From Nocardioides humi (lineage in GTDB: Bacteria; Actinomycetota; Actinomycetes; Propionibacteriales; Nocardioidaceae), in assembly GCF_006494775.1 (NCBI RefSeq), contig NZ_CP041146.1, forward strand, positions 744,001 through 808,000: 64,000 nucleotides of DNA, in the 5' to 3' direction. This document shows, in pieces, positions 1 to 64,000 of the stretch. Numbering within the stretch: position 1 is the stretch's first letter; every line of letters begins with the position of its first letter. The notes under the pieces are model-generated. The model was not told the DNA's origin. It made no database searches and was given only the letters and a program-made list of their open reading frames with translations. The position numbers and the translations under genes were made by a program.

Positions 1-638
1 GCTGAGGCAGCCGTGGCACCACGGTCAGGCAGAAGCTCGTCGAGAAGCAACGAGATGTGCGCGTCGATGTCGTCTCGCACCCGCCGAACGACGTCGAGGT
101 CGGCGCAGGCGGGGTCGGCGACGTCCCAGTCGACGTAGCGCCGCCCAGGCAGCACCGGGCACGAGTCACCGCAGCCCATGGTCACAACCACGTCCGCACC
201 AGAGACGACCTCATCGGTCAGCGGCTTGGGGAACAGCTCGGACGTGGACACGCCCACCTCAGCGAGGACAGTGGCGACCTCGTCCTGGACGTGGTCACTA
301 GGTCGGGTCCCGGCCGAAGCGACCTCGACCGCACCAGCTGAGCGCAGCGCGAGCAACGCTGCGGCCATCTGCGAGCGCCCGGAGTTGGCGGTGCACACGA
401 ACAGCACCAATGGGCGCAGCGCCTCGCGCCCGGGCAAGGCGCGGGAGGCTGCCCGGAGCCGTTCACGTGCGAAACGCTCAGCTAGCAATGGCAGGAACCC
501 TTCGATGCTCGCCGGGAGCAACCGTGCGTAGCTGTCCTCCAAGATCTGCTCGACCGTCTGCGAGGAGAAGACGCCGGCGAACTCTCCGACGAGCTCAGCC
601 TGCGCCGCGGCCAACGTGGGACCCGTATTCGTGTGCAT
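1..638 (-). CDS. arsC: ArsC arsenate reductase with N-terminal helical domain (partial)
   Basis: Reads leftward from ATG at 638 and runs off the window with no stop (212 codons visible). The first 75 or so residues form a helical N-terminal extension of the kind seen in actinobacterial ArsC fusions. It is followed by a low-molecular-weight tyrosine phosphatase fold with the P-loop CTANSGRS (Cys-X5-Arg) and a later DWDVADP segment carrying the general-acid Asp. The family reduces arsenate to arsenite for efflux. It is divergent from arsR across about 110 bp that hold the probable ArsR operators, so it is likely arsenic-induced. It differs in architecture from the two ArsC copies downstream of acr3. 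Confidence 0.85.
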   Translation of the reverse strand, partial: MHTNTGPTLAAAQAELVGEFAGVFSSQTVEQILEDSYARLLPASIEGFLPLLAERFARERLRAASRALPGREALRPLVLFVCTANSGRSQMAAALLALRSAGAVEVASAGTRPSDHVQDEVATVLAEVGVSTSELFPKPLTDEVVSGADVVVTMGCGDSCPVLPGRRYVDWDVADPACADLDVVRRVRDDIDAHISLLLDELLPDRGATAAS

Positions 639-696
639 GACAGCTCCAGTCGAGTAGAAGCACCCCACTCTGGGTGCAGGGTATGGATGAGTGTCG

Positions 697-744
697 ATGT
701 TGATGAGTGTCAATGTGGCGCTATGTATCGACGTATGTCAACAT
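697..744. promoter_or_regulatory. Probable ArsR operator region
   Basis: The divergent arsC/arsR gap contains inverted copies of ATGTTGA (697-703) and TCAACAT (738-744), plus an inner TTGA-N6-TCAA dyad at 700-713. Short AT-rich dyads next to an arsR start are typical ArsR/SmtB binding sites. Assignment rests on position and symmetry only. Confidence 0.5.
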
Positions 745-750
745 TCACGC

Positions 751-1152
751 ATGTCGAAGTCGTTGCAGAGTGACTGCGCACCCTTCACTGCCGACGGGCT
801 GGCGTGCTGCGTCCCGTTGGCTCGCGAGCCCATCAGCGCCGAGCAGGCCGCCGGCGTGGTCGCGATGCTCAAGGCCATGGCCGATCCCGCCCGGTTGAGG
901 CTGCTCTCGCTGGTGCTGTCCCACGAGGGCGGTGAGGCATGCGTGTGCGACCTGCTGCCGCACTTCGACCTGTCCCAGCCGACCATCAGCCACCACCTCA
1001 AGGTTTTGCACGAGGCCGGGCTGCTGAACCGCGAGAAGCGGGGCACCTGGGTCTACTACATCGCCCGACCCGAGGCCATGGCCGCGCTCGGAGCCCTGTT
1101 CGCCACCGGCAACACCGCGAACTCGAACGAGCTGGTGGGGGCTTCGGCATGA
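751..1152 (+). CDS. arsR: ArsR-family arsenite-responsive repressor
   Basis: Winged-helix ArsR/SmtB protein; the HTH lies around residues 60-105 with LSQPTISHHLKVLHEAGLL as recognition region. Counting from ATG 751, cysteines sit at 9, 19, 20, 64 and 66. The Cys19-Cys20 pair with a Cys in the CVCDL helix matches the arrangement known for Corynebacterium glutamicum ArsR, while CVC itself resembles the E. coli type site. A GTG at 691 would add 20 residues but would place the start inside the operator dyads, so 751 is preferred. The stop overlaps the acr3 start (ATGA), so the operon is probably co-transcribed and autoregulated. Confidence 0.88.
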   Translation: MSKSLQSDCAPFTADGLACCVPLAREPISAEQAAGVVAMLKAMADPARLRLLSLVLSHEGGEACVCDLLPHFDLSQPTISHHLKVLHEAGLLNREKRGTWVYYIARPEAMAALGALFATGNTANSNELVGASA

Positions 1153-2288
1153 GCGACGCCGTCCGCGAGACACCGGCCGCCGGCGCCGACAGCCCAGTAC
1201 TCCAGCGGCTCTCGACCCTGGACCGGTTCCTCCCAGTGTGGATCGGGGTGGCGATGGTTGCCGGGCTGCTGCTCGGCCGGCTCGTCGACGGCCTCGACGA
1301 CGCCCTCGCCGCCGTGGAAATCGGCTCGGTCTCCCTGCCCATCGCCATCGGTCTGCTCGTGATGATGTACCCGGTCCTCGCCAAGGTCCGCTACAACGAG
1401 CTCGGCCACGTCACCAGCGACCGCCGCCTCCTGGCGACCTCGATCGCCCTGAACTGGGTCCTGGGCCCAGCACTGATGTTCGCCCTGGCCTGGCTGCTGC
1501 TGCCGGACCTGCCGGAGTACCGCACTGGCCTCATCATCGTCGGCCTCGCCCGGTGCATCGCGATGGTGCTGATCTGGAACGACCTCGCCTGCGGCGACCG
1601 AGAGGCCGCCGCCATCCTGGTCGCCATCAACGCGGTCTTCCAGATCCTGGCCTTCGCCGTCCTCGGATACTTCTACCTCCAGGTCCTGCCCGGCTGGCTC
1701 GGACTCGACCAGACCGACCTCGACGTCTCCATGTGGAGCATCGCCAAGTCCGTGCTCGTCTTCCTCGGGATCCCGCTCGCCGCGGGGTTCCTGACTCGCA
1801 CCCTGGGCGAACGCGCCAAGGGCCGCGAGTGGTACGAGACGACCTTGCTGCCCCGCATCGGACCCTGGGCGCTCTACGGGCTGCTGTTCACCATCGTCCT
1901 GCTGTTCGCGCTCCAGGGCGACACGATCACCAACCAGCCTCTCGACGTCGTTCGCATCGCCGTACCGCTGCTGGTCTACTTCGCCCTCATGTGGGGCGGC
2001 TCCATGCTGCTGACCAGGGCGCTGGGGTTCGACTACCCACGCGCGACCGCCGTCTCCTTCACCGCCGCCGGCAACAACTTCGAGCTCGCCATCGCCGTGG
2101 CCATCGGCGTCTTCGGCGTCGCCTCGGGCCAAGCACTCGCCGGCGTCGTCGGCCCGCTCATCGAGGTCCCCGTCCTCGTCGGCCTCGTCTACGTCAGCCT
2201 CTGGGCCCGCAAGTTCTTCCCCGACCGCGCCACCACCCAGCCCGACACCCGCCCCTCCTCGACCGATCCCTCAGGAGCGCCCCGATGA
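1149..2288 (+). CDS. acr3: Acr3-type arsenite efflux permease
   Basis: A 379-residue membrane protein of the Acr3 (bile acid/arsenite permease) family with about ten hydrophobic segments. Family landmarks are visible: the Cys in GLARCIAMVLIWNDLACGD and the Glu in AAGNNFELAIAVAIGVFG, both conserved in Acr3 transport sites. It exports arsenite made by the neighbouring ArsC proteins. ATG at 1149 overlaps the arsR stop, and its own stop overlaps the next arsC start (ATGA at 2285-2288), indicating translational coupling through the operon. Confidence 0.92.
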   Translation: MSDAVRETPAAGADSPVLQRLSTLDRFLPVWIGVAMVAGLLLGRLVDGLDDALAAVEIGSVSLPIAIGLLVMMYPVLAKVRYNELGHVTSDRRLLATSIALNWVLGPALMFALAWLLLPDLPEYRTGLIIVGLARCIAMVLIWNDLACGDREAAAILVAINAVFQILAFAVLGYFYLQVLPGWLGLDQTDLDVSMWSIAKSVLVFLGIPLAAGFLTRTLGERAKGREWYETTLLPRIGPWALYGLLFTIVLLFALQGDTITNQPLDVVRIAVPLLVYFALMWGGSMLLTRALGFDYPRATAVSFTAAGNNFELAIAVAIGVFGVASGQALAGVVGPLIEVPVLVGLVYVSLWARKFFPDRATTQPDTRPSSTDPSGAPR

Positions 2289-2767
2289 CCGATACCGACC
2301 TCGCCACCAGCCCCAAAGCCGGGACCGGCGAGCCCGACGTTCCACAGGTCGTGTTCGCCTGCATCCGCAACGGCGGCCGCTCCGTCATCAGCCGAGTCCT
2401 CACCGAGCACTACGCGGGTGGCCACGTCCGCGCACTCTCCGCCGGCACCCAGCCCGGCGAGCACATCCACGCCGAAGTCGCCGAGGTCCTCGAGAAGCTC
2501 GGCCTCGACACCTCCGGCGAGCAACCCAAGCTCCTCACCCACGACACCATCGCCACCAGCACCATGGCCATCACCCTCGGCTGCGGCGAAGAGTGCCCCT
2601 ACGTCCCCGGGGTGAAGTACATCGACTGGCCCGTCGCCGACCCCGGCGGCCAGGACGAAGCCACCGTGCGGGCCATCATCGCCGACATCGACGGACGGGT
2701 CCGCGACCTCCTGATCGAGCTTGTCCCCGACATCACCCTCCCGGCGTCGGTCCTCCAACAGGGCTGA
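2285..2767 (+). CDS. arsC: ArsC-like arsenate reductase / LMW phosphatase fold
   Basis: A 160-residue low-molecular-weight phosphatase-fold protein with P-loop ACIRNGGRS (Cys-X5-Arg) about 30 residues in and a YIDWPVADPGG segment supplying the distal Asp. Family members convert arsenate to arsenite using thiol relay partners. The start overlaps the acr3 stop by 4 bp. It lacks the helical N-terminal extension of the divergent arsC at the left edge, so it is a different subtype. Electron donor (mycothiol/mycoredoxin or thioredoxin) cannot be read from the sequence. Confidence 0.85.
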   Translation: MTDTDLATSPKAGTGEPDVPQVVFACIRNGGRSVISRVLTEHYAGGHVRALSAGTQPGEHIHAEVAEVLEKLGLDTSGEQPKLLTHDTIATSTMAITLGCGEECPYVPGVKYIDWPVADPGGQDEATVRAIIADIDGRVRDLLIELVPDITLPASVLQQG

Positions 2768-2787
2768 CAAGGACGAGGAGCGCAACC

Positions 2788-3246
2788 GTGGCCGACAACC
2801 CGAGCGTCCTGTTCGTCTGCGTGAAGAACGGAGGGAAGTCGCAGATGGCCGCCGGTCTCATGCGGCAGCTGGCCGGCGACCGCGTCCACGTCAATTCTGC
2901 CGGCACCCACCCGGGCGCGAACCTCAACGAGCTATCGGTGACGACCCTGCGCGAGATCGACGTCGATATCACCGGGCAGAAGCCGAAGCCCGTCACGTCC
3001 GACTTGGTCGGCGCAGCAGACCTCGTCGTCATTCTGGGCCCCGAGGCGCGGCTCGAACCCGTCGACGGCACCCGCTTCGAGGTCTGGGAGACCGACGAGC
3101 CCTCGGAACGAGGCATCGACGGTGCGGACCGCATGCGGCTGGTTCGCGACGACATCGCGGCACGAGTCCACCAGCTCGCGCAGGAACTGGGACCGGTCAA
3201 GATCCATGGGTCACCGGCCACTTCCATCGTGATACCCACGAAGTAG
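2788..3246 (+). CDS. arsC: Mycothiol-type arsenate reductase with Lys in the P-loop
   Basis: A 152-residue LMW phosphatase-fold protein beginning at GTG 2788, eight bases after GAGGAG. Its P-loop reads CVKNGGKSQ, so the usual Arg of Cys-X5-Arg is Lys. As I recall the family, the mycothiol-dependent ArsC1/ArsC2 proteins of Corynebacterium have a similar GGKSQMA loop; they form an arseno-mycothiol adduct that mycoredoxin resolves. The usual DP motif is replaced by EVWETDEPSE. It lies 20 bp after the preceding arsC and closes the operon. Confidence 0.8.
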   Translation: MADNPSVLFVCVKNGGKSQMAAGLMRQLAGDRVHVNSAGTHPGANLNELSVTTLREIDVDITGQKPKPVTSDLVGAADLVVILGPEARLEPVDGTRFEVWETDEPSERGIDGADRMRLVRDDIAARVHQLAQELGPVKIHGSPATSIVIPTK

Positions 3247-3682
3247 TCCCCCTCCGCAGTCGCGATTCGGACCTGATCGCACTCACCTGCTGCGTAGGGG
3301 GCCCTGCCGAACGAGACGTCATTGCTGAGTGCGGCGACGAAGTCGCGATCGTGCATCTCACTTGGCCCCGGAAGCGGGAGACGCCGCTGAGCCACGGGTA
3401 ACGTTCATCGCATGGGTCGAAGAGTTCTAGTCCTACGTTGAGTCCGAGTACGACCAGGAGCCCTGACGCACTCAACTCGGCATGAGCGTGCACATCGGAT
3501 CAGGCTCCTGCTGGCGCGTCGCCGCTCCCCCGCCCGCTCGCGAGGGCGCATGCCGCACCTACGTGGAGCCGAGCATCGTCTGGTGCCCCAACCGCACTCT
3601 TGAAACCTCCGCAGACTGGGCTGGGGCGGCGGTCGGATGCCGACGTGTCAGCGACGGGAAGTGTGACGGCGGTTGTGGTGGG
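3247..3682. other. No gene seen between arsC and yoeB
   Basis: About 436 bp between the ars operon stop and the 3' end of the toxin gene on the other strand. No open frame with convincing coding character, no RNA gene and no clear strong terminator hairpin was found. Confidence 0.5.
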
Positions 3683-3943
3683 TCAGCGGCCGTAGTGGTA
3701 GCGGCAGGCGGCGATGCGGACTTCAGTGCTGGTGACCTTGTAGACCAGCCGGTGTTCGTCGGTGATCCGCCGTGACCAGTAGCCGGCGAAGTCGTGCTTG
3801 AGCGGCTCGGGCTTGCCGATGCCTTCGTTGCCGTTGCGCACGACGTCTTGGATGAGCAGGTTGATGCGCTTCAGGACCTTGCGGTCCTGGGTCTGCCACC
3901 ACAGGTAGTCCTCCCAGGCATTGGCGTCCCAGACCAGCCGCAT
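3683..3943 (-). CDS. yoeB: YoeB-family toxin (mRNA interferase)
   Basis: An 86-residue RelE/YoeB protein. It opens with the WDANAWEDYLWWQ block, has KRINLLIQDVVRNG, GKPEPLKHDFAGYWSRRI and EHRLVYKV, and ends in CRYHYGR. The Glu of KPEPLK, an Arg of the RRI/HRL region and the terminal His correspond to YoeB catalytic positions. YoeB cleaves mRNA at the ribosomal A site when free of antitoxin. The gene lies 2 bp after yefM, the usual antitoxin-first order, and probably serves local stabilisation of the region. Confidence 0.92.
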   Translation of the reverse strand: MRLVWDANAWEDYLWWQTQDRKVLKRINLLIQDVVRNGNEGIGKPEPLKHDFAGYWSRRITDEHRLVYKVTSTEVRIAACRYHYGR

Positions 3944-3945
3944 CC

Positions 3946-4206
3946 TCAGTCGGCGTCGAGGAGGTCGTGGCTCTCCCCTGCGTTGGCCTCCAGACGCTCC
4001 ATGGCATCGAGCAGGCGACGAGCGTTGGCGGGTGAGCGCATCAGGTAGGCGGTTTCGCGCAGGGACTCGAAGTCCTCCAACGACACGATCACCACCGAGG
4101 GGTGACCGGCTCGGGTGATCACGACTTCCTCTCGGTCGTTCACCACGTCATCGAGCACCTGGGCATAACGGGCCCGGGACTCGGTGTAGCTCAGCGTCTT
4201 CACCAT
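3946..4206 (-). CDS. yefM: YefM/Phd-family antitoxin
   Basis: An 86-residue Phd/YefM protein: an N-terminal DNA-binding fold with YTESRARYAQVLDDVVND and EEVVITRAGHPSVVIVSLED, then an acidic C-terminal tail (residues 55-86) that would wrap the toxin. It neutralises YoeB and with it represses its own promoter. The palindrome 13 bp upstream of the start supports this. Confidence 0.93.
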   Translation of the reverse strand: MVKTLSYTESRARYAQVLDDVVNDREEVVITRAGHPSVVIVSLEDFESLRETAYLMRSPANARRLLDAMERLEANAGESHDLLDAD

Positions 4207-4218
4207 CCCACCTCCTCA

Positions 4219-4234
4219 GTACAGAAAACTGTAC
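4219..4234. promoter_or_regulatory. YefM-YoeB operator palindrome
   Basis: GTACAG-AAAA-CTGTAC is a perfect dyad 13 bp ahead of yefM and includes the hexamer TGTACA (4230-4235). TGTACA is the core of the E. coli yefM-yoeB operator palindromes, so this is very likely where the antitoxin-toxin complex binds. Confidence 0.75.
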
Positions 4235-4418
4235 AGGCCAGGTCAAGAGTGCAGTGACAAGCCCCACGCGGCCACCAGCGTGCAGGACACGGCCCATTGG
4301 AGCCTCGTAGCGCCTACGGCGCAAGAACCACGCGGCCCCAAGGCCCCGATTGCGTGCGGATGCAGCGGGGTTTCTGGGACCCAATCCGCGGCATAAGCGC
4401 AATGGGTTCAAAATGCTG

Positions 4419-4458
4419 AGTGGCCCCTGACTCGCGTTTCCGCAGGTCAGGGGCCACT
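4419..4458 (-). terminator. Hairpin terminator behind the tRNA 3' end
   Basis: AGTGGCCCCTGAC and GTCAGGGGCCACT form a perfect 13-bp stem with a 14-nt loop. On the minus strand it starts 6 nt after the tRNA-derived segment, the place where a tRNA operon would end. The stem is symmetric, so it could also work for plus-strand transcripts, where a T-rich stretch follows. Confidence 0.6.
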
Positions 4459-4464
4459 TTCTTG

Positions 4465-4500
4465 TAGCGGGGGCAGGATTTGAACCTGCGACCTCTGGAC
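4465..4500 (-). other. 3' fragment of a tRNA gene, probable attachment site
   Basis: On the minus strand the segment reads as the 3' part of a tRNA: a TCCAG stem end, the variable-loop-like AGGTC, a perfect T arm GCAGG-TTCAAAT-CCTGC (complement of 4473-4489) and an acceptor end CCCCGCTA. No matching D arm, anticodon loop or 5' acceptor strand (AGCGGGG expected) exists in the 60-80 bp to the right. A tRNA 3' end without its 5' part is the usual mark of the distal attachment site of an integrated element. By that logic the element lies to the right and the old tRNA flank to the left. Confidence 0.6.
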
Positions 4501-4984
4501 ATCCAGCGCGAGCGGACGCCAGTTGGCCAGCGTTTGCTGGCCTATGAGCATTCGTGCGCTGACCTGCGCGAACGCTGATGAGGACAGTCGTGTCGGGCTG
4601 GTACTTCTTGTTCGGATGTGACCTCGAAGGGCCATTCTTGCTGTGGTTTCCGGGGCCTAAACGCGGCACGGTTCGAATCTCAGTTCCTTTGCGTGCCGCC
4701 CTCGGCCTCTTCTTCGAACTCGACGGCGGCCTCGTCGAAACCCAGCTGCGGCGAGGCCTTCTACGCCGGTACGCTTGCGAGAGATGGGTTCGCTGGTGAT
4801 CGCCCTACTGATGGAAGACGAAGTTGCGGTTAGCGAAGGCGAGCGGCCCACGCGGCGCCGTCCGGCGCCAGATGCCGGGCGGCGCCCGGTTCGCGACCTC
4901 GCCCAGGTTCATCATGAGCGAGTCACTGCCTCCTGGAGCGGAGCGTCGGCGAGACGTCTGGTCCTTCAGTGACCGGCGCGGCGG
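4501..4984. other. Non-coding or degraded stretch inside the putative attachment end
   Basis: About 480 bp between the tRNA fragment and the CstR-like gene. Short open frames exist on both strands but none resembles a known family. No integrase gene adjoins this end. Confidence 0.4.
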
Positions 4985-5251
4985 TCAGGCAAGAGCGAGG
5001 AACAGCTTCTCCATCTTCTTGACGTCAACACCGTCGAGCCCTTCGTCGCTTTCGACCAAGCACTGCTGCAGTCCGGTGGCCACGATGGCGTAACCGGCGC
5101 GGGCGAGGGCCTTGTTGACGGCGGCGAGCTGGGTGAGTACGGACTCGCAGTCCGAGCCCTCCTCCATCATCCGGATGACGCTGGCGAGGTGGCCGTTGGC
5201 GCGCTTCATGCGGGTGATGATCGCTTTGATCTCGGTGGGTTCGAGGTCCAT
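4985..5251 (-). CDS. cstR: CstR-like persulfide-sensing repressor (CsoR/DUF156 family)
   Basis: An 88-residue four-helix CsoR-family repressor. Cysteines are at 35 and 64, a spacing of 29, as in CstR (Cys31/Cys60). CsoR copper sensors have a His four residues before the second Cys; here that position is Gly60 (ATGLQQC). This points to persulfide rather than copper sensing. The adjoining rhodanese, CstB-like and TauE genes agree. The start overlaps the stop of the DUF302 gene (ATGA). It probably represses both its own operon and the divergent sulfur operon. Confidence 0.82.
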   Translation of the reverse strand: MDLEPTEIKAIITRMKRANGHLASVIRMMEEGSDCESVLTQLAAVNKALARAGYAIVATGLQQCLVESDEGLDGVDVKKMEKLFLALA

Positions 5252-5661
5252 CAGTTGCTCTCCAATGCGGCCAGGGCCGCGGTCAGCCGCTGTCGTGCGT
5301 CGGTCGCGACTGTGCGCAGTGTGTCGCCGGCCTGGCCCTGGCCGGCGAGGGACATCATGGCGTCGGGATCGAAGGCCTCGACGACGGTGGTGGTGTCGTC
5401 CACGGCTCGGACGACGACGTTGCAAGGCAGCAGCGCGGCGATCGACGGGTCGGCCTCGAGCGCCTGGTGGGCCAGCTGCGGCCGGCAAGCGCCCAAGATG
5501 ACCTGCGGAGTGACGTCGACGTCGAGCTTCGCCTTCAGCGTCGCCTTGAGGTCGATCTCAGTGAGGATGCCGAATCCGGCGGCCGAGAGCTCGGCACGCA
5601 CCGCCTCGACGGTTTCGTCATAGGGGCGGCGCACCGTGGCTTCGAGCGTGTACTTCGTCAT
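5251..5661 (-). CDS. DUF302 domain protein
   Basis: A 136-residue DUF302 protein without signal peptide. The family has no settled biochemical role but often lies next to sulfur-handling and CsoR-family genes. Visible features are LGACRPQLAHQALEADP and ALLPCNVVVR, the conserved cofactor-like Cys and Pro-Cys segments of the family. First gene of a two-gene operon with the CstR-like repressor, divergent from the rhodanese operon. Confidence 0.8.
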   Translation of the reverse strand: MTKYTLEATVRRPYDETVEAVRAELSAAGFGILTEIDLKATLKAKLDVDVTPQVILGACRPQLAHQALEADPSIAALLPCNVVVRAVDDTTTVVEAFDPDAMMSLAGQGQAGDTLRTVATDARQRLTAALAALESN

Positions 5662-5720
5662 GGGTCATTTCCTCCCGGGTACCGATCACGAGGCCCGTGG
5701 CTGGCCTGCACTCACAACCA

Positions 5721-5741
5721 TACAACCCCCTGGGGGATGTG
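5721..5741. promoter_or_regulatory. CsoR/CstR-type operator 1
   Basis: AACCCCCTGGGGGAT within an AT-flanked 21-bp dyad in the divergent promoter gap. C-run/G-run palindromes flanked by A/T are the known operator form of the CsoR/CstR family. It lies nearer the DUF302-repressor operon. Confidence 0.7.
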
Positions 5742-5754
5742 TTACTGTTCGGGG

Positions 5755-5775
5755 ACATAACCCCCGGGGGTTGTG
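5755..5775. promoter_or_regulatory. CsoR/CstR-type operator 2
   Basis: ACATAACCCCCGGGGGTTGTG is a second dyad with the same C5/G5 core, 34 bp from the first and about 37 bp ahead of the rhodanese gene. Two sites in one divergent gap suggest separate control of each side by the same repressor. Confidence 0.72.
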
Positions 5776-5811
5776 TTGTGAGGTTCGACGAGCCAGCAAA
5801 GGAGTCCTTCC

Positions 5812-6114
5812 ATGCGCGAGACCACTGTCGATCAGCTCGCTGCGGCGCTCGATCAGGGCGCAGCCGTGGTTGACGTCCGTGAGCCCGCGGAGTTCCGCGA
5901 GGGCCACGTGCCGGGTGCGACCAACATCCCGATGGGTCAGCTGACCGCCCGACTGGGAGAGATTGACCGGGACCGTCCGGTGCACGTGGTGTGCGCCTCG
6001 GGCAATCGCAGCAGCGCGATGGTCGACGTCCTGACCGCGAACGACTTCGACGCGATCAACGTCGCCGGTGGCACCAGCGCTTGGATCCGCTCCGGGCGAC
6101 CGATCGAGAAGTGA
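5812..6114 (+). CDS. Single-domain rhodanese
   Basis: A 100-residue rhodanese with VDVREPAEFREGHVPGATNIP and the active-site loop VCASGNRSS carrying the persulfide Cys. It would move sulfane sulfur between low-molecular-weight thiols, sulfite and protein acceptors. It is cytoplasmic with no signal. Preceded by AAAGGAG and 7 bp before the CstB-like gene, directly downstream of operator 2, so it should be derepressed by reactive sulfur species. Confidence 0.9.
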   Translation: MRETTVDQLAAALDQGAAVVDVREPAEFREGHVPGATNIPMGQLTARLGEIDRDRPVHVVCASGNRSSAMVDVLTANDFDAINVAGGTSAWIRSGRPIEK

Positions 6115-6121
6115 GGCGAAT

Positions 6122-7612
6122 ATGACTGACGAGACCACCACCGAGACACCCGCACCGGCCTCGGTGACCGAGGAGGCCCAGCAGCGGCCGGCCGAAGGAC
6201 TGACCGTCCGCACCCTCGAGACCTCATCGCTCGGGGACCGCACCTACGTGGTCCACGACGGCGAGGCCGCCCTGGTGATTGACCCTCAGCGCGACATCGA
6301 CCGGGTGCTGGAGGTGCTCGAGGCCGACGGCGTCCGACTGACCCACGTCTTCGAGACCCACATCCACAACGACTACGTCACCGGTGGCCTGGCGCTCGCG
6401 CAGGCAACCGGAGCGGCATACCTGGTCAACGGCGAGGACGAGGTGTCCTTCGACCGCACCCCGATCGCCGACGGCGAGGTCGTCGAGGTGGGCGACCGTA
6501 TGCGCGTCCGTGCGATCGCCACCCCCGGTCACACCTTCACCCACCTGTCCTACGCGCTCTCTGTCGACGGGCCTGACGGCGAGGAGCCGTACGCCGTGTT
6601 CACCGGCGGCTCGCTGCTCTACGGCGCCACCGGTCGACCCGACCTGCTCGGCGAGGAGCACACCGATGCCCTGGTGCGTCACCAGCACGCATCGGCGCAC
6701 AAGCTCGCCGAGCAACTGCCCGACGAGGCCGAGGTCTACCCGACCCACGGGTTCGGGTCGTTCTGCTCGGCCACCCAGTCCGACGTCACCGCCTCCACGA
6801 TCGGCGACGAGAAACGCTCGAACCCGGTCCTGACCCAGGACGAGGAGACCTACGTCCGCGAGTTGCTGGACGGCCTCGGTGCCTGGCCGGCGTACTACGT
6901 GCACATGGGACCCGCCAACGCCGCCGGTCCCTCCGCGCCCGACCTCTCCCCGGTGCAGGAGGCCGACGCGACCGAGCTGCGGCGCCGGATCGACGCGGGT
7001 GAGTGGGTGGTGGACCTGCGCAACCGCAAGGCCTTCGCCGCCGGGCACGCCCCCGGAACCTTCAACTTCGGACTCGACGGTGCCTTCTCGACCTACCTGG
7101 GCTGGCTGATCGAGTGGGGCACCCCCGTGACTCTGCTCGGCGAGACCGCCGAGGACGTGGCCACCGCCCAGCGTGAGCTGGTCCGGATCGGCATCGACCG
7201 GCCCGCATCCCAGGCCACCGGCGGTCCGCAGGACTGGACCGACGGTGAGCTCGGAAGCTTTCCCACCGCCACCTTCGCCGACCTGGCGCAGGTGCGCCAT
7301 CACCGCGACGTCGTCGTGCTCGACGTGCGCCGCGCTGACGAGTACGAGGGCGCAGCGATCGCCGGGGCGGTCAACATCCCGATCCACGAGCTGCCCCGCC
7401 GCGTCGGCGAGGTGCCGACCGGTGAGGTGTGGGTGCACTGCGCCAGCGGCTACCGCGCCTCGGTCGCCGCCTCGTTCGTCGCCGCCGCCGGCCGCACCCC
7501 GGTCGCGGTCGACGACTCCTTCGAGAACGCCGAGAAGGTCGGCCTACACCTGGTGAGCCCCGAAGGCGACTCCTCTGACACCACCCACGGCGCCGACGGG
7601 CCCGACGCCTGA
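6122..7612 (+). CDS. cstB: CstB-like persulfide dioxygenase with two rhodanese domains
   Basis: 496 residues. An N-terminal metallo-beta-lactamase-fold persulfide dioxygenase (about 30-275) has the iron ligands THIHNDY, PGHTFTH and PTHG. A first rhodanese-like domain (about 285-370) lacks the active Cys (VTLLGETAE). A C-terminal rhodanese (about 385-480) has an intact loop VHCASGYRAS. This dioxygenase, pseudo-rhodanese, rhodanese order is that of Staphylococcus CstB, which oxidises persulfides and forms thiosulfate from sulfite. Neighbouring repressor, rhodanese and TauE exporter complete a cst-type detoxification set. Confidence 0.9.
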   Translation: MTDETTTETPAPASVTEEAQQRPAEGLTVRTLETSSLGDRTYVVHDGEAALVIDPQRDIDRVLEVLEADGVRLTHVFETHIHNDYVTGGLALAQATGAAYLVNGEDEVSFDRTPIADGEVVEVGDRMRVRAIATPGHTFTHLSYALSVDGPDGEEPYAVFTGGSLLYGATGRPDLLGEEHTDALVRHQHASAHKLAEQLPDEAEVYPTHGFGSFCSATQSDVTASTIGDEKRSNPVLTQDEETYVRELLDGLGAWPAYYVHMGPANAAGPSAPDLSPVQEADATELRRRIDAGEWVVDLRNRKAFAAGHAPGTFNFGLDGAFSTYLGWLIEWGTPVTLLGETAEDVATAQRELVRIGIDRPASQATGGPQDWTDGELGSFPTATFADLAQVRHHRDVVVLDVRRADEYEGAAIAGAVNIPIHELPRRVGEVPTGEVWVHCASGYRASVAASFVAAAGRTPVAVDDSFENAEKVGLHLVSPEGDSSDTTHGADGPDA

Positions 7613-7613
7613 T

Positions 7614-8438
7614 ATGACACTGCTCCTCGCCGTCGCCGCCGGCGCGCTCATCGGCCTGTCCCTTGGAGCACTCGGCGGCGGCGGCTCGATCCTGGCCGTG
7701 CCGGTGCTGGTGTACCTGCTCGATCAGTCCGCCTCCCAGGCGACGACCGGGTCGCTGGTGGTCGTCGGCGTCACCTCCCTGATCGGGGCGATCGCCGCAC
7801 ACCGCGCCGGCAACGTGCTGCTCGGCCACGGCCTGGTCTTCGGCCTGGTCGCGATCGGCGGGGCGGTGGCGGGAGCGGAGGCGTCCATCCGGGTCCCCGA
7901 GGACATCCTGTTGGCCGCCTTCGCCGCCTTGATGCTGCTGGTCGGCGGGATGCTGGCCTGGCGCCAGCTACGCCACCGTCGCGTAGACGACCCTCGGCAC
8001 GTCGCGCGGCCCACCCTGGACGACCCGATCATCACGTTCAGCCCGACCTTCGCCTGCCAGTGCCCCCGGGCCCTCAAGGTGCTGCTGACCGCGACCGTCG
8101 TCGGGGCACTGACCGGCTTCCTGGGCGTGGGCGGCGGCTTCCTCGTCGTTCCCGCCCTCCTGCTCGCCCTCGCGCTGCCGATGGAGTACGCCGCAGGTAC
8201 CTCACTGGTTGTCATCACCATCACCAGCGCCGCAGCGCTCGCTGTCCGAGCTGGCTCCGGCGCCGCACCGGACTGGACGTCCGTCGCCGCGCTCACCGCA
8301 ACGTCAGCGGCAGCAGCCGTCGCAGGGGCACGCCTCGCCGACCGTGTCGGCACCAACCGCCTCCAGGCCGCCTTCGCCGTCCTGGTCCTCGGCGTCGCCG
8401 TCTACACGGCAGCCCGCGCGGTCCCCGCCCTTCTCTGA
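7614..8438 (+). CDS. tauE: TauE/SafE-family sulfite/anion exporter
   Basis: A 274-residue membrane protein with two repeated halves, each beginning with a glycine-rich motif (LGGGGSILAVPVLVY and LGVGGGFLVVPALLL), the signature of TauE/SafE permeases. It starts 1 bp after the cstB-like stop, so it belongs to that operon. Likely role is export of sulfite or thiosulfate made during sulfide oxidation. Confidence 0.88.
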   Translation: MTLLLAVAAGALIGLSLGALGGGGSILAVPVLVYLLDQSASQATTGSLVVVGVTSLIGAIAAHRAGNVLLGHGLVFGLVAIGGAVAGAEASIRVPEDILLAAFAALMLLVGGMLAWRQLRHRRVDDPRHVARPTLDDPIITFSPTFACQCPRALKVLLTATVVGALTGFLGVGGGFLVVPALLLALALPMEYAAGTSLVVITITSAAALAVRAGSGAAPDWTSVAALTATSAAAAVAGARLADRVGTNRLQAAFAVLVLGVAVYTAARAVPALL

Positions 8439-8476
8439 TCACACCCACCGCTCAACCCTCATCGAACGGAACATCC

Positions 8477-10641
8477 ATGAGCACCACCACCGCCCCGTCG
8501 AAGGGCGCCTCCCCCGACTTCACCCCCGGCTTCCGCCCCGGCCCCCTCGGCCGCCTCGGCCTCTGGGTGACCAACCACGCCAAGCTCGTCACCGGCGTCT
8601 GGCTGCTGCTCATCGTCGGCCTGGGCGCCTTCGCCCCCCAGGTCGAGCACAACCTGTCCGGCGCCGGCTGGCAGGCCGACGGATCCGAGTCCGTCGCCGC
8701 ACGCGAGCTCGCCCAGAAGAGCTTCGGCGGCAACGCCTCCTCGGCCATCCAGGTCGTCGTGCACTCCACCGACGGACCCGTCACCGAGGGCCCCGGCGCC
8801 GAGGTCCTCGCCCAGGTCACCCGGATGCTCGAAGCCGAACCACGCATCGCTGAGGTGATCGCGCCGATGCCCGGCGCGACCATCAGCCAGGACGGCAGCA
8901 CCGCGATCATCCTCGCGGGCGCGGGTGCCGACACCAACGAGATGGTCCGGGTCGCCACCGACCTCAAGGGCGACCTCCAGGACCTTTCCGTCGAGGGCAT
9001 CCAGGTCAACCCGACCGGCTCCTCGCTGCTCTGGTCAGACTTCAACGAGGCCAACCTCGAAGCCATGCTGAAGTCCGAGATGCTCTCCTGGCCCGTCACC
9101 ATGGCGATCCTGGTGCTCGCCTTCGGCGCCCTGGTCGCCGCAGGCCTCCCCCTGATCCTGACCCTCGCCGGCCTCGTCGCCTCCGCCGGCTCCCTGGTCC
9201 TCATCAATGAGCTCGTCCCGGTCTCCATCTGGGCCATGAACTTCGCGATGATGTTCGCCCTCGCGCTCGGCATCGACTACGCGCTCTTCCTCGTCGTCCG
9301 CTACCGCGCATCCCGCATGGGCTCGGGCAACTCCGCCAAGCAGGCCATCGCCGAGACCATGGACACCGCCGGCAAGGCCGTCCTGCTCTCCGGCGCCACC
9401 GTCCTGATCTCGCTGTCGGCCGTGATGCTCGTGCCCTCGCCCTCGTTCCGCTCGATGGCCGGCGGGATCATGCTCTCGGTCGTCTTCGTCCTGGCCGCCA
9501 CACTCACCCTGCTGCCGCTGGTGCTGTTCAAGCTCGACCACAAAATCAACAAGCTGTCCCTGCCCTGGGTCAAGACCGGGGAGCACCGCTCCCCGAAGTT
9601 CGCCGCGTGGGGCGAGCGACTCTGGAAGCGCCCCGTCGTCTGGGGCCTGGGCGCGCTCATCGTGCTGCTCGCGCTCGCCGCACCGGTCATCGGCCTCAAG
9701 ACCGCCATGCCCTCCATCAAGGTCCTGCCCGAGGACGCCAGCGCCCGGATCGGCTACGACCTAGTGCAGGAGTCCTTCGGCGAGGGTGCACCCGGCACGC
9801 TGCAGATCGTGATGAAGGCCTCCGACGCCGAGGCCGCGAGCACCGTGCTTTCCTCCGACTCCGGCATCGCCGGAGCGATGCCGGCCATGCCGGCAGCCGA
9901 CGACAGCGGGCTGGTCCTCATCCAGGCCGTGCCGACCGTCGACCCATCCGACCCCGCCCTCGGCGACACCGTCGACCGGCTGCGCGCCGACCTGCCGCCG
10001 AGCGCCCTAGTCGGAGGCGCGGCGGTGGAGAACCTCGACCTCAAGGCCCAGCTCGACGAATCCACGCCGCTCGTGATCGGGGTCGTGCTCGTGCTCGGGT
10101 TCCTGCTGTTGCTGGTGGCGCTCCAGGCGCCGCTGATCTCGTTGCTCGGCACGCTGGCCAGCCTGCTGTCGACGGCTGCGGCGTTTGGCGTGGCCCGCCT
10201 GATCTTCCAGGAAGGCATCGGCGCTGACTTCTTCGGCTTCGAGAGTCAGGGCTTCCTCGACGCGTGGGCTCCGGTGTTCTTCTTCGCCATGATCTTCGCG
10301 ATCGCCATGGACTACACGGTCTTCCTACTCGCGTCGGCCAAGGAGCACTACGAGCACTCGGGCGACCCGAAGGACGCGATGGTCGGCTCGCTGGCCCACT
10401 CCGGACGGGTCATTTTCGCCGCCGGCGCGGTCATGGTCGCGGTGTTCTTCACCTTCGCGCTGTCCGGTCCGCTGCCCCCAAGGAGATGGGCATCGTGCTG
10501 GGCGTCGCTGTGCTGCTCGACGCGTTCCTCGTGCGGCTCGTGCTGTTGCCGGTCATGCTGCGTCTCACCGGCAAGGCGGCCTGGTGGTCGCCGGCCTGGC
10601 TGCGCCGCGTGTTGCCGACCATCACGTTCTCGCACGGCTGA
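8477..10641 (+). pseudogene. MMPL/RND-family transporter, one-base frameshift near the end
   Basis: About 721 residues of an MMPL transporter: an N-terminal membrane helix, a periplasmic domain, a membrane block with LGIDYALFLVVRYRASR, a second periplasmic domain and a second block with AIAMDYTVFLLASAKEHY. The frame is lost after FTFALSGPL: the run of C at 10475-10479 has five bases where six would restore LPPKEMGIVLGVAVLLDAFLV and a normal end FSHG at 10641. Everything else is intact, so a sequence error is likely. Such pumps export lipids or hydrophobic compounds. It starts 38 bp after tauE, but whether it belongs to the sulfur operon is unclear. Confidence 0.82.
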
Positions 10642-10781
10642 GCGCCCCTCGACCGCCACGGCGTGCCCCCTGCGCCGCGGCACGTGGTCCGGGCGCGCGA
10701 CCCCCACGGGTGTCCGGACCACACCTCCCCTCCCAGCCTCACCTCTCCCGCACCATCACCTCGAACCAAAGGAGCTCCACC

Positions 10782-10948
10782 ATGTGCCGAGCAGTCACTT
10801 GTAAGAAGTGTGGCAAGACCACCTGGGCCGGCTGCGGCCAGCACGTCGACCAGGTCCTCGCCCGCGTCCCGCGCGCCGACCGGTGCGCCGGCCACCCCGC
10901 GAGGCCGGAACCGGGTTCTTCAGCCGCTTCTTCGGAGGGAAGGCATGA
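10782..10948 (+). pseudogene. Small Cys-rich protein, one-base frameshift near the end
   Basis: Starts MCRAVTCKKCGKTTWAGCG after AAAGGAG; about 55 residues. The knuckle CxxC pattern (CKKC, later CGQH and RCAGH) suggests metal binding, as in small actinobacterial proteins I cannot name. The natural ending GFFSRFFGGKA with TGA overlapping the next start lies one frame away. One extra G in the three-base run at 10913-10915 would join them. As written the frame instead runs on into the methyltransferase, which is unlikely to be real. Confidence 0.6.
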
Positions 10949-11148
10949 ACCTCGACCGCGCCGTTCTCCTCCTCGCCGGCACCCTGACCGTTCTCAGCGC
11001 CTTGCTGGTGGCCCTCGTATCACCGTGGTGGTGGCTGCTGACCGCCTTCGTCGGGCTCAATCTGCTCCAGTCGAGCATCACTGGCTTCTGTCCCGCGGCC
11101 GTCATCTTCCGCCGCCTCGGCGTCAGCAACGGGTGCGCCTTCCGATGA
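10945..11148 (+). CDS. DUF2892 (YgaP membrane-anchor-like) small protein
   Basis: A 67-residue protein with two hydrophobic segments (about 6-25 and 28-48) and a C-terminal GFCPAAVIFRRLGV segment. This matches the DUF2892 module that anchors YgaP-type rhodaneses. The Cys in FCPA is characteristic. It lies in a run of overlapping genes (ATGA at both ends), and its usual partner is a rhodanese, in keeping with the sulfur locus upstream. Confidence 0.8.
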   Translation: MNLDRAVLLLAGTLTVLSALLVALVSPWWWLLTAFVGLNLLQSSITGFCPAAVIFRRLGVSNGCAFR

Positions 11149-11771
11149 GCGACGAGCGCGCTGATCACTGGGATGCCGTTTTCGCCTCGCGCGACCTCGA
11201 CTCGGTGTCATGGTTCGAGGAGATGCCCACCCACTCTGCGGAGCTGCTGCGCGCGCAGCCCGGCTCGGTGATCGATATCGGGGCTGGCGCGTCCCGGCTT
11301 CCCGGCGCGCTCCTCGCCGACGGCCGCGACGACATCACCCTGCTCGACATCTCTCAGGAGGCGCTCGCAGTGACTCGCGAGCGTCTCGGGCCCGGGGAAG
11401 ACCGGGTCGCCTACATCGTCAGCGACGTCCTCTGCTGGGAACCCTCCCGCACCTACGACGTGTGGCACGACCGCGCCGTGTTCCACTTCCTCACAGCTCC
11501 GGCCGACCAGGCGGCGTACGTCGATCGGGCCGCCCTAGCCCTGTCCGCTGGTGGCCTCCTTGTCCTGGCCACCTTCGGCCCCGACGGGCCCACGTCCTGC
11601 TCGGGCCTGCCGACGGCCCGCTTCTCCTCCGACGACATCGCCGCTCTGTTCGCGCCCGCTTTCGACCTCACTCATGCGGAAACGCGGACTCACCTCACTC
11701 CAGGCGGCGCCGGGCAGCAGTTCACCTGGGTCACAGCGCGGCGCGCCGATTGTTCCCACGGACCCCCGTGA
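11145..11771 (+). CDS. Class I SAM-dependent methyltransferase
   Basis: 208 residues. It begins MSDERADHWDAVFASRDLDSVSWFEE and has motif I VIDIGAGASRLPGALL, the acidic end of strand 2 in ITLLDISQEAL, and DVWHDRAVFHFL. This is the DUF938/thiopurine-like subgroup often annotated only as class I methyltransferase; substrate unknown. In metal islands such proteins may methylate a chalcogen or metalloid, but that is inference. The start overlaps the DUF2892 stop. Confidence 0.82.
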   Translation: MSDERADHWDAVFASRDLDSVSWFEEMPTHSAELLRAQPGSVIDIGAGASRLPGALLADGRDDITLLDISQEALAVTRERLGPGEDRVAYIVSDVLCWEPSRTYDVWHDRAVFHFLTAPADQAAYVDRAALALSAGGLLVLATFGPDGPTSCSGLPTARFSSDDIAALFAPAFDLTHAETRTHLTPGGAGQQFTWVTARRADCSHGPP

Positions 11772-12058
11772 CCGGTCATGGAGGAATGGGACCCCGAACG
11801 AGCCGTGCCCGAGTTCATGACAATGCCCAGTTGTTCGTCGCCTGAGCGAGATCGAGGCACTTCACCTTCGGTGGGATCTTCGACTCTCGCACGAGCGGCC
11901 ATCGTCGGTGGGTTCTGCCCCAGTGGCAGGGTCTGCTGCACAAACTGGTGACTTGGGCTAAGCCGCCTGCCGGGCCAGGAGGTCCTCATCCAGATCGTCG
12001 CGTCGACGGCTCGTGCGCGGCTGGCCTACTGCGAACCGGCGCTGCGTAGGATTGAACA

Positions 12059-12517
12059 ATGCGGGATGTCCGAACTGCGATCCCGGCATCGGGCGCGCGC
12101 CTTGCGCTCGTCGCCGTGGCCGTGGCCCTGTTCGGCCTGATGTCGATGCACGGCTGGGGCTCCCACACCGGCGCACACTTCGTGGCGACCCCGGGTCCGA
12201 GCGACATGACGGCCGCCACTCACGATCGATCCCACGGCCACACCCCCGTCACCGGCGACGACACTCTCGCCACGGGGGCGTCGAGCCAGCTGACCTCCGG
12301 CCACCCGACCCCAGCCCCGGACGGCGACGGAGGCGGCGGGCTGCTCGAGCTCTGCCTGGCGATTCTCGCCGGGATCCTTCTCGGCGTCGCACTGCTGCTG
12401 GGCCGACGCCGCATCCGCCTTGCTCGGGGCACGCTGCAGGGATGGTCACTTCCGGTGTTCATCGGGCGGGACCGTGACCCGCCCGACCTGCGCAGACTCT
12501 GCGTGATCCGCTGCTGA
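12059..12517 (+). CDS. DUF6153-like small membrane protein
   Basis: 152 residues: an N-terminal hydrophobic segment (about 14-30), a His-rich exported loop (MHGWGSHTGAHF, HDRSHGHTP, SGHPTP) and a second membrane segment at about 95-113 before a basic tail. The pattern fits DUF6153 proteins, which sit in actinobacterial copper/metal clusters. The His residues suggest metal contact outside the membrane; not proven. DUF305 and Asp-box lipoprotein genes follow. Confidence 0.65.
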   Translation: MRDVRTAIPASGARLALVAVAVALFGLMSMHGWGSHTGAHFVATPGPSDMTAATHDRSHGHTPVTGDDTLATGASSQLTSGHPTPAPDGDGGGGLLELCLAILAGILLGVALLLGRRRIRLARGTLQGWSLPVFIGRDRDPPDLRRLCVIRC

Positions 12518-12599
12518 CAGGCACTCGCCACGGGACACCCCACCGGGTGACTCGGACGTTCGCATGCCCAGACACCGATCACACAGATGGAGAACACCC

Positions 12600-13160
12600 A
12601 TGCGCAAGACCCTCACCGCCGCCATCGTCGCGGCCAGTTTGCTCACCCTCGCGGCGTGCGGCAACGAAGACGGCAGCGACTCCGCAGCCGGGCACAACGA
12701 CGCCGACGTCGCGTTCGCGCAGCAGATGATCCCCCACCACCAGCAGGCCGTCGAGATGGCCCAGCTCGCCGAGACCCGTGCCGAGAGCCCCGAGGTCAAG
12801 GACCTGGCCGCCGACATCGAGGCGGCGCAGGACCCCGAGATCGAGACCATGACCGGGTGGCTGGACTCCTGGGGCGAAGAGGTGCCCGGAGATGGCGGAC
12901 ACGGCGGACACGACATGTCGTCGGATGACATGGCCGGGATGATGTCCGAGGAGGAGATGGCTGACCTCGAGGGCTCCTCGGGATCCGGATTCGACCAGAT
13001 GTTCCTCACCATGATGATCGAGCACCACGAGGGCGCGATCGAGATGGCGCAGACCGAGCAGACCGAGGGTGAGTTCCCCGACGCCCTCGCGCTGGCCGGG
13101 GAGATCGAGAGCGCCCAGACCGAGGAGATCCAGACGATGCAGGAGCTGCTGAAGCCCTGA
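12600..13160 (+). CDS. DUF305 lipoprotein
   Basis: 186 residues with a lipobox (LLTLAACG) and two DUF305 repeats, each with the paired-His helix: FAQQMIPHHQQAVEMAQ (about 39-55) and FLTMMIEHHEGAIEMAQ (about 136-152). A linker rich in Met, His and Gly (GGHGGHDMSSDDMAGMM) lies between. The family is ferritin-like and associated with copper and other metals at the cell surface. It probably forms a unit with the flanking DUF6153-like and Asp-box lipoproteins. Confidence 0.88.
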   Translation: MRKTLTAAIVAASLLTLAACGNEDGSDSAAGHNDADVAFAQQMIPHHQQAVEMAQLAETRAESPEVKDLAADIEAAQDPEIETMTGWLDSWGEEVPGDGGHGGHDMSSDDMAGMMSEEEMADLEGSSGSGFDQMFLTMMIEHHEGAIEMAQTEQTEGEFPDALALAGEIESAQTEEIQTMQELLKP

Positions 13161-13224
13161 CGTCGTCTCGGTGTCGGGCAGGCACGCCCGCCTGCCCGAC
13201 ACCCCTCACATCGGAGTTCTCGCC

Positions 13225-14061
13225 ATGAACCGAACCAGCCTCGTCACCGCGACCCTTGCGCTCACTACGACCCTTCTCGGAGTCGGGTGCAGCAAGGGAA
13301 CCCCGTCCGCAAGCCCCTCCGCCGACGACACCGAGGTCGGCCACATCCACGGGCTCGGCATCGATCCTGCCGACGACACCCTCTACGTCGCCACCCACTT
13401 CGGGCTGTTCCACGTCAAGGACGACCAAGAGCCCAGCCGGGTCGCGGACCGATTTCAGGACACCATGGCCTTCACCGTGGTCGGACCGGGCAACTTCCTG
13501 GGCAGCGGCCACCCGGACCTCCGCGAGGACCTGCCCAGCCACCTCGGCCTCATCGAGTCCACCGATGCCGGCCAGACCTGGAAGCCGGTCGCCCTCCAGG
13601 GCGAGGCGGACTTCCACATCCTCGAGCCGGCCGGCGACGTGCTCTACGCCTACGACGCCACCTCCGGTCGCCTGCTGCGCACCGAGGACCGAGGAACCTT
13701 CGAGGCGGTGCTGACCGCCCCACTGCTCAGCGTCGCAGCCACCGAGACCCAGGACCAGCTGATCGCGACCACCGACCAAGCACAGCTCATCACCATCAAC
13801 CCTGAGACCGGCGAGACGCGCAAGCTCGGCGGGCCGACCACCACCTACCTCGACACCGCACCCGACGGCACCTTGGCCGGAATCGCCCCGGACGGCACCG
13901 TCCGCATCAGCACCGATGACGGACAAAGTTGGACGGAGGCCGGCTCGATCGATGGGCAGCCGGCCGCCTTCACGATCAGCGAGCAGGGTTGGTACGCCGC
14001 CACCGAGACCACCGTGTTCCGGTCCACCGATGCCGGCGCGACCTGGGCGCGAGTGCTCTGA
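13225..14061 (+). CDS. Asp-box beta-propeller lipoprotein (F510_1955-like)
   Basis: 278 residues starting MNRTSLVT with a lipobox ending GVGCSK. A beta-propeller follows, starting GHIHGLGIDPADDTLYVATH and carrying sialidase-type Asp boxes (STDAGQTW, STDDGQSW, STDAGATW). It matches the group called F510_1955 glycosylhydrolase, though no glycosidase catalytic residues are evident. It often accompanies DUF305 and copper genes; a surface metal-binding or scaffold role is inference. ATG 13225 is chosen because it puts the signal peptide directly at the start. Confidence 0.78.
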   Translation: MNRTSLVTATLALTTTLLGVGCSKGTPSASPSADDTEVGHIHGLGIDPADDTLYVATHFGLFHVKDDQEPSRVADRFQDTMAFTVVGPGNFLGSGHPDLREDLPSHLGLIESTDAGQTWKPVALQGEADFHILEPAGDVLYAYDATSGRLLRTEDRGTFEAVLTAPLLSVAATETQDQLIATTDQAQLITINPETGETRKLGGPTTTYLDTAPDGTLAGIAPDGTVRISTDDGQSWTEAGSIDGQPAAFTISEQGWYAATETTVFRSTDAGATWARVL

Positions 14062-14076
14062 CCCGGGGCTACAACG

Positions 14077-14907
14077 ATGAGCAAACACAGAGAACCGCCG
14101 CGCTACAGCGGCGCCCATCGCGCACCCAGGCGACGGGCCCCGGCCTGGCTCGCCGGGCTGGCGGTCCTCCTGACCGCCTCCGCGGTCGCGGTGCCCGCCC
14201 TGCTCCTCGCGCAGGACCTCCCGAACCTCGACGACGCTGATCGAAATGCCGCCGTCTCACCGCCATCCACCGCCGCGGCTCCTTCCCCGCCACGGGCGAG
14301 CGGGCAGCCGAACGGCGAGGTAGCGGTCGGCCGACACCGAAGCCCAGCACCCGCCAGGCGCACTCCCCCCACCCCACGAGTTCCAGAACAGGGACCCGGC
14401 ATCTTCCGGGTCGCGGCTGCGACAGCCACCTCCACCGAGGAGGCCACCACCTACCGGGTCGAGGTCGAGGACGGGCTACCCTTCCCGGCTTCGCAGGTCG
14501 CCCAGTTCATCGAAGAGACGTTGACCGACCGGCGCGGCTGGGCCGCCCGCCATCGACTCGTCCGCGTCGACGACCACGCCGACCTACGCATCGTCCTGGC
14601 AACCCCCGAGACGGTGGACGAGCTGTGCGCTCCACTCGACACCGGCGGCCGGCTGTCTTGCCGCAACGGCGACAACGTGGTGATCAACGCCTGGAGGTGG
14701 CAGTTCGGCGCGGAGAGCTACCCAGGCGACCTGGCAGGGTATCGGCGCTACGTCGTCAACCACGAGACCGGCCACGCGCTCGGCTATGCCCACGTCGGCT
14801 GCCCCGGGTCCGGAGAGTTGGCGCCGGTCATGCTGCAACAGACCAAGGGCCTGGAGGGCTGCGAGCCGAACCCGTGGCCCGCCCGGGTGGACCTCGTGGT
14901 CCACTGA
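14077..14907 (+). CDS. DUF3152 secreted metzincin-like protein
   Basis: 276 residues: a basic N-terminus, a membrane/signal segment (about 24-47), a Pro/Ala/Ser-rich linker to about 105, then a DUF3152 domain. The zinc-protease motif HETGHALGYAH (HExxHxxGxxH) is complete, and the fold-typical cysteines (ELCAPLD, LSCRNG, VGCPG, EGCEP) look ready for two disulfides. It probably acts outside the cell as a metalloprotease; substrates are unknown. It lies 15 bp after the Asp-box lipoprotein gene, likely the same operon. Confidence 0.82.
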   Translation: MSKHREPPRYSGAHRAPRRRAPAWLAGLAVLLTASAVAVPALLLAQDLPNLDDADRNAAVSPPSTAAAPSPPRASGQPNGEVAVGRHRSPAPARRTPPTPRVPEQGPGIFRVAAATATSTEEATTYRVEVEDGLPFPASQVAQFIEETLTDRRGWAARHRLVRVDDHADLRIVLATPETVDELCAPLDTGGRLSCRNGDNVVINAWRWQFGAESYPGDLAGYRRYVVNHETGHALGYAHVGCPGSGELAPVMLQQTKGLEGCEPNPWPARVDLVVH

Positions 14908-14993
14908 CCGACGCGCCCCTGTGCGTCAGGCTGAGGTGAGACACCACTTCTGAGTTCCTTCCCTCTGCACGGGACGGAGAAGCGAGACACCTG

Positions 14994-15401
14994 ATGACCA
15001 TGACGTTGGCCGATACCTCTGCGTTCGATGATGGGGCGGTGACCCCGAGAGCTGATCGTCCGAAGCGACGCGCGTTCACTGCGGAGTACAAGGCCCAGAT
15101 CGTGGCCGAGTACGACGCCGCCGAGTCCGGCGAGCGGGGCGCGATCCTGCGCAGGGAGGGCCTGTACTCCTCCCACATCACCGAGTGGCGCAAGGCCGCC
15201 CAGGCCGGCGCCGTCACCGCTCTGGGACCGAAGACGAAGGACCGACGGGACCGGGAGATCGAGCAGCTCAAGGCTCGTGCGGAGAAGGCCGAGGCCGAGC
15301 TCGCCCGGACCAGGGCGGCGTTGGACATCGTGGGAAAGGCACACGCGCTCTTGGAGACGCTCTCCGAGAGCACGGGCACGCCGAAGCCGCCGCAGCGGTG
15401 A
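14994..15401 (+). CDS. IS3 transposase OrfA (HTH)
   Basis: 135 residues: a helix-turn-helix (about 22-65, RRAFTAEYKAQIVAEYD and LYSSHITEWRK) then a leucine-zipper-like coiled coil (about 80-120, REIEQLKARAEKAEAEL). It binds the IS ends and pairs with OrfB. The stop overlaps the OrfB GTG. Confidence 0.9.
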   Translation: MTMTLADTSAFDDGAVTPRADRPKRRAFTAEYKAQIVAEYDAAESGERGAILRREGLYSSHITEWRKAAQAGAVTALGPKTKDRRDREIEQLKARAEKAEAELARTRAALDIVGKAHALLETLSESTGTPKPPQR

Positions 15402-16399
15402 TCGTCCCGGCGGTCGACGAGCTCGCTGTCCACACGAGCGTGAAGCAGGCGTGCGACCTGCTGGGCCGTGCACGTGGCAGTCACTACCGCGCCAAGCAGC
15501 CCCGGGTGCACGGCCCGGCACCGAAGCGGCCCACGCCACCCAACGCCCTGTCCATCGAGGAGCGGGCTGAGGTGCTGGCCGCGTTGACCAGCGAACGGTT
15601 CTGCGACAAGTCGGTGGCGCAGACGTGGGCCACGCTGCTCGACGAGGGCACCTATTGGTGCTCGATGTCCACGATGCACCGGCTGTTGCGTTCCTGCCGT
15701 GCGGCCGGCGACCGGCGCCGCCAGGCCACCCACCCTGCACGGAAGAAGCCCGAGCTGCTGGCCACCAAGCCCGGGCAGATCTGGTCCTGGGACATCACCA
15801 AGTTGCGTGGTCCCGGCCGCGGGGTTTGGTTCCAGCTCTACGTCGTGTTCGACATCTTCTCCCGCTATGTCGTGGCGTGGACCGTCCAGGCGGTCGAGGA
15901 CTCCGAGATCGCCAAGACCATGCTCGAGGAAGCGATGGGCGTCCACGGCATCCCCGAGGCAGTCCATGCCGATCGGGGCACCTCGATGACCTCGAAGCCC
16001 GTGGCCCAGTTGCTTCTCGACCTCGGCGTCGACCGGTCCCACTCCCGGCCGCGGGTGTCGAATGACAACCCGTTCAGCGAGTCGGCGTTCAAGACGCTGA
16101 AGTACGCGCCGGTGTTCCCCGAGAGCTTCGGGTCGCTGGCAGATGCCAGGGCGTTCTGCGAGGCGTTCTTCACTTACTACAACCACGAGCACCGCCACTC
16201 CGGGATCGGCCTGCACACCCCGGCTTCGGTCCACCACGGCACCGCGACCGAGATCCGCGCCCAACGACAGCAGACCCTCGACGCCGCTCATGCCGCTCAC
16301 CCCGAACGGTTCGGCAACCGCCGACCCATCGCGCCCAAACTGCCCGAGGCGGCCTGGATCAACCAGCCATCACCGGAGGCCCTCATACAAACCGCGTAA
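15398..16399 (+). CDS. IS3 transposase OrfB (DDE integrase)
   Basis: 333 residues from GTG 15398. The rve-type catalytic core has D in WSWDITKL, D in VHADRGTSM and E in NPFSESAFKTLKY, the complete DDE triad with IS3 spacing. The GTGA overlap with orfA allows coupled translation; members of the family also make an OrfAB fusion by -1 frameshifting, but no obvious A-rich slippery site was seen here. Confidence 0.9.
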   Translation: MIVPAVDELAVHTSVKQACDLLGRARGSHYRAKQPRVHGPAPKRPTPPNALSIEERAEVLAALTSERFCDKSVAQTWATLLDEGTYWCSMSTMHRLLRSCRAAGDRRRQATHPARKKPELLATKPGQIWSWDITKLRGPGRGVWFQLYVVFDIFSRYVVAWTVQAVEDSEIAKTMLEEAMGVHGIPEAVHADRGTSMTSKPVAQLLLDLGVDRSHSRPRVSNDNPFSESAFKTLKYAPVFPESFGSLADARAFCEAFFTYYNHEHRHSGIGLHTPASVHHGTATEIRAQRQQTLDAAHAAHPERFGNRRPIAPKLPEAAWINQPSPEALIQTA

Positions 16400-16470
16400 C
16401 GAGACGTGTCTCAGACTGCTTGACATCTTCCGCTTCGCGAGTTCCCGCCGGTGACGTCAGCGCGTCGCGG

Positions 16471-16968
16471 TCAGCTGGAGGTGAGGAGGTCTGCACGCTG
16501 GATCTGGCGGATCTCGAGCAGGACAAGCATGGCGATCGCCAGTATGAGAAGCGCACGACGCTGCTTAGGGCTGAGGCTCCACTGCACATTGAGCCAGCGG
16601 CGGGTGGTCCATCCGAACGATGTGCGCATCACGGTAGCCGCGGCTCCCAGTACCGCGACGATTCCCAATGGGTTGTAGTTCCAAGCTTCAGCCAGGTTGC
16701 CCTGAGCGGTCAAGCGCGCCGACCGGGTGCCGCCGCAGAGCGGACAGATGAGACCCAGGTCGTGCAATGGCCCGCTCAGGCTGAACGGAGGCAGTCCGAA
16801 CACAGCCATTGCCGCAGCCATCACTACACCGACGAGAGCGAGGATCGTGGCGATGAGCGTGTACTGACGGTGGCCGTCTCGTCGGTCGAGCGTCAGGCGA
16901 ATGGGCCGCGCCCTCGCCATGCTCTCTGCGACGACCCCGTTTGCAGGACCATCGTTCGATGGATTCAT
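16471..16968 (-). CDS. DUF2752 membrane protein
   Basis: 165 residues with three hydrophobic segments (about 38-60, 95-113, 139-158) and the DUF2752 motif ICPLCGGTRSA. The CxxC could be a thiol or metal site. No function is established. A BlaI-type operator lies 4 bp ahead of its start, which links it to the distant dsbA-resB genes and suggests a role in extracytoplasmic redox or cytochrome assembly. Confidence 0.8.
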   Translation of the reverse strand: MNPSNDGPANGVVAESMARARPIRLTLDRRDGHRQYTLIATILALVGVVMAAAMAVFGLPPFSLSGPLHDLGLICPLCGGTRSARLTAQGNLAEAWNYNPLGIVAVLGAAATVMRTSFGWTTRRWLNVQWSLSPKQRRALLILAIAMLVLLEIRQIQRADLLTSS

Positions 16969-16971
16969 GAT

Positions 16972-16992
16972 TCTACTATGCCACCTAGGAGA
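16972..16992 (-). promoter_or_regulatory. BlaI-type operator, DUF2752 gene
   Basis: TCTACTA-N7-TAGGAGA, one mismatch from the perfect dyad found ahead of resB, with the same 7-bp spacer. It lies directly upstream of the DUF2752 start. Confidence 0.6.
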
Positions 16993-17056
16993 ACGCCGCG
17001 GGCGCTAGGTTCGGGCACCGAGCCAGCAACATTTCTCGCGCTTGCAGGAGACCAGC

Positions 17057-17686
17057 ATGACCGAGATTGGGACCTTCATGTTCGCAGACTTGGCCGGTTA
17101 CACGGCGCTCACTGAGGCGCACGGGGACGAGCGAGCTGCTGACCTGGCGCAGATGTTCTGTGAGCGCGTGTGTTCCCTCGAGCTGGATCACGGCGGCCGT
17201 GACGTGAAGACTCTCGGCGACGCTGTCATGTCCTGGGTTCCCGATCCGCGGGAGGCGATCGCACTTGGAGTACGCATCGTCGACGTGATCGGCCGCAGCC
17301 ACGGCTTTCCGGCAGTCCGGGTCGGCATGCATTACGGGTCAGCCGTGCGGCGAGGAGATGACTGGTTCGGGGCGACAGTCAACCTTGCCGCGAGAGTTGC
17401 AGATCTCGCCACGGCCGGGCAGGTGCTGCTCACCGACGCGACCCGAAGGCGAGCAGGCAGGCTCACGGAGATCGAGGTCCGCGACAACGGCGACCACCGG
17501 TTCAAGAACGTCGCGCAAGCAGTTCGGATCTGGTCCGCGCGTAGTGGCAGACACGGGCCGCCCCTGCCGGTCGATCCCGTCTGTCGCATGGTGATCGACC
17601 CCGCACGGGCTGCCGCCCAGACGACACGCGAGGGCGAGCGCTATTGGTTCTGCTCCGAGCATTGCCTTGAGGCATTCGACAGTTGA
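17057..17686 (+). CDS. Class III adenylate/guanylate cyclase fused to a YHS domain
   Basis: 209 residues. A class III cyclase domain (1-160) has the metal-binding Asp in FADLAGYT, VKTLGDAVMSW with Lys and second Asp, and NLAARV with the transition-state Asn/Arg. A C-terminal YHS domain follows (about 172-208): VDPVCRM, then YWFCSEHCLEAF, with the Cys residues of metal-binding YHS/TRASH modules. It may make cyclic nucleotide in response to a bound metal; that is inference. AGGAG at 17046-17050 supports ATG 17057. No receptor gene is adjacent. Confidence 0.85.
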   Translation: MTEIGTFMFADLAGYTALTEAHGDERAADLAQMFCERVCSLELDHGGRDVKTLGDAVMSWVPDPREAIALGVRIVDVIGRSHGFPAVRVGMHYGSAVRRGDDWFGATVNLAARVADLATAGQVLLTDATRRRAGRLTEIEVRDNGDHRFKNVAQAVRIWSARSGRHGPPLPVDPVCRMVIDPARAAAQTTREGERYWFCSEHCLEAFDS

Positions 17687-17759
17687 TCACACGCGTCCTG
17701 GGACGTTGCACTGCCTCGGCCGCCGCTGGGCCCTCAGTTCGCAGGAGCCCCACCCGAGG

Positions 17760-19021
17760 TCATGCACCGGTGTGACCACCATTGGTCGCGGCCACCTGAA
17801 TCGGATAACCCCCGCTCGGCAGTGCCGGGAGTCGACGGAAATCGACCGGAGCGGACGGGGCGAGTGCCGTGTAGGTCATGTGCCTGACCATCTGATCGAG
17901 TGCGACCATCATGAGCCGGGTCGCGATCGGTTCACCGGGACACCGATGGTGCAGGGCTGCGTCCCCGCCCCTTGAGGGACGAATGCGAACCGGTCCGGTG
18001 CTGCGCCGAGGAACCGTTCGGGGTTGAAGCGCTCCGGGTCGCGCCATGCTGTGCTGTCGTGATTGGTACCGTAGAGATCGAGCAGGACGCGGCGGCCCCG
18101 GGTGAACCGGTGGCCCCGCCACTCGAAGTCGTCGCGGACGATCGCGGCCACCGCCGGGAAGAACGGGTAGTGGCGACGCACCTCCTCGACGAACGCCAGG
18201 TCCTCTCCCCCGTCGCCGTGGGCGAGGCGTTCTCGCCAAGCCGGCTCAGCGTCCAGTGCATGTGCGACGAAGGTGATGTACACCGCCGTGGCGACAGTGG
18301 GCCGCAGCACGTTGAGCAGTTCCACCGCCGCGACACGGGAACTCATCTGATCGCCACCTGGCTCACGGTGGTGGGCGACGACGTACGCCGCGGAGGCGTG
18401 CGGAGGATCCAGCTCGTCAGCGCGGATCTGCTCGATGATGCCCACCGCCCACTGATCCGCGGCCTTGCGGGCTACCCGTGACTTGAGGTGACCGATGCCG
18501 AGGTGACCGGCTTCGTCGAAGAGGGCGCTGAGCTGCCGGGTGCGGCTCTCAACGTCGGCGTCTGGTAGCGGCATCCCAGCCCATTCACAAACGGCCCGGG
18601 TCAGGAGAACCTGGAGTCGGGGGTAGAGCTGGATCTGACCGGCGGCGGCCCATTCAGGAATGGCGCGCCTCCACTCACAGGTCACGAGATCGGCAAGCGC
18701 CGCGACCCGCTCGGGTCCAGCGATCTCGAGGAACATCGCCTTGCGCTGCCGATGCCCGGTGCCGTCGAGACCCTGAACGCCTCCCTGACCGAACAGCGTC
18801 TTCTGTAGTGGCGGTGGGGCGGCGCCGGCCCTCTGGAACCGCTTCGGGTCGTAGAAGACGGCAGCCGCTTCGGCTCCCGTCATGCAAGTGGTGGGCCGCA
18901 TGAGGAGCCGAGTCTCGAAGGTCTGACTTCCTCGTTCGGCGGCACGACGGGAGATGTAACGATAGGGGTCCCGGAGGAGGGCCATAGTGCTGTCGACGGT
19001 CTTGAGGGCGGGGAAGGTCAT
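17760..19021 (-). pseudogene. CYP152-like P450 peroxygenase, one-base frameshift
   Basis: About 420 residues, the usual CYP152 length. LLNVLRPTVATAVYITF holds the Arg-Pro pair that binds the fatty-acid carboxylate in P450SPalpha, P450BSbeta and OleT. GVQGLDG has Gln where OleT has His, more like hydroxylating members. The heme loop HHRCPGE is present, but one frame away: the C run at 17963-17966 (plus strand) lacks one base. Adding it joins FVPQGAG to DAALHHRCPGE and the end at 17760. CYP152 enzymes hydroxylate fatty acids with hydrogen peroxide. Last gene of an operon with MFS and MMPL transporters. Confidence 0.8.
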
Positions 19022-19068
19022 GGTGTGGTCCCTTCTGTGGCCGGCTGCCCAGCTTTCTGATCATCGGT

Positions 19069-20616
19069 TCAGACGTCCCTGTCGTCGGAGGTCGTCGCGC
19101 CGAGGGTGCGGTGATCATCAACGGAAGCAGCGCTTGGCTTGCCAGGCAAACGGAGCGCGGTGAGCAACGCGCTGAGCCCGGCGGTGATGGCCGTGGCGGC
19201 CAGCACGAGGGTCATGCCGTGTAGGTAGGCGGCATGCGCGCTGGCGGCGAGCGAGGGCTCGGCGAGGCGTGTGGCGGCGGCGAGTGCTCCGGCGATCGAT
19301 TCACGGGCAGTCGCTGCTGCCTCCGCGGGCAGGCCAGCGGTGTGCACTCGGTTGGCGTAGCCCTCGGCGAGGAGGCTGCCGAGGAGGGCGACTCCGAGGG
19401 CACCGCCGGTCTGGCGCAGGGTCATGGTGATCGCGGTCCCGGCTCCGGCGTGCTCGGTGGGGAGAGCGTCGAGGACGGCGTCCATGGCGGGTGCGAGCGC
19501 CATCCCGATGCCGAGTCCGGCTGTGGCGAGCCATGTGGCGACGAATCCGTAGCTGGACTGTAGGCCGGTGAGCGCGCCGAGTGCCGCGCTTGCGGCGAGC
19601 ACCGCCAGTCCGGCGGAGACCGGCACCCGGTAGCCGGTGCGCGCGGCGAGCCGCTCCCCTGCCGGGGCGCCGACGACCAACCCGCCGATCAGCGGCAGTA
19701 GACGGATCCCGGTGCCGAGTGCGTCGTGGCCGGTGACGAACTGCAGATACTGCGGGACGACGAACAACAGTCCGAGCATGCCGAAGGTGACCAGGACGCC
19801 GGCGATGCTCGCCCACAGGAACTGGGGCCGTCTGAACAGGTGCAGGTCAATCATCGGGTCGCGGACCCGCAGCTCCCAGGCCACGAAACCTGCCAGCACC
19901 ACCAATCCGGCGGTGATCGGCCCGATGGTCGCCAAGTCCGACCACCCGCGAGAGGGGGCCTCGATCACCCCGTAGACCAGCGAGGTGAGTCCGGCCGTGG
20001 ACAGCACCGCTCCTAGTACGTCGGGGCGGCGTGGCGTCGGGTCGCGCGACTCAGGGAGCAGGAACGCGATGGCGATCGCGCCGATGATCGCGATCGGGAC
20101 ATTGATCAGGAAGATCGACCCCCACCAGAAGTGCTCGAGCAGGTAGCCGCCGATGATCGGCCCGAGCGGGATCCCGACCCCGAGACCCATCACCAGCAAC
20201 GAGACCGCCCTGCCGCGCTCGGCCGGGCCGAAGAGCGCGGCCAGCACCGCGAACGCGACCGGCATCATGATGGCCGCTCCCATACCCATCACGCCGCGTG
20301 CGGCGATCACGGGGCCTGCCGAGTCGACCCCTGCGGCGATAGACGAGGAGATCCCGAACAGGCCGAGCCCGATCAGGAGCAGTCGTTTGCGGCCGTACCG
20401 GTCCCCCAGCGCCCCACAGGTGAGCATCAAGCCGGCGATCACCAGGATGTAGGCGTTGACCATCCACTGCAGTGCGTCGGTGCCGACCTCCAGCTCGGTG
20501 GCGATGGTCGGCAGGGCGACATTCATGATGGTGATGTCGAAACCGAGGGTCAGGACCGCCAGACCCAGAGCCGCGAGCGCCCACCAGCGCCGCGGGTCGT
20601 CGTATCCCGTCGTCAT
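19069..20616 (-). CDS. MFS drug:H+ antiporter, DHA2 (EmrB/QacA-like) type
   Basis: 515 residues with about 14 membrane segments. Family motifs: FDITIMNVALPTIATEL (TM1), LTCGALGDRYGRKRLL (motif A), GMGAAIMMPVAFAVL and GPIIGGYLLEHFWWGSIFLINVP (motif C and following loop). It exports hydrophobic or cationic compounds by proton antiport. ATG 20616 is chosen because it directly precedes the first hydrophobic segment. It lies 34 bp after the MMPL gene and 47 bp before the P450 gene in one operon. Confidence 0.9.
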   Translation of the reverse strand: MTTGYDDPRRWWALAALGLAVLTLGFDITIMNVALPTIATELEVGTDALQWMVNAYILVIAGLMLTCGALGDRYGRKRLLLIGLGLFGISSSIAAGVDSAGPVIAARGVMGMGAAIMMPVAFAVLAALFGPAERGRAVSLLVMGLGVGIPLGPIIGGYLLEHFWWGSIFLINVPIAIIGAIAIAFLLPESRDPTPRRPDVLGAVLSTAGLTSLVYGVIEAPSRGWSDLATIGPITAGLVVLAGFVAWELRVRDPMIDLHLFRRPQFLWASIAGVLVTFGMLGLLFVVPQYLQFVTGHDALGTGIRLLPLIGGLVVGAPAGERLAARTGYRVPVSAGLAVLAASAALGALTGLQSSYGFVATWLATAGLGIGMALAPAMDAVLDALPTEHAGAGTAITMTLRQTGGALGVALLGSLLAEGYANRVHTAGLPAEAAATARESIAGALAAATRLAEPSLAASAHAAYLHGMTLVLAATAITAGLSALLTALRLPGKPSAASVDDHRTLGATTSDDRDV

Positions 20617-20650
20617 GGAGCTTCCTTCCCAAGTGGCCGGTTGGGTGGGG

Positions 20651-22918
20651 TCAGTCGGTGAGTCCGAGCCGGTCGTGCAGGCGCCGCAGCGGCGATGGCG
20701 CCCACCAGTTCGCCTCGCCCGCCAGCCGCATGATCGCGGGCACCAACAGGGCACGCACGATGGTGGCGTCCAGTACGACCGCCAAGGTCAGGCCGACACC
20801 GATCACCTTCAGCGCCGTCAGGTTCGAGGCGGCCAGTGCGAGGAACACGGTGATCAGGATCGCGGCCGCGGCCGTGATCAGCCCGCCGGTGCGCTGCAGG
20901 CCTTGGGCGACGGCCTCGGAGGTCGTGGCGCCATTGCGGTGGGCCTCGGTGATCCTCGAGAGCAGGAAGACCTCATAGTCCATAGAAAGGCCGAAGGCGA
21001 TGCAGAAGACCAGCACCGGCAGCGTGGTCTCCAGCGTGCCGGTCGGGGTGAAGTCACCGACCAACCAGCGCAGGTGACCCTCCTGGAACACGTACACCAG
21101 CGCGCCGAAAGTGGCGCTGAGGCTGAGCAAGTTGGTCACAATCGCCTTCACCGGAATCAGCAGCGACCCGGTGAACAGGAACAGCAGCACGAACGTGGAC
21201 AGGGCGATGACGCCCAGCGCATACGGCAGGCGGTCGGCGATCGTGTCGGTGGCATCCACCAGGGTTGCGGCTGATCCGGCGACCATCATCTCCCCCGGCG
21301 CGGGCTGGTCACGGATCTCATCCACCACGTCGCGGGCGTCGGCGGGCTCCGAGGCCAGCGGCGTGACGGCCACCCAGGTCCCCGCCGCCGAGGTGTAGCG
21401 AGCATCCAGGGCGGCGGCCTGCTCACCGGCGGGAGCGTTCGGTTGTCCGTCGGCGTAGCGGCCGGTGGCGGTCTCCACGGCGCTGACCCCCGGCAGGGTT
21501 GAGAGCTGGGCGGCGTACGCGTCCAGCTCGTCCTCGTCGACCGATGTCCCGGATTGTTCGGGCAGCACCACGGCGATCGGGTCCTCGGCCGCGCTGGGGA
21601 AGTCGTGGACCAGCCGTTCGGCGGTTTCCGTGACGGGGTGGTCGGCGGGCAGGGTCCGGTGGTCCAGCAGCCCGAACCGCACCCCGGCAAAGGGCAACAC
21701 CAGCAGCACGAGGACCGCGCTGACCGAGATCAGGACCAGCACGGGGCGCCGCATCACCAGCGCGGCGATCCGGTGCCAGGCCTGCCGATCCTCCCCCATC
21801 GCCGCGCGGCGCCGGGCGACCCGCCGGCGAATCGGGGAGAACACGTCGGCTCGGTCCAGTCGGTGCCCGACCAGGGCGAGGAGCGCGGGACCCACGATGA
21901 CCGCGATCACGGCCGCCAGCGCGGTGACCGCGATCCCGGCGTATCCCAGCGATCGCAGGAACGGCATCGGGAACAACAGCAGTGCCGCTAGCGAGAGCGC
22001 GACCGTGACCGCGGAGAACACCACGGTGCGCCCAGCGGTACGCACGGCAACGACAACGGAGGCGTCAACAGTGCGACCGGCGCGTCGTTCCTCGCGGAAC
22101 CGGGTGACCAGGAACAAGCTGTAGTCCACCGCCAGCCCGAACCCCAGAGCGGTCGTCAGGTTCAGTGCGTAGCTCGACATCGTCGTTGCCTCGGCGAGCA
22201 GCCCCAGGACCGCCAGCGTCCCCACGACCGCACCCGCTCCCACCAGCAGCGGCAGGCCCGCCGCGATCGCGGAGCCGAACACCAGCAGCAACACGAGCAG
22301 GGTGATGGGCAACGTCACCATCTCCGCAGACACCAGGTCGCTCTCGGCCTGCTCGTCGACCGCCAGCCCGACCGCAGCTGGTCCGGTGGCCCTCACTCGC
22401 AGCGTGCTCGACATCTCCTCGAGATCCTCGACGACGCTTGCCGCCGTCTCCTGCGCGGCGTGCTCGCCGCCGGTCAGTTGCAGCGTGATCAGGGCGGATC
22501 GGCCGTCGTCCGCGCGCAGGGCAGGGTCCTGCGTCGTCCAGTAGGACTGCACGCTGGCCACGCCAGGTGTCTCCGCGAGCTGCTCGGTGAGGTCGCGTCC
22601 TGACTGCTCCGCTTCCTGGGAGTCGAGGTCTCCGCCCTGTGCCTCGGCGAGCAGAACCAGATTCGGCGGCCCACCGGGAAACTGCTCTGTCAACAACCGC
22701 GACGCGCGTTGAGACTCTGCTGAAGGATCGAGGTAGGCACCAGAGACCAGCTTGTCGCCAGCGTCTTGCCCGGCGACACCGGCCAGAATCATGAGCAGCA
22801 GTGCCACCAGGAGCACGAGCCCACGGCGCCGGAGAAGGAACCGCAGGAACGCGCCCGGCGCGATCTCCGGCTCCCGCCTCCCGCTCCGCTCGTCGTGCAC
22901 CGTCGTCGTCGTCACCAT
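20651..22918 (-). CDS. MMPL/RND-family transporter
   Basis: 755 residues with the duplicated MMPL plan: a membrane helix (about 25-45), a soluble domain to about 185, a membrane block with FGLAVDYSLFLVTRFREE, a second soluble domain (about 390-530) and a last block with IAFGLSMDYEVFLLSRITEAH. The Asp-Tyr pairs in the membrane are the proton-relay signature. Intact, unlike the MMPL copy at 8477. First gene of the MMPL-MFS-P450 operon and divergent from the CmtR-like regulator 72 bp away. Confidence 0.9.
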   Translation of the reverse strand: MVTTTTVHDERSGRREPEIAPGAFLRFLLRRRGLVLLVALLLMILAGVAGQDAGDKLVSGAYLDPSAESQRASRLLTEQFPGGPPNLVLLAEAQGGDLDSQEAEQSGRDLTEQLAETPGVASVQSYWTTQDPALRADDGRSALITLQLTGGEHAAQETAASVVEDLEEMSSTLRVRATGPAAVGLAVDEQAESDLVSAEMVTLPITLLVLLLVFGSAIAAGLPLLVGAGAVVGTLAVLGLLAEATTMSSYALNLTTALGFGLAVDYSLFLVTRFREERRAGRTVDASVVVAVRTAGRTVVFSAVTVALSLAALLLFPMPFLRSLGYAGIAVTALAAVIAVIVGPALLALVGHRLDRADVFSPIRRRVARRRAAMGEDRQAWHRIAALVMRRPVLVLISVSAVLVLLVLPFAGVRFGLLDHRTLPADHPVTETAERLVHDFPSAAEDPIAVVLPEQSGTSVDEDELDAYAAQLSTLPGVSAVETATGRYADGQPNAPAGEQAAALDARYTSAAGTWVAVTPLASEPADARDVVDEIRDQPAPGEMMVAGSAATLVDATDTIADRLPYALGVIALSTFVLLFLFTGSLLIPVKAIVTNLLSLSATFGALVYVFQEGHLRWLVGDFTPTGTLETTLPVLVFCIAFGLSMDYEVFLLSRITEAHRNGATTSEAVAQGLQRTGGLITAAAAILITVFLALAASNLTALKVIGVGLTLAVVLDATIVRALLVPAIMRLAGEANWWAPSPLRRLHDRLGLTD

Positions 22919-22990
22919 GATGGAATCCTTCAGGCTTGGCCGCTGTCAGCGGGACTGGACGATCAACGGGAGCGACGCTATCATCGGCGT

Positions 22991-23380
22991 ATGCCAATGA
23001 CAACGCCCAATCCAGACCCGGCGCTGCTGCGGGGCGCCGCAATGTTCCATGGCCTCGCGGACCGCAATCGGCTGGCGATCGTCCGACAGCTCGCTGATGG
23101 CGAGCGGCGCGTCGTGGACCTGACGGAGTCCCTCGGACTGGCGCAGGGCACCGTGTCGGGTCATCTTGCATGCCTGCGCGAGTGCGGCCTCATCGTCGGC
23201 CGGCCCGAGGGCCGGCAGATGTTCTACTCCATCGCCCATCCCGAGCTGATGGATCTGCTCGGCGCAGCCGAGCGGTTGCTCGCCCTCACCGGCGATGCCG
23301 TCGAGCTCTGCCCGAACTACGGCCCTGCGGCTGGCACCCCTGCCGCGACCACCCCCACCACCGAGGAAGTAGCACCGTGA
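22991..23380 (+). CDS. cmtR: CmtR-like Cd/Pb-sensing ArsR-family repressor
   Basis: 129-residue winged-helix protein. Cys61 and Cys65 (CLREC in the recognition region) and Cys107 (ELCPNYG) reproduce the Cys57/Cys61/Cys102 Cd/Pb site of mycobacterial CmtR. It should leave its promoter when cadmium or lead binds. The stop overlaps the ATPase start. Being divergent from the MMPL gene, it might also affect that operon. Confidence 0.85.
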   Translation: MPMTTPNPDPALLRGAAMFHGLADRNRLAIVRQLADGERRVVDLTESLGLAQGTVSGHLACLRECGLIVGRPEGRQMFYSIAHPELMDLLGAAERLLALTGDAVELCPNYGPAAGTPAATTPTTEEVAP

Positions 23381-25347
23381 CGGACGCCTGCGGCTGCGGC
23401 AACGACGAACCACGCAACGACGACGGAGAGGTCGAGGAGCAGGAGCCAGAGCGGCTATGGGAGGTCAGCGAACTGCGGTTCGCCGCCCTCGCCGGACTCT
23501 TCCTCCTCGCGGGCTTCATCGCCGATCGTTCTGGTGCATCTGACGAGTCGGCGATCGGCCTGAACGCCGTTGCGCTAGCCCTGGGCGCCTGGACCTTCGT
23601 CCCGAACACCCTGAAGCGGCTGGCGAAGGGCAAGATCGGCGTCGGGACTCTGATGACGATCGCCGCCGTGGGTGCGGTCATCCTGGGCGAGGTCGCCGAG
23701 GCTGCGATGCTGGCGTTCCTCTACTCCATCAGCGAGGGCTTGGAGGAGTACGCCGTCGCCCGCACCCGCCGGGGCCTGCGCGCGCTCTTGTCCCTGGTTC
23801 CGGCGGAGGCGACCGTCCTTCGCGGTGGCGCCCAGGTCACGGTCGCTCCGGTCGACCTCGCGATCGGCGATCTGCTGCTTGTCCGGCCAGGTGAGCGCGT
23901 CGCCACCGACGGCGTCATTCGCGACGGCCGCACCGCAATCGACGTCTCCGCATTGACTGGTGAGTCCGTTCCGGTCGAGGTCGGCGTCGGTGACACCGTC
24001 TACGCCGGCTCGATCAACGGCACCGGCGTCCTCGAGGTCGAGGTCACCACGACTGCCGAGGACAACGCCCTGGCACGGATCGTCACCATCGTCGAGGCCG
24101 AGCAGTCCCGCAAGGGCAACGCCCAGCGGCTCGCCGACCGCATCGCCAAGCCCCTGGTGCCCGGGATCATGGTCCTCGCCGCCGTCATCGCCATCGCCGG
24201 CAGCGTGCTGGGCGACCCCGCGACCTGGATCGAGCGCGCCCTGGTCGTCCTGGTTGCCGCCTCTCCTTGCGCGCTGGCGATCTCCGTGCCGGTTACCGTG
24301 GTCGCCGCCATCGGTGCAGCCAGCCGCATCGGCGCGCTGGTCAAGGGTGGGGCGGCCCTGGAAGCCCTCGGCCGGATCCGCGCCGTCGCCCTGGACAAGA
24401 CCGGCACCCTGACCCGCAACGAGCCCGCCGTCGTTGAGGTCGCCACTGCTACCGGCCACACCCGGGAGCAGGTTCTCGACATCGCCGCAGCCCTCGAGTC
24501 TCGCAGCGAGCACCCCCTCGCGCGGGCCATCCTCGCCGCGATCCCCGAGCACCGTTCTGCCGACGGCGTCGAGGCCGTCACCGGCGCCGGCCTCACTGGA
24601 ACCGTCGACGGCCGGCCCGCCCGTCTGGGGCGCCCCGGCTGGATTCCCGCAGGCGACCTCGCCGAGCCGGTCACGCGCATGCAGCAGGCGGGCGCCACCG
24701 CGGTGTTGGTCGAGTACGACGGCACCGTGATCGGCGCCGTCGCCGTCCGCGACGACCTGCGCCCCGAGGCGATCGAAGTGGTCGCTCGGCTGCGCGCCGG
24801 CGGCTACCAGGTCGCCATGCTCACCGGCGACAACGAGCGCACCGCGAGCGCTCTCGCCGCCGAGGCGGGGATCACCGACGTGCACGCCGACCTTCGCCCT
24901 GAGGACAAGTCGGCCATCATTCGCCGACTCCGTGACAGCCGTCCGACAGCGATGGTCGGTGACGGCGTCAACGACGCGCCGGCTCTGGCCACGGCCGACG
25001 TCGGGATCGCGATGGGCGCGATGGGCAGCGACGTGGCGATCGAGACCGCCGATGTCGCCCTGATGGGTGAAGATCTGCGTCACCTACCGCACAGCCTGAC
25101 CCACGCCCGCCGGGCGAGGTCGATCATGCTGCAGAACGTGGGCCTCTCCCTCGCTCTGATCGCGGTTCTGATCCCGCTGGCCGCTCTCGGCGTGCTCGGA
25201 CTCGCCGCAGTGGTCCTTGTCCACGAGATCGCCGAGATCTTCGTCATCGGCAACGGTGTCCGTGCTGGCCGGGCCCGCCCGCTCCCCCCGCCGCCCGTGC
25301 AGACGTCCACGGCTGCCGCCATGCCTGCAGAGGCCGGGGCCAGGTGA
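23377..25347 (+). CDS. cadA: Heavy-metal P1B-type ATPase (Cd/Zn/Pb/Co class)
   Basis: 656 residues from GTG 23377. It has a short Cys-containing N-terminus (DACGCGND) instead of a full HMA domain, the actuator loop LTGESVP, the membrane metal motif SPCAL (Ser-Pro-Cys rather than Cys-Pro-Cys), the phosphorylation site DKTGTLT, SEHPLA and the hinge GDGVNDAPAL. The last helices contain VHEIAEIFVIGNG. SPC is typical of P1B-4 pumps, so cobalt, zinc or cadmium are all possible; the CmtR-like regulator and CadD favour cadmium. Start and stop overlap cmtR and lspA. Confidence 0.9.
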   Translation: MTDACGCGNDEPRNDDGEVEEQEPERLWEVSELRFAALAGLFLLAGFIADRSGASDESAIGLNAVALALGAWTFVPNTLKRLAKGKIGVGTLMTIAAVGAVILGEVAEAAMLAFLYSISEGLEEYAVARTRRGLRALLSLVPAEATVLRGGAQVTVAPVDLAIGDLLLVRPGERVATDGVIRDGRTAIDVSALTGESVPVEVGVGDTVYAGSINGTGVLEVEVTTTAEDNALARIVTIVEAEQSRKGNAQRLADRIAKPLVPGIMVLAAVIAIAGSVLGDPATWIERALVVLVAASPCALAISVPVTVVAAIGAASRIGALVKGGAALEALGRIRAVALDKTGTLTRNEPAVVEVATATGHTREQVLDIAAALESRSEHPLARAILAAIPEHRSADGVEAVTGAGLTGTVDGRPARLGRPGWIPAGDLAEPVTRMQQAGATAVLVEYDGTVIGAVAVRDDLRPEAIEVVARLRAGGYQVAMLTGDNERTASALAAEAGITDVHADLRPEDKSAIIRRLRDSRPTAMVGDGVNDAPALATADVGIAMGAMGSDVAIETADVALMGEDLRHLPHSLTHARRARSIMLQNVGLSLALIAVLIPLAALGVLGLAAVVLVHEIAEIFVIGNGVRAGRARPLPPPPVQTSTAAAMPAEAGAR

Positions 25348-25889
25348 GCCGCGCCCCTGCCAGCGTCGCCATCAGTGCCCGGACCGGCCGCGCCGCAGTC
25401 GCGCTGGTCGCGGCCGCGGTCGCCGCCGTTGATCTGGCCGCCAAGGCTGTCTCTGAGGTGCGGCTCGCCGACTCGACCGTCGACCTGGGTCTCATCCAGC
25501 TGCAGCTGGCGTACAACCCAGGGGTGGCGTTCAGCATGGGTGACCGGCTGCCGGTCTGGGTTATCGTCGCCGCCACGGCGGCAATCTCGGTCGGGTTCGC
25601 CGTGTACGCCTGGCTCCGGGCACCACGAGCCGGTTGGGTCGAACGAGTCGCCGGCGGCGCCGTGATCGGCGGAGCGGTCGCCAATGTGGTCGACCGTGCT
25701 CGTGACGGTGTGGTCACCGACTACCTGCACACTGGCTGGTGGCCGACCTTCAATCTCGCCGACACGTTCCTCGTCATGGGATGCATCGCGATCGCGCTGG
25801 TGCACGCCCGCCCCGGGCAGGTGGCTGACGAAGTACGGGAGGAGCCGGCACAGGTCGATCCGGTCACCCCAGACACGAAGGACCCGTGA
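25344..25889 (+). CDS. lspA: Lipoprotein signal peptidase LspA (accessory copy)
   Basis: 181 residues with four membrane segments. Both catalytic Asp motifs are visible: NVVDRARDGVVTDYL and FNLADTFLVMG, with the upstream YNPGVAFSMG block. LspA cleaves the signal peptide of diacylglyceryl-modified lipoproteins. The GTG start overlaps the ATPase stop, so it is part of the cadmium operon; lspA copies in metal operons are known. The lipoproteins in this island and the lnt gene are possible clients and partners. Confidence 0.92.
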   Translation: MSRAPASVAISARTGRAAVALVAAAVAAVDLAAKAVSEVRLADSTVDLGLIQLQLAYNPGVAFSMGDRLPVWVIVAATAAISVGFAVYAWLRAPRAGWVERVAGGAVIGGAVANVVDRARDGVVTDYLHTGWWPTFNLADTFLVMGCIAIALVHARPGQVADEVREEPAQVDPVTPDTKDP

Positions 25890-26056
25890 CCCATCCCCGA
25901 TGACGGCAACATGCGCGGCTGACGTCACCACCTCTCAATGACGGGGATCGCCACACGCCGGCAGTTGCTCTCACCGCCGCGGCGGTGACACAGCAGGCGC
26001 GGGCCTCTGACCGCCAAACGCGCGAGCGACAAGCGACCGAAGGAGACGAAGTAGGC

Positions 26057-26653
26057 ATGAACACGATCACCGCCGCGCTGCAGGCGATCGGCTTGTTCCT
26101 GGTGACCAACATCGACGACATCATCGTCCTGTCACTGTTCTTCGCCCGCGGAGCCGGACAACGAGGCACCACCGCAAAGATCATCGCTGGGCAGTACCTC
26201 GGATTCGGCGGCATCCTCCTCGCCGCCCTAGCAGTGACCTTCGGCGCCGGGTACTTCCTCCCCGACGGCGTAATTCCATACTTCGGCCTCATTCCGCTGC
26301 TGCTGGGCGCGTACCACGCCTGGCGGGTCTGGCGCAACGGGGACGATGACAACGACAACGTCGCGGACCGCCCTATCGGCGCTCTGACCGTTGCCGCAGT
26401 CACATTCGCCAACGGCGGAGACAACATCGGGGTCTACGTCCCGGTGTTCCTGGCGGTCGGTACTGGCGCCCTCGTGGCCTACTGCGTCGTCTTCCTGGCC
26501 CTGGTCGTGGTCCTCGTTCTAGCCGCGAAGTTCGTCGCCACGCGCAAGCCGATCGCCGAGGTGCTCGAACGTTGGGAGCACATCCTGTTCCCTCTGGTCC
26601 TCATCGGACTGGGCCTCGTCATTCTGATCGAAGGAGGCGCGTTCGGCCTATGA
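26057..26653 (+). CDS. cadD: CadD-family cadmium resistance transporter
   Basis: 198 residues with five to six membrane segments. The start ALQAIGLFLVTNIDDIIVLSLFF carries the Asn-Ile-Asp-Asp motif of the CadD/LysE-like family, repeated in the second half as VTFANGGDNIGVY. It would export cadmium alongside the ATPase. ATG 26057 follows AAGGAGAC. It lies 167 bp after lspA and may have its own promoter. Confidence 0.88.
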   Translation: MNTITAALQAIGLFLVTNIDDIIVLSLFFARGAGQRGTTAKIIAGQYLGFGGILLAALAVTFGAGYFLPDGVIPYFGLIPLLLGAYHAWRVWRNGDDDNDNVADRPIGALTVAAVTFANGGDNIGVYVPVFLAVGTGALVAYCVVFLALVVVLVLAAKFVATRKPIAEVLERWEHILFPLVLIGLGLVILIEGGAFGL

Positions 26654-26791
26654 CCCTCCGCGAGCCTCTGACCTCGAAACCTACCTGCACCTGAGCGCCG
26701 TGGTGCCGAAGAAGCCGAAGGTCTCCGAGCTCTCCCGGGCGGCTGCGAATCACGCCTTCACACACCGCTGCGCGACGGGCGTCGAGAGTCG

Positions 26792-26812
26792 ACTACGATG
26801 CACCTTAGTAGA
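26792..26812 (+). promoter_or_regulatory. BlaI-type operator, dsbA operon
   Basis: ACTACGA-N7-TAGTAGA: the right arm is perfect and the left matches five of seven positions of TCTACTA, with the same 7-bp spacer. It lies 23 bp ahead of the dsbA-like start. Confidence 0.55.
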
Positions 26813-26835
26813 TAGCGAGCGAAGGGTACGTCTGC

Positions 26836-27495
26836 ATGAAGCCACAGGTCAGGGTGTCCCTACTGGTTGCCGGCGTTTTCGTCGCGGTGGTGGCGACACT
26901 GCTGGTTCTCGCCGGCCGCGACAGCGGCGGGGCGGGTGCCGATGCCCCCGGTGGTGCGTCCGACAGTCGACTCGTGAGGGAGGACAGCCGGATCATCGGC
27001 CAGCGCGGCAGCAGCGACGTCGTGTTCGTCGAGTTCCTGGATTTCGAGTGCGAGGCGTGCCGGGCGGCGTTCCCGGTCGTGGAGGACATGCGTGAGAAGT
27101 ACGGCGATCAGGTGACGTTCGTGGCCCGCTACTTCCCGCTCCCCGGGCACTTCAACGCCGAGCGCGCTGCTCGCGCGGTGGAGTCTTCGGCCCGGCAGGG
27201 CAAGTTTGAGGAGATGTACCACAAGATGTATGAGACCCAGGCGTCCTGGGGCGAGCAGCAGGTCCCGCTTGACGACCTGTTCCGGCAGTTCGCCGCGGAG
27301 ATCGGTCTCGACATGGAGCAGTACGACGCCGATTACGCCTCCGAGGAGGTTGCGGCTCGAGTGCAGCGCGACGTCGAGGACGGCATTGCCCTCGGCGTCC
27401 AGGGCACGCCCACGTTCTTCCTCGATGGCAAGCGGTTCGAGCCCGCGTCGGTCGAAGACTTCGAGGAAGGCCTCATGGAGGCCCTGGCCGAGTGA
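26836..27495 (+). CDS. dsbA: DsbA-family membrane-anchored thiol oxidoreductase
   Basis: 219 residues: an N-terminal anchor (about 8-26), then a thioredoxin-fold DsbA domain with the active site CEAC in EFLDFECEACRAAFP and the cis-Pro loop QGTPTFFLDG. It would oxidise cysteines in exported proteins, reoxidised by the VKOR protein encoded next (the VKOR GTG overlaps the stop). Preceded by a BlaI-type operator. In this island its clients may include cytochrome c and metal-binding lipoproteins. Confidence 0.9.
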   Translation: MKPQVRVSLLVAGVFVAVVATLLVLAGRDSGGAGADAPGGASDSRLVREDSRIIGQRGSSDVVFVEFLDFECEACRAAFPVVEDMREKYGDQVTFVARYFPLPGHFNAERAARAVESSARQGKFEEMYHKMYETQASWGEQQVPLDDLFRQFAAEIGLDMEQYDADYASEEVAARVQRDVEDGIALGVQGTPTFFLDGKRFEPASVEDFEEGLMEALAE

Positions 27496-28106
27496 CGCTC
27501 GCAACTGATCCCACCCGGCGGGCACCGGACCGAGCGCTCGCGCTCCTGCTCCTGATCGGTGGCCTGATCGGCTTCGCGGCAGCCTTCGTGTTGACCGTTG
27601 AGAAGCTGGCGCTTCTCACGGATGCGGGGTACACGCCGTCGTGCAGCCTCAATCCCGTTCTCAACTGTGGGTCGATCATGAAGACGACACAGGCTGAGGT
27701 GTTCGGCTTTCCGAACCCGCTCATCGGCGTCGCAGCGTTCCCAGTAGTGGCCGCGACCGGTGCTGCGATGCTCGCCGGGGCCCGCCTCGCCCGCTGGTAC
27801 TGGCTCGGACTCCAGGTCGGAGTCACCTTGGCCGCCGCGTTTGTCGGCTGGCTGATCTTCCAGAGCCTGTACCGGATCGGCGCACTCTGCCCCTATTGCA
27901 TGGCGGTCTGGGCCGTTGTGGTGCCGCTGTTCTGGTACGTGTCACTGCGCAATGCGCAGTCCGGCCTCTTCGGCCGACGCGTCGCGACATCTGGGGTTGT
28001 TCGCGCGGTGACCGAGTGGCACCTGCTCGTCCTGACGTCTGTGGTCGTCCTGGTCCTCGTGCTGATCACCGAGCAGTTCTGGTACTACTGGCGGACCCTG
28101 GCATGA
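27492..28106 (+). CDS. Vitamin K epoxide reductase (VKOR) family protein
   Basis: 204-residue membrane protein with four to five hydrophobic segments. The CxxC active site CPYC (GALCPYCMAVW) and the loop cysteines (SCSLNPVLNCGS) form the VKOR relay. In actinobacteria VKOR plays the DsbB role, passing electrons from DsbA to menaquinone. The GTG start overlaps the dsbA stop, which fits the partnership. Confidence 0.92.
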   Translation: MTLATDPTRRAPDRALALLLLIGGLIGFAAAFVLTVEKLALLTDAGYTPSCSLNPVLNCGSIMKTTQAEVFGFPNPLIGVAAFPVVAATGAAMLAGARLARWYWLGLQVGVTLAAAFVGWLIFQSLYRIGALCPYCMAVWAVVVPLFWYVSLRNAQSGLFGRRVATSGVVRAVTEWHLLVLTSVVVLVLVLITEQFWYYWRTLA

Positions 28107-28116
28107 CGGTGATCGC

Positions 28117-28895
28117 ATGACTGGCCTGCAGGAAACGGTGCTCTCCGGGTCGCTACTCCTGGCGGCGCTCGTCGCAGCCACGGCCGGGGTCGTGTCCTTC
28201 TTCTCCCCCTGCTCACTCCCCCTTGTGCCGGGCTACCTCTCCTACGTTGCGGGGGTGTCGGGGCAGGAGTCCGCCGTCGTCCGTGAGCTGAGAGGTGAGG
28301 CTCCGTCGCGCCGCGGGCGCACCATGCTGGGAGCACTGCTCTTCGTGCTCGGCTTCGCGGTCGTCTTCACCAGCTACGGCGCCCTGTTCGGGCTCTGGGC
28401 TCACAGTTGGTGCGCCATCAGGAGACGATCATCCGGGTCTCGGGAGCCCTGACGATCGTGTTCGGTCTGGTGTTCGCCCTGTCCGGCGCACGCGTGCCGC
28501 TCCTCGGCCGAACCATGCGCCTGAGCTATCGACCCCAAGTCGGGCTCGCCGGCGCCCCGCTGCTCGGAGTTGTGTTCGGCGTCGGGTGGACACCGTGCAT
28601 CGGCCCGGCTCTCGCTGCGGTGCTGACTTTGGCTACGAGTTCCGCCACCGCGGGCAGAGGCGCGGTCCTCGCTTTCGCCTACAGCGTGGGCCTCGGCCTG
28701 CCGTTCCTCCTCTCGGCATTGTCAGTCAGCAAGGCGATGCGCCGGTTCGCCTGGGCCCGCCGACATGGCATCAAGGTCGCCCGCATCGGGGGCGCGTTCC
28801 TCATCGTCCTTGGCCTCCTACAGCTCACCGGCGCGTGGTCGGAGCTGATGGCATCCCTGCAGTCCCTGATCACCGGCTGGAAGACACCGATATGA
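28117..28895 (+). pseudogene. ccdA: CcdA-type thiol transporter, one-base frameshift
   Basis: About 259 residues of a CcdA/DsbD-like membrane protein. The two redox Cys motifs are FFSPCSLPL (about residue 32) and GWTPCIGP in the second half. After SYGALFG the frame is lost: the run of G at 28390-28392 has three bases where four would give [20 protein letters not shown] and continue to TGA at 28895. CcdA moves reducing power across the membrane for cytochrome c maturation. The stop overlaps the tlpA start. Likely intact in the organism. Confidence 0.85.
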
Positions 28896-29535
28896 GCATC
28901 CCAACTGAGCAGGAAGTGAACGTGGACCGCCCCGAAGGACCCGCGTCGCGCTCGCGCGGAACCCGCCTTCTGACCCTGATCCTGATCGCGGCCGCCGTTG
29001 CGCTGCTCGCGTGGGTCGTGGCCGGACGCTCCGAGGGTGACCCCCGCGCCCGCGCCCAGGGCGGGTCGGTCGTCGAGGAGTACGACGCCGACGACCGCCC
29101 GGCCGGAGAGCCGTTCCAGGCTCAACTCCTCAGCGGAGAATGGCTCAACACAGCGACGCTTGAGGGCAAGGTCGTCGTCTACAACGTCTGGGGCTCTTGG
29201 TGCGCACCCTGTGTCGCCGAAGCCCCGACCTGGTGGAGGTCGCGAAGGAGTTCGCGGGCGACGTGACGTTCGTCGGGATCAACGTGCGCGACAACGACGC
29301 CGCTGCCAGGGCGTTCGAACGAGAGCATGGCGTCCCCTACGACAGCATCACCTCAGGCGACTCTGCTGAAGCGATGGGCGCCTTCCACAGCTCTCTGGCC
29401 GCGGCCGCGGTTCCGACGACGTTGGTCGTGGACCGAGAAGGACGGGTAGCCGCAAGGGCGATCGGTCCTGTTACGGCTACCACCTTGCGAAACCTGTTGG
29501 AGCCCGTCGTCGCCGAGAGCCAAGGAACGGAATAG
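28892..29535 (+). pseudogene. tlpA: TlpA/ResA-like thioredoxin, one-base frameshift
   Basis: About 214 residues: an N-terminal anchor (about 25-48), then a thioredoxin fold with the active site WGSWCAPC (about 104-111). Directly after VAEAP the frame breaks: the C run at 29223-29226 has four bases where five give PDLVEVAKEFAGDVTFVGINVRD and a normal end at 29535. VPTTLVVDREG holds the cis-Pro. It would reduce apocytochrome c using electrons from CcdA, its overlapping neighbour. Confidence 0.85.
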
Positions 29536-29545
29536 CGCCCACCTC

Positions 29546-30483
29546 TCAGGCGAGCATCGTCTCGCAGCCGGTAACGATCATCCTGATCATGGGCGAGATC
29601 GCCAGGACCATCGGCGCCGCGAGCAACACGAAGGTGCCGACCAAGACCGCAGTGCCCCTCGCGCGGGACCAGCTACCGTCCTGTTCCGTGAGCCGTCGCA
29701 CGCGCGCGACGGCGGCGACATCGCCGGCGGCGAGCCCCGCCTGGGGAGCGCCGCAACCCAAGGTGACCAGGGCGCGCGCGAGCCCTCTCGGGTCTCGAGC
29801 GGCGTCGTCGGCCTGCATCTCGACGAGCGTTGCGATCTGCTCCTGGGCCGTACGGAACACCCGGAGCGGACCGAAGGCTCGGCGCAGGACCTGTGCCATC
29901 GCGAGCGCGATGTCGTGGCGTGCACGAAGGTGCGAGCGTTCGTGAGCAAGGACGAGGTCGAGCTCCTCGCTCGTAAGTACGCGAAGTGCGGCACTGGTGA
30001 CCACGATTCGTCCGCCGCATGCCCCAGGAAGGCAGTACACCAGGGGCGTGGTGTGCTCGATGACGACGAAACCGCCAGGATGCTTCTCCCCACAAGGTCT
30101 AGCACGCTGGCTTGCGCACGACGCGCACGCGATGTGTTTCGCGCCGTTACAGCGGTGAGCGAGCACAGCCTCAGCATGAGAGCGGCCAGGCCGACCACTG
30201 CCGTGCTGGCCAGTCCGTAGCCCGCAGGAGTCAGGTAATGCTCGACCACCTCAGGAACGTTCGTCGCCCACATGTACGCCATGGCATCGGCGAGCGGCGA
30301 CAGCGGCGCCGCGAGGACTAGCCCTAGCATGAGGATCGCAACGACCAGCGACGCAGTCAGGCCCTGCCAAGCCAGCACCCCCCAGCCGGGAGCGCGCTTC
30401 ACCCAAGCGGCTCGCACCAGCATCCGGGGCCCGACCGCCGCCATGGCGACAGCAAAGACGAGCAGCGCGATGGGAGCCAGCAT
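29546..30483 (-). pseudogene. M56 (BlaR1-like) membrane peptidase, one-base frameshift
   Basis: About 312 residues: membrane helices at about 5-20, 33-60 and 80-105, then a cytoplasmic-facing peptidase with HERSH (HExxH) in LVLAHERSHLRARHDIALA, and C-terminal helices. The frame breaks at SVLDLVG: the plus-strand C run 30088-30091 has four bases where five restore GEKHPGGFVVIEHTTPLVY. There is no penicillin-binding sensor domain, so the inducer is not a beta-lactam by this evidence. It starts 3 bp after blaI and probably cleaves that repressor. Confidence 0.82.
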
Positions 30484-30486
30484 GCG

Positions 30487-30849
30487 TCAGGCTTCCTCGT
30501 CGAACTGGGACAGGGCTGCGCGGAGCTGAACCTGCTCATCGGGCGAGAGGTGTCCAACGAAGCTGAGCAGAGCGGCGCCGCGGTCCGGGGTCTGGGCCAG
30601 GACATCCTCCAGAAGGCCAGCAGCGTGGTCTTCGCGCGACATCGCGGCGGTGTACCGGTACGCCCGTCCGTCCTTCTCCCGTGCCACCAGCCCCTTGCGA
30701 TGCAGGTTGTCCATGACGGTCATGACGGTCGTGTAGGCGATCTCGCGCTGCTGCTGAAGGTCATCAACGACCTCGCGCACCGAGACCGGGCGGGCCCACT
30801 CCCACAAGCGGTGCATCACGACCGCTTCCAGCTGACCGAGCTGCCTCAT
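30487..30849 (-). CDS. blaI: BlaI/MecI/CopY-family repressor
   Basis: 120-residue winged-helix BlaI protein: LGQLEAVVMHRLWEW, the HTH VREVVDDLQ-AYTTVMTVMDNLHRKGLV, the wing REKDGRAYRY and a C-terminal dimerisation helix region (ALLSFVGHLSPDEQ). The M56 peptidase gene follows by 3 bp, the classic two-component induction pair. A 21-bp dyad lies 21 bp upstream; copies before DUF2752, dsbA and resB suggest a regulon. Confidence 0.92.
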   Translation of the reverse strand: MRQLGQLEAVVMHRLWEWARPVSVREVVDDLQQQREIAYTTVMTVMDNLHRKGLVAREKDGRAYRYTAAMSREDHAAGLLEDVLAQTPDRGAALLSFVGHLSPDEQVQLRAALSQFDEEA

Positions 30850-30870
30850 CGAAGTCCTCCACCCACCATT

Positions 30871-30891
30871 TCTACTATGTTAGTTCGTAGT
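30871..30891. promoter_or_regulatory. BlaI-type operator between blaI and lnt
   Basis: TCTACTA-N7-TCGTAGT: left arm perfect, right arm five of seven matches to TAGTAGA. In the divergent gap it could control both blaI-M56 (leftward) and lnt (rightward). Confidence 0.6.
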
Positions 30892-30924
30892 CGCGTTCCC
30901 TTCCCACAGAATCTCACGCCGCCC

Positions 30925-32528
30925 ATGCCTCGCGAACTTCGCACGCTCCCGCTCGCCCTCGCCGGCGGGTTGCTCGCCGCTCTCGCGTTCGAACCGGTCG
31001 GCAACGGCTGGCTCGCCCCCCTGGCGATGAGCGCTCTCTGGCTAGCTGTCACGAGATCCTCATGGCAGGCAGCTCTGCTCCATGGCGCCGGCTTCGGCTT
31101 CGCCTTCATGGCGGTGTTGCTGTGGTGGCTCGTGGACTCGATCGGCTGGCTTGCGTGGGCGCTTCTCGGGGGACGCAGGCTATGGCAATCGCCGTCGCAG
31201 CTGCTGGGGTGAGGGCGGTCAGTCGCCTGCCTGCGGGGCCGGTGTGGGCGGGCGCCGTCTGGGCGCTCGTGGAGACGACACGAAGTGCCTGGCCACTCGG
31301 AGGAATGCCCTGGGGCCGCCTTGGCGTCACGGCTCTCGATACACCGTGGGAGACCCTGCTGCCTTACGCCGGAATCGCGGGGACAGGCTTTTTCGTGGCC
31401 ACGGTCGGGTTCGCTCTCGGGGGAATCGCCCTCCAGCAGAGAGCTTGGAGTCTCGCCGTATTGGCCAGCGCCTTCGCGGCCCTGTGCATGGCGGTGGCGG
31501 TGCCCTACGCGCCCTCAGCCCAGGGCACTCTCCGACTCGCGGTTGTGCAGGGTGGCGTGCCCGGCGATGGTCGTGATCTGGCGGGCCACCACCGACAGGT
31601 GACTGCCAACCACGTCCGAGAGACTCGCGAGCTTGCCGAGCGCATCTCGAAGGGGATAGAGCGCCCGCCAGATCTCGTCGTATGGCCGGAAAACTCCACC
31701 GCAGTCGACCCTCTCCGCGACGGGGCTACCCGCATCGTCATCGACGAGGCCGTGTCCGCGTTGGGTGTCCCCACGTTGGTCGGCGGCATCTTCGACGGAC
31801 CAGACGACGCCACGGCGTACAACCGCGGCATCCTGTGGCTTCCCGATGGCAGGACCGGTGCCACGTACACCAAGACGCATCCTGTCCCGTTCGGCGAATA
31901 CATCCCCTGGCGCTCCGTGATCGGCGGTTGGTCGTCCCGATTCCAGCTGATCCCGCGCGACTTCCTCGCAGGATCGGGTGAGGGACCCCTCGACCTCGGA
32001 GGCATCCAGGTCGCTGATGCCATCTGTTTCGACGTCGCCTACGACGACGTGCTTCCGGATCAGGTGAGGCGCGGCGCGCAACTGGTCACCGTGCAGACCA
32101 GCAACGCGACCTTCTTCGGAACGTCCCAGCCGGAGCAGCAGTTCGAGATCACGCGGGCTCGCGCCGTGGAGCTCAGCCGCAGCGTGGCCGTCGCGTCGAC
32201 GAACGGAATCTCGGCCGTCGTGGACCCTAACGGGCGCGTGACCGCCCGCTCCTCGGATGGGTCAGCGACGGTCCTCGTCGCGGATGTGCCGCTGTCCGAT
32301 GCCATCACGCCGGCGGTCCGGTTCCAGACGCTGCAGAAGCGCCTGTTGGCTGGCCTCGCGGTCGCCGGGCTTCTGTGGTGCGCCGGAAGGAACCTCCGAC
32401 AGCGGAGCCGGATGAGCCAGTCGACCTTCGGCGCGGCACCGCCCATGACGGCGCACCGAGATCCATTGCACGACCAGGAAGCCAGCGAGGATGACCAGCG
32501 GCAGCTCGCCGAGTACCCAGCCGAGTAG
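30925..32528 (+). pseudogene. lnt: Apolipoprotein N-acyltransferase Lnt, one-base frameshift
   Basis: About 535 residues. An N-terminal membrane part (helices from residue 8) is followed by a nitrilase domain with LVVWPENS (Glu), YTKTHPVPFGEYIPWR (Lys) and ADAICFDVAYDD (Cys), the three Lnt catalytic positions. The frame is lost at WALLG: the G run at 31168-31172 has five bases where six give LLGGTQAMAIAVAAAG and continue. Lnt adds the third acyl chain to lipoproteins, consistent with the lspA copy and the lipoproteins here. The C-terminus overlaps copD by 267 bp tail to tail. Confidence 0.85.
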
Positions 32529-34352
32529 CGCGCCGATCTCCTGGTCCTCGGCCAAGGTCGCTCCCCATGGCCTCTGCAGCGCTCCGAACCAGTCGGCGGC
32601 CAGCACTTCGTCGGTGGCAAGCAAGGTGGCCGAGAACCACCCATGAAGGCCGAGCGCGGCGACAAGCAGGACAAGTCGTGCGTGAAGCGCTGTCCGGTGA
32701 AGGTGTGGGTCCTGACCGATCAGGCCACCGACAAAGAAAAGGCCGACGAACAGGAACTGCACGGCCACCAATTGATGCACCGTGTGCGACTCCATGGAAA
32801 GGCGCAAGACGCCCGTGAAATAGAGCAGGGGGAAGCTGGCGATGAACACCCCCGCCGCCACGACTGGCGTCGACGCCACGACGACGACGAAGGAGCGAAG
32901 CATCTCTGCGATCCACTCCCGCGGCCCGTTCGACCCGTCGGTTCGTGGCTCGATGGCTCGCAGCGCGAGAGTCACCGGGGCCGCCATGACCAACATGATG
33001 GGTGCGATCACGGCCAGAGTGACGTGTTGCACCACGTGCATGCTGAAGATCACCGGTCCGTAGACGCCGGGCGCACCTGCGGTCGCCCACGCGACCAAGA
33101 ACCAGCCTGAAGCCCAGAGCACCGCGCGCGGCGCGGGCCAGCGTTCGCCACGCGCTCGCAGCTTCAGCACCCCGCCGACGTAGACGACGCACACCATCGT
33201 CGCCAACGGCAACCACAGCAGGTCCGGTCGCCACTGAGTGAGCCACTCTCCCGGGCCAAGGGCCGGTGGCAGGCTCCGGCCCAGCAGCACCTGAGCGGCG
33301 TCCAGCGACGGGTCCTCGGTCGGCCCCGGGATGCCGGTTCGCGCGAGAGCCACACCCGCCCCTGCTCCCACTAGCAGGAGCACGACCTCGACCGCCACAA
33401 GCATGGCGAACGCCCCGGAGCCACCCTCTCCGATTCGGCGCAGGATGCGCGTGCGCTGCCAGAAGCCCAGCGCACCAACCACGGTGAGCACGACGACCTT
33501 CGCGGCAAGCAGCGCCCCGTATGCCGACTCGACGGCCCACAGACCTGGGAGCCGAACCAGCGCCCCCGCCACCCCGGAACCAGCGACAAGGACAAGGCAC
33601 CAGCCAGCGATCCTTGAGTACCGCCCGGCCACGGTGTGGAGGGCGGCGCCGAGCCGCGGTCGTACGAACAGGAGACCGACCAGGCCGCCCGTCCAAACCG
33701 TGACGCCGAGCAGGTGATAGAGCTGGAGGTCGACCAGCACGTTGTGGTCCAGCGTGCCCGCCGAGTGCCCGCCGAGCGCCAGCGGCCACAGAGACGCCAG
33801 GGCGAGCAGAGTCGCGAACCCCAACCCCGACGTGCGCCGCAGCGCACCGCAGCAGAGCGCCAGAGTCCAGGCCATCATCGTCCCGCTCAGCAGGGGGCGT
33901 CCGGCCTCTAGCTGTGTCGCAAAGAACCAGGCCTCGGACCAGAAGCGGGCGGACCCCACGACGGTGCCCGCCGCATCGGAGTATGCGAACAGCAGGACCG
34001 CGGACCCGCTGGCCGCCCACGACACCGAGCCCACCACCGCGGCACGCCGCAGCAGCTCCTGCGTTGGCGAGAGTCCGTCGCTGCCGAGCCGGCCCGGAAC
34101 GCACGCCGCGGCAAGCACGAGAACGCCCACAGTGACCGCCGCGCTCGCATCACGCAGGGCCGTCACGGCGGGCAGGCCCCAGCGGGTCACCGAGCCCGCG
34201 TCGGGGAGACCGGGCAGCACGGTGGGGCTCATCCCGCCTGTCACGGCGAGGAGCGCCACGGCACTGGCAGGTGCTACGACAGCGACCACTGCCGACCCCA
34301 ACACGCGCCACGTCGACCGCGATCCCGTCGTCGCTGCAGGCGTGGCGCTCAC
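32262..34352 (-). CDS. copD: CopD-CtaG-like copper membrane protein
   Basis: 696 residues with about 14 or more membrane segments. The N-terminal half is CopD-like (LGGHSAGTLDHNVLVDLQLYH, then HLLGVTVWTGGL). The C-terminal half is CtaG/caa3-assembly-like with HVVQHVTLAVIAPIMLVMAAP and SMESHTVHQLVAVQ. Such fusions in actinobacteria take up copper for oxidase assembly or handle periplasmic copper. The start overlaps the copC stop. The last 40 or so residues are polar and lie over the lnt 3' end, so the true C-terminus may be shorter. Confidence 0.88.
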   Translation of the reverse strand: MSATPAATTGSRSTWRVLGSAVVAVVAPASAVALLAVTGGMSPTVLPGLPDAGSVTRWGLPAVTALRDASAAVTVGVLVLAAACVPGRLGSDGLSPTQELLRRAAVVGSVSWAASGSAVLLFAYSDAAGTVVGSARFWSEAWFFATQLEAGRPLLSGTMMAWTLALCCGALRRTSGLGFATLLALASLWPLALGGHSAGTLDHNVLVDLQLYHLLGVTVWTGGLVGLLFVRPRLGAALHTVAGRYSRIAGWCLVLVAGSGVAGALVRLPGLWAVESAYGALLAAKVVVLTVVGALGFWQRTRILRRIGEGGSGAFAMLVAVEVVLLLVGAGAGVALARTGIPGPTEDPSLDAAQVLLGRSLPPALGPGEWLTQWRPDLLWLPLATMVCVVYVGGVLKLRARGERWPAPRAVLWASGWFLVAWATAGAPGVYGPVIFSMHVVQHVTLAVIAPIMLVMAAPVTLALRAIEPRTDGSNGPREWIAEMLRSFVVVVASTPVVAAGVFIASFPLLYFTGVLRLSMESHTVHQLVAVQFLFVGLFFVGGLIGQDPHLHRTALHARLVLLVAALGLHGWFSATLLATDEVLAADWFGALQRPWGATLAEDQEIGALLGWVLGELPLVILAGFLVVQWISVRRHGRCRAEGRLAHPAPLSEVPSGAPQKPGDREASQQALLQRLEPDRRRDGIGQRHIRDEDRR

Positions 34353-34927
34353 GACTCCTCCACCCGCAGGTAGCGGGCGGCCAGGAGCAGCAGGGCGAGG
34401 AACAAGCCGCCACCGCCCACCACTCCGGCGATCACCGCCAGGCCGGGGCCGCCCTCCTCGGACGCCGCCGGCTCGGGGGCTGGGCGGGGGCCGGCTTGGG
34501 TTTCGGCCTGGGGCTCATCAGCCGCGACATCGGGAGGCGGCTCCACGCTGAACTCCAGATCGCCCTGCACCGGATGACCGTCCGCCGACGTCACGCGGAA
34601 CGTAGCGCGCCACCTTCCGCCGTCTGCCATCTCGGCGGGGACTGTGGCCACCAGATCCACCGCGTCCGCGCCAGCAGCGACGTCAAGGCGTGCCGGCTCT
34701 CGCTTTCCGACCGTGAGCGCCACGACGGCGAGGCGGGGATCCATCGGCTCGTTGAAGGTCAACGTGAGACGCGCAGGCGGCTCCCGCAGCAGCGCACCCG
34801 AGCCCGGGTCCGACGCGATCAGGTCGGTGTGGGCGGCCGCCGGCGACAATGCCAGCACGAGTACGCCGAAGAGAACACCGAGCATGACGCCGACCAAGCG
34901 CCCGCACGACCGCGTCGGAGACTGCAT
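34349..34927 (-). CDS. copC: CopC copper-binding protein with C-terminal anchor
   Basis: 192 residues. A signal peptide ends ALSPAAAH so that the mature protein begins with His, the copper ligand of CopC. The cupredoxin-like domain has FNEPMDPRLA and TSADGHPVQGDLEF, where the Asp and His complete the Cu(II) site. A C-terminal membrane helix (about 162-185) anchors it. ATG 34927 is chosen because the signal peptide starts there. Overlaps copD; together they form a copper relay. Confidence 0.9.
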   Translation of the reverse strand: MQSPTRSCGRLVGVMLGVLFGVLVLALSPAAAHTDLIASDPGSGALLREPPARLTLTFNEPMDPRLAVVALTVGKREPARLDVAAGADAVDLVATVPAEMADGGRWRATFRVTSADGHPVQGDLEFSVEPPPDVAADEPQAETQAGPRPAPEPAASEEGGPGLAVIAGVVGGGGLFLALLLLAARYLRVEES

Positions 34928-34949
34928 GACAAAGAGCCCTTCGTGCTTC

Positions 34950-35921
34950 TCAGACCCCAGCGTAGGAATGGAGCCCGGGAATCCAGATGTTGACGCCGAC
35001 GAAGTTGAACAGGAACGCGGCATAGCCGAACACGCTGAACCAGGCGGCTCGCGCGCCGCGCCACCCGGCCGTCGCCTGGGCATGCAGGTAGGCCGCGTAC
35101 AGCACCCAAGTGATGAACGCCCACGTCTCCTTGGGGTCCCATCCCCAGTAACGGCCCCACGCGGCTTCGGCCCACACCGCGCCAGCCATCACGGCAAACG
35201 TCCAGATCGGAAACGCGAACACCACCAGCCCGTACGACGCACGCTCCAGAACCGCGGTTGTCCCGCTCGGATCCGGGGTCTCCCCTCGACGGCGCTCTCG
35301 CCACCGGCGGTACAGGAACGCCAGCGAGGCGATCGCAGCGATCGTGAATGCGCCACCCGCGACGATCGCCGCGGCAACGTGAATGGCCAACCAGTAGGAG
35401 TTCAGGACAGGAATGAGCGCATCGACCGGGGCGTAGAGCACGGTCACGGCTAGGCCGAGCACCACAAGCGCAAGGCCAGCCACGCCGACGCTGAGGCGGT
35501 CGATGGGGAACCGCCGTCGAGCAATCAGAAACGCGACGACGATCGACGCAGCGCCGACCAGCGCGAACTCGTACATATTTCCCCAGGGCGCTCGCTCGGC
35601 CGCGATGCCGCGAGTGATCACCGAGCCGATATTTAGGGCGCAGGCGACGGCCAGCAAAGCGACCGCGCCGCCAGCCAGCCGACCGGGAGCAGTCCTGGAG
35701 TCTTGATTCAGAGCAGCCATGCCCAGGTCCACATCGACGCCGCCACCCGGCTCGACGGCGACGGTTCGCGGTCTCAGCGCGGGCACGCGGACAGCGGCCG
35801 GAGCGCCGGCCCAGGCCGCGACGCGGCTTCGGGCGAGATCGGCGGCACTGACGATGAACGCTGCGGCGTACGCAGCGATGGCGGCGGCGGCGAGTGCGTC
35901 CGAGAGTGATGCGGCGTTCAT
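34950..35921 (-). CDS. ccsB: Cytochrome c biogenesis protein CcsB/ResC (CcsA family)
   Basis: 323 residues with about eight membrane helices and the heme-handling motif WGRYWGWDPKETWAFITW (tryptophan-rich WWD). Conserved His residues lie in LAIHVAAAIVA and GLHSYAGV. With ResB it forms the system II heme lyase that attaches heme to apocytochrome c outside the membrane. The start overlaps the resB stop (ATGA). Confidence 0.93.
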   Translation of the reverse strand: MNAASLSDALAAAAIAAYAAAFIVSAADLARSRVAAWAGAPAAVRVPALRPRTVAVEPGGGVDVDLGMAALNQDSRTAPGRLAGGAVALLAVACALNIGSVITRGIAAERAPWGNMYEFALVGAASIVVAFLIARRRFPIDRLSVGVAGLALVVLGLAVTVLYAPVDALIPVLNSYWLAIHVAAAIVAGGAFTIAAIASLAFLYRRWRERRRGETPDPSGTTAVLERASYGLVVFAFPIWTFAVMAGAVWAEAAWGRYWGWDPKETWAFITWVLYAAYLHAQATAGWRGARAAWFSVFGYAAFLFNFVGVNIWIPGLHSYAGV

Positions 35922-37450
35922 GTGTGACTCCTCGATCGGTTCGATCGTTCGGGCGAGAGGGCGGTCACGAGGGCGAGCAACTCCTCGGCCTCGCCTTCGG
36001 GAAGCGTTCGGCGAGTCAGGGATCGGCCGGCCAGCTCGATCGCGACGCCGCCGTCAGGGGTGTCGGTGACTCGAATCCACTGCCGCCGACGTCGGATGAC
36101 GAGCGACATCGTGAGCCCGACCAGCAGCAGCACCCCGGCGACGAGGGCAACCTCCTTGCCGGGATCACGGGCAACCTGGAAGTTGGCAAACCGGGCGACG
36201 CCGTCGAACGTGATGGAACCCGCTCCGTCGGGCAGCCGCATCGTTTCACCCACCCGCAGGCTCTTCCGGTCGATCGGCCGGAGGCCGGACTTGTCGAGTG
36301 TGAACACGGACTGCGGCGTGCCGTCGTCCATCCCGAGATTGCCGGCGTACGCAGTCAGGTCCAGGCGCGGGGACCACAGGGCGGGGAACTGCGATCGGGA
36401 TCCGCCAGCTGGTGGCGCCGTAGGCAGCAGTACCCCTTCGAACCCGAGCTGGCCGGGCGTGGCGGAGGGAACCTTGATGACGCCGTCGCTGGTCAACGCC
36501 GCGTCAGAGGGCAGGAAGATGACGGCGTCGGAGAAGACCACCTCGCCGCGACCGTCCCTCACCGTCACCTTCGGCGCGTAGCCGTGACCGCTCAGGAACA
36601 ACTTCGTTCCGTCAACATCGAGCGGCTCGTTGGGCCGGATGTTCGCCGTTGCCTCCTCCCCGGCAACGGAGTAACTCACCGCGGCATCGAACTTGCGGGG
36701 CTCGCCGACCTTGGGGCCCGTGGGAGCGAACGCGGTCTCCAGGCTTCGGAGCGTCACCGAGAACGGCGTCAGATCCTCCACATCCATCAGGGCGGCAGGT
36801 GTGAGGGCGTCGTAGGAAGAGCTGACGTTGGTGAACGTCTCGCCCTCCACGAGCGCCACCCGCCCTTCGTAGCCGAGCAGCTTGCTGCCCGCCATCCCGA
36901 AAAGGAGCACGAGCAGCGACAGGTGGAACGCCAAGTTGCCCAGCTCGCGGGAGTAACCCTTCTCGGCCGCGATCTCGTTGTCGGACGCCGCGATCCGGTA
37001 GCCCTCCCCACGGAGGACTGCCGCCGTCCGAGCTAGGATTACTCCGCGGGGCGCATCAGAGGTGACGCGGTGGTAGCTGTCCATTCGGTCCAGCCGCCGC
37101 GGCCCCGGGGACGGCGTCGCGCGCATCTCCCGCCATAGCCGGGCGCATCGCGGGAGCACGCAGCCGGTCATCGACAGGAGCAACAGCATGTACGTCGCCG
37201 CGAACCAGGGCGAGGAGTACACCTCGAACAACCCGAGCCGATCCAGCCAAGGCGCGAGCCGGGGATGTTCGGCTTCATACCGAAGGACCGCCGCCGGATC
37301 GGACGCCACATTCCGCTGAGGCAGCACGGAGCCAGGCACCGCTGCGAGGGCGAGCAATGCCAGCAGGATCACAGCTGTCCGCATCGACGTCAGCGTGCGC
37401 CATACCCATCGGCCCCAACCCCACCCGGGGGCCGGGGCACGCGAGGCCAT
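35918..37450 (-). CDS. resB: Cytochrome c biogenesis protein ResB/Ccs1
   Basis: 510 residues from ATG 37450 (MASRAPAP). Membrane segments lie at about 24-44 and 88-108, ELGNLAFHLSLLVLLFG carries the conserved His, and a large extracytoplasmic domain is followed by a last helix near 440-460. ResB is the partner of CcsB in system II heme attachment. A perfect BlaI-type dyad 50 bp upstream suggests the resB-ccsB-copC-copD operon responds with the dsbA-tlpA genes. An in-frame upstream extension exists but would cross the operator. Confidence 0.92.
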   Translation of the reverse strand: MASRAPAPGWGWGRWVWRTLTSMRTAVILLALLALAAVPGSVLPQRNVASDPAAVLRYEAEHPRLAPWLDRLGLFEVYSSPWFAATYMLLLLSMTGCVLPRCARLWREMRATPSPGPRRLDRMDSYHRVTSDAPRGVILARTAAVLRGEGYRIAASDNEIAAEKGYSRELGNLAFHLSLLVLLFGMAGSKLLGYEGRVALVEGETFTNVSSSYDALTPAALMDVEDLTPFSVTLRSLETAFAPTGPKVGEPRKFDAAVSYSVAGEEATANIRPNEPLDVDGTKLFLSGHGYAPKVTVRDGRGEVVFSDAVIFLPSDAALTSDGVIKVPSATPGQLGFEGVLLPTAPPAGGSRSQFPALWSPRLDLTAYAGNLGMDDGTPQSVFTLDKSGLRPIDRKSLRVGETMRLPDGAGSITFDGVARFANFQVARDPGKEVALVAGVLLLVGLTMSLVIRRRRQWIRVTDTPDGGVAIELAGRSLTRRTLPEGEAEELLALVTALSPERSNRSRSHT

Positions 37451-37499
37451 GATGGAGTCCGTAGTCACGCTTTCCAGCCAAATCGTCGGGGAGGCTTCC

Positions 37500-37520
37500 T
37501 CTACTAGCCGATATAGTAGA
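37500..37520 (-). promoter_or_regulatory. BlaI-type operator, resB operon (perfect dyad)
   Basis: TCTACTA-N7-TAGTAGA, a perfect 7-7-7 dyad. It is the reference copy against which the other three sites were found. Confidence 0.72.
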
Positions 37521-38195
37521 AGACGTGCGCCAAGCAACTGCACTCGGCCCAGGTGGCGGATCTTGATGCTGTTCCGCAGATGAATGCCTGGCGTGGGATC
37601 ACATTCCGATCCCATCCGCTTGCTCCAGCCAGGGTGGCGGCGCAGCCGTCGAGCCCCCTGGGGCTAGACCATCGCCGCAGCCTTCGCCGGATGGGGGGCA
37701 GGGGACATGGGGGTAGCCAGAGCGCGTCTGCACCAAGCTGGTTCCGCCGGACCCAATGGCGCCTCACCCTCTTTCATGCTGATCCCGGGAACACCGCCCG
37801 GATCTGGAAGCGCGAAGGTTGGCGTTTGGAAGCGCTGGTAGCTGGCACGAGCATGCAGCGCTTAAGCCGGTCATTGAAGGTGGACTGGCAGCGAATCGAG
37901 GACATGATCCCGGCAGATCCGACTGGGCCGCCCGCGGCTCCAAACGCCTCTCGGAGCACGTCGGCGTCGGCCCGTCAGTTCGCCCCGTTGAGTAGATCCG
38001 GCGGCGCTTCCAGGACCCGCTCGACGCTCACGCTCCAGATCCAGTCAACGCGGACGGTGGGTGCCGCCGGCGGGGCGGTGAGGTCGAACATCGGTTGACT
38101 CCATGCTCGGTGTCGTGTGTTGTGCCGAGGAACTCTCAACAGCGTAGGTGGAGCACCGACGCACGGCCGGTTATCCACAGCGCCCCTGGTGGACC
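37521..38195. other. Junction between metal island and conjugation backbone, no gene seen
   Basis: About 675 bp between the resB promoter and the dprA 3' end. Open frames of up to 181 codons exist but show no recognisable family. A short minus-strand frame starting MFDLTAPPAAPTVRVDW at about 38091 (38 codons) might be a gene remnant. It may be where two DNA segments were joined. Confidence 0.4.
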
Positions 38196-39233
38196 TCAAC
38201 GTCGAGGTGCGGCGGCCGGCGCCATTGGCCCCGGGGTGTGGTTATGCGCAGAGCGCACCGGCCTGGGCACGAAGGATTCGTCGGGCTGTGCGGCCGCGGC
38301 CCTGACCGCGGTCGAATAGGCGTGGGTGGCGAGGTCGGTGATGATCTCTTGGGCGTTGGTGACCATGCTGGCCTGGCCCAGTCGGATCAGCTGGTTGACG
38401 CCGGTGGAGGCGGCGCTGGTGACGGGACCTGGGACACCCATGGCGGGCCGGTGCAGGGCACCGGTCCACTGCGCGGTGGTGAGGGCGCCGCTGCGGAAGG
38501 CTCCCTCGACGACCACCGTGCCCTCGGCGAGGCCGGCGATGAGCCGGTTCCTCGCGAGGAACCGGGCGCGGGTGGGCGCGGTGCCGGGTGGCGCTTCGGC
38601 GACGACGAGGCCGCGATCGGCGATCGCCTCGAGCAGTTGGACGTGCGCGGCCGGGTAGGGCCGGTCGGCGCCGCACGGCATCACGGCGATGGTCTGGCCG
38701 CCGGCGAGGAGGGCGCCGCGGTGGGCGGCCTGGTCGACGCCGTAGGCAAGTCCGCTGACGACCGAGTGGCCCATGGCTGCGAGGTCCCGGCTCAGCTCGG
38801 TGGCCTGATGCGTTCCGTAGTCCGTCGCGGCGCGCGACCCCACTACGGCCACGGCGTTGGCTGCGAGCTGGTGGAGGTCAGCCGCTCCCCTGCCCCACAG
38901 TCCGACGGGTTCGCCTCCGCGGTCGTGCAGAGCGCCGGCGGCACGCAGGCCCGCGAGCTGGTCGGGCCACTCGGTATCGCCGGGGATGATGAACCGGATG
39001 CCGTGGCCGGCGGCCTACTTGAGGACCTTGCCGGGATCGATGTGGGCGAGCTCGTGGCCGATGGTGAAGCCCCAGTGGTTCTCCACCTCGCCGGCGGCCT
39101 CGAGGTAGTCGAGGACCTTGCCGGCGCCGAGCTCGCTGACCAGGCCGGTGACACGCAGGTCGCGGGGCTCGATGACGCTGCTCAGCTTGACGCGGGCCAA
39201 CCGGTCGTCGACGTCGGCGTGCGGAGTGCTCAT
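38196..39233 (-). pseudogene. dprA: DprA/Smf-like DNA-processing protein with in-frame amber codon
   Basis: 345 codons. Rossmann-fold DprA motifs: VVGSRAATDYG, SGLAYGVDQAAHRGALL, PCGADRPYPAAH, FLARNRLIAGLAEG, VVEGAFRSGALTTA. The N-terminal 70 residues look like a helical domain. A TAG at 39015-39017 interrupts the same frame between DPGKVLK and AAGHGIRFIIPGD. The flanking sequence reads on in phase, so this is a substitution (CAG to TAG is simplest), unlike the one-base losses elsewhere. DprA binds single-stranded DNA and loads RecA, and could protect incoming conjugative DNA. The start overlaps the preceding small gene. Confidence 0.8.
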
Positions 39234-39385
39234 TCCGGGCCTCCCCACAGCAGGTCGAGGTCGGGTTCGTGGATGACGTCGAGGCGCTTGTCGGCCGCGT
39301 AGGCCACGGGCTCGGGTACGACCAGGCGCCGCAGCTGCCGCTCCGTGGTGCTGTGCTGCACCGTGGTGTCGTCGTCGTTGTTCAT
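39230..39385 (-). CDS. Small hypothetical protein
   Basis: 51 residues starting MNNDDDTTVQHSTTERQLRR; charged, no membrane segment, no recognised family. It is kept because its stop overlaps the dprA start (ATGA) and a GAGGA-type sequence precedes its ATG, within a tight minus-strand operon. Confidence 0.55.
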   Translation of the reverse strand: MNNDDDTTVQHSTTERQLRRLVVPEPVAYAADKRLDVIHEPDLDLLWGGPE

Positions 39386-39399
39386 CGCGGTGGTCCTCC

Positions 39400-40428
39400 T
39401 CAGCGGCCCGGGGCCGGACGGTCGGTGACGGGCTGCGCGCCCGGGATATCGCGCTGCTGCCCGGGTGGCTTGGGGACGAAGGACTCGTCCAGCTCGGCGG
39501 CGAGGCCACGCATCTGGGTCTGGTAGCGCTCCCACTCGCGGGGATGGATGCCGTTCTGCAGCGCCGAGGCGACGATGGCGGCCATGGAGTAGGGCCGGTC
39601 GGCGGGCACCTGGTCGAGGGCGCACCAGGCCTTGGCCCCGTCACCGTGCAGCCAGCTGGCGAAGCCGAGCAGGGACGCCGGCGCCGCGCGGACCTCGTCC
39701 GGCGCGCGGCGGGTGAGGTCGGTCCAGATGGCCGTGTGGGAGGTGGAGTTCTCGCGACTCATGTCCTCCCAGAGCGCGTCGCGGGTGCTGATCGTCTCCA
39801 GGGCCACCAGCATTCGTGCGCCGTCGACGTCGGAGAGCCGGTTGCCGTCGGCGTGGAACTGCTCGAGCCGGTCCAGTGCCCAGTCCCGCTCGAGGGCGGG
39901 AGTGCTGGCCGCGGCCGCGGCCCGGGCCGCGGGGAGCAGCTGGGCGATCGGCTCCCGGTCACCGATCATGGATGCCGCCAGCGAGGACCGACTGGCCGCC
40001 GGCTGGGCTCGGCCGGTGAGGACGGTCGCGGCCGCGATCCGCTCCGCGGTCGCCTCGGTCTGCAGCCCGGTCTGGCCCGTGTTGAACTCACGCCACCGCT
40101 CGCCGTCGGCCCACAGCCGGATGTGGGTGGTGATGCCCACTGTCTCGAGGCGGTTGGACAGATGCTGGCTGGCCAGCTCGGCGCTGCGGCGGTCCTCGGT
40201 GAAGCAGAGGATCGCCAGGCGGGCTCCGGGGCGGGCGTGGCGGCCGTACGGGCCGCTCAGGGCGTCCCACACTTCCTCGCGGTCCGCGGCCGTCTTCGGC
40301 AGGTCGACGCGGGTGATGGGGAGCCCTGGCCGGAAGGGCACGAGGACGATCGACTCCTCCGGCTTGAACCCGAAGACGTGCGGCACCGCGGCCAGCAGCT
40401 CGTCCGGGGACTGTACGACGAGATCCAT
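39400..40428 (-). CDS. DUF4192 protein
   Basis: 342 residues beginning MDLVVQSPDELLAAVPHVFGFKPEESIVLVPFR, the diagnostic opening of DUF4192. Mostly alpha/beta in the first 130 residues, helical thereafter. Function unknown; the family is frequent on actinobacterial plasmids and ICEs. Between ssb and the small gene before dprA, 14 bp from each. Confidence 0.85.
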   Translation of the reverse strand: MDLVVQSPDELLAAVPHVFGFKPEESIVLVPFRPGLPITRVDLPKTAADREEVWDALSGPYGRHARPGARLAILCFTEDRRSAELASQHLSNRLETVGITTHIRLWADGERWREFNTGQTGLQTEATAERIAAATVLTGRAQPAASRSSLAASMIGDREPIAQLLPAARAAAAASTPALERDWALDRLEQFHADGNRLSDVDGARMLVALETISTRDALWEDMSRENSTSHTAIWTDLTRRAPDEVRAAPASLLGFASWLHGDGAKAWCALDQVPADRPYSMAAIVASALQNGIHPREWERYQTQMRGLAAELDESFVPKPPGQQRDIPGAQPVTDRPAPGR

Positions 40429-40442
40429 CGGAGCGAACCTCC

Positions 40443-40832
40443 TCAGCAGGCCTGGGCCGCGTGGGGGGCGCGCTCGATGCGCGCGGAGACGTACTTGAGC
40501 GACAGGCCGACCTCGCCGAAGCGGTTGTCGACGACCGCGACGTCCTTGGTGCGCTTCTCGCCGGTCTCCTTGTCAGCCCAGGCCTCGGTGCGCTCGAGGC
40601 CGTGGACGAAGATCGGGTCGCCGGATCCGCAGCTGTCGTGCACGTGGGTGGCGGCCGAGCCGAAGATCTTGACGTTGTGGGCGGTGGGCTCGTCGTTGAC
40701 CCACTCCCCCTGGTCGTTCTGGGTCCGGCGGTTGACCAGGACCCGGCAGCTGACGAACGGCTTGTTCTCGCGGGTGTAGAGCAGCTCTGGCGCCTCGGCC
40801 AGGTTGCCGGCGAAGGTGACGGTGGTCGACAT
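40443..40832 (-). CDS. ssb: Single-stranded DNA-binding protein
   Basis: 129 residues, an OB-fold SSB domain only: VTFAGNLAEAPEL, CRVLVNRRTQND, then GDPIFVHGLERTEAWADKETGEKRT. It lacks the acidic glycine-rich tail of chromosomal SSB (it ends PHAAQAC), as is common for plasmid copies. It would coat single strands during transfer or replication. A pair of GTCACCTA-type sites lies just upstream. Confidence 0.88.
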   Translation of the reverse strand: MSTTVTFAGNLAEAPELLYTRENKPFVSCRVLVNRRTQNDQGEWVNDEPTAHNVKIFGSAATHVHDSCGSGDPIFVHGLERTEAWADKETGEKRTKDVAVVDNRFGEVGLSLKYVSARIERAPHAAQAC

Positions 40833-40840
40833 GACTTCCT

Positions 40841-40882
40841 CCTAGGTGACGGCGAGGACGTTGAGTCCCGCAGTCACCTAGG
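40841..40882 (-). promoter_or_regulatory. Paired GTCACCTAGG motifs ahead of ssb
   Basis: CCTAGGTGAC (40841-40850) and GTCACCTAGG (40873-40882) form a perfect 10-bp inverted repeat with a 22-bp spacer, 8 bp ahead of the ssb start. Related decamers occur around the relaxase start and ahead of the 57210 gene, so a shared conjugation regulator is plausible. Confidence 0.55.
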
Positions 40883-41059
40883 TCCTGTCGGGGTCCGGCA
40901 GCGATCACATCCGTCGAAACTTGTTGCTCGAGCTCGCGTGCGCCCGGTCATCCCCACGGCGCACGGAAGCGCCCCGACCGGCTCTCGGGTACCGGGTCGG
41001 GGCGCTGGGAAGGACGCTAGACGCAGCCACCGACACAACCCGGCCGGCGGGCAGCTGGC

Positions 41060-41515
41060 CTACCGTGCCGGCCGGCGCCGCGGCGGGCGGTTGCTGAGCT
41101 TCTGCGGTGGCGGGGGCAGGTCTCGGCCCAGCCGGCGGCGGGCGGCCTCGGCCGCGGCGATGACGGCCTCCTGGGCGAACGCGGAGCGGGCGAGCATCCG
41201 GCCGAGCTCCTGGCGGTCGGCCACGAGTGCGTCTTCGACAGCCTCGATGGTCGAGGCGGGCAGGTCGTGCTTCTTGTTGAAGCTCTTGCGGGTCACGCTG
41301 ACCAGGGCGGGATGGTTCTCGCCGGCGGCCGCGAGCTCGGCCCGCTTGTGCGGTGAGCGCTTGGCGTGCACCTCGAGCGCCTGGGCGAGCCAGCCGACGA
41401 ACGAGCCTGGTGAGTCGGGGTCGGTGTCCAGGTCGGCGATGTAGGCCGAGCGGGCGAGGTCCCACACGCCGGGCTTCCAGTAGATCCCGACCGGGGTCGT
41501 GGTCTGGCTCGTCAC
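41060..41515 (-). CDS. Hypothetical protein of the conjugation backbone
   Basis: 151 residues: MTSQTTTPVGIYWKPGVWDLARSAYIADLD, then SFVGWLAQALEVHAKRSPHKRAEL and a basic, Pro-rich tail. The first 60 residues resemble small DNA-partition accessory proteins, but I do not recognise a family. It is divergent from the ParB-like gene. Confidence 0.6.
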   Translation of the reverse strand: MTSQTTTPVGIYWKPGVWDLARSAYIADLDTDPDSPGSFVGWLAQALEVHAKRSPHKRAELAAAGENHPALVSVTRKSFNKKHDLPASTIEAVEDALVADRQELGRMLARSAFAQEAVIAAAEAARRRLGRDLPPPPQKLSNRPPRRRPAR

Positions 41516-41826
41516 CGGATCACTCCCCTGGCCTCGGCCGCCGGCGTCGAGCTGCAGCGGCTAACACCAACGCCGCTGCATTCCCGGTCGGGGCCCTGCG
41601 CAGCCGTTCCCACCCTCGCTCGATTCCTTCCGTTCCAGCCAGCTACGAGGTGCAGCTGCGCCGCGTCGCCGCAGCGGAGTCCGCGCCTGGGGAGGCCGGG
41701 GTTATCCCCACCCTCACCGGGTGCCCACCTTTCCACAGGTCTGCCCTGTGGCCCGGCAGGCGTCGGCCCCCGCTGGGAGACTTGGTCCTGTCAGTTCTTT
41801 CTATTCTACTCACGGAGGACAGCAGC
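41516..41826 (+). promoter_or_regulatory. Divergent gap with promoter for the ParB-like gene
   Basis: About 310 bp without a gene. Near the right end TTGGTC (41782-41787) and TCTACT (41805-41810) are 17 bp apart and could be -35 and -10 elements; GGAGGA (41814-41819) is a strong ribosome site 7 bp before ATG 41827. Confidence 0.4.
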
Positions 41827-43413
41827 ATGACCGACACCATCCAGACCCCCGCCGACACCGCCGCCGACGAGGCCACCGAGGCCGTCCAGGCTGAGGAGTT
41901 CCTGTACCTCGACCCCGCCGACATCATCATCGGCACCAACGTCCGGACCGACCTGCGCGCCGACCACAAGGAGTTCCGCAAGTCGATCAAGGAGCGCGGC
42001 GTGCTGGAGGCCGTCACGGTCTACCGCAACGAGGACGGCCAGTACGTCCTGCTGCGCGGCCAGCGCCGCACCGTGACCGCCGCCGAGGTCGGCACCCCGA
42101 CCGGGCTGATCCCGGCCCGCGTCGTGCCCCAGCCCGCCGACGCCGACCGGATCGGCGACCAGATGGTCGAGAACATCCACCGCGCCGGGATGCGCGAGGC
42201 CGAGATCGTCGCGGGCGTGGAGCAGCTGGCCCTGCTCGGCGTGAGCGCCGCGCAGATCGCCAAGCGCACCAGCATCGACCGCCCGACCGTGAACGCCGCC
42301 CTGGCGGTCACCAAGGCCGACCAGAGCCGCAACCGGCTCGACTCCGGCGACCTGACCTTGGAGGAGGCCGCGATCTTCGCCGAGTTCGAGCACGACCCCG
42401 AGGCCGTCGAGCGCCTGGAGAACGCCAAGCGGTGGCGGCGCTCGCTCGCCCACGAGGCCCAGCGGCTGCGCGACGAGGCCGCAGAGCGCGAGGCCGACGC
42501 CGCCGAGGTCGAGCGGCTGCGCGCCGAGGGCCTGCCGGTGCTGAGCGCCGAGGAGGTCGCGGAGGCCGACGAGGTGCTGCGCATCGAGCGGCTGGTCACC
42601 GAGGACGGCGAGCCGCTGCCCGAGGAGGAGTGGCCCAACGTCCCCGGCGCTCGCGTCCACGTCGTCAAGGAGTGGGTCTACCCCGAGGACGAGTACGACG
42701 AGGAGAGCGAGGACGGCGACGAGTCGGAGGACGAGGACTACGAGCCCGCCGAGCCCTACCAGCAGTACGTGCCGGTGTGGGTCGTGACGGACCTCGCCGC
42801 CTCCGGCCTGCGCCGTCGCGGCGTTTCCGGCAGCACCACCGCCGACAGCAGCGACGAGGGCGAGAGCGAGGAGGAGGCCGAGGCCCGCCGCGAGGAGCGC
42901 CGCCGCGTGATCGCCAACAACAAGGCCTGGGCGAGCGCGGAGACGGTGCGCCGCGAGTGGCTGGCCACGTTCGTCGCCCGCAAGACCGCCCCGAAGGGTG
43001 CTGAGGCCCTGATCTGCGAGGCCGTCGTCACCGGCCACCACTCGCTGAGCAAGGCCATGGACCACCGGCACCCGATGCTGTTCACGCTGCTGGGCGTCGA
43101 CCGCCCGACCGGCTACTACGGCGCGGGGCACGACGAGTGCCACAAGATCGCCACCAAGGCGAGCACGCCGAAGGCCGCGACCATGACCACGCTCGCCGCC
43201 GTCATCGCCGCGTGGGAGGCCACGACCGGCAAGCACTCGTGGCGCAACCCGACCGCGTGGGATGCCCGCGTGCTCGGCGCGCTCGTGGCGTGGGGCTACC
43301 AGCCCAGCGAGGTCGAGCGGATCCTGCTCGGCGAGGAGCCGCCGACGAGCACCGGCAGCGACGAGCCGGAGGACGAGGCCAGCGACGCCGAGGCCAGCGA
43401 CAGCGCCGCCTGA
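41827..43413 (+). CDS. ParB/Spo0J-like nuclease-fold protein
   Basis: 528 residues. The N-terminal ParB domain (about 25-125) has YLDPADIIIGTNVR, LRGQRRTVTA and ENIHRAGMREAEIVAGV. A helix-turn-helix follows (about 135-175, VSAAQIAKRTSIDRPTVNAAL). A coiled, charged middle has a strongly acidic stretch (about 275-312). The C-terminal half (about 360-505) is helical and not recognised. There is no adjacent parA, so it may act in plasmid maintenance or as a transcriptional regulator rather than in standard partition. Confidence 0.8.
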   Translation: MTDTIQTPADTAADEATEAVQAEEFLYLDPADIIIGTNVRTDLRADHKEFRKSIKERGVLEAVTVYRNEDGQYVLLRGQRRTVTAAEVGTPTGLIPARVVPQPADADRIGDQMVENIHRAGMREAEIVAGVEQLALLGVSAAQIAKRTSIDRPTVNAALAVTKADQSRNRLDSGDLTLEEAAIFAEFEHDPEAVERLENAKRWRRSLAHEAQRLRDEAAEREADAAEVERLRAEGLPVLSAEEVAEADEVLRIERLVTEDGEPLPEEEWPNVPGARVHVVKEWVYPEDEYDEESEDGDESEDEDYEPAEPYQQYVPVWVVTDLAASGLRRRGVSGSTTADSSDEGESEEEAEARREERRRVIANNKAWASAETVRREWLATFVARKTAPKGAEALICEAVVTGHHSLSKAMDHRHPMLFTLLGVDRPTGYYGAGHDECHKIATKASTPKAATMTTLAAVIAAWEATTGKHSWRNPTAWDARVLGALVAWGYQPSEVERILLGEEPPTSTGSDEPEDEASDAEASDSAA

Positions 43414-43433
43414 CCGGCTCCCCACTCCCCCAC

Positions 43434-43469
43434 CTGAGGGCGGTTCTTCCTGTGGAGAACCGCCCTCAG
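43434..43469 (+). terminator. Hairpin terminator after the ParB-like gene
   Basis: CTGAGGGCGGTTCT and AGAACCGCCCTCAG form a perfect 14-bp stem with an 8-nt loop, 21 bp after the stop. There is no long T tract, as is usual in high-GC actinobacteria. Confidence 0.7.
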
Positions 43470-43530
43470 TGGAATAGAAACCATAGAATGAACTCAGTTC
43501 GTTTGATCCGCTACCGGGAGGACCCCCGAC

Positions 43531-44535
43531 ATGTCACACGAGATCGAGACCCACGGCTCGCAGGCCGCAGCCGTCTTCGCCCGCAAGGACGCCTGGCACC
43601 GCCTGGGCACCACCGTCCGCGACCGCGCGTTCACCGCCGAGGAGGCCATGACGCTCGGCCACCTGGGCGGCTGGGACGTCCGCAAGTTGCCGCTCACCAC
43701 CGCCGAGGTCAGCGAGGGCGGCGTCACCGCGATCGAGGTCCCCGGCTTCGCCACGGTGCGCACCAACCCGTTCACCGGCGAGCCCGAGGCGCTCGGCGTC
43801 GTCGGCGGCGGCTACACCCCGCTGCAGAACGAGGACCACGCCGAGTTCCTGAACCTGCTGGCCGACGAGTCCGGCGCGATCTTCGACACCGCCGGGTCGC
43901 TGCGCGGCGGTCGGCAGGTGTTCATCACCATGCAGCTGCCGAACTCGCTCACCGTCGGCGGCACCGACCGCGTCGACCTCAACATCGCCGCACTCAACAG
44001 CCACGACGGGTCCAGCGCGTTCCGCATCCTCGTCACCCCGGTCCGCGTCGTGTGCGCGAACACCCAGAGCGCGGCCCTGCGCAACCACGAGTCGTCGTTC
44101 TCGATCCGGCACACCCGCAACGCCAAGGCCGCCGTCCAGGCCGCCCGCGACGCGCTCGGGCTGACCTTCACCTACGTCGACGCGTTCCAGGTCGAGGCCG
44201 AGCGGCTGATCCAGCAGACCATGACCGACGCCACGTTCGACGCCCTGATCGACGCCACGTTCGGCAAGGCCGAGGCCAACGCCACCAAGCGCGTCCGCGA
44301 GACCGAGCGCCGTCGCCGCTCCCGGCTGCACTGGCTGTTCGCCGACGCCGAGACGCAGGCCGGCATCCGCGACACCGCGTGGGCCGGCTACCAGGCCGTG
44401 GCCGAGTACGTCGACCACTACGCCCCGGTCCGCACCAAGGGCGACGAGCAGACCGCCCGAGCCGCACGGGTGCTCACCAGCGACGACCCCGACCGGATCA
44501 AGCGCCGCGCCTGGACCGCGCTCAGCCCGGCCTGA
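43531..44535 (+). CDS. DUF932 (phage/plasmid-like) protein
   Basis: 334 residues with the DUF932/TIGR03299 pattern: FARKDAWHRLGT near the start, GFATVRTNPFTGEP, VVGGGYTPLQNEDHAEFL and VTPVRVVCANTQSAA. The family is widespread on plasmids and phages; its biochemical role is not established. Preceded by GGGAGGA. It leads a run of small genes on the same strand. Confidence 0.88.
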   Translation: MSHEIETHGSQAAAVFARKDAWHRLGTTVRDRAFTAEEAMTLGHLGGWDVRKLPLTTAEVSEGGVTAIEVPGFATVRTNPFTGEPEALGVVGGGYTPLQNEDHAEFLNLLADESGAIFDTAGSLRGGRQVFITMQLPNSLTVGGTDRVDLNIAALNSHDGSSAFRILVTPVRVVCANTQSAALRNHESSFSIRHTRNAKAAVQAARDALGLTFTYVDAFQVEAERLIQQTMTDATFDALIDATFGKAEANATKRVRETERRRRSRLHWLFADAETQAGIRDTAWAGYQAVAEYVDHYAPVRTKGDEQTARAARVLTSDDPDRIKRRAWTALSPA

Positions 44536-44612
44536 CAGGCCACGCCAGTTCCTCCGGTGGCGGGCTGAGACCCCGAGTCCGGCCCGCCACCGGCCCAACC
44601 GAAGGAGGAGCC

Positions 44613-45073
44613 ATGACCGACACCACCACTCACACCGACCTCGCCACCGAGCAGGTCCGCGCATGGGACCTCCGGGCGACCGACACCCTGGTCGACCCCG
44701 ACACCGGCGTCGCATTCCCCATCACCACCGTGAGGGTGGATGAGCCCGGCCGCGCCGGACGCGAAGTCCACATCGCAGCGCTGGTCCTCGGCCCCGCACC
44801 CTGCCGCTCAACCAGTTCGTCACCATCGCGAAGCGAGACACCACCCCGACTGGCACCGCCGCCGACATCGCCGCCGGCGCGGCCAAGGACCGGCACACCC
44901 TCGCCGAGACCACGGCGGACCTGGTCGTCATCGAGCACCGGCTGCGCGACGTGCGCCGCTGGACCCCCGAGAGCGCCCGCGCCCACTTGGACGCGGCCCT
45001 GTCCAGCGTCGCCACGGCGCTGGACGCCCTGCACGCCGAGTACGCCACCCGCACCACCGAACAGGAGCAGTGA
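44613..45073 (+). pseudogene. Hypothetical protein, one-base frameshift
   Basis: About 153 residues. It begins MTDTTTHTDLATEQVRAWDL after GGAGGAG, with DPDTGVAFPITTVRVDEPGR. The frame is lost at LVLGP: the C run 44792-44795 has four bases where five give RTLPLNQFVTIAKRDTTPTG, a helical region, and an end TTEQEQ with TGA at 45071-45073 that overlaps the next ATG. The restored ending and its overlap strongly support the correction. Family unknown. Confidence 0.6.
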
Positions 45074-45378
45074 TGACCGAGCAGACCCAGCCGGACCCGA
45101 CCGGCACCGTGATCAGCGAGCACGACCAGCGCCGCATCCTCGTCGCCATGATGAAGATGCCGTACGCCGCCAGCAGCCGCGTCCCGAAGCCGTGGACCGC
45201 GAAGGCCGAGACGGTCACCGCCGAGGCCGTCGTGGCGTTCCTCGACGGCCTCGCCGAAGTCCTGACCGAGGTCGGCACCGAGAACGACCAGGACCGCCGA
45301 CGCCTGTTCTCCCTCGAGGCCGACGTGGAGGCGTTCCGCCGCCTCATCGGCACCGCACCCGCCGAGGTGACCCCGTGA
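45073..45378 (+). CDS. Hypothetical protein
   Basis: 101 residues, starting MTEQTQPDPTGTVISEHDQRR. Helical, with FLDGLAEVLTEVGTENDQDRRRLFSLEADVEAF suggesting a short coiled coil. The ATG shares one base with the previous stop (TGATG), and its own stop overlaps the next GTG. Family unknown. Confidence 0.65.
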   Translation: MTEQTQPDPTGTVISEHDQRRILVAMMKMPYAASSRVPKPWTAKAETVTAEAVVAFLDGLAEVLTEVGTENDQDRRRLFSLEADVEAFRRLIGTAPAEVTP

Positions 45379-45626
45379 GCGCCCACATCGAGTGGCTGGC
45401 CGCCCGCGAGACCAGCCTCCAGGTCTTCACTCCCGGCGAGGACTGGGTGGGAGCAGGTGAGCACCGCCAGCCGGTCCTCACGCTCGCCGGGGACGACGTG
45501 GTGGCGATCCAGGGCACGCCCGCCGAGCTGCGGGCGCTGGCTGCCCGCATCAGCGTCGTCGTCGCGGCCGCGTCCACAAGGCTCGACCGCGCCGACGCGA
45601 CCGACCGGGAGGACCAGCCAGCATGA
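45375..45626 (+). CDS. Small hypothetical protein
   Basis: 83 residues from GTG 45375: VSAHIEWLAARETSLQVFTPGED, then PVLTLAGDDVVAIQGTPAELRALAARI. Looks like a compact alpha/beta protein. Overlaps the genes on both sides by 4 bp (GTGA and ATGA). Family unknown. Confidence 0.65.
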   Translation: MSAHIEWLAARETSLQVFTPGEDWVGAGEHRQPVLTLAGDDVVAIQGTPAELRALAARISVVVAAASTRLDRADATDREDQPA

Positions 45627-45994
45627 GCGACGACGCCACGCTCCGCGCCCTTGAGTCCCGCGCCACCCCAGGCCCCTGGACTCCGCACGGCGACAAGATC
45701 CGCGCCACCGCCGCCGACGCCCTGATCCCGGACAACATCCTCGTCGCCTACGCCGGTGCTCACTGGCAGCGGCTCGGGATCAAGAAGTACCCGCGCGGGG
45801 GCGACGTTCCCGAGCACGCGCCCGACGTGGAGTTCATGGCCGCTGCCCGCACCGCGCTGCCCGACCGGCTCGACCGGCTCGACCGCATCCGCGCTCTTCA
45901 CACCAAGTGGGGCGAGCAATCGCCCGAGGACGCGGACGGCTACCTCGACCTGTGGGAGACGCTCGGTCGGCCCCTCGACGGCGAGCCAGCCTGA
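45623..45994 (+). CDS. Hypothetical protein
   Basis: 123 residues: MSDDATLRALESRATPGPWTPHGDKIRATAADALIPDN, later DVEFMAAARTALPDRLDRLDRI. The RATPGPW segment followed by an ARTALP block is common in small plasmid and phage proteins of unknown role that resemble ead/Ea22-like proteins. Last gene of the run, followed by a perfect terminator. Confidence 0.65.
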   Translation: MSDDATLRALESRATPGPWTPHGDKIRATAADALIPDNILVAYAGAHWQRLGIKKYPRGGDVPEHAPDVEFMAAARTALPDRLDRLDRIRALHTKWGEQSPEDADGYLDLWETLGRPLDGEPA

Positions 45995-46006
45995 ACCAAC
46001 AACCGG

Positions 46007-46042
46007 AAGGCTGCCCGCACCATCGACGGTGCGGGCAGCCTT
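46007..46042. terminator. Strong hairpin terminator
   Basis: AAGGCTGCCCGCACC and GGTGCGGGCAGCCTT make a perfect 15-bp stem with a 6-nt loop between convergent genes, so it can stop transcription from both sides. Confidence 0.8.
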
Positions 46043-46056
46043 CTGCGTCCGGCTGG

Positions 46057-46584
46057 TCACCACAGGGTCAGTTGCTCCCCCAGCAGTTCCTGGAGCCGCA
46101 CGAGGTCGTCGGCTACGAGCTGCGGGTCCTCGCGCGCCAGGTCGCGCAGTTCCCGAGCCCGCCGACGCGGCCCGCGCGGATCGGCCAGCGGGCTGTAGGG
46201 CAGCCGCCGCTGCACCGACCACTCACGCCGGTTCTGCGCCGCGCTCGACACCACGACGTGATCGGGTGCGATCCGCTGGCACAGCGGGTTGTGGCACCGA
46301 TGCCCGAGCAACCGCGCCTCCGCGAGCGCGTCCACGCCGTGCATGACCGCGTACGCGAACCGGTGCGCGATGATCACCCGCCCCGGCGCGTACCAGAACC
46401 GGCCATGCCCGCCGCCGTCCGTGCGCTCCCGCTCGGACCGACCGGCCACCGCGCCGGTCCACCACAGGCACTCACTGCCCGGCACCGTGGCGACCTTCGC
46501 CCGGTACCGCGTCAGCACCGCCGGATCGGCGATCGCTGCCGCGACCGCCGCGAGGCCGGCATCATCCAGCCGCCGAACCGGCAC
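46057..46584 (-). CDS. HNH-type endonuclease
   Basis: About 175 residues. It has CLWWTGAVAG, then RVIIAHRFAYAVMHG, LGHRCHNPLCQR and HVVVSSAAQNRREW, the C-H-rich HNH pattern of small phage and plasmid nucleases (His in AHRFAY and GHRCHN, Cys in NPLCQ). The start is uncertain: GTG 46584 overlaps the upstream gene by 23 bp; a start at 46665 would overlap by about 100 bp. Possible roles are homing or DNA processing for the element. Confidence 0.72.
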   Translation of the reverse strand: MPVRRLDDAGLAAVAAAIADPAVLTRYRAKVATVPGSECLWWTGAVAGRSERERTDGGGHGRFWYAPGRVIIAHRFAYAVMHGVDALAEARLLGHRCHNPLCQRIAPDHVVVSSAAQNRREWSVQRRLPYSPLADPRGPRRRARELRDLAREDPQLVADDLVRLQELLGEQLTLW

Positions 46585-46951
46585 CCGCTCCCCCGCTCCC
46601 GGCAGCCGCCAGCGCGGCCGTGACGCCGCCGTCCTGCTCGCCGCCGCCGTCGGCCTGGGCCTCACTGGCGAGCCGCCGCAGCCGCGTGGCCTCCCGGACG
46701 CTCACGGTCTCGCCGCACCACTCGACGGCCTCACTCAGGGACAGGCCCTCGCGCTCGGTCAACTCCCGCAGCGCCTCACCGGCGCGCTTCTCGGTCTCGG
46801 CCACAGCAGCGTCGCGCTCACCGATCGCGACCATGACCCGCTCGGCCAGGTCGATCACCCGACGCTCCCGCTCCTCGCGCTCGCGCCGCCGCTTCTCGGC
46901 CATCTCCCGCGCCGTACGCCGCGCCTGCTGCTTGATCGTCTGCTGACTCAT
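46562..46951 (-). CDS. Hypothetical charged coiled-coil protein
   Basis: 129 residues from ATG 46951 (MSQQTIKQQARRTAREM). It is rich in Arg and Glu with an almost continuous helix (EKRRREREERERRVIDLAER, then REATRLRRLASEAQ) and a Gly/Ala tail. It is divergent from the relaxase gene, where auxiliary oriT-binding proteins are often encoded, so a relaxosome role is possible but unproven. Confidence 0.6.
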   Translation of the reverse strand: MSQQTIKQQARRTAREMAEKRRREREERERRVIDLAERVMVAIGERDAAVAETEKRAGEALRELTEREGLSLSEAVEWCGETVSVREATRLRRLASEAQADGGGEQDGGVTAALAAAGSGGAGAGSAAG

Positions 46952-47248
46952 CCGGTCCTCACTCGTGTCGACATGGACTCTGACAGTCACCTACGACATT
47001 TCCCCGACCCCGAGCGATCACCGAACCCCAGAAACCTTCAAACCCGCTCCCTCGACCCATCCAGCCAGCCCGATCCGAACCCGACGCCCAAGCCGTCACC
47101 CACGCCCCCAGCGTCCCCCAGATTGCCGCGACCGACCAAGTGCCACACACCTCTTGCATTCTCGGTTCGCCGAATAGAAGGAACACACCAGAAATCCGGC
47201 CGAAAGTGATCGCCTGCCACGCGCGCACGCACGTAGGTGACCGTGACG
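46952..47248. other. Divergent gap ahead of the relaxase, candidate oriT region
   Basis: About 297 bp with no gene. It is flanked by inverted decamers GTCACCTACG (46986-46995) and CGTAGGTGAC (47232-47241), the second touching the relaxase start, and has an internal TCGG-TTCG-CCGA hairpin near 47158-47172. MobF origins commonly lie directly upstream of the relaxase gene, so this is the best place for oriT. No nic sequence could be assigned. Confidence 0.4.
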
Positions 47249-50200
47249 ATGAGCCTCCACAAGCTGACGGCCGGGTCGGGGTACGACTACCTGACCCGCC
47301 AGGTCGCAGCGATGGACGCCACCGACAAGGGCCACACCGGCCTGGCGAGCTACTACACCGAGAAGGGCGAGACGCCCGGCGTGTGGCTCGGATCGGGCAT
47401 GGAGGGCATCGAAGGACTCGACGCCGGCGACATCGTCACCGCCGACCACATGCAGAGCCTGTTCGGCTCCGGACACCACCCGCTGGCCACCCAGCGAACC
47501 AAGGAGCTGGACCTGCGCATCGGCCGCGACGAGGCCGGCCGCCCGACCGAGGCCGACTACAGGACCGCGGTCCGCCTCGGCACCCCGTACAAGGTCTACG
47601 ACAACGACATCAGCCCGTTCCGGATCGAGGTCGCCAAGCGCATCGCGGCCCTCAACGAGGCCGCCGGCCTGCCCGGTGACTGGCCGGTCCCCGCGGCCGA
47701 CCGGGCCAAGATCCGCACCGAGGTGGCCGCGGAGTTCTTCCGTGCCGAGCACGGCCGCGAGCCGGCCGACGCCCGCGAGCTCGCCGCCACGATCGCCAAG
47801 CACTCCCGCCCGAAGACCAACGCGGTGGCCGGCTACGACCTGACCTTCTCCCCAGTCAAGAGCGTCTCGGTGCTGTGGGCGATCGCCGACCCCAAGACCG
47901 CCGCGGTGATCGAGCGGGCCCACCAGGCGGCGATCAAGGACGCCCTGAACTTCATCGAGTCCAAGGCACTGTTCACCCGCCAGGGCACCAACGGCGTGCG
48001 CCAGGTCGACGTCCGCGGCCTGATCGCCACCGCGTTCACCCACCGCGACTCCCGCGCCGGCGACCCCGACCTGCACACCCACGTCGCCGTGGCGAACAAG
48101 GTCCAGACCCTCGACGGCAAGTGGCTGGCCATCGACGGGCGACCGCTGCACAAGGCGGTCGTCTCGGCCTCGGAGACCTACAACACCGCGCTCGAGCGGC
48201 ACCTGGTCGATGCCCTCGGCGTCCAGTTCGCCGAGCGCCCGAACGAGGACGCCCGCAAGCGGCCGATCCGCGAGATCGTCGGCGTCGCCCCCGAGCTCAA
48301 CCGCCGCTTCTCCAAGCGCCGGCTCAACGTCGAGGACCGCCGCAAGGTCCTCGCGGCCGCGTTCCAGGCCACCCACGGCCGTCCCCCGACCCCGGTGGAG
48401 ACGATCCAGCTGTCCCAGCAGGCGACGCTGGAGACCCGCGAGGACAAGCACGAGCCGCGCTCGCTGGCCGAGCAGCGCGAGGCGTGGCACCGCGAGGCGG
48501 TCGAGGTGCTGGGCACCCCGCAGCGGGTCAAGCAGATGGTCCACGGCGCCCTCAACCCGAAGGGCGCGGCCCGCTCGCTGGCCGACTCAGCCTGGTTCGC
48601 CAAGACCACCGACCGCATCGTGGCGACGATGGAGGGCAGCCGGTCCACCTGGCAGTACTGGCACGTCTACGCCGAGGCCCAGCGGCAGGTCCGGGCCGCC
48701 AACGTGCCCACCAACCAGGTCTCCCAGGTCGTCGACCTGCTCGTCAGCGAGGTCCTCGACGACCACTCGGTGAGCATGGCTCGCCCCTGGGACACCATCA
48801 GCGAGCCGGCCGAGCTGCGCCGCGCCGACGGCTCCTCGGTCTACACCCAGGCCGGGGCCGACCTGTTCACCTCGAGCAAGGTGCTGGCCGCCGAGCAGCG
48901 CCTGGTCGACGCCGCCGGCCGCCACGACGGGTACGCCGTCGAGGCCGCGTCGGTCGACCTGGCCCTGCTGGAGTCGACCGCCAACGGCATCACCCTCAAC
49001 GCCGGACAGGCCACCCTGGTCCGGGAGATGGCCACCTCCGGCGCCCGGCTCCAGCTGGCGATCGCGCCGGCCGGATCGGGCAAGACCACCGCGATGCGAG
49101 CCCTGGCCAGCGCCTGGGCTGACGGCGGCGGAACCATCATCGGCCTGGCCCCCTCAGCCGCGGCCGCCGACGCCCTGCGCTCCCAGATCGACACCCAGAC
49201 CGACACCCTGGCCAAGCTCACCCACTCCCTCGAGCAGGCCGGCGAGACCGGCGCCGCGATGCCGGACTGGGTCGCCGGCATCGACTCCTCCACCCTCGTG
49301 GTCATCGACGAGGCCGGCATGGCCGACACCCTCTCGCTGGACGCGGCGGTCTCCTACATCCTCGAGCGCAGCGGCAGCGTCCGGCTGATCGGCGACGACC
49401 AGCAACTCTCCGCGATCGGCGCCGGCGGCGTGCTCCGCGACATCCGCGCCACCCACGGCGCGCTGCAGCTCACCGAGCTCGTCCGGTTCAAGGACCCCGC
49501 CGAGGGCGCCGCCTCGCTCGCGCTGCGCGAGGGCAAGGCCGAGGCGCTCGGCTTCTACCTCGACCGCGACCGGGTCCACGTCGGCGACCTGGCCACCATG
49601 ACCGAGGACGTCTTCTCCGCCTGGCAGGCCGACCGCGCAGCCGGGCTCGACTCGATCATGCTCGCCCCCACTCGCGACCTGGTCAGCGAGCTGAACCAGC
49701 AGGCCCGCGCCCACCGCCTCGAAGGGATCGACCCCACCGACGTCGCCGCCAGTGGCCCGGTCCGCCGGCTCGCCGACGGCAACGAGGCCTCGATCGGCGA
49801 GCTGATCATCACCCGCGAGAACGACCGCCGGCTGCGCACCTCAGCCACCGACTGGGTCAAGAACGGCGACCGCTGGACCGTCCTGGAGATCCACGACGGC
49901 GGCGACCTGACCGTCCAGCACACCCAGCACGGCCGCACCGTGCGCCTGCCCGCCGACTACGTCGCCCGCTCCACCGAGCTCGGCTACGCGTGCACCGTGC
50001 ACACCGCCCAGGGCGTCACCGCCGACACCATGCACGGCCTGGCCACCGGCGCCGAGTCGCGCCAGCAGCTCTACACGATGATGACCCGCGGCGCTCACGC
50101 CAACCACGTCTACCTCGAGGTCGTCGGCGACGGCGACCCGCACTCGGTGATCCACCCGACGCTGGTTCGGCCGCTCACCCCCACCGACATCCTCGAGTCG

Positions 50201-53145
50201 ATGCTGGCCCGCGACGACGCCCAGCGGTCCGCCACCAGCCTGCTCCGCGAGCAGGCCGACCCGGCCACCCGGCTGGGCGAGGCCGCCCAGCGCTACCTCG
50301 ACAGCCTCTACGTCGCCGCCGAGGACCTGCTGCGCCACGAGACCATCACCGCCGCCGACGGCACCACGGTCAACCTGGTCGACGCGCTGGACACCGCCGT
50401 CGAAACCCTCGCCCCGGGCCTCTCCGACGAGGCCGCCTGGCCCACCCTGCGCGCCCACCTGCTCCTGCTCGGCGCCACTGGGGAGAACCCCGTCGAAGCG
50501 CTCCGCGCCGCGGCCGGCGACCGGGAGCTGGAGAGCGCGCGCGACCGGGCAGCGGTCCTCGACTGGCGCCTGGACGCCTCCGGCCTGCGCAACGCCGGCG
50601 CCGGGCCGCTGCCGTGGATGCCCGGGATCCCGGCCCGTCTGGCCGAGGACCCGCACTGGGGTGCCTACCTCTCCCAGCGCGCGCACCTGGTCGAGCAGCT
50701 CGCCGAGCAGGTCCACACCCGCGCCGCCGAGCAGTCCTCGCTGCCGGTGTGGGCGCAGAACGGCATCCGCCCCGAAGCATCCACGGTGGCCGACGTCGAG
50801 GTCTGGCGCGCAGCCATGCAGGTCCCCGTCGACGACCGGCGACCGACCGGCGCTCCGCAGCTGCAGAAGGCCTCCTCCACCTACCAGCGGCGCCTCAACC
50901 GGGCCGTCACCGGAGACCACACGCCGGCACTCAAGGAATGGCGCCAGCTGCTCTACACGCTGGCCCCGCAGGTCCGCGACGACGAGTTCACCCCGCTCCT
51001 GGCCGAGCGGCTGGCCGCGATGTCGCGCGCCGGCGTCACCGCCCACCAGCTGCTGCGCACCGCCACCGCCGCCGACCACCCGGCCGGCCCGCTCCCCGAC
51101 GAGCACGCCGCGGCCGCGATCTGGTGGCGCATGGCCCGCCAGCTCACGCCGGCAGTCGCCGCGCAGATCGGCGACGGCTCCCACGGCGAGAGCGTCACCA
51201 CCGACTGGGCGCCGCGGCTCGCTGACCTGTTCGGTCCCGAGCGGGCCGCGAGCATCCAGGCCAGCACCTGGTGGCCGGCGCTGGTCTCCAACGTCGACCA
51301 CGGCCTGCAGCGCGGCTGGCAGCTCGAGGCCCTGCTGGGCGCCGGCCGAGCGATGCCGAGCGACGGCTGGGAGGGCGTCGACGAGTGCCAGGCGCTGGTC
51401 TGGCGGACCTCGATCGCGCTGGAGACCGCCCCCGACGAGCACGCGCACGAGGTCCACTTCGACGAGCCGCCCGCCGACCTGTGGGAGGGCGTCGAGCCCG
51501 ACCCCGTGGCGTTCGTCGACCACCCCGACGACGCCCCGTGGCCACTGGCCGAGGACCTCGAGCCGCCCGTCGACGTGGTCGACGAGCACCTGGTCGACGC
51601 GCTCGAGGAGGACCTGGTCGTCGACGTCGACGAGGACCAGTACGTCGAACCCGACCTCACGCTGGCCGCCTACCTCCGCGACCTCGGCGGCACCCGCCTG
51701 GAGCCCACCGAAGCCGACATCCGGCTCATGTACCAGCGGGCCGAGGAGTGGCACTCCTCCCCCGTCACGCGTGAGCGCATGGTCGCGATCAACGAGCTCA
51801 CCCAGGCCTTCTTCGAGGCCCGGTTCACCGACTCCTGGGGCCGCGACTACCTCACCGGCCGGTTCGGCGTCGACCTCGCCGGCGACGCACGGTTCCGCCC
51901 CGGTCAGGCGCCGGCCGGGTGGACCAACCTGGTCGACCACCTCCGCGGCCGCGGCGTCAGCGACGCAGAGATGCTGGCCGCCGGCGTCGCCACCGAGGCC
52001 AGCACCGGACGCCTCATCGACCGGTTCCGTGACCGCGTGATGTTCCCGGTGATCCACCAGGGCGAAGTGCTCGGCTTCGTCGGCCGCCGCCGCCCCGACC
52101 TCACCGACGCCGACAAGGCCGGACCGAAGTACCTCAACACCGCCGACACCCCGCTGTTCCACAAGGGCGCGCAGCTGTTCGGCGTCGTCGACGAGCTGCT
52201 CGCCGAGGGTGCCGTCCCGGTGATCGTCGAGGGCCCGATGGACGCCGTCGCCGTCACGATCGCCAGCCACGGCCTCTACCTCGGCGTAGCCCCTCTCGGC
52301 ACGTCCCTGACCGACGAGCAGGCCGCCCAGCTGGCCGCCGTGGGCCGCGACCCGATCGTGGCCACCGACGCCGACCTGGCCGGCCAGGTCGCTGCCGAGC
52401 GCGACTTCTGGATGCTCACCCCGCACGGCATGGACCCCGGCTTCGCCCGGTTCCCCGACGGCCTCGACCCGGCCGACCTGCTGGCCCAGCGCGGTCCGGC
52501 CGCGCTCACCGCCGCGGTGGCCAGCGGGCAGCCCGCCTTCCGGGCCCTCGGCGACCAGCTCCTCACCGAGCGGCTCGACAACCTCGCCCCGAACAGGCGC
52601 GGGTGGCGGCCATGCGGATCCTCTCGGCCCGTCCCAGCCGGGCCTGGGAACCGGGTGTCAACCAGGTGCGGCCCCGCCTGCAGCTGTCCCAGCTGCAGGC
52701 CCGCCGCGACCTGCGCGACGCGGTCAAGAGCTGGGATGCCGACCCGCGGAAGGCTGCTCTGGCCGAGCTGCACAAGAGCAGCGACGTCCGCGCTCGCCTG
52801 GCGGCCGCGGCCGACAAGACGCCCGCCGAGCGGTGGGCGCCGCTGGCCCGCGAGCTCGACCCGCGCCTGCTCGAGCAGGGCGACTGGCCGGCCACCGCAG
52901 CGATGCTGCAGCAGGCCCACGAGCAGGGTCACGACGTCGGTGCCGCCACCCGTGCAATCGTCACCGAGAAGCCGCTGGGTGACAGCCCCGCCCGCGACCT
53001 TCGCTACCGGATCGTCTCGCGTCTCGAGCTCCCGATCGACGGCAGCGAGGGCACGCCGGCGCCGACCACGTCGCAGGGAGCAGCGCGCGACCGGCAGGAC
53101 ATCAACCGTCCGCGGCCGCCGCGGCGCGGCACTCCTCGGCGCTGA
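47249..53145 (+). CDS. MobF relaxase-helicase with C-terminal TOPRIM primase-like domain (one-base frameshift near the end)
   Basis: About 1966 residues. TrwC-type relaxase (1-330): MSLHKLTAGSGYDYLTRQV, YYTEKGETPGVWLGSG and the metal triad THRDSRAGDPDLHTHV (about 264-279). Helicase: Walker A APAGSGKTTA (about 607), Walker B VVIDEAGMAD (about 685), GDDQQLSAIGAGG. An acidic linker (about 1425-1470) leads to a DnaG-like part: VMFPVIHQGEVLGFVGRR (about 1595), PVIVEGPMDAVAV (Glu) and VATDADLAG (DxD). At 52586-52589 four C replace five; restoring one gives ARVAAMRILSARP and an end at 53145. Without it the frame runs to 53176 as low-complexity peptide. It nicks and unwinds transfer DNA and may prime the new strand. 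Confidence 0.88.
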
Positions 53146-53212
53146 TTTGCCCGACCGCCCGAGCGGTGGTCAGTAGCCTTGGGCGCCCACTCCCCCGGCC
53201 GATCAAGGTGCC

Positions 53213-53710
53213 ATGTCTGCGACGAAGCGACCCCGACGTGCGACGCGCTCTCAGGTACGGCAGTTCCTTGCGGCCGCCGGCTACGCAGGCACCCCGCCGG
53301 ACGAGCTGGTGGACACCTACGTCGACCTGGTGAGCGCCGCGGGGCGCCCGGGTCTGCCTCGGCACCGGTTGGCAGTGCATCTGACCGCTCAGTCACCTGG
53401 TTGGTCCGCCCCCGCACTGGACGTCTTCGAGGCGGCCTGGCGAAAGCAGCAGCAGGCCCGCGCGGAGGCCGCAGCCACTGCAACGACCGCCGTCCAGCGC
53501 GACGCCGCCCGGGCCACGGCCTACGTCGCCGGCGTGTGGGAACGCACCGGGGCCGGACCGACCTGGACCGAGCTCGGTGATGCGCTGGGCTGGCCGCCGG
53601 CGTTGCGGGAGCGGATCATCCGGACGCTCGCGCGTGAGGGAGTGCTGACCTACAGCACCGAGCCGAGGTCGCTGGCCGTGGCCGATCACGCCGGCGACGT
53701 CGGGGACTAG
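53213..53710 (+). CDS. Hypothetical protein with winged-helix-like end
   Basis: 165 residues. An N-terminal basic helix pair (RRATRSQVRQFLAAAGYAG) leads to a central helix rich in Ala and Arg. The C-terminal segment WERTGAGPTWTELGDALGWPPALRERIIRTLAREGVLTYSTEP looks like a winged helix-turn-helix. It follows the relaxase and ends tail to tail with the M48 gene, overlapping by 4 bp. Possible relaxosome or regulatory role; family unknown. Confidence 0.65.
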   Translation: MSATKRPRRATRSQVRQFLAAAGYAGTPPDELVDTYVDLVSAAGRPGLPRHRLAVHLTAQSPGWSAPALDVFEAAWRKQQQARAEAAATATTAVQRDAARATAYVAGVWERTGAGPTWTELGDALGWPPALRERIIRTLAREGVLTYSTEPRSLAVADHAGDVGD

Positions 53711-54528
53711 TCGGCCGCCTGGTCGACCAGGTGCCGTCGCATGGCGGCCAGCCGTGCCTGCGGCTCAGGGTGGGTGGCGAACCAGCGCCGCTCGAGGTGC
53801 GCCCGCGCGCGGCCGAGCACGCCAGCAGGCAGCGGCCGGACGACGTTGTCCTCGTAGAACCGCATCAGCTCGGCTGCTGCGTCCAGGTCGCGCGTCAGGC
53901 TGATGGCGAACAGATCGGCCGCGATCTCCTCCCGGCGATCGAAGGCGACCCGCAGGCCGAGGAACGCCACGGCGGCAGTCATCGTGGCCAGCATCGCCGG
54001 ACCGGCCAGCTGCGGCGCGGCCACGGCCGCGGTGACGGTGAGGCCGGCGCCGGTGAGCACGAGCACCAGGTAGCCGAGCACCCACGCGTAGCGCGACGCG
54101 GTCGAGGTCCGGTCACGTCGGATGACGTGGGCGAGCTCGTGCGCAGCCAGGCTCTCTACCGCGGCGCAGCTGAGCCCGGCGAGTGCGACCTGCGCGAACA
54201 CCACGGTGGCCGGGTGTCCTGCGCGGAAGCGGGTCACGGCCAGTCCGCCGTCACCCACGCCGCGATCGGCATCACCGGTGGGCGCACCGAGGATCGCGAC
54301 GACGTCGGTGGCGGGCGCTGCCACCTTCGCGCGCTCAGCGACGGCCGCCATCGCTGCGGCGGCCCGCTGTTGCAGTGCCTGGTCGACCGGCTCGGCGGCA
54401 CGGCGGGTGCGCCAGCCCTGCCACCAGGTGGCCAGGACCTTGGCCAGCGCCGCGACCACCACGACTGCGCCGCCCAGGTAGGCGATCGCCACAATGATGA
54501 GGAGCGCGTTGGCCGCCGGGTCGGACAT
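53707..54528 (-). CDS. M48-family membrane metallopeptidase
   Basis: 273 residues: an N-terminal membrane helix (about 8-30), the zinc motif AAHELAHVIRRD (HELAH, about residue 131), two helices (about 148-190) and the third ligand in REEIAADLFAISL. This is the HtpX/Ste24-like M48 arrangement. Near conjugation genes it may process a membrane transfer component; no direct evidence. Confidence 0.85.
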   Translation of the reverse strand: MSDPAANALLIIVAIAYLGGAVVVVAALAKVLATWWQGWRTRRAAEPVDQALQQRAAAAMAAVAERAKVAAPATDVVAILGAPTGDADRGVGDGGLAVTRFRAGHPATVVFAQVALAGLSCAAVESLAAHELAHVIRRDRTSTASRYAWVLGYLVLVLTGAGLTVTAAVAAPQLAGPAMLATMTAAVAFLGLRVAFDRREEIAADLFAISLTRDLDAAAELMRFYEDNVVRPLPAGVLGRARAHLERRWFATHPEPQARLAAMRRHLVDQAAD

Positions 54529-54674
54529 GGTCTACGCCTTGCTGGCCGCGGCGTCGGGATCGCTCAGAATCGCTCTGACACAACGCGGCCGTGCCGCGGT
54601 GCCCATCAGACCCGGTTTCCGGTCGCTCAGCGGCGTTCTGAGCCCGATTCGCGCATCGAGCGGGGCCTTCGGCG

Positions 54675-55043
54675 TCATCTCGACGCGGTGGGAGCGAGTC
54701 CCACATCGGGCGCCGACGTCGCCGGCGAGACGGCACGGTCCTCGGCCGCGCGGCCCCGGGCGGCTGTCGCAGGCTCCTCGAGGTCGCCGGCCGCGTCGAC
54801 CAGCTGCCGGTGCTCCTCGCTGCTGGGGACGCCGTAGCGACGCTCGGCCATCGCCTCGACCTGCGCCACGGCGTTCCACACGTACTCGCCGGAGCCGTGG
54901 GAGTAGCAGGCGTTGAGGTGCTCGCGCGCGTGCCCGAGCTCCTTCTTGCTCGAGCGCGGGTGCTCGCCGAGGGCCTTGAGTGCACGCTGTGCGCGACCGA
55001 TGGCCTCCGACCGCTCCTTCATCAGCATCGTCGCCTCTGTCAT
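54675..55043 (-). CDS. Hypothetical protein of the tra operon
   Basis: 122 residues, helical: MLMKERSEAIGRAQRALKALGEHPRSSKKELGHAREHLNACYSHG then ending in an Ala/Pro-rich tail. Its start overlaps the stop of the DUF4913-like gene. Family unknown. An alternative start at the inner Met residues (MLMKERSE) is possible. Confidence 0.6.
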   Translation of the reverse strand: MTEATMLMKERSEAIGRAQRALKALGEHPRSSKKELGHAREHLNACYSHGSGEYVWNAVAQVEAMAERRYGVPSSEEHRQLVDAAGDLEEPATAARGRAAEDRAVSPATSAPDVGLAPTASR

Positions 55044-55738
55044 TCCCTCGGTCCCTTCTCAGTTCGGGTGCGCGGCTGCGCACCGAGCGGGTCTTCCTTG
55101 ATCTCGCCGGTGTCCAGGTCGACCTCGACCAGGCGCGGTCGACCAGGCGGCTCGGACTGCTCGTAGGCGCGTCGGTTGACGGGCAGCGCGTCGACGTCGT
55201 GGGCGAAGGCGTTCTCACGCCGCTGGGTACTGGCCTCGCCCAGGTGCTCGTTGTGCCGCGGCCTGGCCGGCCAGCTCTTGTGCTCGTCGTCGCAGTGGGT
55301 CCGCAGCCGGTTGCGCATGCGGTCGGCGAACGCCGGCAGGCAGTAGCGGTGCCACTCCTCGAGGGCGTCGCTGGTCATCGCAAGTCCGGCGCGGCGGCGC
55401 TGGTCGGCCAGGACCGCGATCTCGTGGACCAGGTGCGGGTGCACGGGCCAGCAGCTGGGGATGAGCCCGGAGACGTCCCAGGTGTACTCGCGATTGAGCC
55501 AGATCACGACGTCCTCGAGCCACTCCCACAGCTGGTGGCGCAGCTCGGGGTCCAGGCACGTGGCCGGCTCCCATGGCCGTGGCAGCAGGGCGTGGTTGCC
55601 CAGGGCCTTCTTCTGCTCCTCGGTGCCGTTGATGGCGATGTGGAGCTCGCGGTAGGCCAGCCGGACGTGCTCCCCCGGCACAGGGAACGCGTAGACCATC
55701 GGGGTGGGTGCGGCCCGTCGGGCCTGCTCGGTCGTCAC
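55040..55738 (-). CDS. DUF4913-like protein
   Basis: 232 residues. The middle reads LWEWLEDVVIWLNREYTWDVSGLIPSCWPVHPHLVHEIAVLADQRR, a Trp-rich helical block typical of the DUF4913 proteins of actinobacterial conjugative plasmids (assignment from memory of the pattern). It overlaps the coupling-protein gene (ATGA) and the gene after it. Likely an accessory transfer protein; role unknown. Confidence 0.7.
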   Translation of the reverse strand: MTTEQARRAAPTPMVYAFPVPGEHVRLAYRELHIAINGTEEQKKALGNHALLPRPWEPATCLDPELRHQLWEWLEDVVIWLNREYTWDVSGLIPSCWPVHPHLVHEIAVLADQRRRAGLAMTSDALEEWHRYCLPAFADRMRNRLRTHCDDEHKSWPARPRHNEHLGEASTQRRENAFAHDVDALPVNRRAYEQSEPPGRPRLVEVDLDTGEIKEDPLGAQPRTRTEKGPRE

Positions 55739-57213
55739 AGCTCACTCCTTGTCGAGTCGGTCTCGTCGTCGACGAAGCCGAGGCGGCGCGCCTCGACGAG
55801 GGCAGCGGTCGCCCGGGCTTCGGGGGTGATGACCATGCGGCGGTCGTTGGTCAACCGCGCCCGCAGCGCCCGCTGGTCGGCCAGCAGCTTCTCGCCGGCA
55901 TTGCCCTCCACGCAGCGGTGCAGCTTGGCGATGATCGGCTTGCCGTTCTCGGCGATCACCAGGGCTCGCCGCTCGGGGAGCTGGCGGACCTCCTCTGGCC
56001 GCATGATCGGGATGTCGTCGCCGGAGAAGTTGCGACTACCGCCGTTGAACCCGCCTATCGAGTGGGTGACCCGACCGATGCGCACCGTTCCGAGCAGGTC
56101 GGAGATCTCCTGGTTGAACGCGACGTCCTTGGATCCGCCGAACATCACCAGGGTGTTGGTGAGGCCGAGCAGCGCCCGGGCCTCGTGCTCGCCGAAGATA
56201 CTCGTCAGCTGGGGCCGGGTCTGGGCGGCCCAGATGAACGACAGCCCCAGGGCACGCTCGTTGGCCATGCGGGTCCGCAGGGTCGGCAGCGGCGCGGTCG
56301 ACGGCAGCTCGTCGAGCACCGAGACCAGCGGCGGACACAGCCGGCCACCCCACGGGGAGTTGTTGGCCAGCAGCAGCCCGGTGTCCAGGACGTGCTCGGC
56401 CACCGCGGTCATGAGCGGGCTGGCCGAGGCGTAGGGGTCTTCGCGGCCCAGCAGGTAGATGGTGCCGCGGCGGCGGATCACGTCGGCCAGGTCGGTGGCC
56501 GGGTGCCCGTGGCTGGGTACGCAGCGGCGGCGGATGTCGGCCTGGAAGAACAGCGACACCGCCTGCTGCACCGTGGTGACGGTGTTGCCGGCGGTGCGGT
56601 CGTCACCGTTGAGCGCCCCGTGCAGCAGGCCGTGCCAGAACGGCTCGGCGTGCGGGTGCCGGCGCAGGATCTCCATCGGCTGGGTGGCCGCGGTCGGGTT
56701 CGCGACCCACTGCAGCACATCCTCGAGGGTCTTCCCGGTCAGCGCCGCGGCGTGGAAGTAGCCCTGCAGCACCTTCGCGGACTCCGCGGCGTAGAACCGG
56801 GCGGCGTCGTCGCCGGTGCCGCCGGTGATCGCGCCCTTGACCGTGCCGGCGGTGAAGGCCTTGGCTCGCCGCTCGGCGACCTTCGGGTCCACGCAGCCGG
56901 CGATCGGATCCCAGATCAGCTCGTCGACGACGCCCTCGGCCAGACCGAACGGGTCGAGCACCACGCACGGCCGGTCGTCGCGGGAGCGTTCGGTGAGGCT
57001 GAGTAGCAGGTCCTCGACCTTCGTCAGGGTCACCAGGGCAGCGCCCGGGGCGCCGAGCAGCGCCGGGGTGAGCAGGTCGAGGGTCTTGCCGGAGCCCTGT
57101 GGGCCGATCACGCCGGCGGTGCGGTCCCACGGCACCCACAGCTCGCCGCCGCGCGGCTCGTGTGCGTCGCCGATGCGCCAGCCCACGTCCAGCGGGTTGA
57201 ACCTCAGCTTCAT
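55735..57213 (-). CDS. traD: TraD/TraG-type conjugative coupling ATPase
   Basis: 492 residues. Walker A GVIGPQGSGKTLDLL (about 34-48), Walker B VSVLDELPSTAPLP (about 300), then IWAAQTRPQLTSIFG and NTLVMFGGSKD, the TraM-recognition/TraD C-terminal block. It lacks N-terminal membrane helices; the overlapping upstream gene encodes them. It would link the relaxosome to a secretion channel and drive DNA transfer. ATG 57213 matches the overlap with that gene. Confidence 0.88.
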   Translation of the reverse strand: MKLRFNPLDVGWRIGDAHEPRGGELWVPWDRTAGVIGPQGSGKTLDLLTPALLGAPGAALVTLTKVEDLLLSLTERSRDDRPCVVLDPFGLAEGVVDELIWDPIAGCVDPKVAERRAKAFTAGTVKGAITGGTGDDAARFYAAESAKVLQGYFHAAALTGKTLEDVLQWVANPTAATQPMEILRRHPHAEPFWHGLLHGALNGDDRTAGNTVTTVQQAVSLFFQADIRRRCVPSHGHPATDLADVIRRRGTIYLLGREDPYASASPLMTAVAEHVLDTGLLLANNSPWGGRLCPPLVSVLDELPSTAPLPTLRTRMANERALGLSFIWAAQTRPQLTSIFGEHEARALLGLTNTLVMFGGSKDVAFNQEISDLLGTVRIGRVTHSIGGFNGGSRNFSGDDIPIMRPEEVRQLPERRALVIAENGKPIIAKLHRCVEGNAGEKLLADQRALRARLTNDRRMVITPEARATAALVEARRLGFVDDETDSTRSEL

Positions 57214-57812
57214 CGCTCCTCCTTCGTGCGGCGGCCGTCCAGGAGCCACGGGCTGAGCCCGTGGCCCAGCTGCGGCCCGGCTTGTTCGGTGAGGTCGCCG
57301 GCGGCGCGCTGGACGGGTGCCGTCGTGGCGGTGGTGTGCTTGCCGTAGAGGTCAGGCCGGACGATGCCGGCGACCTTGCGCAGCCGGGTGACGCCCAGCA
57401 GCTTCTCGGCCTCGGCGGCGGTGGCCATGCCGCGCATGCGTCCCGGGCCCCAGCGCTGGTAGGCCCACACGCCGACCCAGATCGTGGCGGTCAGCAGGGC
57501 GGCTTCGGTGAGCGCGAGGCTGGCCCACACCAGACCGCGACCAGCCAGTCCGTCGGGGGTGGGTGCGGGTAGTCCGGCGTCGGCGTGGCCGCCGAGCACG
57601 CCGGGGAGGCTGGTCCAGAAGGCGGTCCCGATCGGTGAGGGGAACGCGCCGGCGTTGGCGTCCGGCCAGGTCCACCCGGCACCGGCGAGCAGGTTCGCGA
57701 CCGATCGGCCGAGCTGGATGCCGATGACGACGACGAACAGCGTCGCCAGGGCGACGGCGACGGGGATCTCCCAGGTCCAGGGGTACGGGTCGCGTCGGCG
57801 CTCTCTCTGCAT
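57210..57812 (-). CDS. Tra membrane protein, probable membrane partner of TraD
   Basis: 200 residues from ATG 57812 (MQRERRRDPYPWTWEIP). Two membrane segments (about 15-35 and 95-118) flank a soluble loop; the C-terminal part EAEKLLGVTRLRKVAGIVRPDLYGK is a conserved-looking cytoplasmic block. The stop overlaps the coupling ATPase start. It probably supplies the membrane anchor that this TraD lacks; family name not recognised. Confidence 0.7.
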   Translation of the reverse strand: MQRERRRDPYPWTWEIPVAVALATLFVVVIGIQLGRSVANLLAGAGWTWPDANAGAFPSPIGTAFWTSLPGVLGGHADAGLPAPTPDGLAGRGLVWASLALTEAALLTATIWVGVWAYQRWGPGRMRGMATAAEAEKLLGVTRLRKVAGIVRPDLYGKHTTATTAPVQRAAGDLTEQAGPQLGHGLSPWLLDGRRTKEER

Positions 57813-57843
57813 GGATTCACCTCGTGGTCGAAAGTTCTGGCTG

Positions 57844-57853
57844 GTCACCTATG
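57844..57853 (-). promoter_or_regulatory. GTCACCTATG decamer ahead of the tra membrane gene
   Basis: A single copy of the decamer family seen ahead of ssb and the relaxase, 31 bp upstream of the 57812 start and 22 bp after the stop of the large nuclease/hydrolase gene. Confidence 0.45.
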
Positions 57854-57875
57854 TGCCGGGAGCGCCCGGCAGCGA

Positions 57876-60800
57876 TCAGACGGAGCGGGTCGGCTTTGAG
57901 GCGTTCTCCGCCAGCCAGGTCGAGGGGTCGACGTTGTCGGGGCCGTAGATCGAGCCGTTCTTGAGGTGGACCTCGAAGTGAAGGTGACACCCGGAGACGT
58001 TGCCCTCCTTGCCGACCTGGCCGATCGGCTCGCCGGCGGCGACCGTCTGGCCGCGGCTGACGCTGACGCTCTGCATGTGCGCGTACCAGGTCGTCAGCGA
58101 CCCGGCGCCGGTGGTGACCTTGACCAGCTGAGGACCGGCCCAGCCCTGGCTGCTGTCGATCTCGATGGTGCCGGCGTGCGCGGCGTAGACGGTCGTGCCG
58201 CAGGGCGCGGAGAAGTCGGTCCCGGTGTGCCAGTTGGACCAGTAGGGCCCGGTCTCGTGCCAGTTGTGGTTGTCGGTGCCGATGTACTGCGCGGGAACCG
58301 GGTAGACCACCTCGTCGCAGGACGCGCCGTCGAGACCGATCGGGGTGACCTTGGCGTCGGGCAGCACGTTGATGTGCGGGTGGTCCATGTGGTTGGCGGT
58401 GGCCGAGCCCCGGTCCTCCATCCGCCGCCAGCCCTCGTCGGCGCGCGCGACCGACCAGATGCGCTGGTACCAGATGATGTAGTCGATCCCGAGCTCGCGC
58501 GCGTGGGCCTGGGCATAGGCCACGAGCGCGTCGCCTTGGGCCTTGCCGGCGGGCGTGAGCGGGACCATGAAGTCGGCCGCGAGCCCGGCCGGGTGGCCGT
58601 TGGGGTCGGTGGCGCTCTCGCGGTAGCCGCCGACGGTCTTGATGTCGAACATCGGGCCGAGGATGTTGACCAGCTGCGTCAGCTGCGGCTTGACCGGGCC
58701 GAGGTTGTAGTTGGTCGCCTGCGCGACCGCGCAGCCCGCGCTGCTGCCGGCAGTGGTGGCGACCACCAGCGGGTGGTCGGCGATCTTGCTGGCCTGCGTG
58801 CTGTTGTCGACCTCGGCGCTGGCCCAGGTGAGGTTGGCCCCGTAGATGTGGTCGATCGGCGCGTCCTTCTTGGGCTTCTTGCAGGGCTCTGCCGATCCAC
58901 CGAAGGCGTTGGTGAGCTCGGGGGTGAGCACACAGTGTGAGGAGTTGTTGCCGTCCTTGCCGTCGTTGAAGTCGCCCAGGATCACCGCCGGGGTGCCGGT
59001 CCCGACGAGGTCGGTCATGGTGGCCAGCTGGCGGCGCAGCGCCTCCTTGCGGTGCCCGGCGGCGTTCCCGTGGGTGTCGGCCGGGTTGTGGATGCTCCAC
59101 ACCCAGATGACCTGGCCGGTGGTCGTCGACGTCAGCTGCACCAAGGGCATGCCGACGTCCTTGCCGCCGAAGTAGGGGATGTCGACGAGGCGGCCGTCGG
59201 TCTGCTTCCACTCGTTGCGGTCCCAGATGACCCGGTTCTGCGCCTTCCCGCTGGCCGGATAGATCCCCCACTTGGCCGCGTATTGGTTCTCCAGCGCCTT
59301 GGCCTGCGGGCCGTGCACCTCCTGGAGGCCGGCGATCGTGACGCCTGCGTTCTCGATCGTGCGCATGGCCCCGGGGAGTCGCTTGTCCCAGGTGTCGTAG
59401 CCGGGCCGCTCCCCTGCCTTGTCGGTGTGGCCGGCGCCGAGCAGGTTGAGGGTGCCGACGGTGACCGGGTTGACGGTCTCGCCCTGGCAATTGGCCACGT
59501 TCGTGGTGGAGCCGTCGTCGGGAAGGTCGGGCAGGTCGCCGCCGAGCAGATCGGTGATGTCGCCGGCGACGTCCTCCCACTGGGCGTAGGCGTCGGGGTA
59601 GCCGGAGCGCTGAACGGCCTGGGCGGCCTGGGTCAGCGGCATCTTCTGCCAGCCTGGGATGTCGAGCAGGCCGGGGTTGCCGGTGTGCTGGGCTTCGCCG
59701 AAGAAGGCCCGCGCCGCGAGGACCGGGTTGGTGACCTCGGCACGGCTGCCCCAGCCCTGAGAGGGGCGCTGCTGGAACAGGCCGCCGGAGTCGCGGTCGC
59801 CGCCGGTGAGGTTGACCAGCTTGGACTCCTGGATCGCGGTGGCGATGGCGATCTGCAGCCCGCGGCGGGGCACCAGGAGGTCGCGGGCGACCTGGGCGAT
59901 GGTGATCGCGTTGCGGGCTTGCTCGGCGGTCATGGTCGGGTAGCTGGAGGCGAACCGCAGACGCATCAGCTGGGCGAGCACGTCCCCGGATGGCGGCTCG
60001 GCCGCCGTCTTCGTGGTGTGGGCGGCGTTCACCACGCCGTCGCTGGTGGCCGCGGTCGTGGGCGCGCTCTCGGGGCCGGCGCCGTTCATGGAGAGGCGGG
60101 CGGAGATCCAGTGGTGGTCGGAGACCATCGTTCCGGACCATCCCCGCTCGAGGCGCACGCCCTGGTGCTGGGGGAAGAAGACGAAGTCGACCGCGTGGTT
60201 GTGCCAGCCGTAGCCGGCGGCCTTCATCTTCGCGGCCGCCGCCCACGGCAGGTTGGTGTAGGAGGCGTGGGTGTTCATGTCGCCGCCGATGAGCACCGGG
60301 CCGTGGGTGGCCAGCGAGTTGCGCAGCTGCAGCAGGATGTCCATGCCGGCGCCGTACTGCTGGGGCCGGGTCAGCGGCGGGTTCCCGTGCTGCCGGGGGT
60401 ACTTGTGCGGGTTGGTCATGTGGTGGGTGGAGATGACCGAGACCACGGCGCCGTCGGCGCGCTCGAGGATCACCCACGTGGCGAACCGGTCCCAGGTGAC
60501 CGCCCGGCCCTGGTAGTAGGTGTTGTCGTCGACGACGAGGGTGACCCGGCCGCCGTTGGCCTTGGACCAGGTGTCGCGCTTCCAGAGCACGACGTTGCCC
60601 ATGGAGTTGTTGTCGCCGGTGTGGTCGGAGACCCGAAACGCGCCGAAGCCGGGGGCGGCGGCCTCGACCTGTGCCAGGCTCCACCCGCTGGCCTCGTTGA
60701 GGGTGACGAAGTCGGGGTTGGTCGAGAGGACCTTGGGCATGGACGCGCGGAAGCCGTCCAGGCCGGACCGGCGCGGGATGTTGGCCTGCGCCAGGGTGAC

Positions 60801-60995
60801 CTTGCCCTTGACCGGGCCGCCCACGGGCCCGTCGATGACGCCGAGGTCCCCGAGCTCGGTGGGGGCGGTCTGGTTGGTCTGGGTGCGGCACTCCGCGGCC
60901 GCGGTCGTGCTCATGACCACCATCAGGGAGACCAGCAGCGGCAGGCCCATGAAGATGATCAGGACCGGCAGTCCGGCGAGCAGAAGCTTCTTCAC
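57876..60995 (-). CDS. Giant exported protein: EEP nuclease, transglycosylase-like, EEP nuclease, ARB_07466-like, M23 peptidase
   Basis: 1039 residues, intact. A signal/anchor segment (1-32, LLLAGLPVLIIFMGLPLLV) is followed by a first endonuclease/exonuclease/phosphatase domain (about 65-310): LNEASG, STHHM, GGDMNTH, VDFVFF, SDHHW. A transglycosylase-like stretch (about 365-450): ATAIQESKLVNL, SGGLFQQRPSQGWG. A second EEP domain (about 510-750): TLNLLG, LQEVHG, SIHNPAD, GDFNDG, PIDHIYG, ADHPLV. An ARB_07466-like domain (about 765-890). An M23 endopeptidase (about 915-1020): HTGTDFSAP and CHLHFEVH. Both nuclease sites look complete. The cell-wall part fits a channel-opening hydrolase; nuclease targets are unknown. 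First visible gene of the tra operon. Confidence 0.85.
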   Translation of the reverse strand: MKKLLLAGLPVLIIFMGLPLLVSLMVVMSTTAAAECRTQTNQTAPTELGDLGVIDGPVGGPVKGKVTLAQANIPRRSGLDGFRASMPKVLSTNPDFVTLNEASGWSLAQVEAAAPGFGAFRVSDHTGDNNSMGNVVLWKRDTWSKANGGRVTLVVDDNTYYQGRAVTWDRFATWVILERADGAVVSVISTHHMTNPHKYPRQHGNPPLTRPQQYGAGMDILLQLRNSLATHGPVLIGGDMNTHASYTNLPWAAAAKMKAAGYGWHNHAVDFVFFPQHQGVRLERGWSGTMVSDHHWISARLSMNGAGPESAPTTAATSDGVVNAAHTTKTAAEPPSGDVLAQLMRLRFASSYPTMTAEQARNAITIAQVARDLLVPRRGLQIAIATAIQESKLVNLTGGDRDSGGLFQQRPSQGWGSRAEVTNPVLAARAFFGEAQHTGNPGLLDIPGWQKMPLTQAAQAVQRSGYPDAYAQWEDVAGDITDLLGGDLPDLPDDGSTTNVANCQGETVNPVTVGTLNLLGAGHTDKAGERPGYDTWDKRLPGAMRTIENAGVTIAGLQEVHGPQAKALENQYAAKWGIYPASGKAQNRVIWDRNEWKQTDGRLVDIPYFGGKDVGMPLVQLTSTTTGQVIWVWSIHNPADTHGNAAGHRKEALRRQLATMTDLVGTGTPAVILGDFNDGKDGNNSSHCVLTPELTNAFGGSAEPCKKPKKDAPIDHIYGANLTWASAEVDNSTQASKIADHPLVVATTAGSSAGCAVAQATNYNLGPVKPQLTQLVNILGPMFDIKTVGGYRESATDPNGHPAGLAADFMVPLTPAGKAQGDALVAYAQAHARELGIDYIIWYQRIWSVARADEGWRRMEDRGSATANHMDHPHINVLPDAKVTPIGLDGASCDEVVYPVPAQYIGTDNHNWHETGPYWSNWHTGTDFSAPCGTTVYAAHAGTIEIDSSQGWAGPQLVKVTTGAGSLTTWYAHMQSVSVSRGQTVAAGEPIGQVGKEGNVSGCHLHFEVHLKNGSIYGPDNVDPSTWLAENASKPTRSV

Positions 60996-61194
60996 GACAG
61001 GTCAGTCCCGAGCGCCTCAGCCGGCTGTCTCTAGGCGCTTAGGTTCGATCGGCGGCATTGGAGGTCTGGATCCGCGTTTGTGCAGGTGACGTGGGTTCCC
61101 TGCCTCCTTGGACTTGAAGTGATTGGTCGTCACTGTGACTGACGGTTTCGGTGTAGCATCGACGCATGCTCGGCTCCTGTGAAGTCGGTATCTG

Positions 61195-62280
61195 ATGGGT
61201 CTGGTGGCGCTGCCTGGTGGCAGTGCCGGGGATCTGGTGCTGTCGAGTGCGCAGGCGGCCGAGGACTTCGAGCAGGAGCTCGTGGACCAGTACGCGCTGG
61301 CGATGTCGGCGGCCGGCCTGAGTGACGGGCACATTCGAGCGACCCGCTCGGTGGTGATCGAGTTCGCCCGATCGCTGACCAAGCCGCTGTGGGAGGCGAC
61401 CTGCGCGGACGCTGACGCATTCCTGGCTGATCAGCGCCGGCTGGGCCACAGCGTGGCCACCAGGGCCGGCAAGGCCGGGACCTTGTCGCTGTTCTACGAG
61501 TTCGTGCTGGCCCGCTACGAGGGCACGATCCGCCGTGCGACCGGCGTGCTGGTCGAGCAGCCGATCGACGAGTTCAACCGCCAGTCGGGGGCGTCGCTGG
61601 CCAAGGTCCGCGTCCCGCCCTCGGATGAGGAGATCGACTCGCTGTTCACCGCGTGGCGCGGCTCGATCCCGCAGGCCCGCAAGTACTTGCCCGCGGCCCG
61701 CGACTACTTCGCCGCCTCGCTGTGGCGTCGGCTGGGGCTGCGGATCAACGAGACCGTCATGCTCGACATCCGCGACTGGCGTCCCGATCTGGGCGAGTTC
61801 GGCAAGCTCCACGTCCGGTTCGGCAAGGGCAGCCGGGGGCGCGGGCACAAGCCGCGGCTGGTGCCGGCGATCAACGGCGCGGACCAGCTGATCGACTGGT
61901 GGCTGGCCGAGGTCCGCCACCAGTACGGTCAGGACTGGGACAACCCGGACGCGCCGATGCTTCCCTCGGAGCGGTTCGATCGTGACCTGGGGCGTTGTGG
62001 CCGCGTGGGCAGCAACGCACTGCGCCGCGGCCTGGCGATCCACGTCGATCAGTGGCTGCCGGCCTGGTCGGACCGGATGACGCCCCACGTGCTGCGGCAC
62101 TACTGCGCCTCGTCGCTGTACGCCGTCGGCATGGACATCAAGGCGATCCAGGAGCTGCTGGGCCACCAGTGGCTGGCCACCACCTCGGGCTACATCCACG
62201 TGCGCAGCGAGCACATCGTGCACGCGTGGAACACCGCCAACGACCGTGTTGAAGCCCGTCTGGGACTCCGGACCGACTGA
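61195..62280 (+). CDS. Tyrosine recombinase/integrase
   Basis: 361 residues. SAM-like core-binding domain (about 20-130), then a catalytic domain with Arg in LGLRINETV, Lys in FGKGSRGRGHK, HVLRHYCASSLY (HxxR), LGHQW and the nucleophile Tyr in TTSGYIHV. All catalytic residues are present. It leads a three-gene module with a small HTH protein and a zinc-ribbon protein. It may be the integrase of this element or a separate transposon-like insertion upstream of the tra operon. ATG 61195 is the first good start. Confidence 0.92.
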   Translation: MGLVALPGGSAGDLVLSSAQAAEDFEQELVDQYALAMSAAGLSDGHIRATRSVVIEFARSLTKPLWEATCADADAFLADQRRLGHSVATRAGKAGTLSLFYEFVLARYEGTIRRATGVLVEQPIDEFNRQSGASLAKVRVPPSDEEIDSLFTAWRGSIPQARKYLPAARDYFAASLWRRLGLRINETVMLDIRDWRPDLGEFGKLHVRFGKGSRGRGHKPRLVPAINGADQLIDWWLAEVRHQYGQDWDNPDAPMLPSERFDRDLGRCGRVGSNALRRGLAIHVDQWLPAWSDRMTPHVLRHYCASSLYAVGMDIKAIQELLGHQWLATTSGYIHVRSEHIVHAWNTANDRVEARLGLRTD

Positions 62281-62308
62281 CTTCCCGCGATGAAAGGAGA
62301 GGATCAAG

Positions 62309-62665
62309 ATGCAGTGGAGCCTGCGGCTTCGGGCCGCCGAGCGAGGGATCTGGAAGTCAGCGGAACTACGGCGCATGCTGGCCGATGCCGGCCTGGAGAT
62401 TAGCGCCGGGAAGATGTCGTCGTGGTGGGCGGGCACCCCGCCGACCATGCGCCTGGAGGAGCTCGACGTGCTGTGCGCGGTGCTCGAGTGCACCCCCAAC
62501 GACCTGATGACCCCCGAGCCGGACAAGGTCGCCGCCCGCCGTGCCCGCGACGCCGAGGCCGCCAACGGGGGCAACGGGAACGGCGATGACAACCCGAACG
62601 GCGGCGGGAACGGCCCGGTGGTCAGTCCGCGGTTCGGCCAGCCGCGTTCGATCCCGCCGCTGTAG
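62309..62665 (+). CDS. Small Cro/CI-type HTH protein of the recombinase module
   Basis: 118 residues. The N-terminal HTH reads LRLRAAERGIWKSAELRRML then ISAGKMSSWWAG and LEELDVLCAVLECTPNDLM, the HTH_26 variant of XRE proteins. A Gly/Asn-rich tail follows (NGGNGNGDDNPNGGG). AAAGGAG precedes ATG 62309. Probably regulates or assists the recombinase. Confidence 0.8.
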   Translation: MQWSLRLRAAERGIWKSAELRRMLADAGLEISAGKMSSWWAGTPPTMRLEELDVLCAVLECTPNDLMTPEPDKVAARRARDAEAANGGNGNGDDNPNGGGNGPVVSPRFGQPRSIPPL

Positions 62666-62706
62666 ACCACGGCGAGCTCGACGAGTACGCACGGGACAAG
62701 AACTGC

Positions 62707-64000
62707 ATGCCGGGACCAGGACCTGAGGCACCGTTGCGGCTGCCGCCGCGGTGCAACCGGTGTCAGGCCAACCCCGTCGCGTGGACGGCTCCGCGGGTCG
62801 ACGTCTGCTACGAGTGCTTGCCCGGCGGCCCGTTCCCCACGCCGCCGTGCCGCTGGTGCGGGACGACCAAGGACTACTTCAGCCAAGGCCTGTGCAGCCT
62901 GTGCCACCCCCGCAGCCCGCAACGGCCCGGGGCCTGCAAGGGCTGCCTGGCGTGGGGCGTCTACCCGCGCCTCAACTGGACCTGCGGACCCTGCCGCTGG
63001 TGGCGCACCCACTACCCCGAAGGCGTCTGCGACTACTGCAGCCGACACATTCCCGTCGGACTGTCGGGCGCCTGCCGGCTGTGCGTCGAGCAGGCCCAGA
63101 TGACCCAGGAGCCCGGACGGGCCCTCGACTACGCCGGCGCCAACCGGCACAGCCAACAACTGTTCTTGGCCAACATGCTGTTCAAGAAGCGCGTCACGCC
63201 GCGCCTCGCGCCCGAGCCCAGCCTGCGACCCGGGCCACGGGCACGCAAGGCGGCCACGGCGAGCGTGCGCACCGGCGAGGAGCCCTGGAGAAGCCGCTAC
63301 AAGAACCAGCTGCCCTACCCCGCGGGACCGGCTTCGACGACGAGACCTCGATCCAGCTCGCCCTGTTCGACATGACACCCGACCCCGAAGCCGTGCGCCG
63401 ACGGGTCCTGATCGAAGACAGCGAGCTCACCCGCTTGTGCGCCGCGATCGTCGACCAGCACGCCGAGCGCTACGGCTGGTCGGTGCGCCAGCGCAACGAC
63501 GTGACGAGGTCCCTGCGGCTGCTGCAGACCCTGCGCGAGAACCCCACGGCCAAGATCCGTGCCAGCGACGTGATGCAGCTGCCGCGCTACGACGGCAACA
63601 TCATCTCCACCATCGACGTCCTCGACGAAGCAGGACTGCTCATCGAGGACCGGCCCAGCCGCGTCGAGCTCTACTTCGCCAAACGCGCCGCCGGGCTGCC
63701 ACCAGTGATGCGCGAGCACCTCGAGCTGTGGCTCCACGTCATGCTCGAAGGCTCCGAACTGACCCCGCGGCAGGTGCCCCGCGACTCCCAGACAGTCCGC
63801 GTCCAGATCCTCGGCCTGGTCACCGTGGTCAACACCTGGGTCGCTGCTGGCTACCACTCCTTCGCCCAGGTCACGCGCGCCGACATCGTGAACGCGCTGG
63901 CGTCGCTGCCACCCGGTCGACGCCACGCAGCCGAACTCGCGTGCAGGTCGCTGTTCAAGACCCTCAAGGGCCAGCGCCTGATCTTCGCCAACCCGATGCG
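62707..64000 (+). pseudogene. Zinc-ribbon protein of the recombinase module, one-base frameshift (partial)
   Basis: At least 430 residues, cut by the window edge. Four successive CxxC pairs (CNRC/CYEC, CRWC/CSLC, CKGC/CGPC, CDYC/CRLC, residues about 16-130) make zinc ribbons. The frame is lost at about 63320: the C run 63318-63321 has four bases where five give RGTGFDDETSIQLALFDM and a long helical region onward (SVRQRNDVTRSLRLLQTL, LLIEDRPSRVELYFAKR). No tyrosine-recombinase motifs are visible before the edge. It is probably the third component of the mobile module, a DNA-binding partner of the integrase. Confidence 0.65.

Follow-up and report, generated by a model that had tools for sequence, protein, structure and literature searches.

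In the soil bacterium Nocardioides humi, a single protein which joins two EEP domains to three cell-wall hydrolase domains occupies the place of VirB1, the wall hydrolase, in a type IV secretion system (T4SS) of actinobacterial type. Its gene (57876..60995, minus strand) is one frame of 1039 amino acids, found in a stretch of 64,000 nucleotides which was analysed as a whole (the window). The domain order from the N- to the C-terminus is: hydrophobic N-terminus, EEP1, GH184-type muramidase, EEP2, VldE-type (ARB_07466-like) endopeptidase and M23 endopeptidase. A preliminary description had claimed such a five-domain fusion in an unbroken frame, and the fusion is real. The protein looks exported and its gene lies within a conjugation gene cluster. 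We give about even chances to the idea that this is the VirB1-like wall-opening protein of a T4SS of Nocardioides mobile elements, whose wall hydrolases open peptidoglycan while the EEP pair cuts phosphoesters of other envelope components.

The proposed domains are borne out by a Pfam search. The PF03372 profile gives 66.7 bits for the whole protein, over a curated cut-off of 24.5, in two stretches; when the genome is searched, the two places score 41.4 and 38.6 bits individually. The muramidase, VldE-type and M23 domains could also be placed. The catalytic set of the EEP superfamily is N/E/H/DxN/D/DH. It is intact in EEP1 (60081..60800, residues 66-305; N72, E101, H191, D239, N241, D270, D293, H294) and in EEP2 (58752..59465, residues 511-748; N517, E559, H636, D675, N677, D715, D740, H741). 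Both segments are confidently predicted to have the EEP fold, which disposes of the objection that they might not be EEP domains. The GH184-type domain (59538..59963, residues 345-486) aligns with its catalytic Glu390 and the nearby Asp400 kept. The VldE-type zinc endopeptidase domain (PF26571; 58341..58733, residues 755-885) can be aligned with 9flh, and the zinc/catalytic residues of the H-x6-D and H-x-H pattern are conserved in it (H801, D808, H872, H874). The M23 domain (57906..58313, residues 895-1030) contains H923, D927, H973, H1004 and H1006; LytM domains are also of the M23 type. Catalytic residues are thus intact in the muramidase/SLT and peptidase domains, as in a VirB1-like protein. 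Residues 1-34 (60894..60995) read by eye as a signal or anchor, with a hydrophobic stretch after KK as the putative membrane anchor. All these domains are on the minus strand.

Full-length homologues are found in many Nocardioides and Pimelobacter genomes and in three plasmids of about 110 kb. Conservation across independent genomes and plasmids rules out a chance frame or an assembly join of EEP regions which are always separate genes elsewhere, a possibility raised in the preliminary description. Among 53 proteins longer than 1000 aa (ours included), 22 of the 28 catalytic or ligand columns are fully invariant, and the other six are conserved in at least 51 of the 53. Architectures were counted in the best 120 of 204 matches plus the query, including proteins cut by contig ends. 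Both EEP domains are under purifying selection (dN/dS 0.31 for EEP1 and 0.21 for EEP2), with values of 0.14–0.21 for the three wall-hydrolase domains. These are averages from a sample of 16 of 31 loci, excluding L046 and pairs with dS ≤0.1, with 12–15 pairs per segment. A recent internal duplication of the EEP domains is ruled out: Comparison of the pair gives a BLAST E of 3e-4 over 108 residues and nothing with phmmer, and each domain has its own closer relatives.

The neighbouring genes correspond to a T4SS. The hydrolase gene is followed on the minus strand by TM212 (57210..57848), a conserved gene of 200–212 aa between hydrolase and VirD4, with a hydrophobic segment near its start as read by eye. 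Then come a VirD4/TraD-type coupling protein (55735..57249; TraG-D_C, T4SS-DNA_transf) and a hypothetical gene (55040..55738). The same gene order is found on the plasmids pCHL and pA-N39, including a gene of similar size at the place of the hypothetical one. A MobF (TrwC) relaxase-helicase with C-terminal DnaG-N/Toprim domains is encoded on the plus strand (47237..53176). At the other end of the hydrolase gene, a tyrosine-recombinase element of about 4.8 kb (plus strand; 61025..64000 in the window, extending to about 65829) is inserted at the 3' end of virB4. The VirB4, SCO6880-family and VirB6 genes lie beyond the window, past this element (G000:C1:809821-814918). We have compared 34 distinct loci containing the protein (40 were fetched, with six places present twice). 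Within the flanks covered, VirD4 follows in all 34 and VirB4 precedes in 24. Of the ten remaining loci, seven have the recombinase element in front of the gene and two are truncated at a contig end, which leaves one (L048) unexplained. All five domains are present in 37 of the 40 fetched loci; the other three lack EEP1, one of them being cut by a contig end.

The claim that EEP domains belong to no standard conjugation model stands in so far as EEP is absent from the VirB1 domains listed in a 2025 T4SS review (CHAP, SLT, MUR and LytM; PMC12857230); the nuclease or weapon reading attached to it lacks support. In the open-licence literature, none of the matches listed describes a conjugation hydrolase with EEP domains. 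PrgK (VirB1) of pCF10 and the Gram-positive VirB1 classes (TraG of pIP501, Orf14 of Tn916) are T4SS-encoded, membrane-anchored extracellular wall hydrolases with several enzymatic domains (PMC12857230). The Nocardioides protein resembles them in its T4SS locus and its several hydrolase-type domains, with a putative anchor and a putative extracellular position. PrgK also combines muramidase and LytM (M23-type) domains, but EEP and VldE domains are found only in the Nocardioides protein when compared with the descriptions in that review. Unlike these classes, it has no sizeable intracellular domain and belongs to a SCO6880-type actinobacterial system. Its fourth domain shares the features mentioned above with VldE (Spr1875), an L,D-endopeptidase (PMC11667670), although here it is only one of five domains. 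The Glu and Asp of the muramidase domain have their roles assigned from GH184 muramidases; the enzymes tested are fungal, and the source mentions bacterial members without studying them (PMC10394673).

The likeliest targets of the EEP domains are phosphoesters of the cell envelope, in a teichoic-acid-like polymer or a phosphoglycolipid, because their stand-alone relatives sit with LicD-like/methyltransferase, PLD-like and phosphodiesterase/sulfatase genes. We examined eight chromosomal clusters, hand-chosen from genome-search places because they contain EEP1/EEP2 pairs or multiple EEP2 genes. LicD-like/methyltransferase and PLD-like genes accompany the EEP genes in seven of them, at times together with genes for glycosyltransferases and for sulfatases/type I phosphodiesterases; in the eighth (L191), the LicD-like gene is absent. 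One chromosomal EEP2 is fused to a type I phosphodiesterase. When all chromosomal places from the genome searches are counted, 5/5 EEP1 and 22/40 EEP2 places are within 12 kb of a LicD-like gene, for a back-of-envelope expectation of roughly 0.8%. The other 18 EEP2 places are farther away, and in 3 of 19 genomes no place is so close. A LicD-like gene is found in 19/19 sampled Nocardioidaceae genomes with EEP2-type domains, versus 1/18 without them, where absences are not firm, the best 3–8 candidates per genome having been scored. The LicD assignment itself is weak: The Pfam match spans about 30 of 227 positions, and PF04991 finds nothing at E ≤0.001 when run against the genome in six frames. 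The genome has two genes of PF04464, the teichoic acid polymerase family, neither of them near the EEP clusters. Recurrent proteins of 359–387 aa in these clusters have no Pfam or NCBIfam match. A dlt-like D-alanylation operon, guessed from gene lengths, was ruled out by Pfam. The open-licence literature yielded nothing pertinent on Nocardioides teichoic acids.

Fold comparison does not separate nucleases, glycan phosphatases and sphingomyelinases, and sequence matches to solved structures provided no useful match for the substrate. EEP1 and EEP2 have the EEP proteins 3mpr, 3g6s and mannosyl-6-phosphatase BT3783 (4c1r) among their top fold matches, but these come from Bacteroides and have 15–19% identity, so their substrate is not transferable. 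It is possible, though rather unlikely, that the EEP domains are exported nucleases which clear the mating surface of extracellular DNA or RNA, or of competing DNA. The EEP fold with its complete metal and catalytic set would suit such enzymes, and TDP2 and CNOT6L, which act on DNA or RNA, are among the nearest folds with other nucleic-acid enzymes; nevertheless, BT3783 and sphingomyelinases are about equally near. DNA binding would also explain the basic charge of EEP1 (pI 9.5) but EEP2 is not basic (pI 6.5), and charge is not a decisive guide. Action on DNA, as suggested in the preliminary description, is thus unsupported: The fold does not discriminate, and the nearest relatives in the examined clusters adjoin envelope or phosphoester-type genes. 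We consider it unlikely that the domains are phospholipases or sphingomyelinase-like enzymes which loosen donor or recipient membrane lipids at the junction, since sphingomyelinases are no closer to them in fold than other EEP enzymes are, and the PLD-like match names no lipid substrate.

The EEP domains might also be non-catalytic adhesion or spacer modules, a role proposed for inactive VirB1 homologues; PMC12857230 mentions adhesins of this inactive VirB1 kind. EEP1 is the fastest-evolving of the five domains, with a dN/dS near that of the linkers (0.28–0.34). Such a role is very improbable, and degenerate EEP domains are ruled out, since the metal and catalytic residues are near-invariant in the 53 proteins and largely kept in other architectures. 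A contact-dependent antibacterial weapon, suggested by several lytic domains in one exported protein, is hardly credible with T4SS genes immediately on both sides.

If the protein opens the wall and its EEP domains act on the envelope, as we prefer, it would be anchored at the donor membrane or exported through it. From the identity of the domains, their intact catalytic residues and the position in the T4SS, the muramidase would be expected to cut glycan strands, and the two endopeptidases (VldE- and M23-type) to cut stem peptides or cross-links, so that a hole is made for the conjugation channel. EEP1 and EEP2, judging from their intact residues, would be active metal-dependent phosphoesterases, related to chromosomal exported EEP proteins and probably captured from them. 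Their target would most likely be a teichoic-acid-like polymer, another phosphoglycan or a phosphoglycolipid in the path of the channel. VirB1 proteins are described as cutters of peptidoglycan in PMC12857230. The walls of Gram-positive bacteria, however, contain phosphate-rich polymers as well. Because this T4SS hydrolase has two conserved phosphoesterase domains, one can test whether conjugation machines need to remove a second wall material, and whether this removal sets the recipients that can be reached. More tentatively, some actinobacterial conjugation machines may be equipped with a dedicated pair of phosphoesterases, acquired from chromosomal envelope clusters on several occasions. 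This pair might strip the phosphate-containing wall polymer or glycolipid of the host lineage, so that muramidase and endopeptidases can open the wall. It would be a VirB1 class which clears two wall materials and which may help to determine the range of recipients.

Beside T4SS genes, domains of these two EEP subtypes are also joined to wall hydrolases in four other architectures: EEP2-EEP1-SLT-CHAP, between VirB4 and VirD4 in pTC1 and pNOCA01; muramidase-EEP1-M23-VldE, in the same genome as the five-domain protein (679097-681586); muramidase-EEP1, in pB-N39; and muramidase-M23-EEP2, in G462. The 80 stretches inspected were chosen from genome-search places, mostly the best-scoring ones, and several are cut by contig ends. 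Two of them (L060 and L063) end before the EEP gene, which the genome search puts 13–16 kb from VirB4. The pTC1/pNOCA01 protein shares with ours the VirB4-VirD4 slot, both EEP subtypes and the presence of wall hydrolases, but it differs in domain order, its CHAP match is just below the Pfam cut-off, and it has no M23 or VldE-type match. The dyad Asp is missing from its EEP1 and also from 6 of 18 stand-alone EEP1-type domains, so not every EEP1-type copy need be fully active. In the EEP trees, the labels of the P-numbered T4SS rows reflect domain make-up and not context, and g_L163, from the 931-aa fusion of G021, carries a wrong stand-alone label. The EEP2 branch of pTC1/pNOCA01 is very long in these trees. 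The annotations of the pTC1/pNOCA01 protein are "transglycosylase, SLT family" and "endonuclease/exonuclease/phosphatase family protein".

The gene at positions 57876-60995 of the window (G000:C1:744001-808000, in a single-contig genome of 6.22 Mb) lies on the minus strand and codes for a protein of 1039 amino acids. A hydrophobic N-terminus is followed by an EEP domain (EEP1, residues 66-305), a GH184-type muramidase (345-486), an EEP domain of another subtype (EEP2, 511-748), a VldE-type endopeptidase (755-885, Pfam PF26571 matched on homologues) and an M23 domain (895-1030). Both EEP segments have the EEP fold, as the preliminary description had proposed and a fold search confirms. The proposed ARB_07466-like domain is also borne out: It aligns with structure 9flh, which from sequence and name we take to be VldE, and His801, Asp808, His872 and His874 fit the pattern of VldE residues H301, D308, H373 and H375 given in a section of PMC11667670. 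The stretch described as transglycosylase-like does contain a wall-glycan enzyme, but of GH184 muramidase type, by its sequence match to muramidase structures 8b2e/8b2h. Glu390 and Asp400 align with chain residues 41 and 66 of the muramidase structure, residue 41 being the essential Glu of a GH184 enzyme according to a passage of PMC10394673. The opposite strand has a 660 amino acid frame (window 59052-61034, plus strand), not picked by the gene caller, which is probably a G+C-rich shadow frame.

Full-length homologues are present in 10 of the 96 genomes searched (its own included), all of the same genus. The genome collection has 31 loci with homologues, most of them full length with 81-97% identity, and three plasmids of about 110 kb carry one (records with cover >80%). 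The closest copies come from Nocardioides and Pimelobacter. All five domains are found in the same order in 55 of 121 proteins (the best 120 of 204 matches plus the query); 27 lack only EEP1, 12 lack only EEP2 and the other incomplete ones lack one or more domains, a count which takes in proteins cut by contig ends. The single five-domain fusion suggested earlier thus recurs, with the same domain order, in independent genomes and plasmids. Across the 53 proteins longer than 1000 amino acids, 22 of 28 alignment columns with catalytic or metal residues show no variation, and in each of the other six the residue is retained by 51 or 52 proteins. In a sample of 16 of the 31 loci, dN/dS is 0.31 for EEP1, 0.18 for the muramidase, 0.21 for both EEP2 and the VldE-type domain, 0.14 for M23 and 0.28-0.34 for the linkers: EEP1 is the least constrained domain, yet under purifying selection.

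The gene occupies the VirB1 slot, the wall-hydrolase position of the type IV secretion (T4SS) cluster. In both plasmids and genomes the genes run VirB6, SCO6880 family, VirB4, five-domain hydrolase, a 212-aa protein and VirD4. The 40 loci viewed (L010-L049) represent 34 distinct places; the flank viewed contains VirD4 at all 34 and VirB4 at 24. Where VirB4 is missing from it, a tyrosine-recombinase element directly precedes the gene (seven places) or a contig end cuts the locus (two); L048 is without explanation. In sister systems the slot contains other wall hydrolases: M23-SLT-NlpC (L065), muramidase-M23 (L067, L139), M23 plus VldE-type (L068) or muramidase alone (L066). VirB4 and VirD4 adjoin, with no hydrolase gene in between, in many of the 80 stretches viewed. 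A MobF relaxase is close to the gene in the window; this 1979-aa protein (window 47237-53176) has primase-like DnaG-N and Toprim domains at 1532-1749. In a Microbacterium plasmid (L141, NZ_CP072877.1), T4SS hydrolase, SCO6880 and VirB4 matches are split between several frames and give the impression of interrupted genes.

Parts of PMC12857230 and PMC12102498 describe VirB1 proteins of Gram-positive bacteria that combine two or three wall-hydrolase domains, and make no mention there of EEP or other phosphoesterase domains in VirB1 proteins. A search of open-licence papers gave no report of EEP domains in conjugation hydrolases; databases name such proteins 'peptidoglycan DD-metalloendopeptidase', 'M23 family metallopeptidase', 'transglycosylase' or 'EEP family protein'. 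Other combinations are found beside T4SS genes: EEP2-EEP1-SLT-CHAP in plasmids pTC1 and pNOCA01, muramidase-EEP1 in plasmid pB-N39 (C-terminal part without Pfam match) and a 634-aa muramidase-M23-EEP2 protein in genome G462. The same chromosome has a second T4SS (G000:C1:679097-699000; L050, L051) with its own VirB4 and EEP-bearing wall hydrolase, an 829-aa muramidase-EEP1-M23-VldE protein (G000:C1:679097-681586); the SCO6880, VirB4 and VirD4 genes of this system come next, within about 17 kb. EEP1-type matches occur in 7 of 72,556 plasmid records. All five plasmids viewed (pCHL, pA-N39, pB-N39, pTC1, pNOCA01) are T4SS-linked, the remaining two are apparent near-twins, going by length and position. 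In 394 genomes of the class, with 5-6 candidates scored per genome, EEP1-type domains (E<=1e-20) are found in 8, of one genus, and EEP2-type domains in 19, of three genera in one family.

In the EEP2 tree, the pTC1/pNOCA01 domains (on a very long branch) and that of G462 fall outside the main T4SS clade, with supported branches; in the EEP1 tree, the pTC1 and pB-N39 groups lie among or next to stand-alone proteins. P-numbered T4SS rows in these trees are named by domain make-up, not context, and one fusion (g_L163) carried a stand-alone label. Such placement makes it likely that EEP domains have been captured more than once.

The leading fold neighbours of EEP1 and EEP2 are the Bacteroides EEP proteins 3mpr and 3g6s, mannosyl-6-phosphatase BT3783 and TDP2; nocturnin, CNOT6L and sphingomyelinases come next. 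This set does not tell substrates apart. Genome context is more telling. Relatives of EEP1 and EEP2 also occur as stand-alone proteins in Nocardioides chromosomes, and many of them have a hydrophobic N-terminus (by eye). They are adjacent in L187 and L188, separated by one gene in L189, by about 5 kb in L190 and by about 20 kb in the window's genome; in L191-L193 only EEP2 is present. Seven of eight clusters (L187, L188, L189, L190, L192, L193, L185/L186) include a LicD-like/methyltransferase gene and a PLD-like gene, together with members of a protein family, mostly of 359-387 amino acids, for which Pfam gave no match; none of these is present in L191, which has three EEP2 genes. Some clusters also contain genes for glycosyltransferases, DUF6752 proteins and sulfatases/type I phosphodiesterases, and in one case EEP2 and a type I phosphodiesterase form a single protein. 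The LicD-like gene is found in 19/19 sampled Nocardioidaceae genomes with EEP2-type domains vs 1/18 without (Fisher p 1e-9, inflated by relatedness; 16/16 vs 1/4 among genomes of the window's genus). It is within 12 kb of 5/5 chromosomal EEP1 places and 22/40 EEP2 places, with at least one such place in 16/19 genomes. The match behind the LicD label is short, covering about 30 of 227 positions, and a six-frame PF04991 search of the genome did not recover the gene at E<=0.001.

This LicD-like and PLD-like neighbourhood points to phosphate-containing surface material as the most likely target. A phosphodiester wall polymer in the host is plausible, because the genome carries two genes of PF04464, the teichoic acid polymerase family. 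From gene context and these genes, we read the 1039-aa protein as a VirB1-like hydrolase, predicted to remove a phosphate-bearing component of the envelope as well as peptidoglycan.

We should also describe the tyrosine-recombinase/HTH element of about 4.8 kb which stands between VirB4 and the five-domain gene in the window (61025-64000, on to about 65829). It sits exactly at the virB4 3' end and supplies the last virB4 codons. A 99.98% identical copy (L051:7644-12449) is at the 3' end of virB4 in the second T4SS, where the VirB4 protein is 33% identical. Further loci of this set are L057, L059, L194, L195 and L196, and relatives with 73-83% DNA identity precede the hydrolase gene in L011, L019, L021, L023, L027, L036, L037, L039, L042, pA-N39 and pTC1. 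In all three further plasmids viewed (two Arthrobacter, one Streptomyces), the recombinase gene stands between VirD4 and the gene at the VirB4 position. The element looks like a member of a transposon family targeting virB4 ends.
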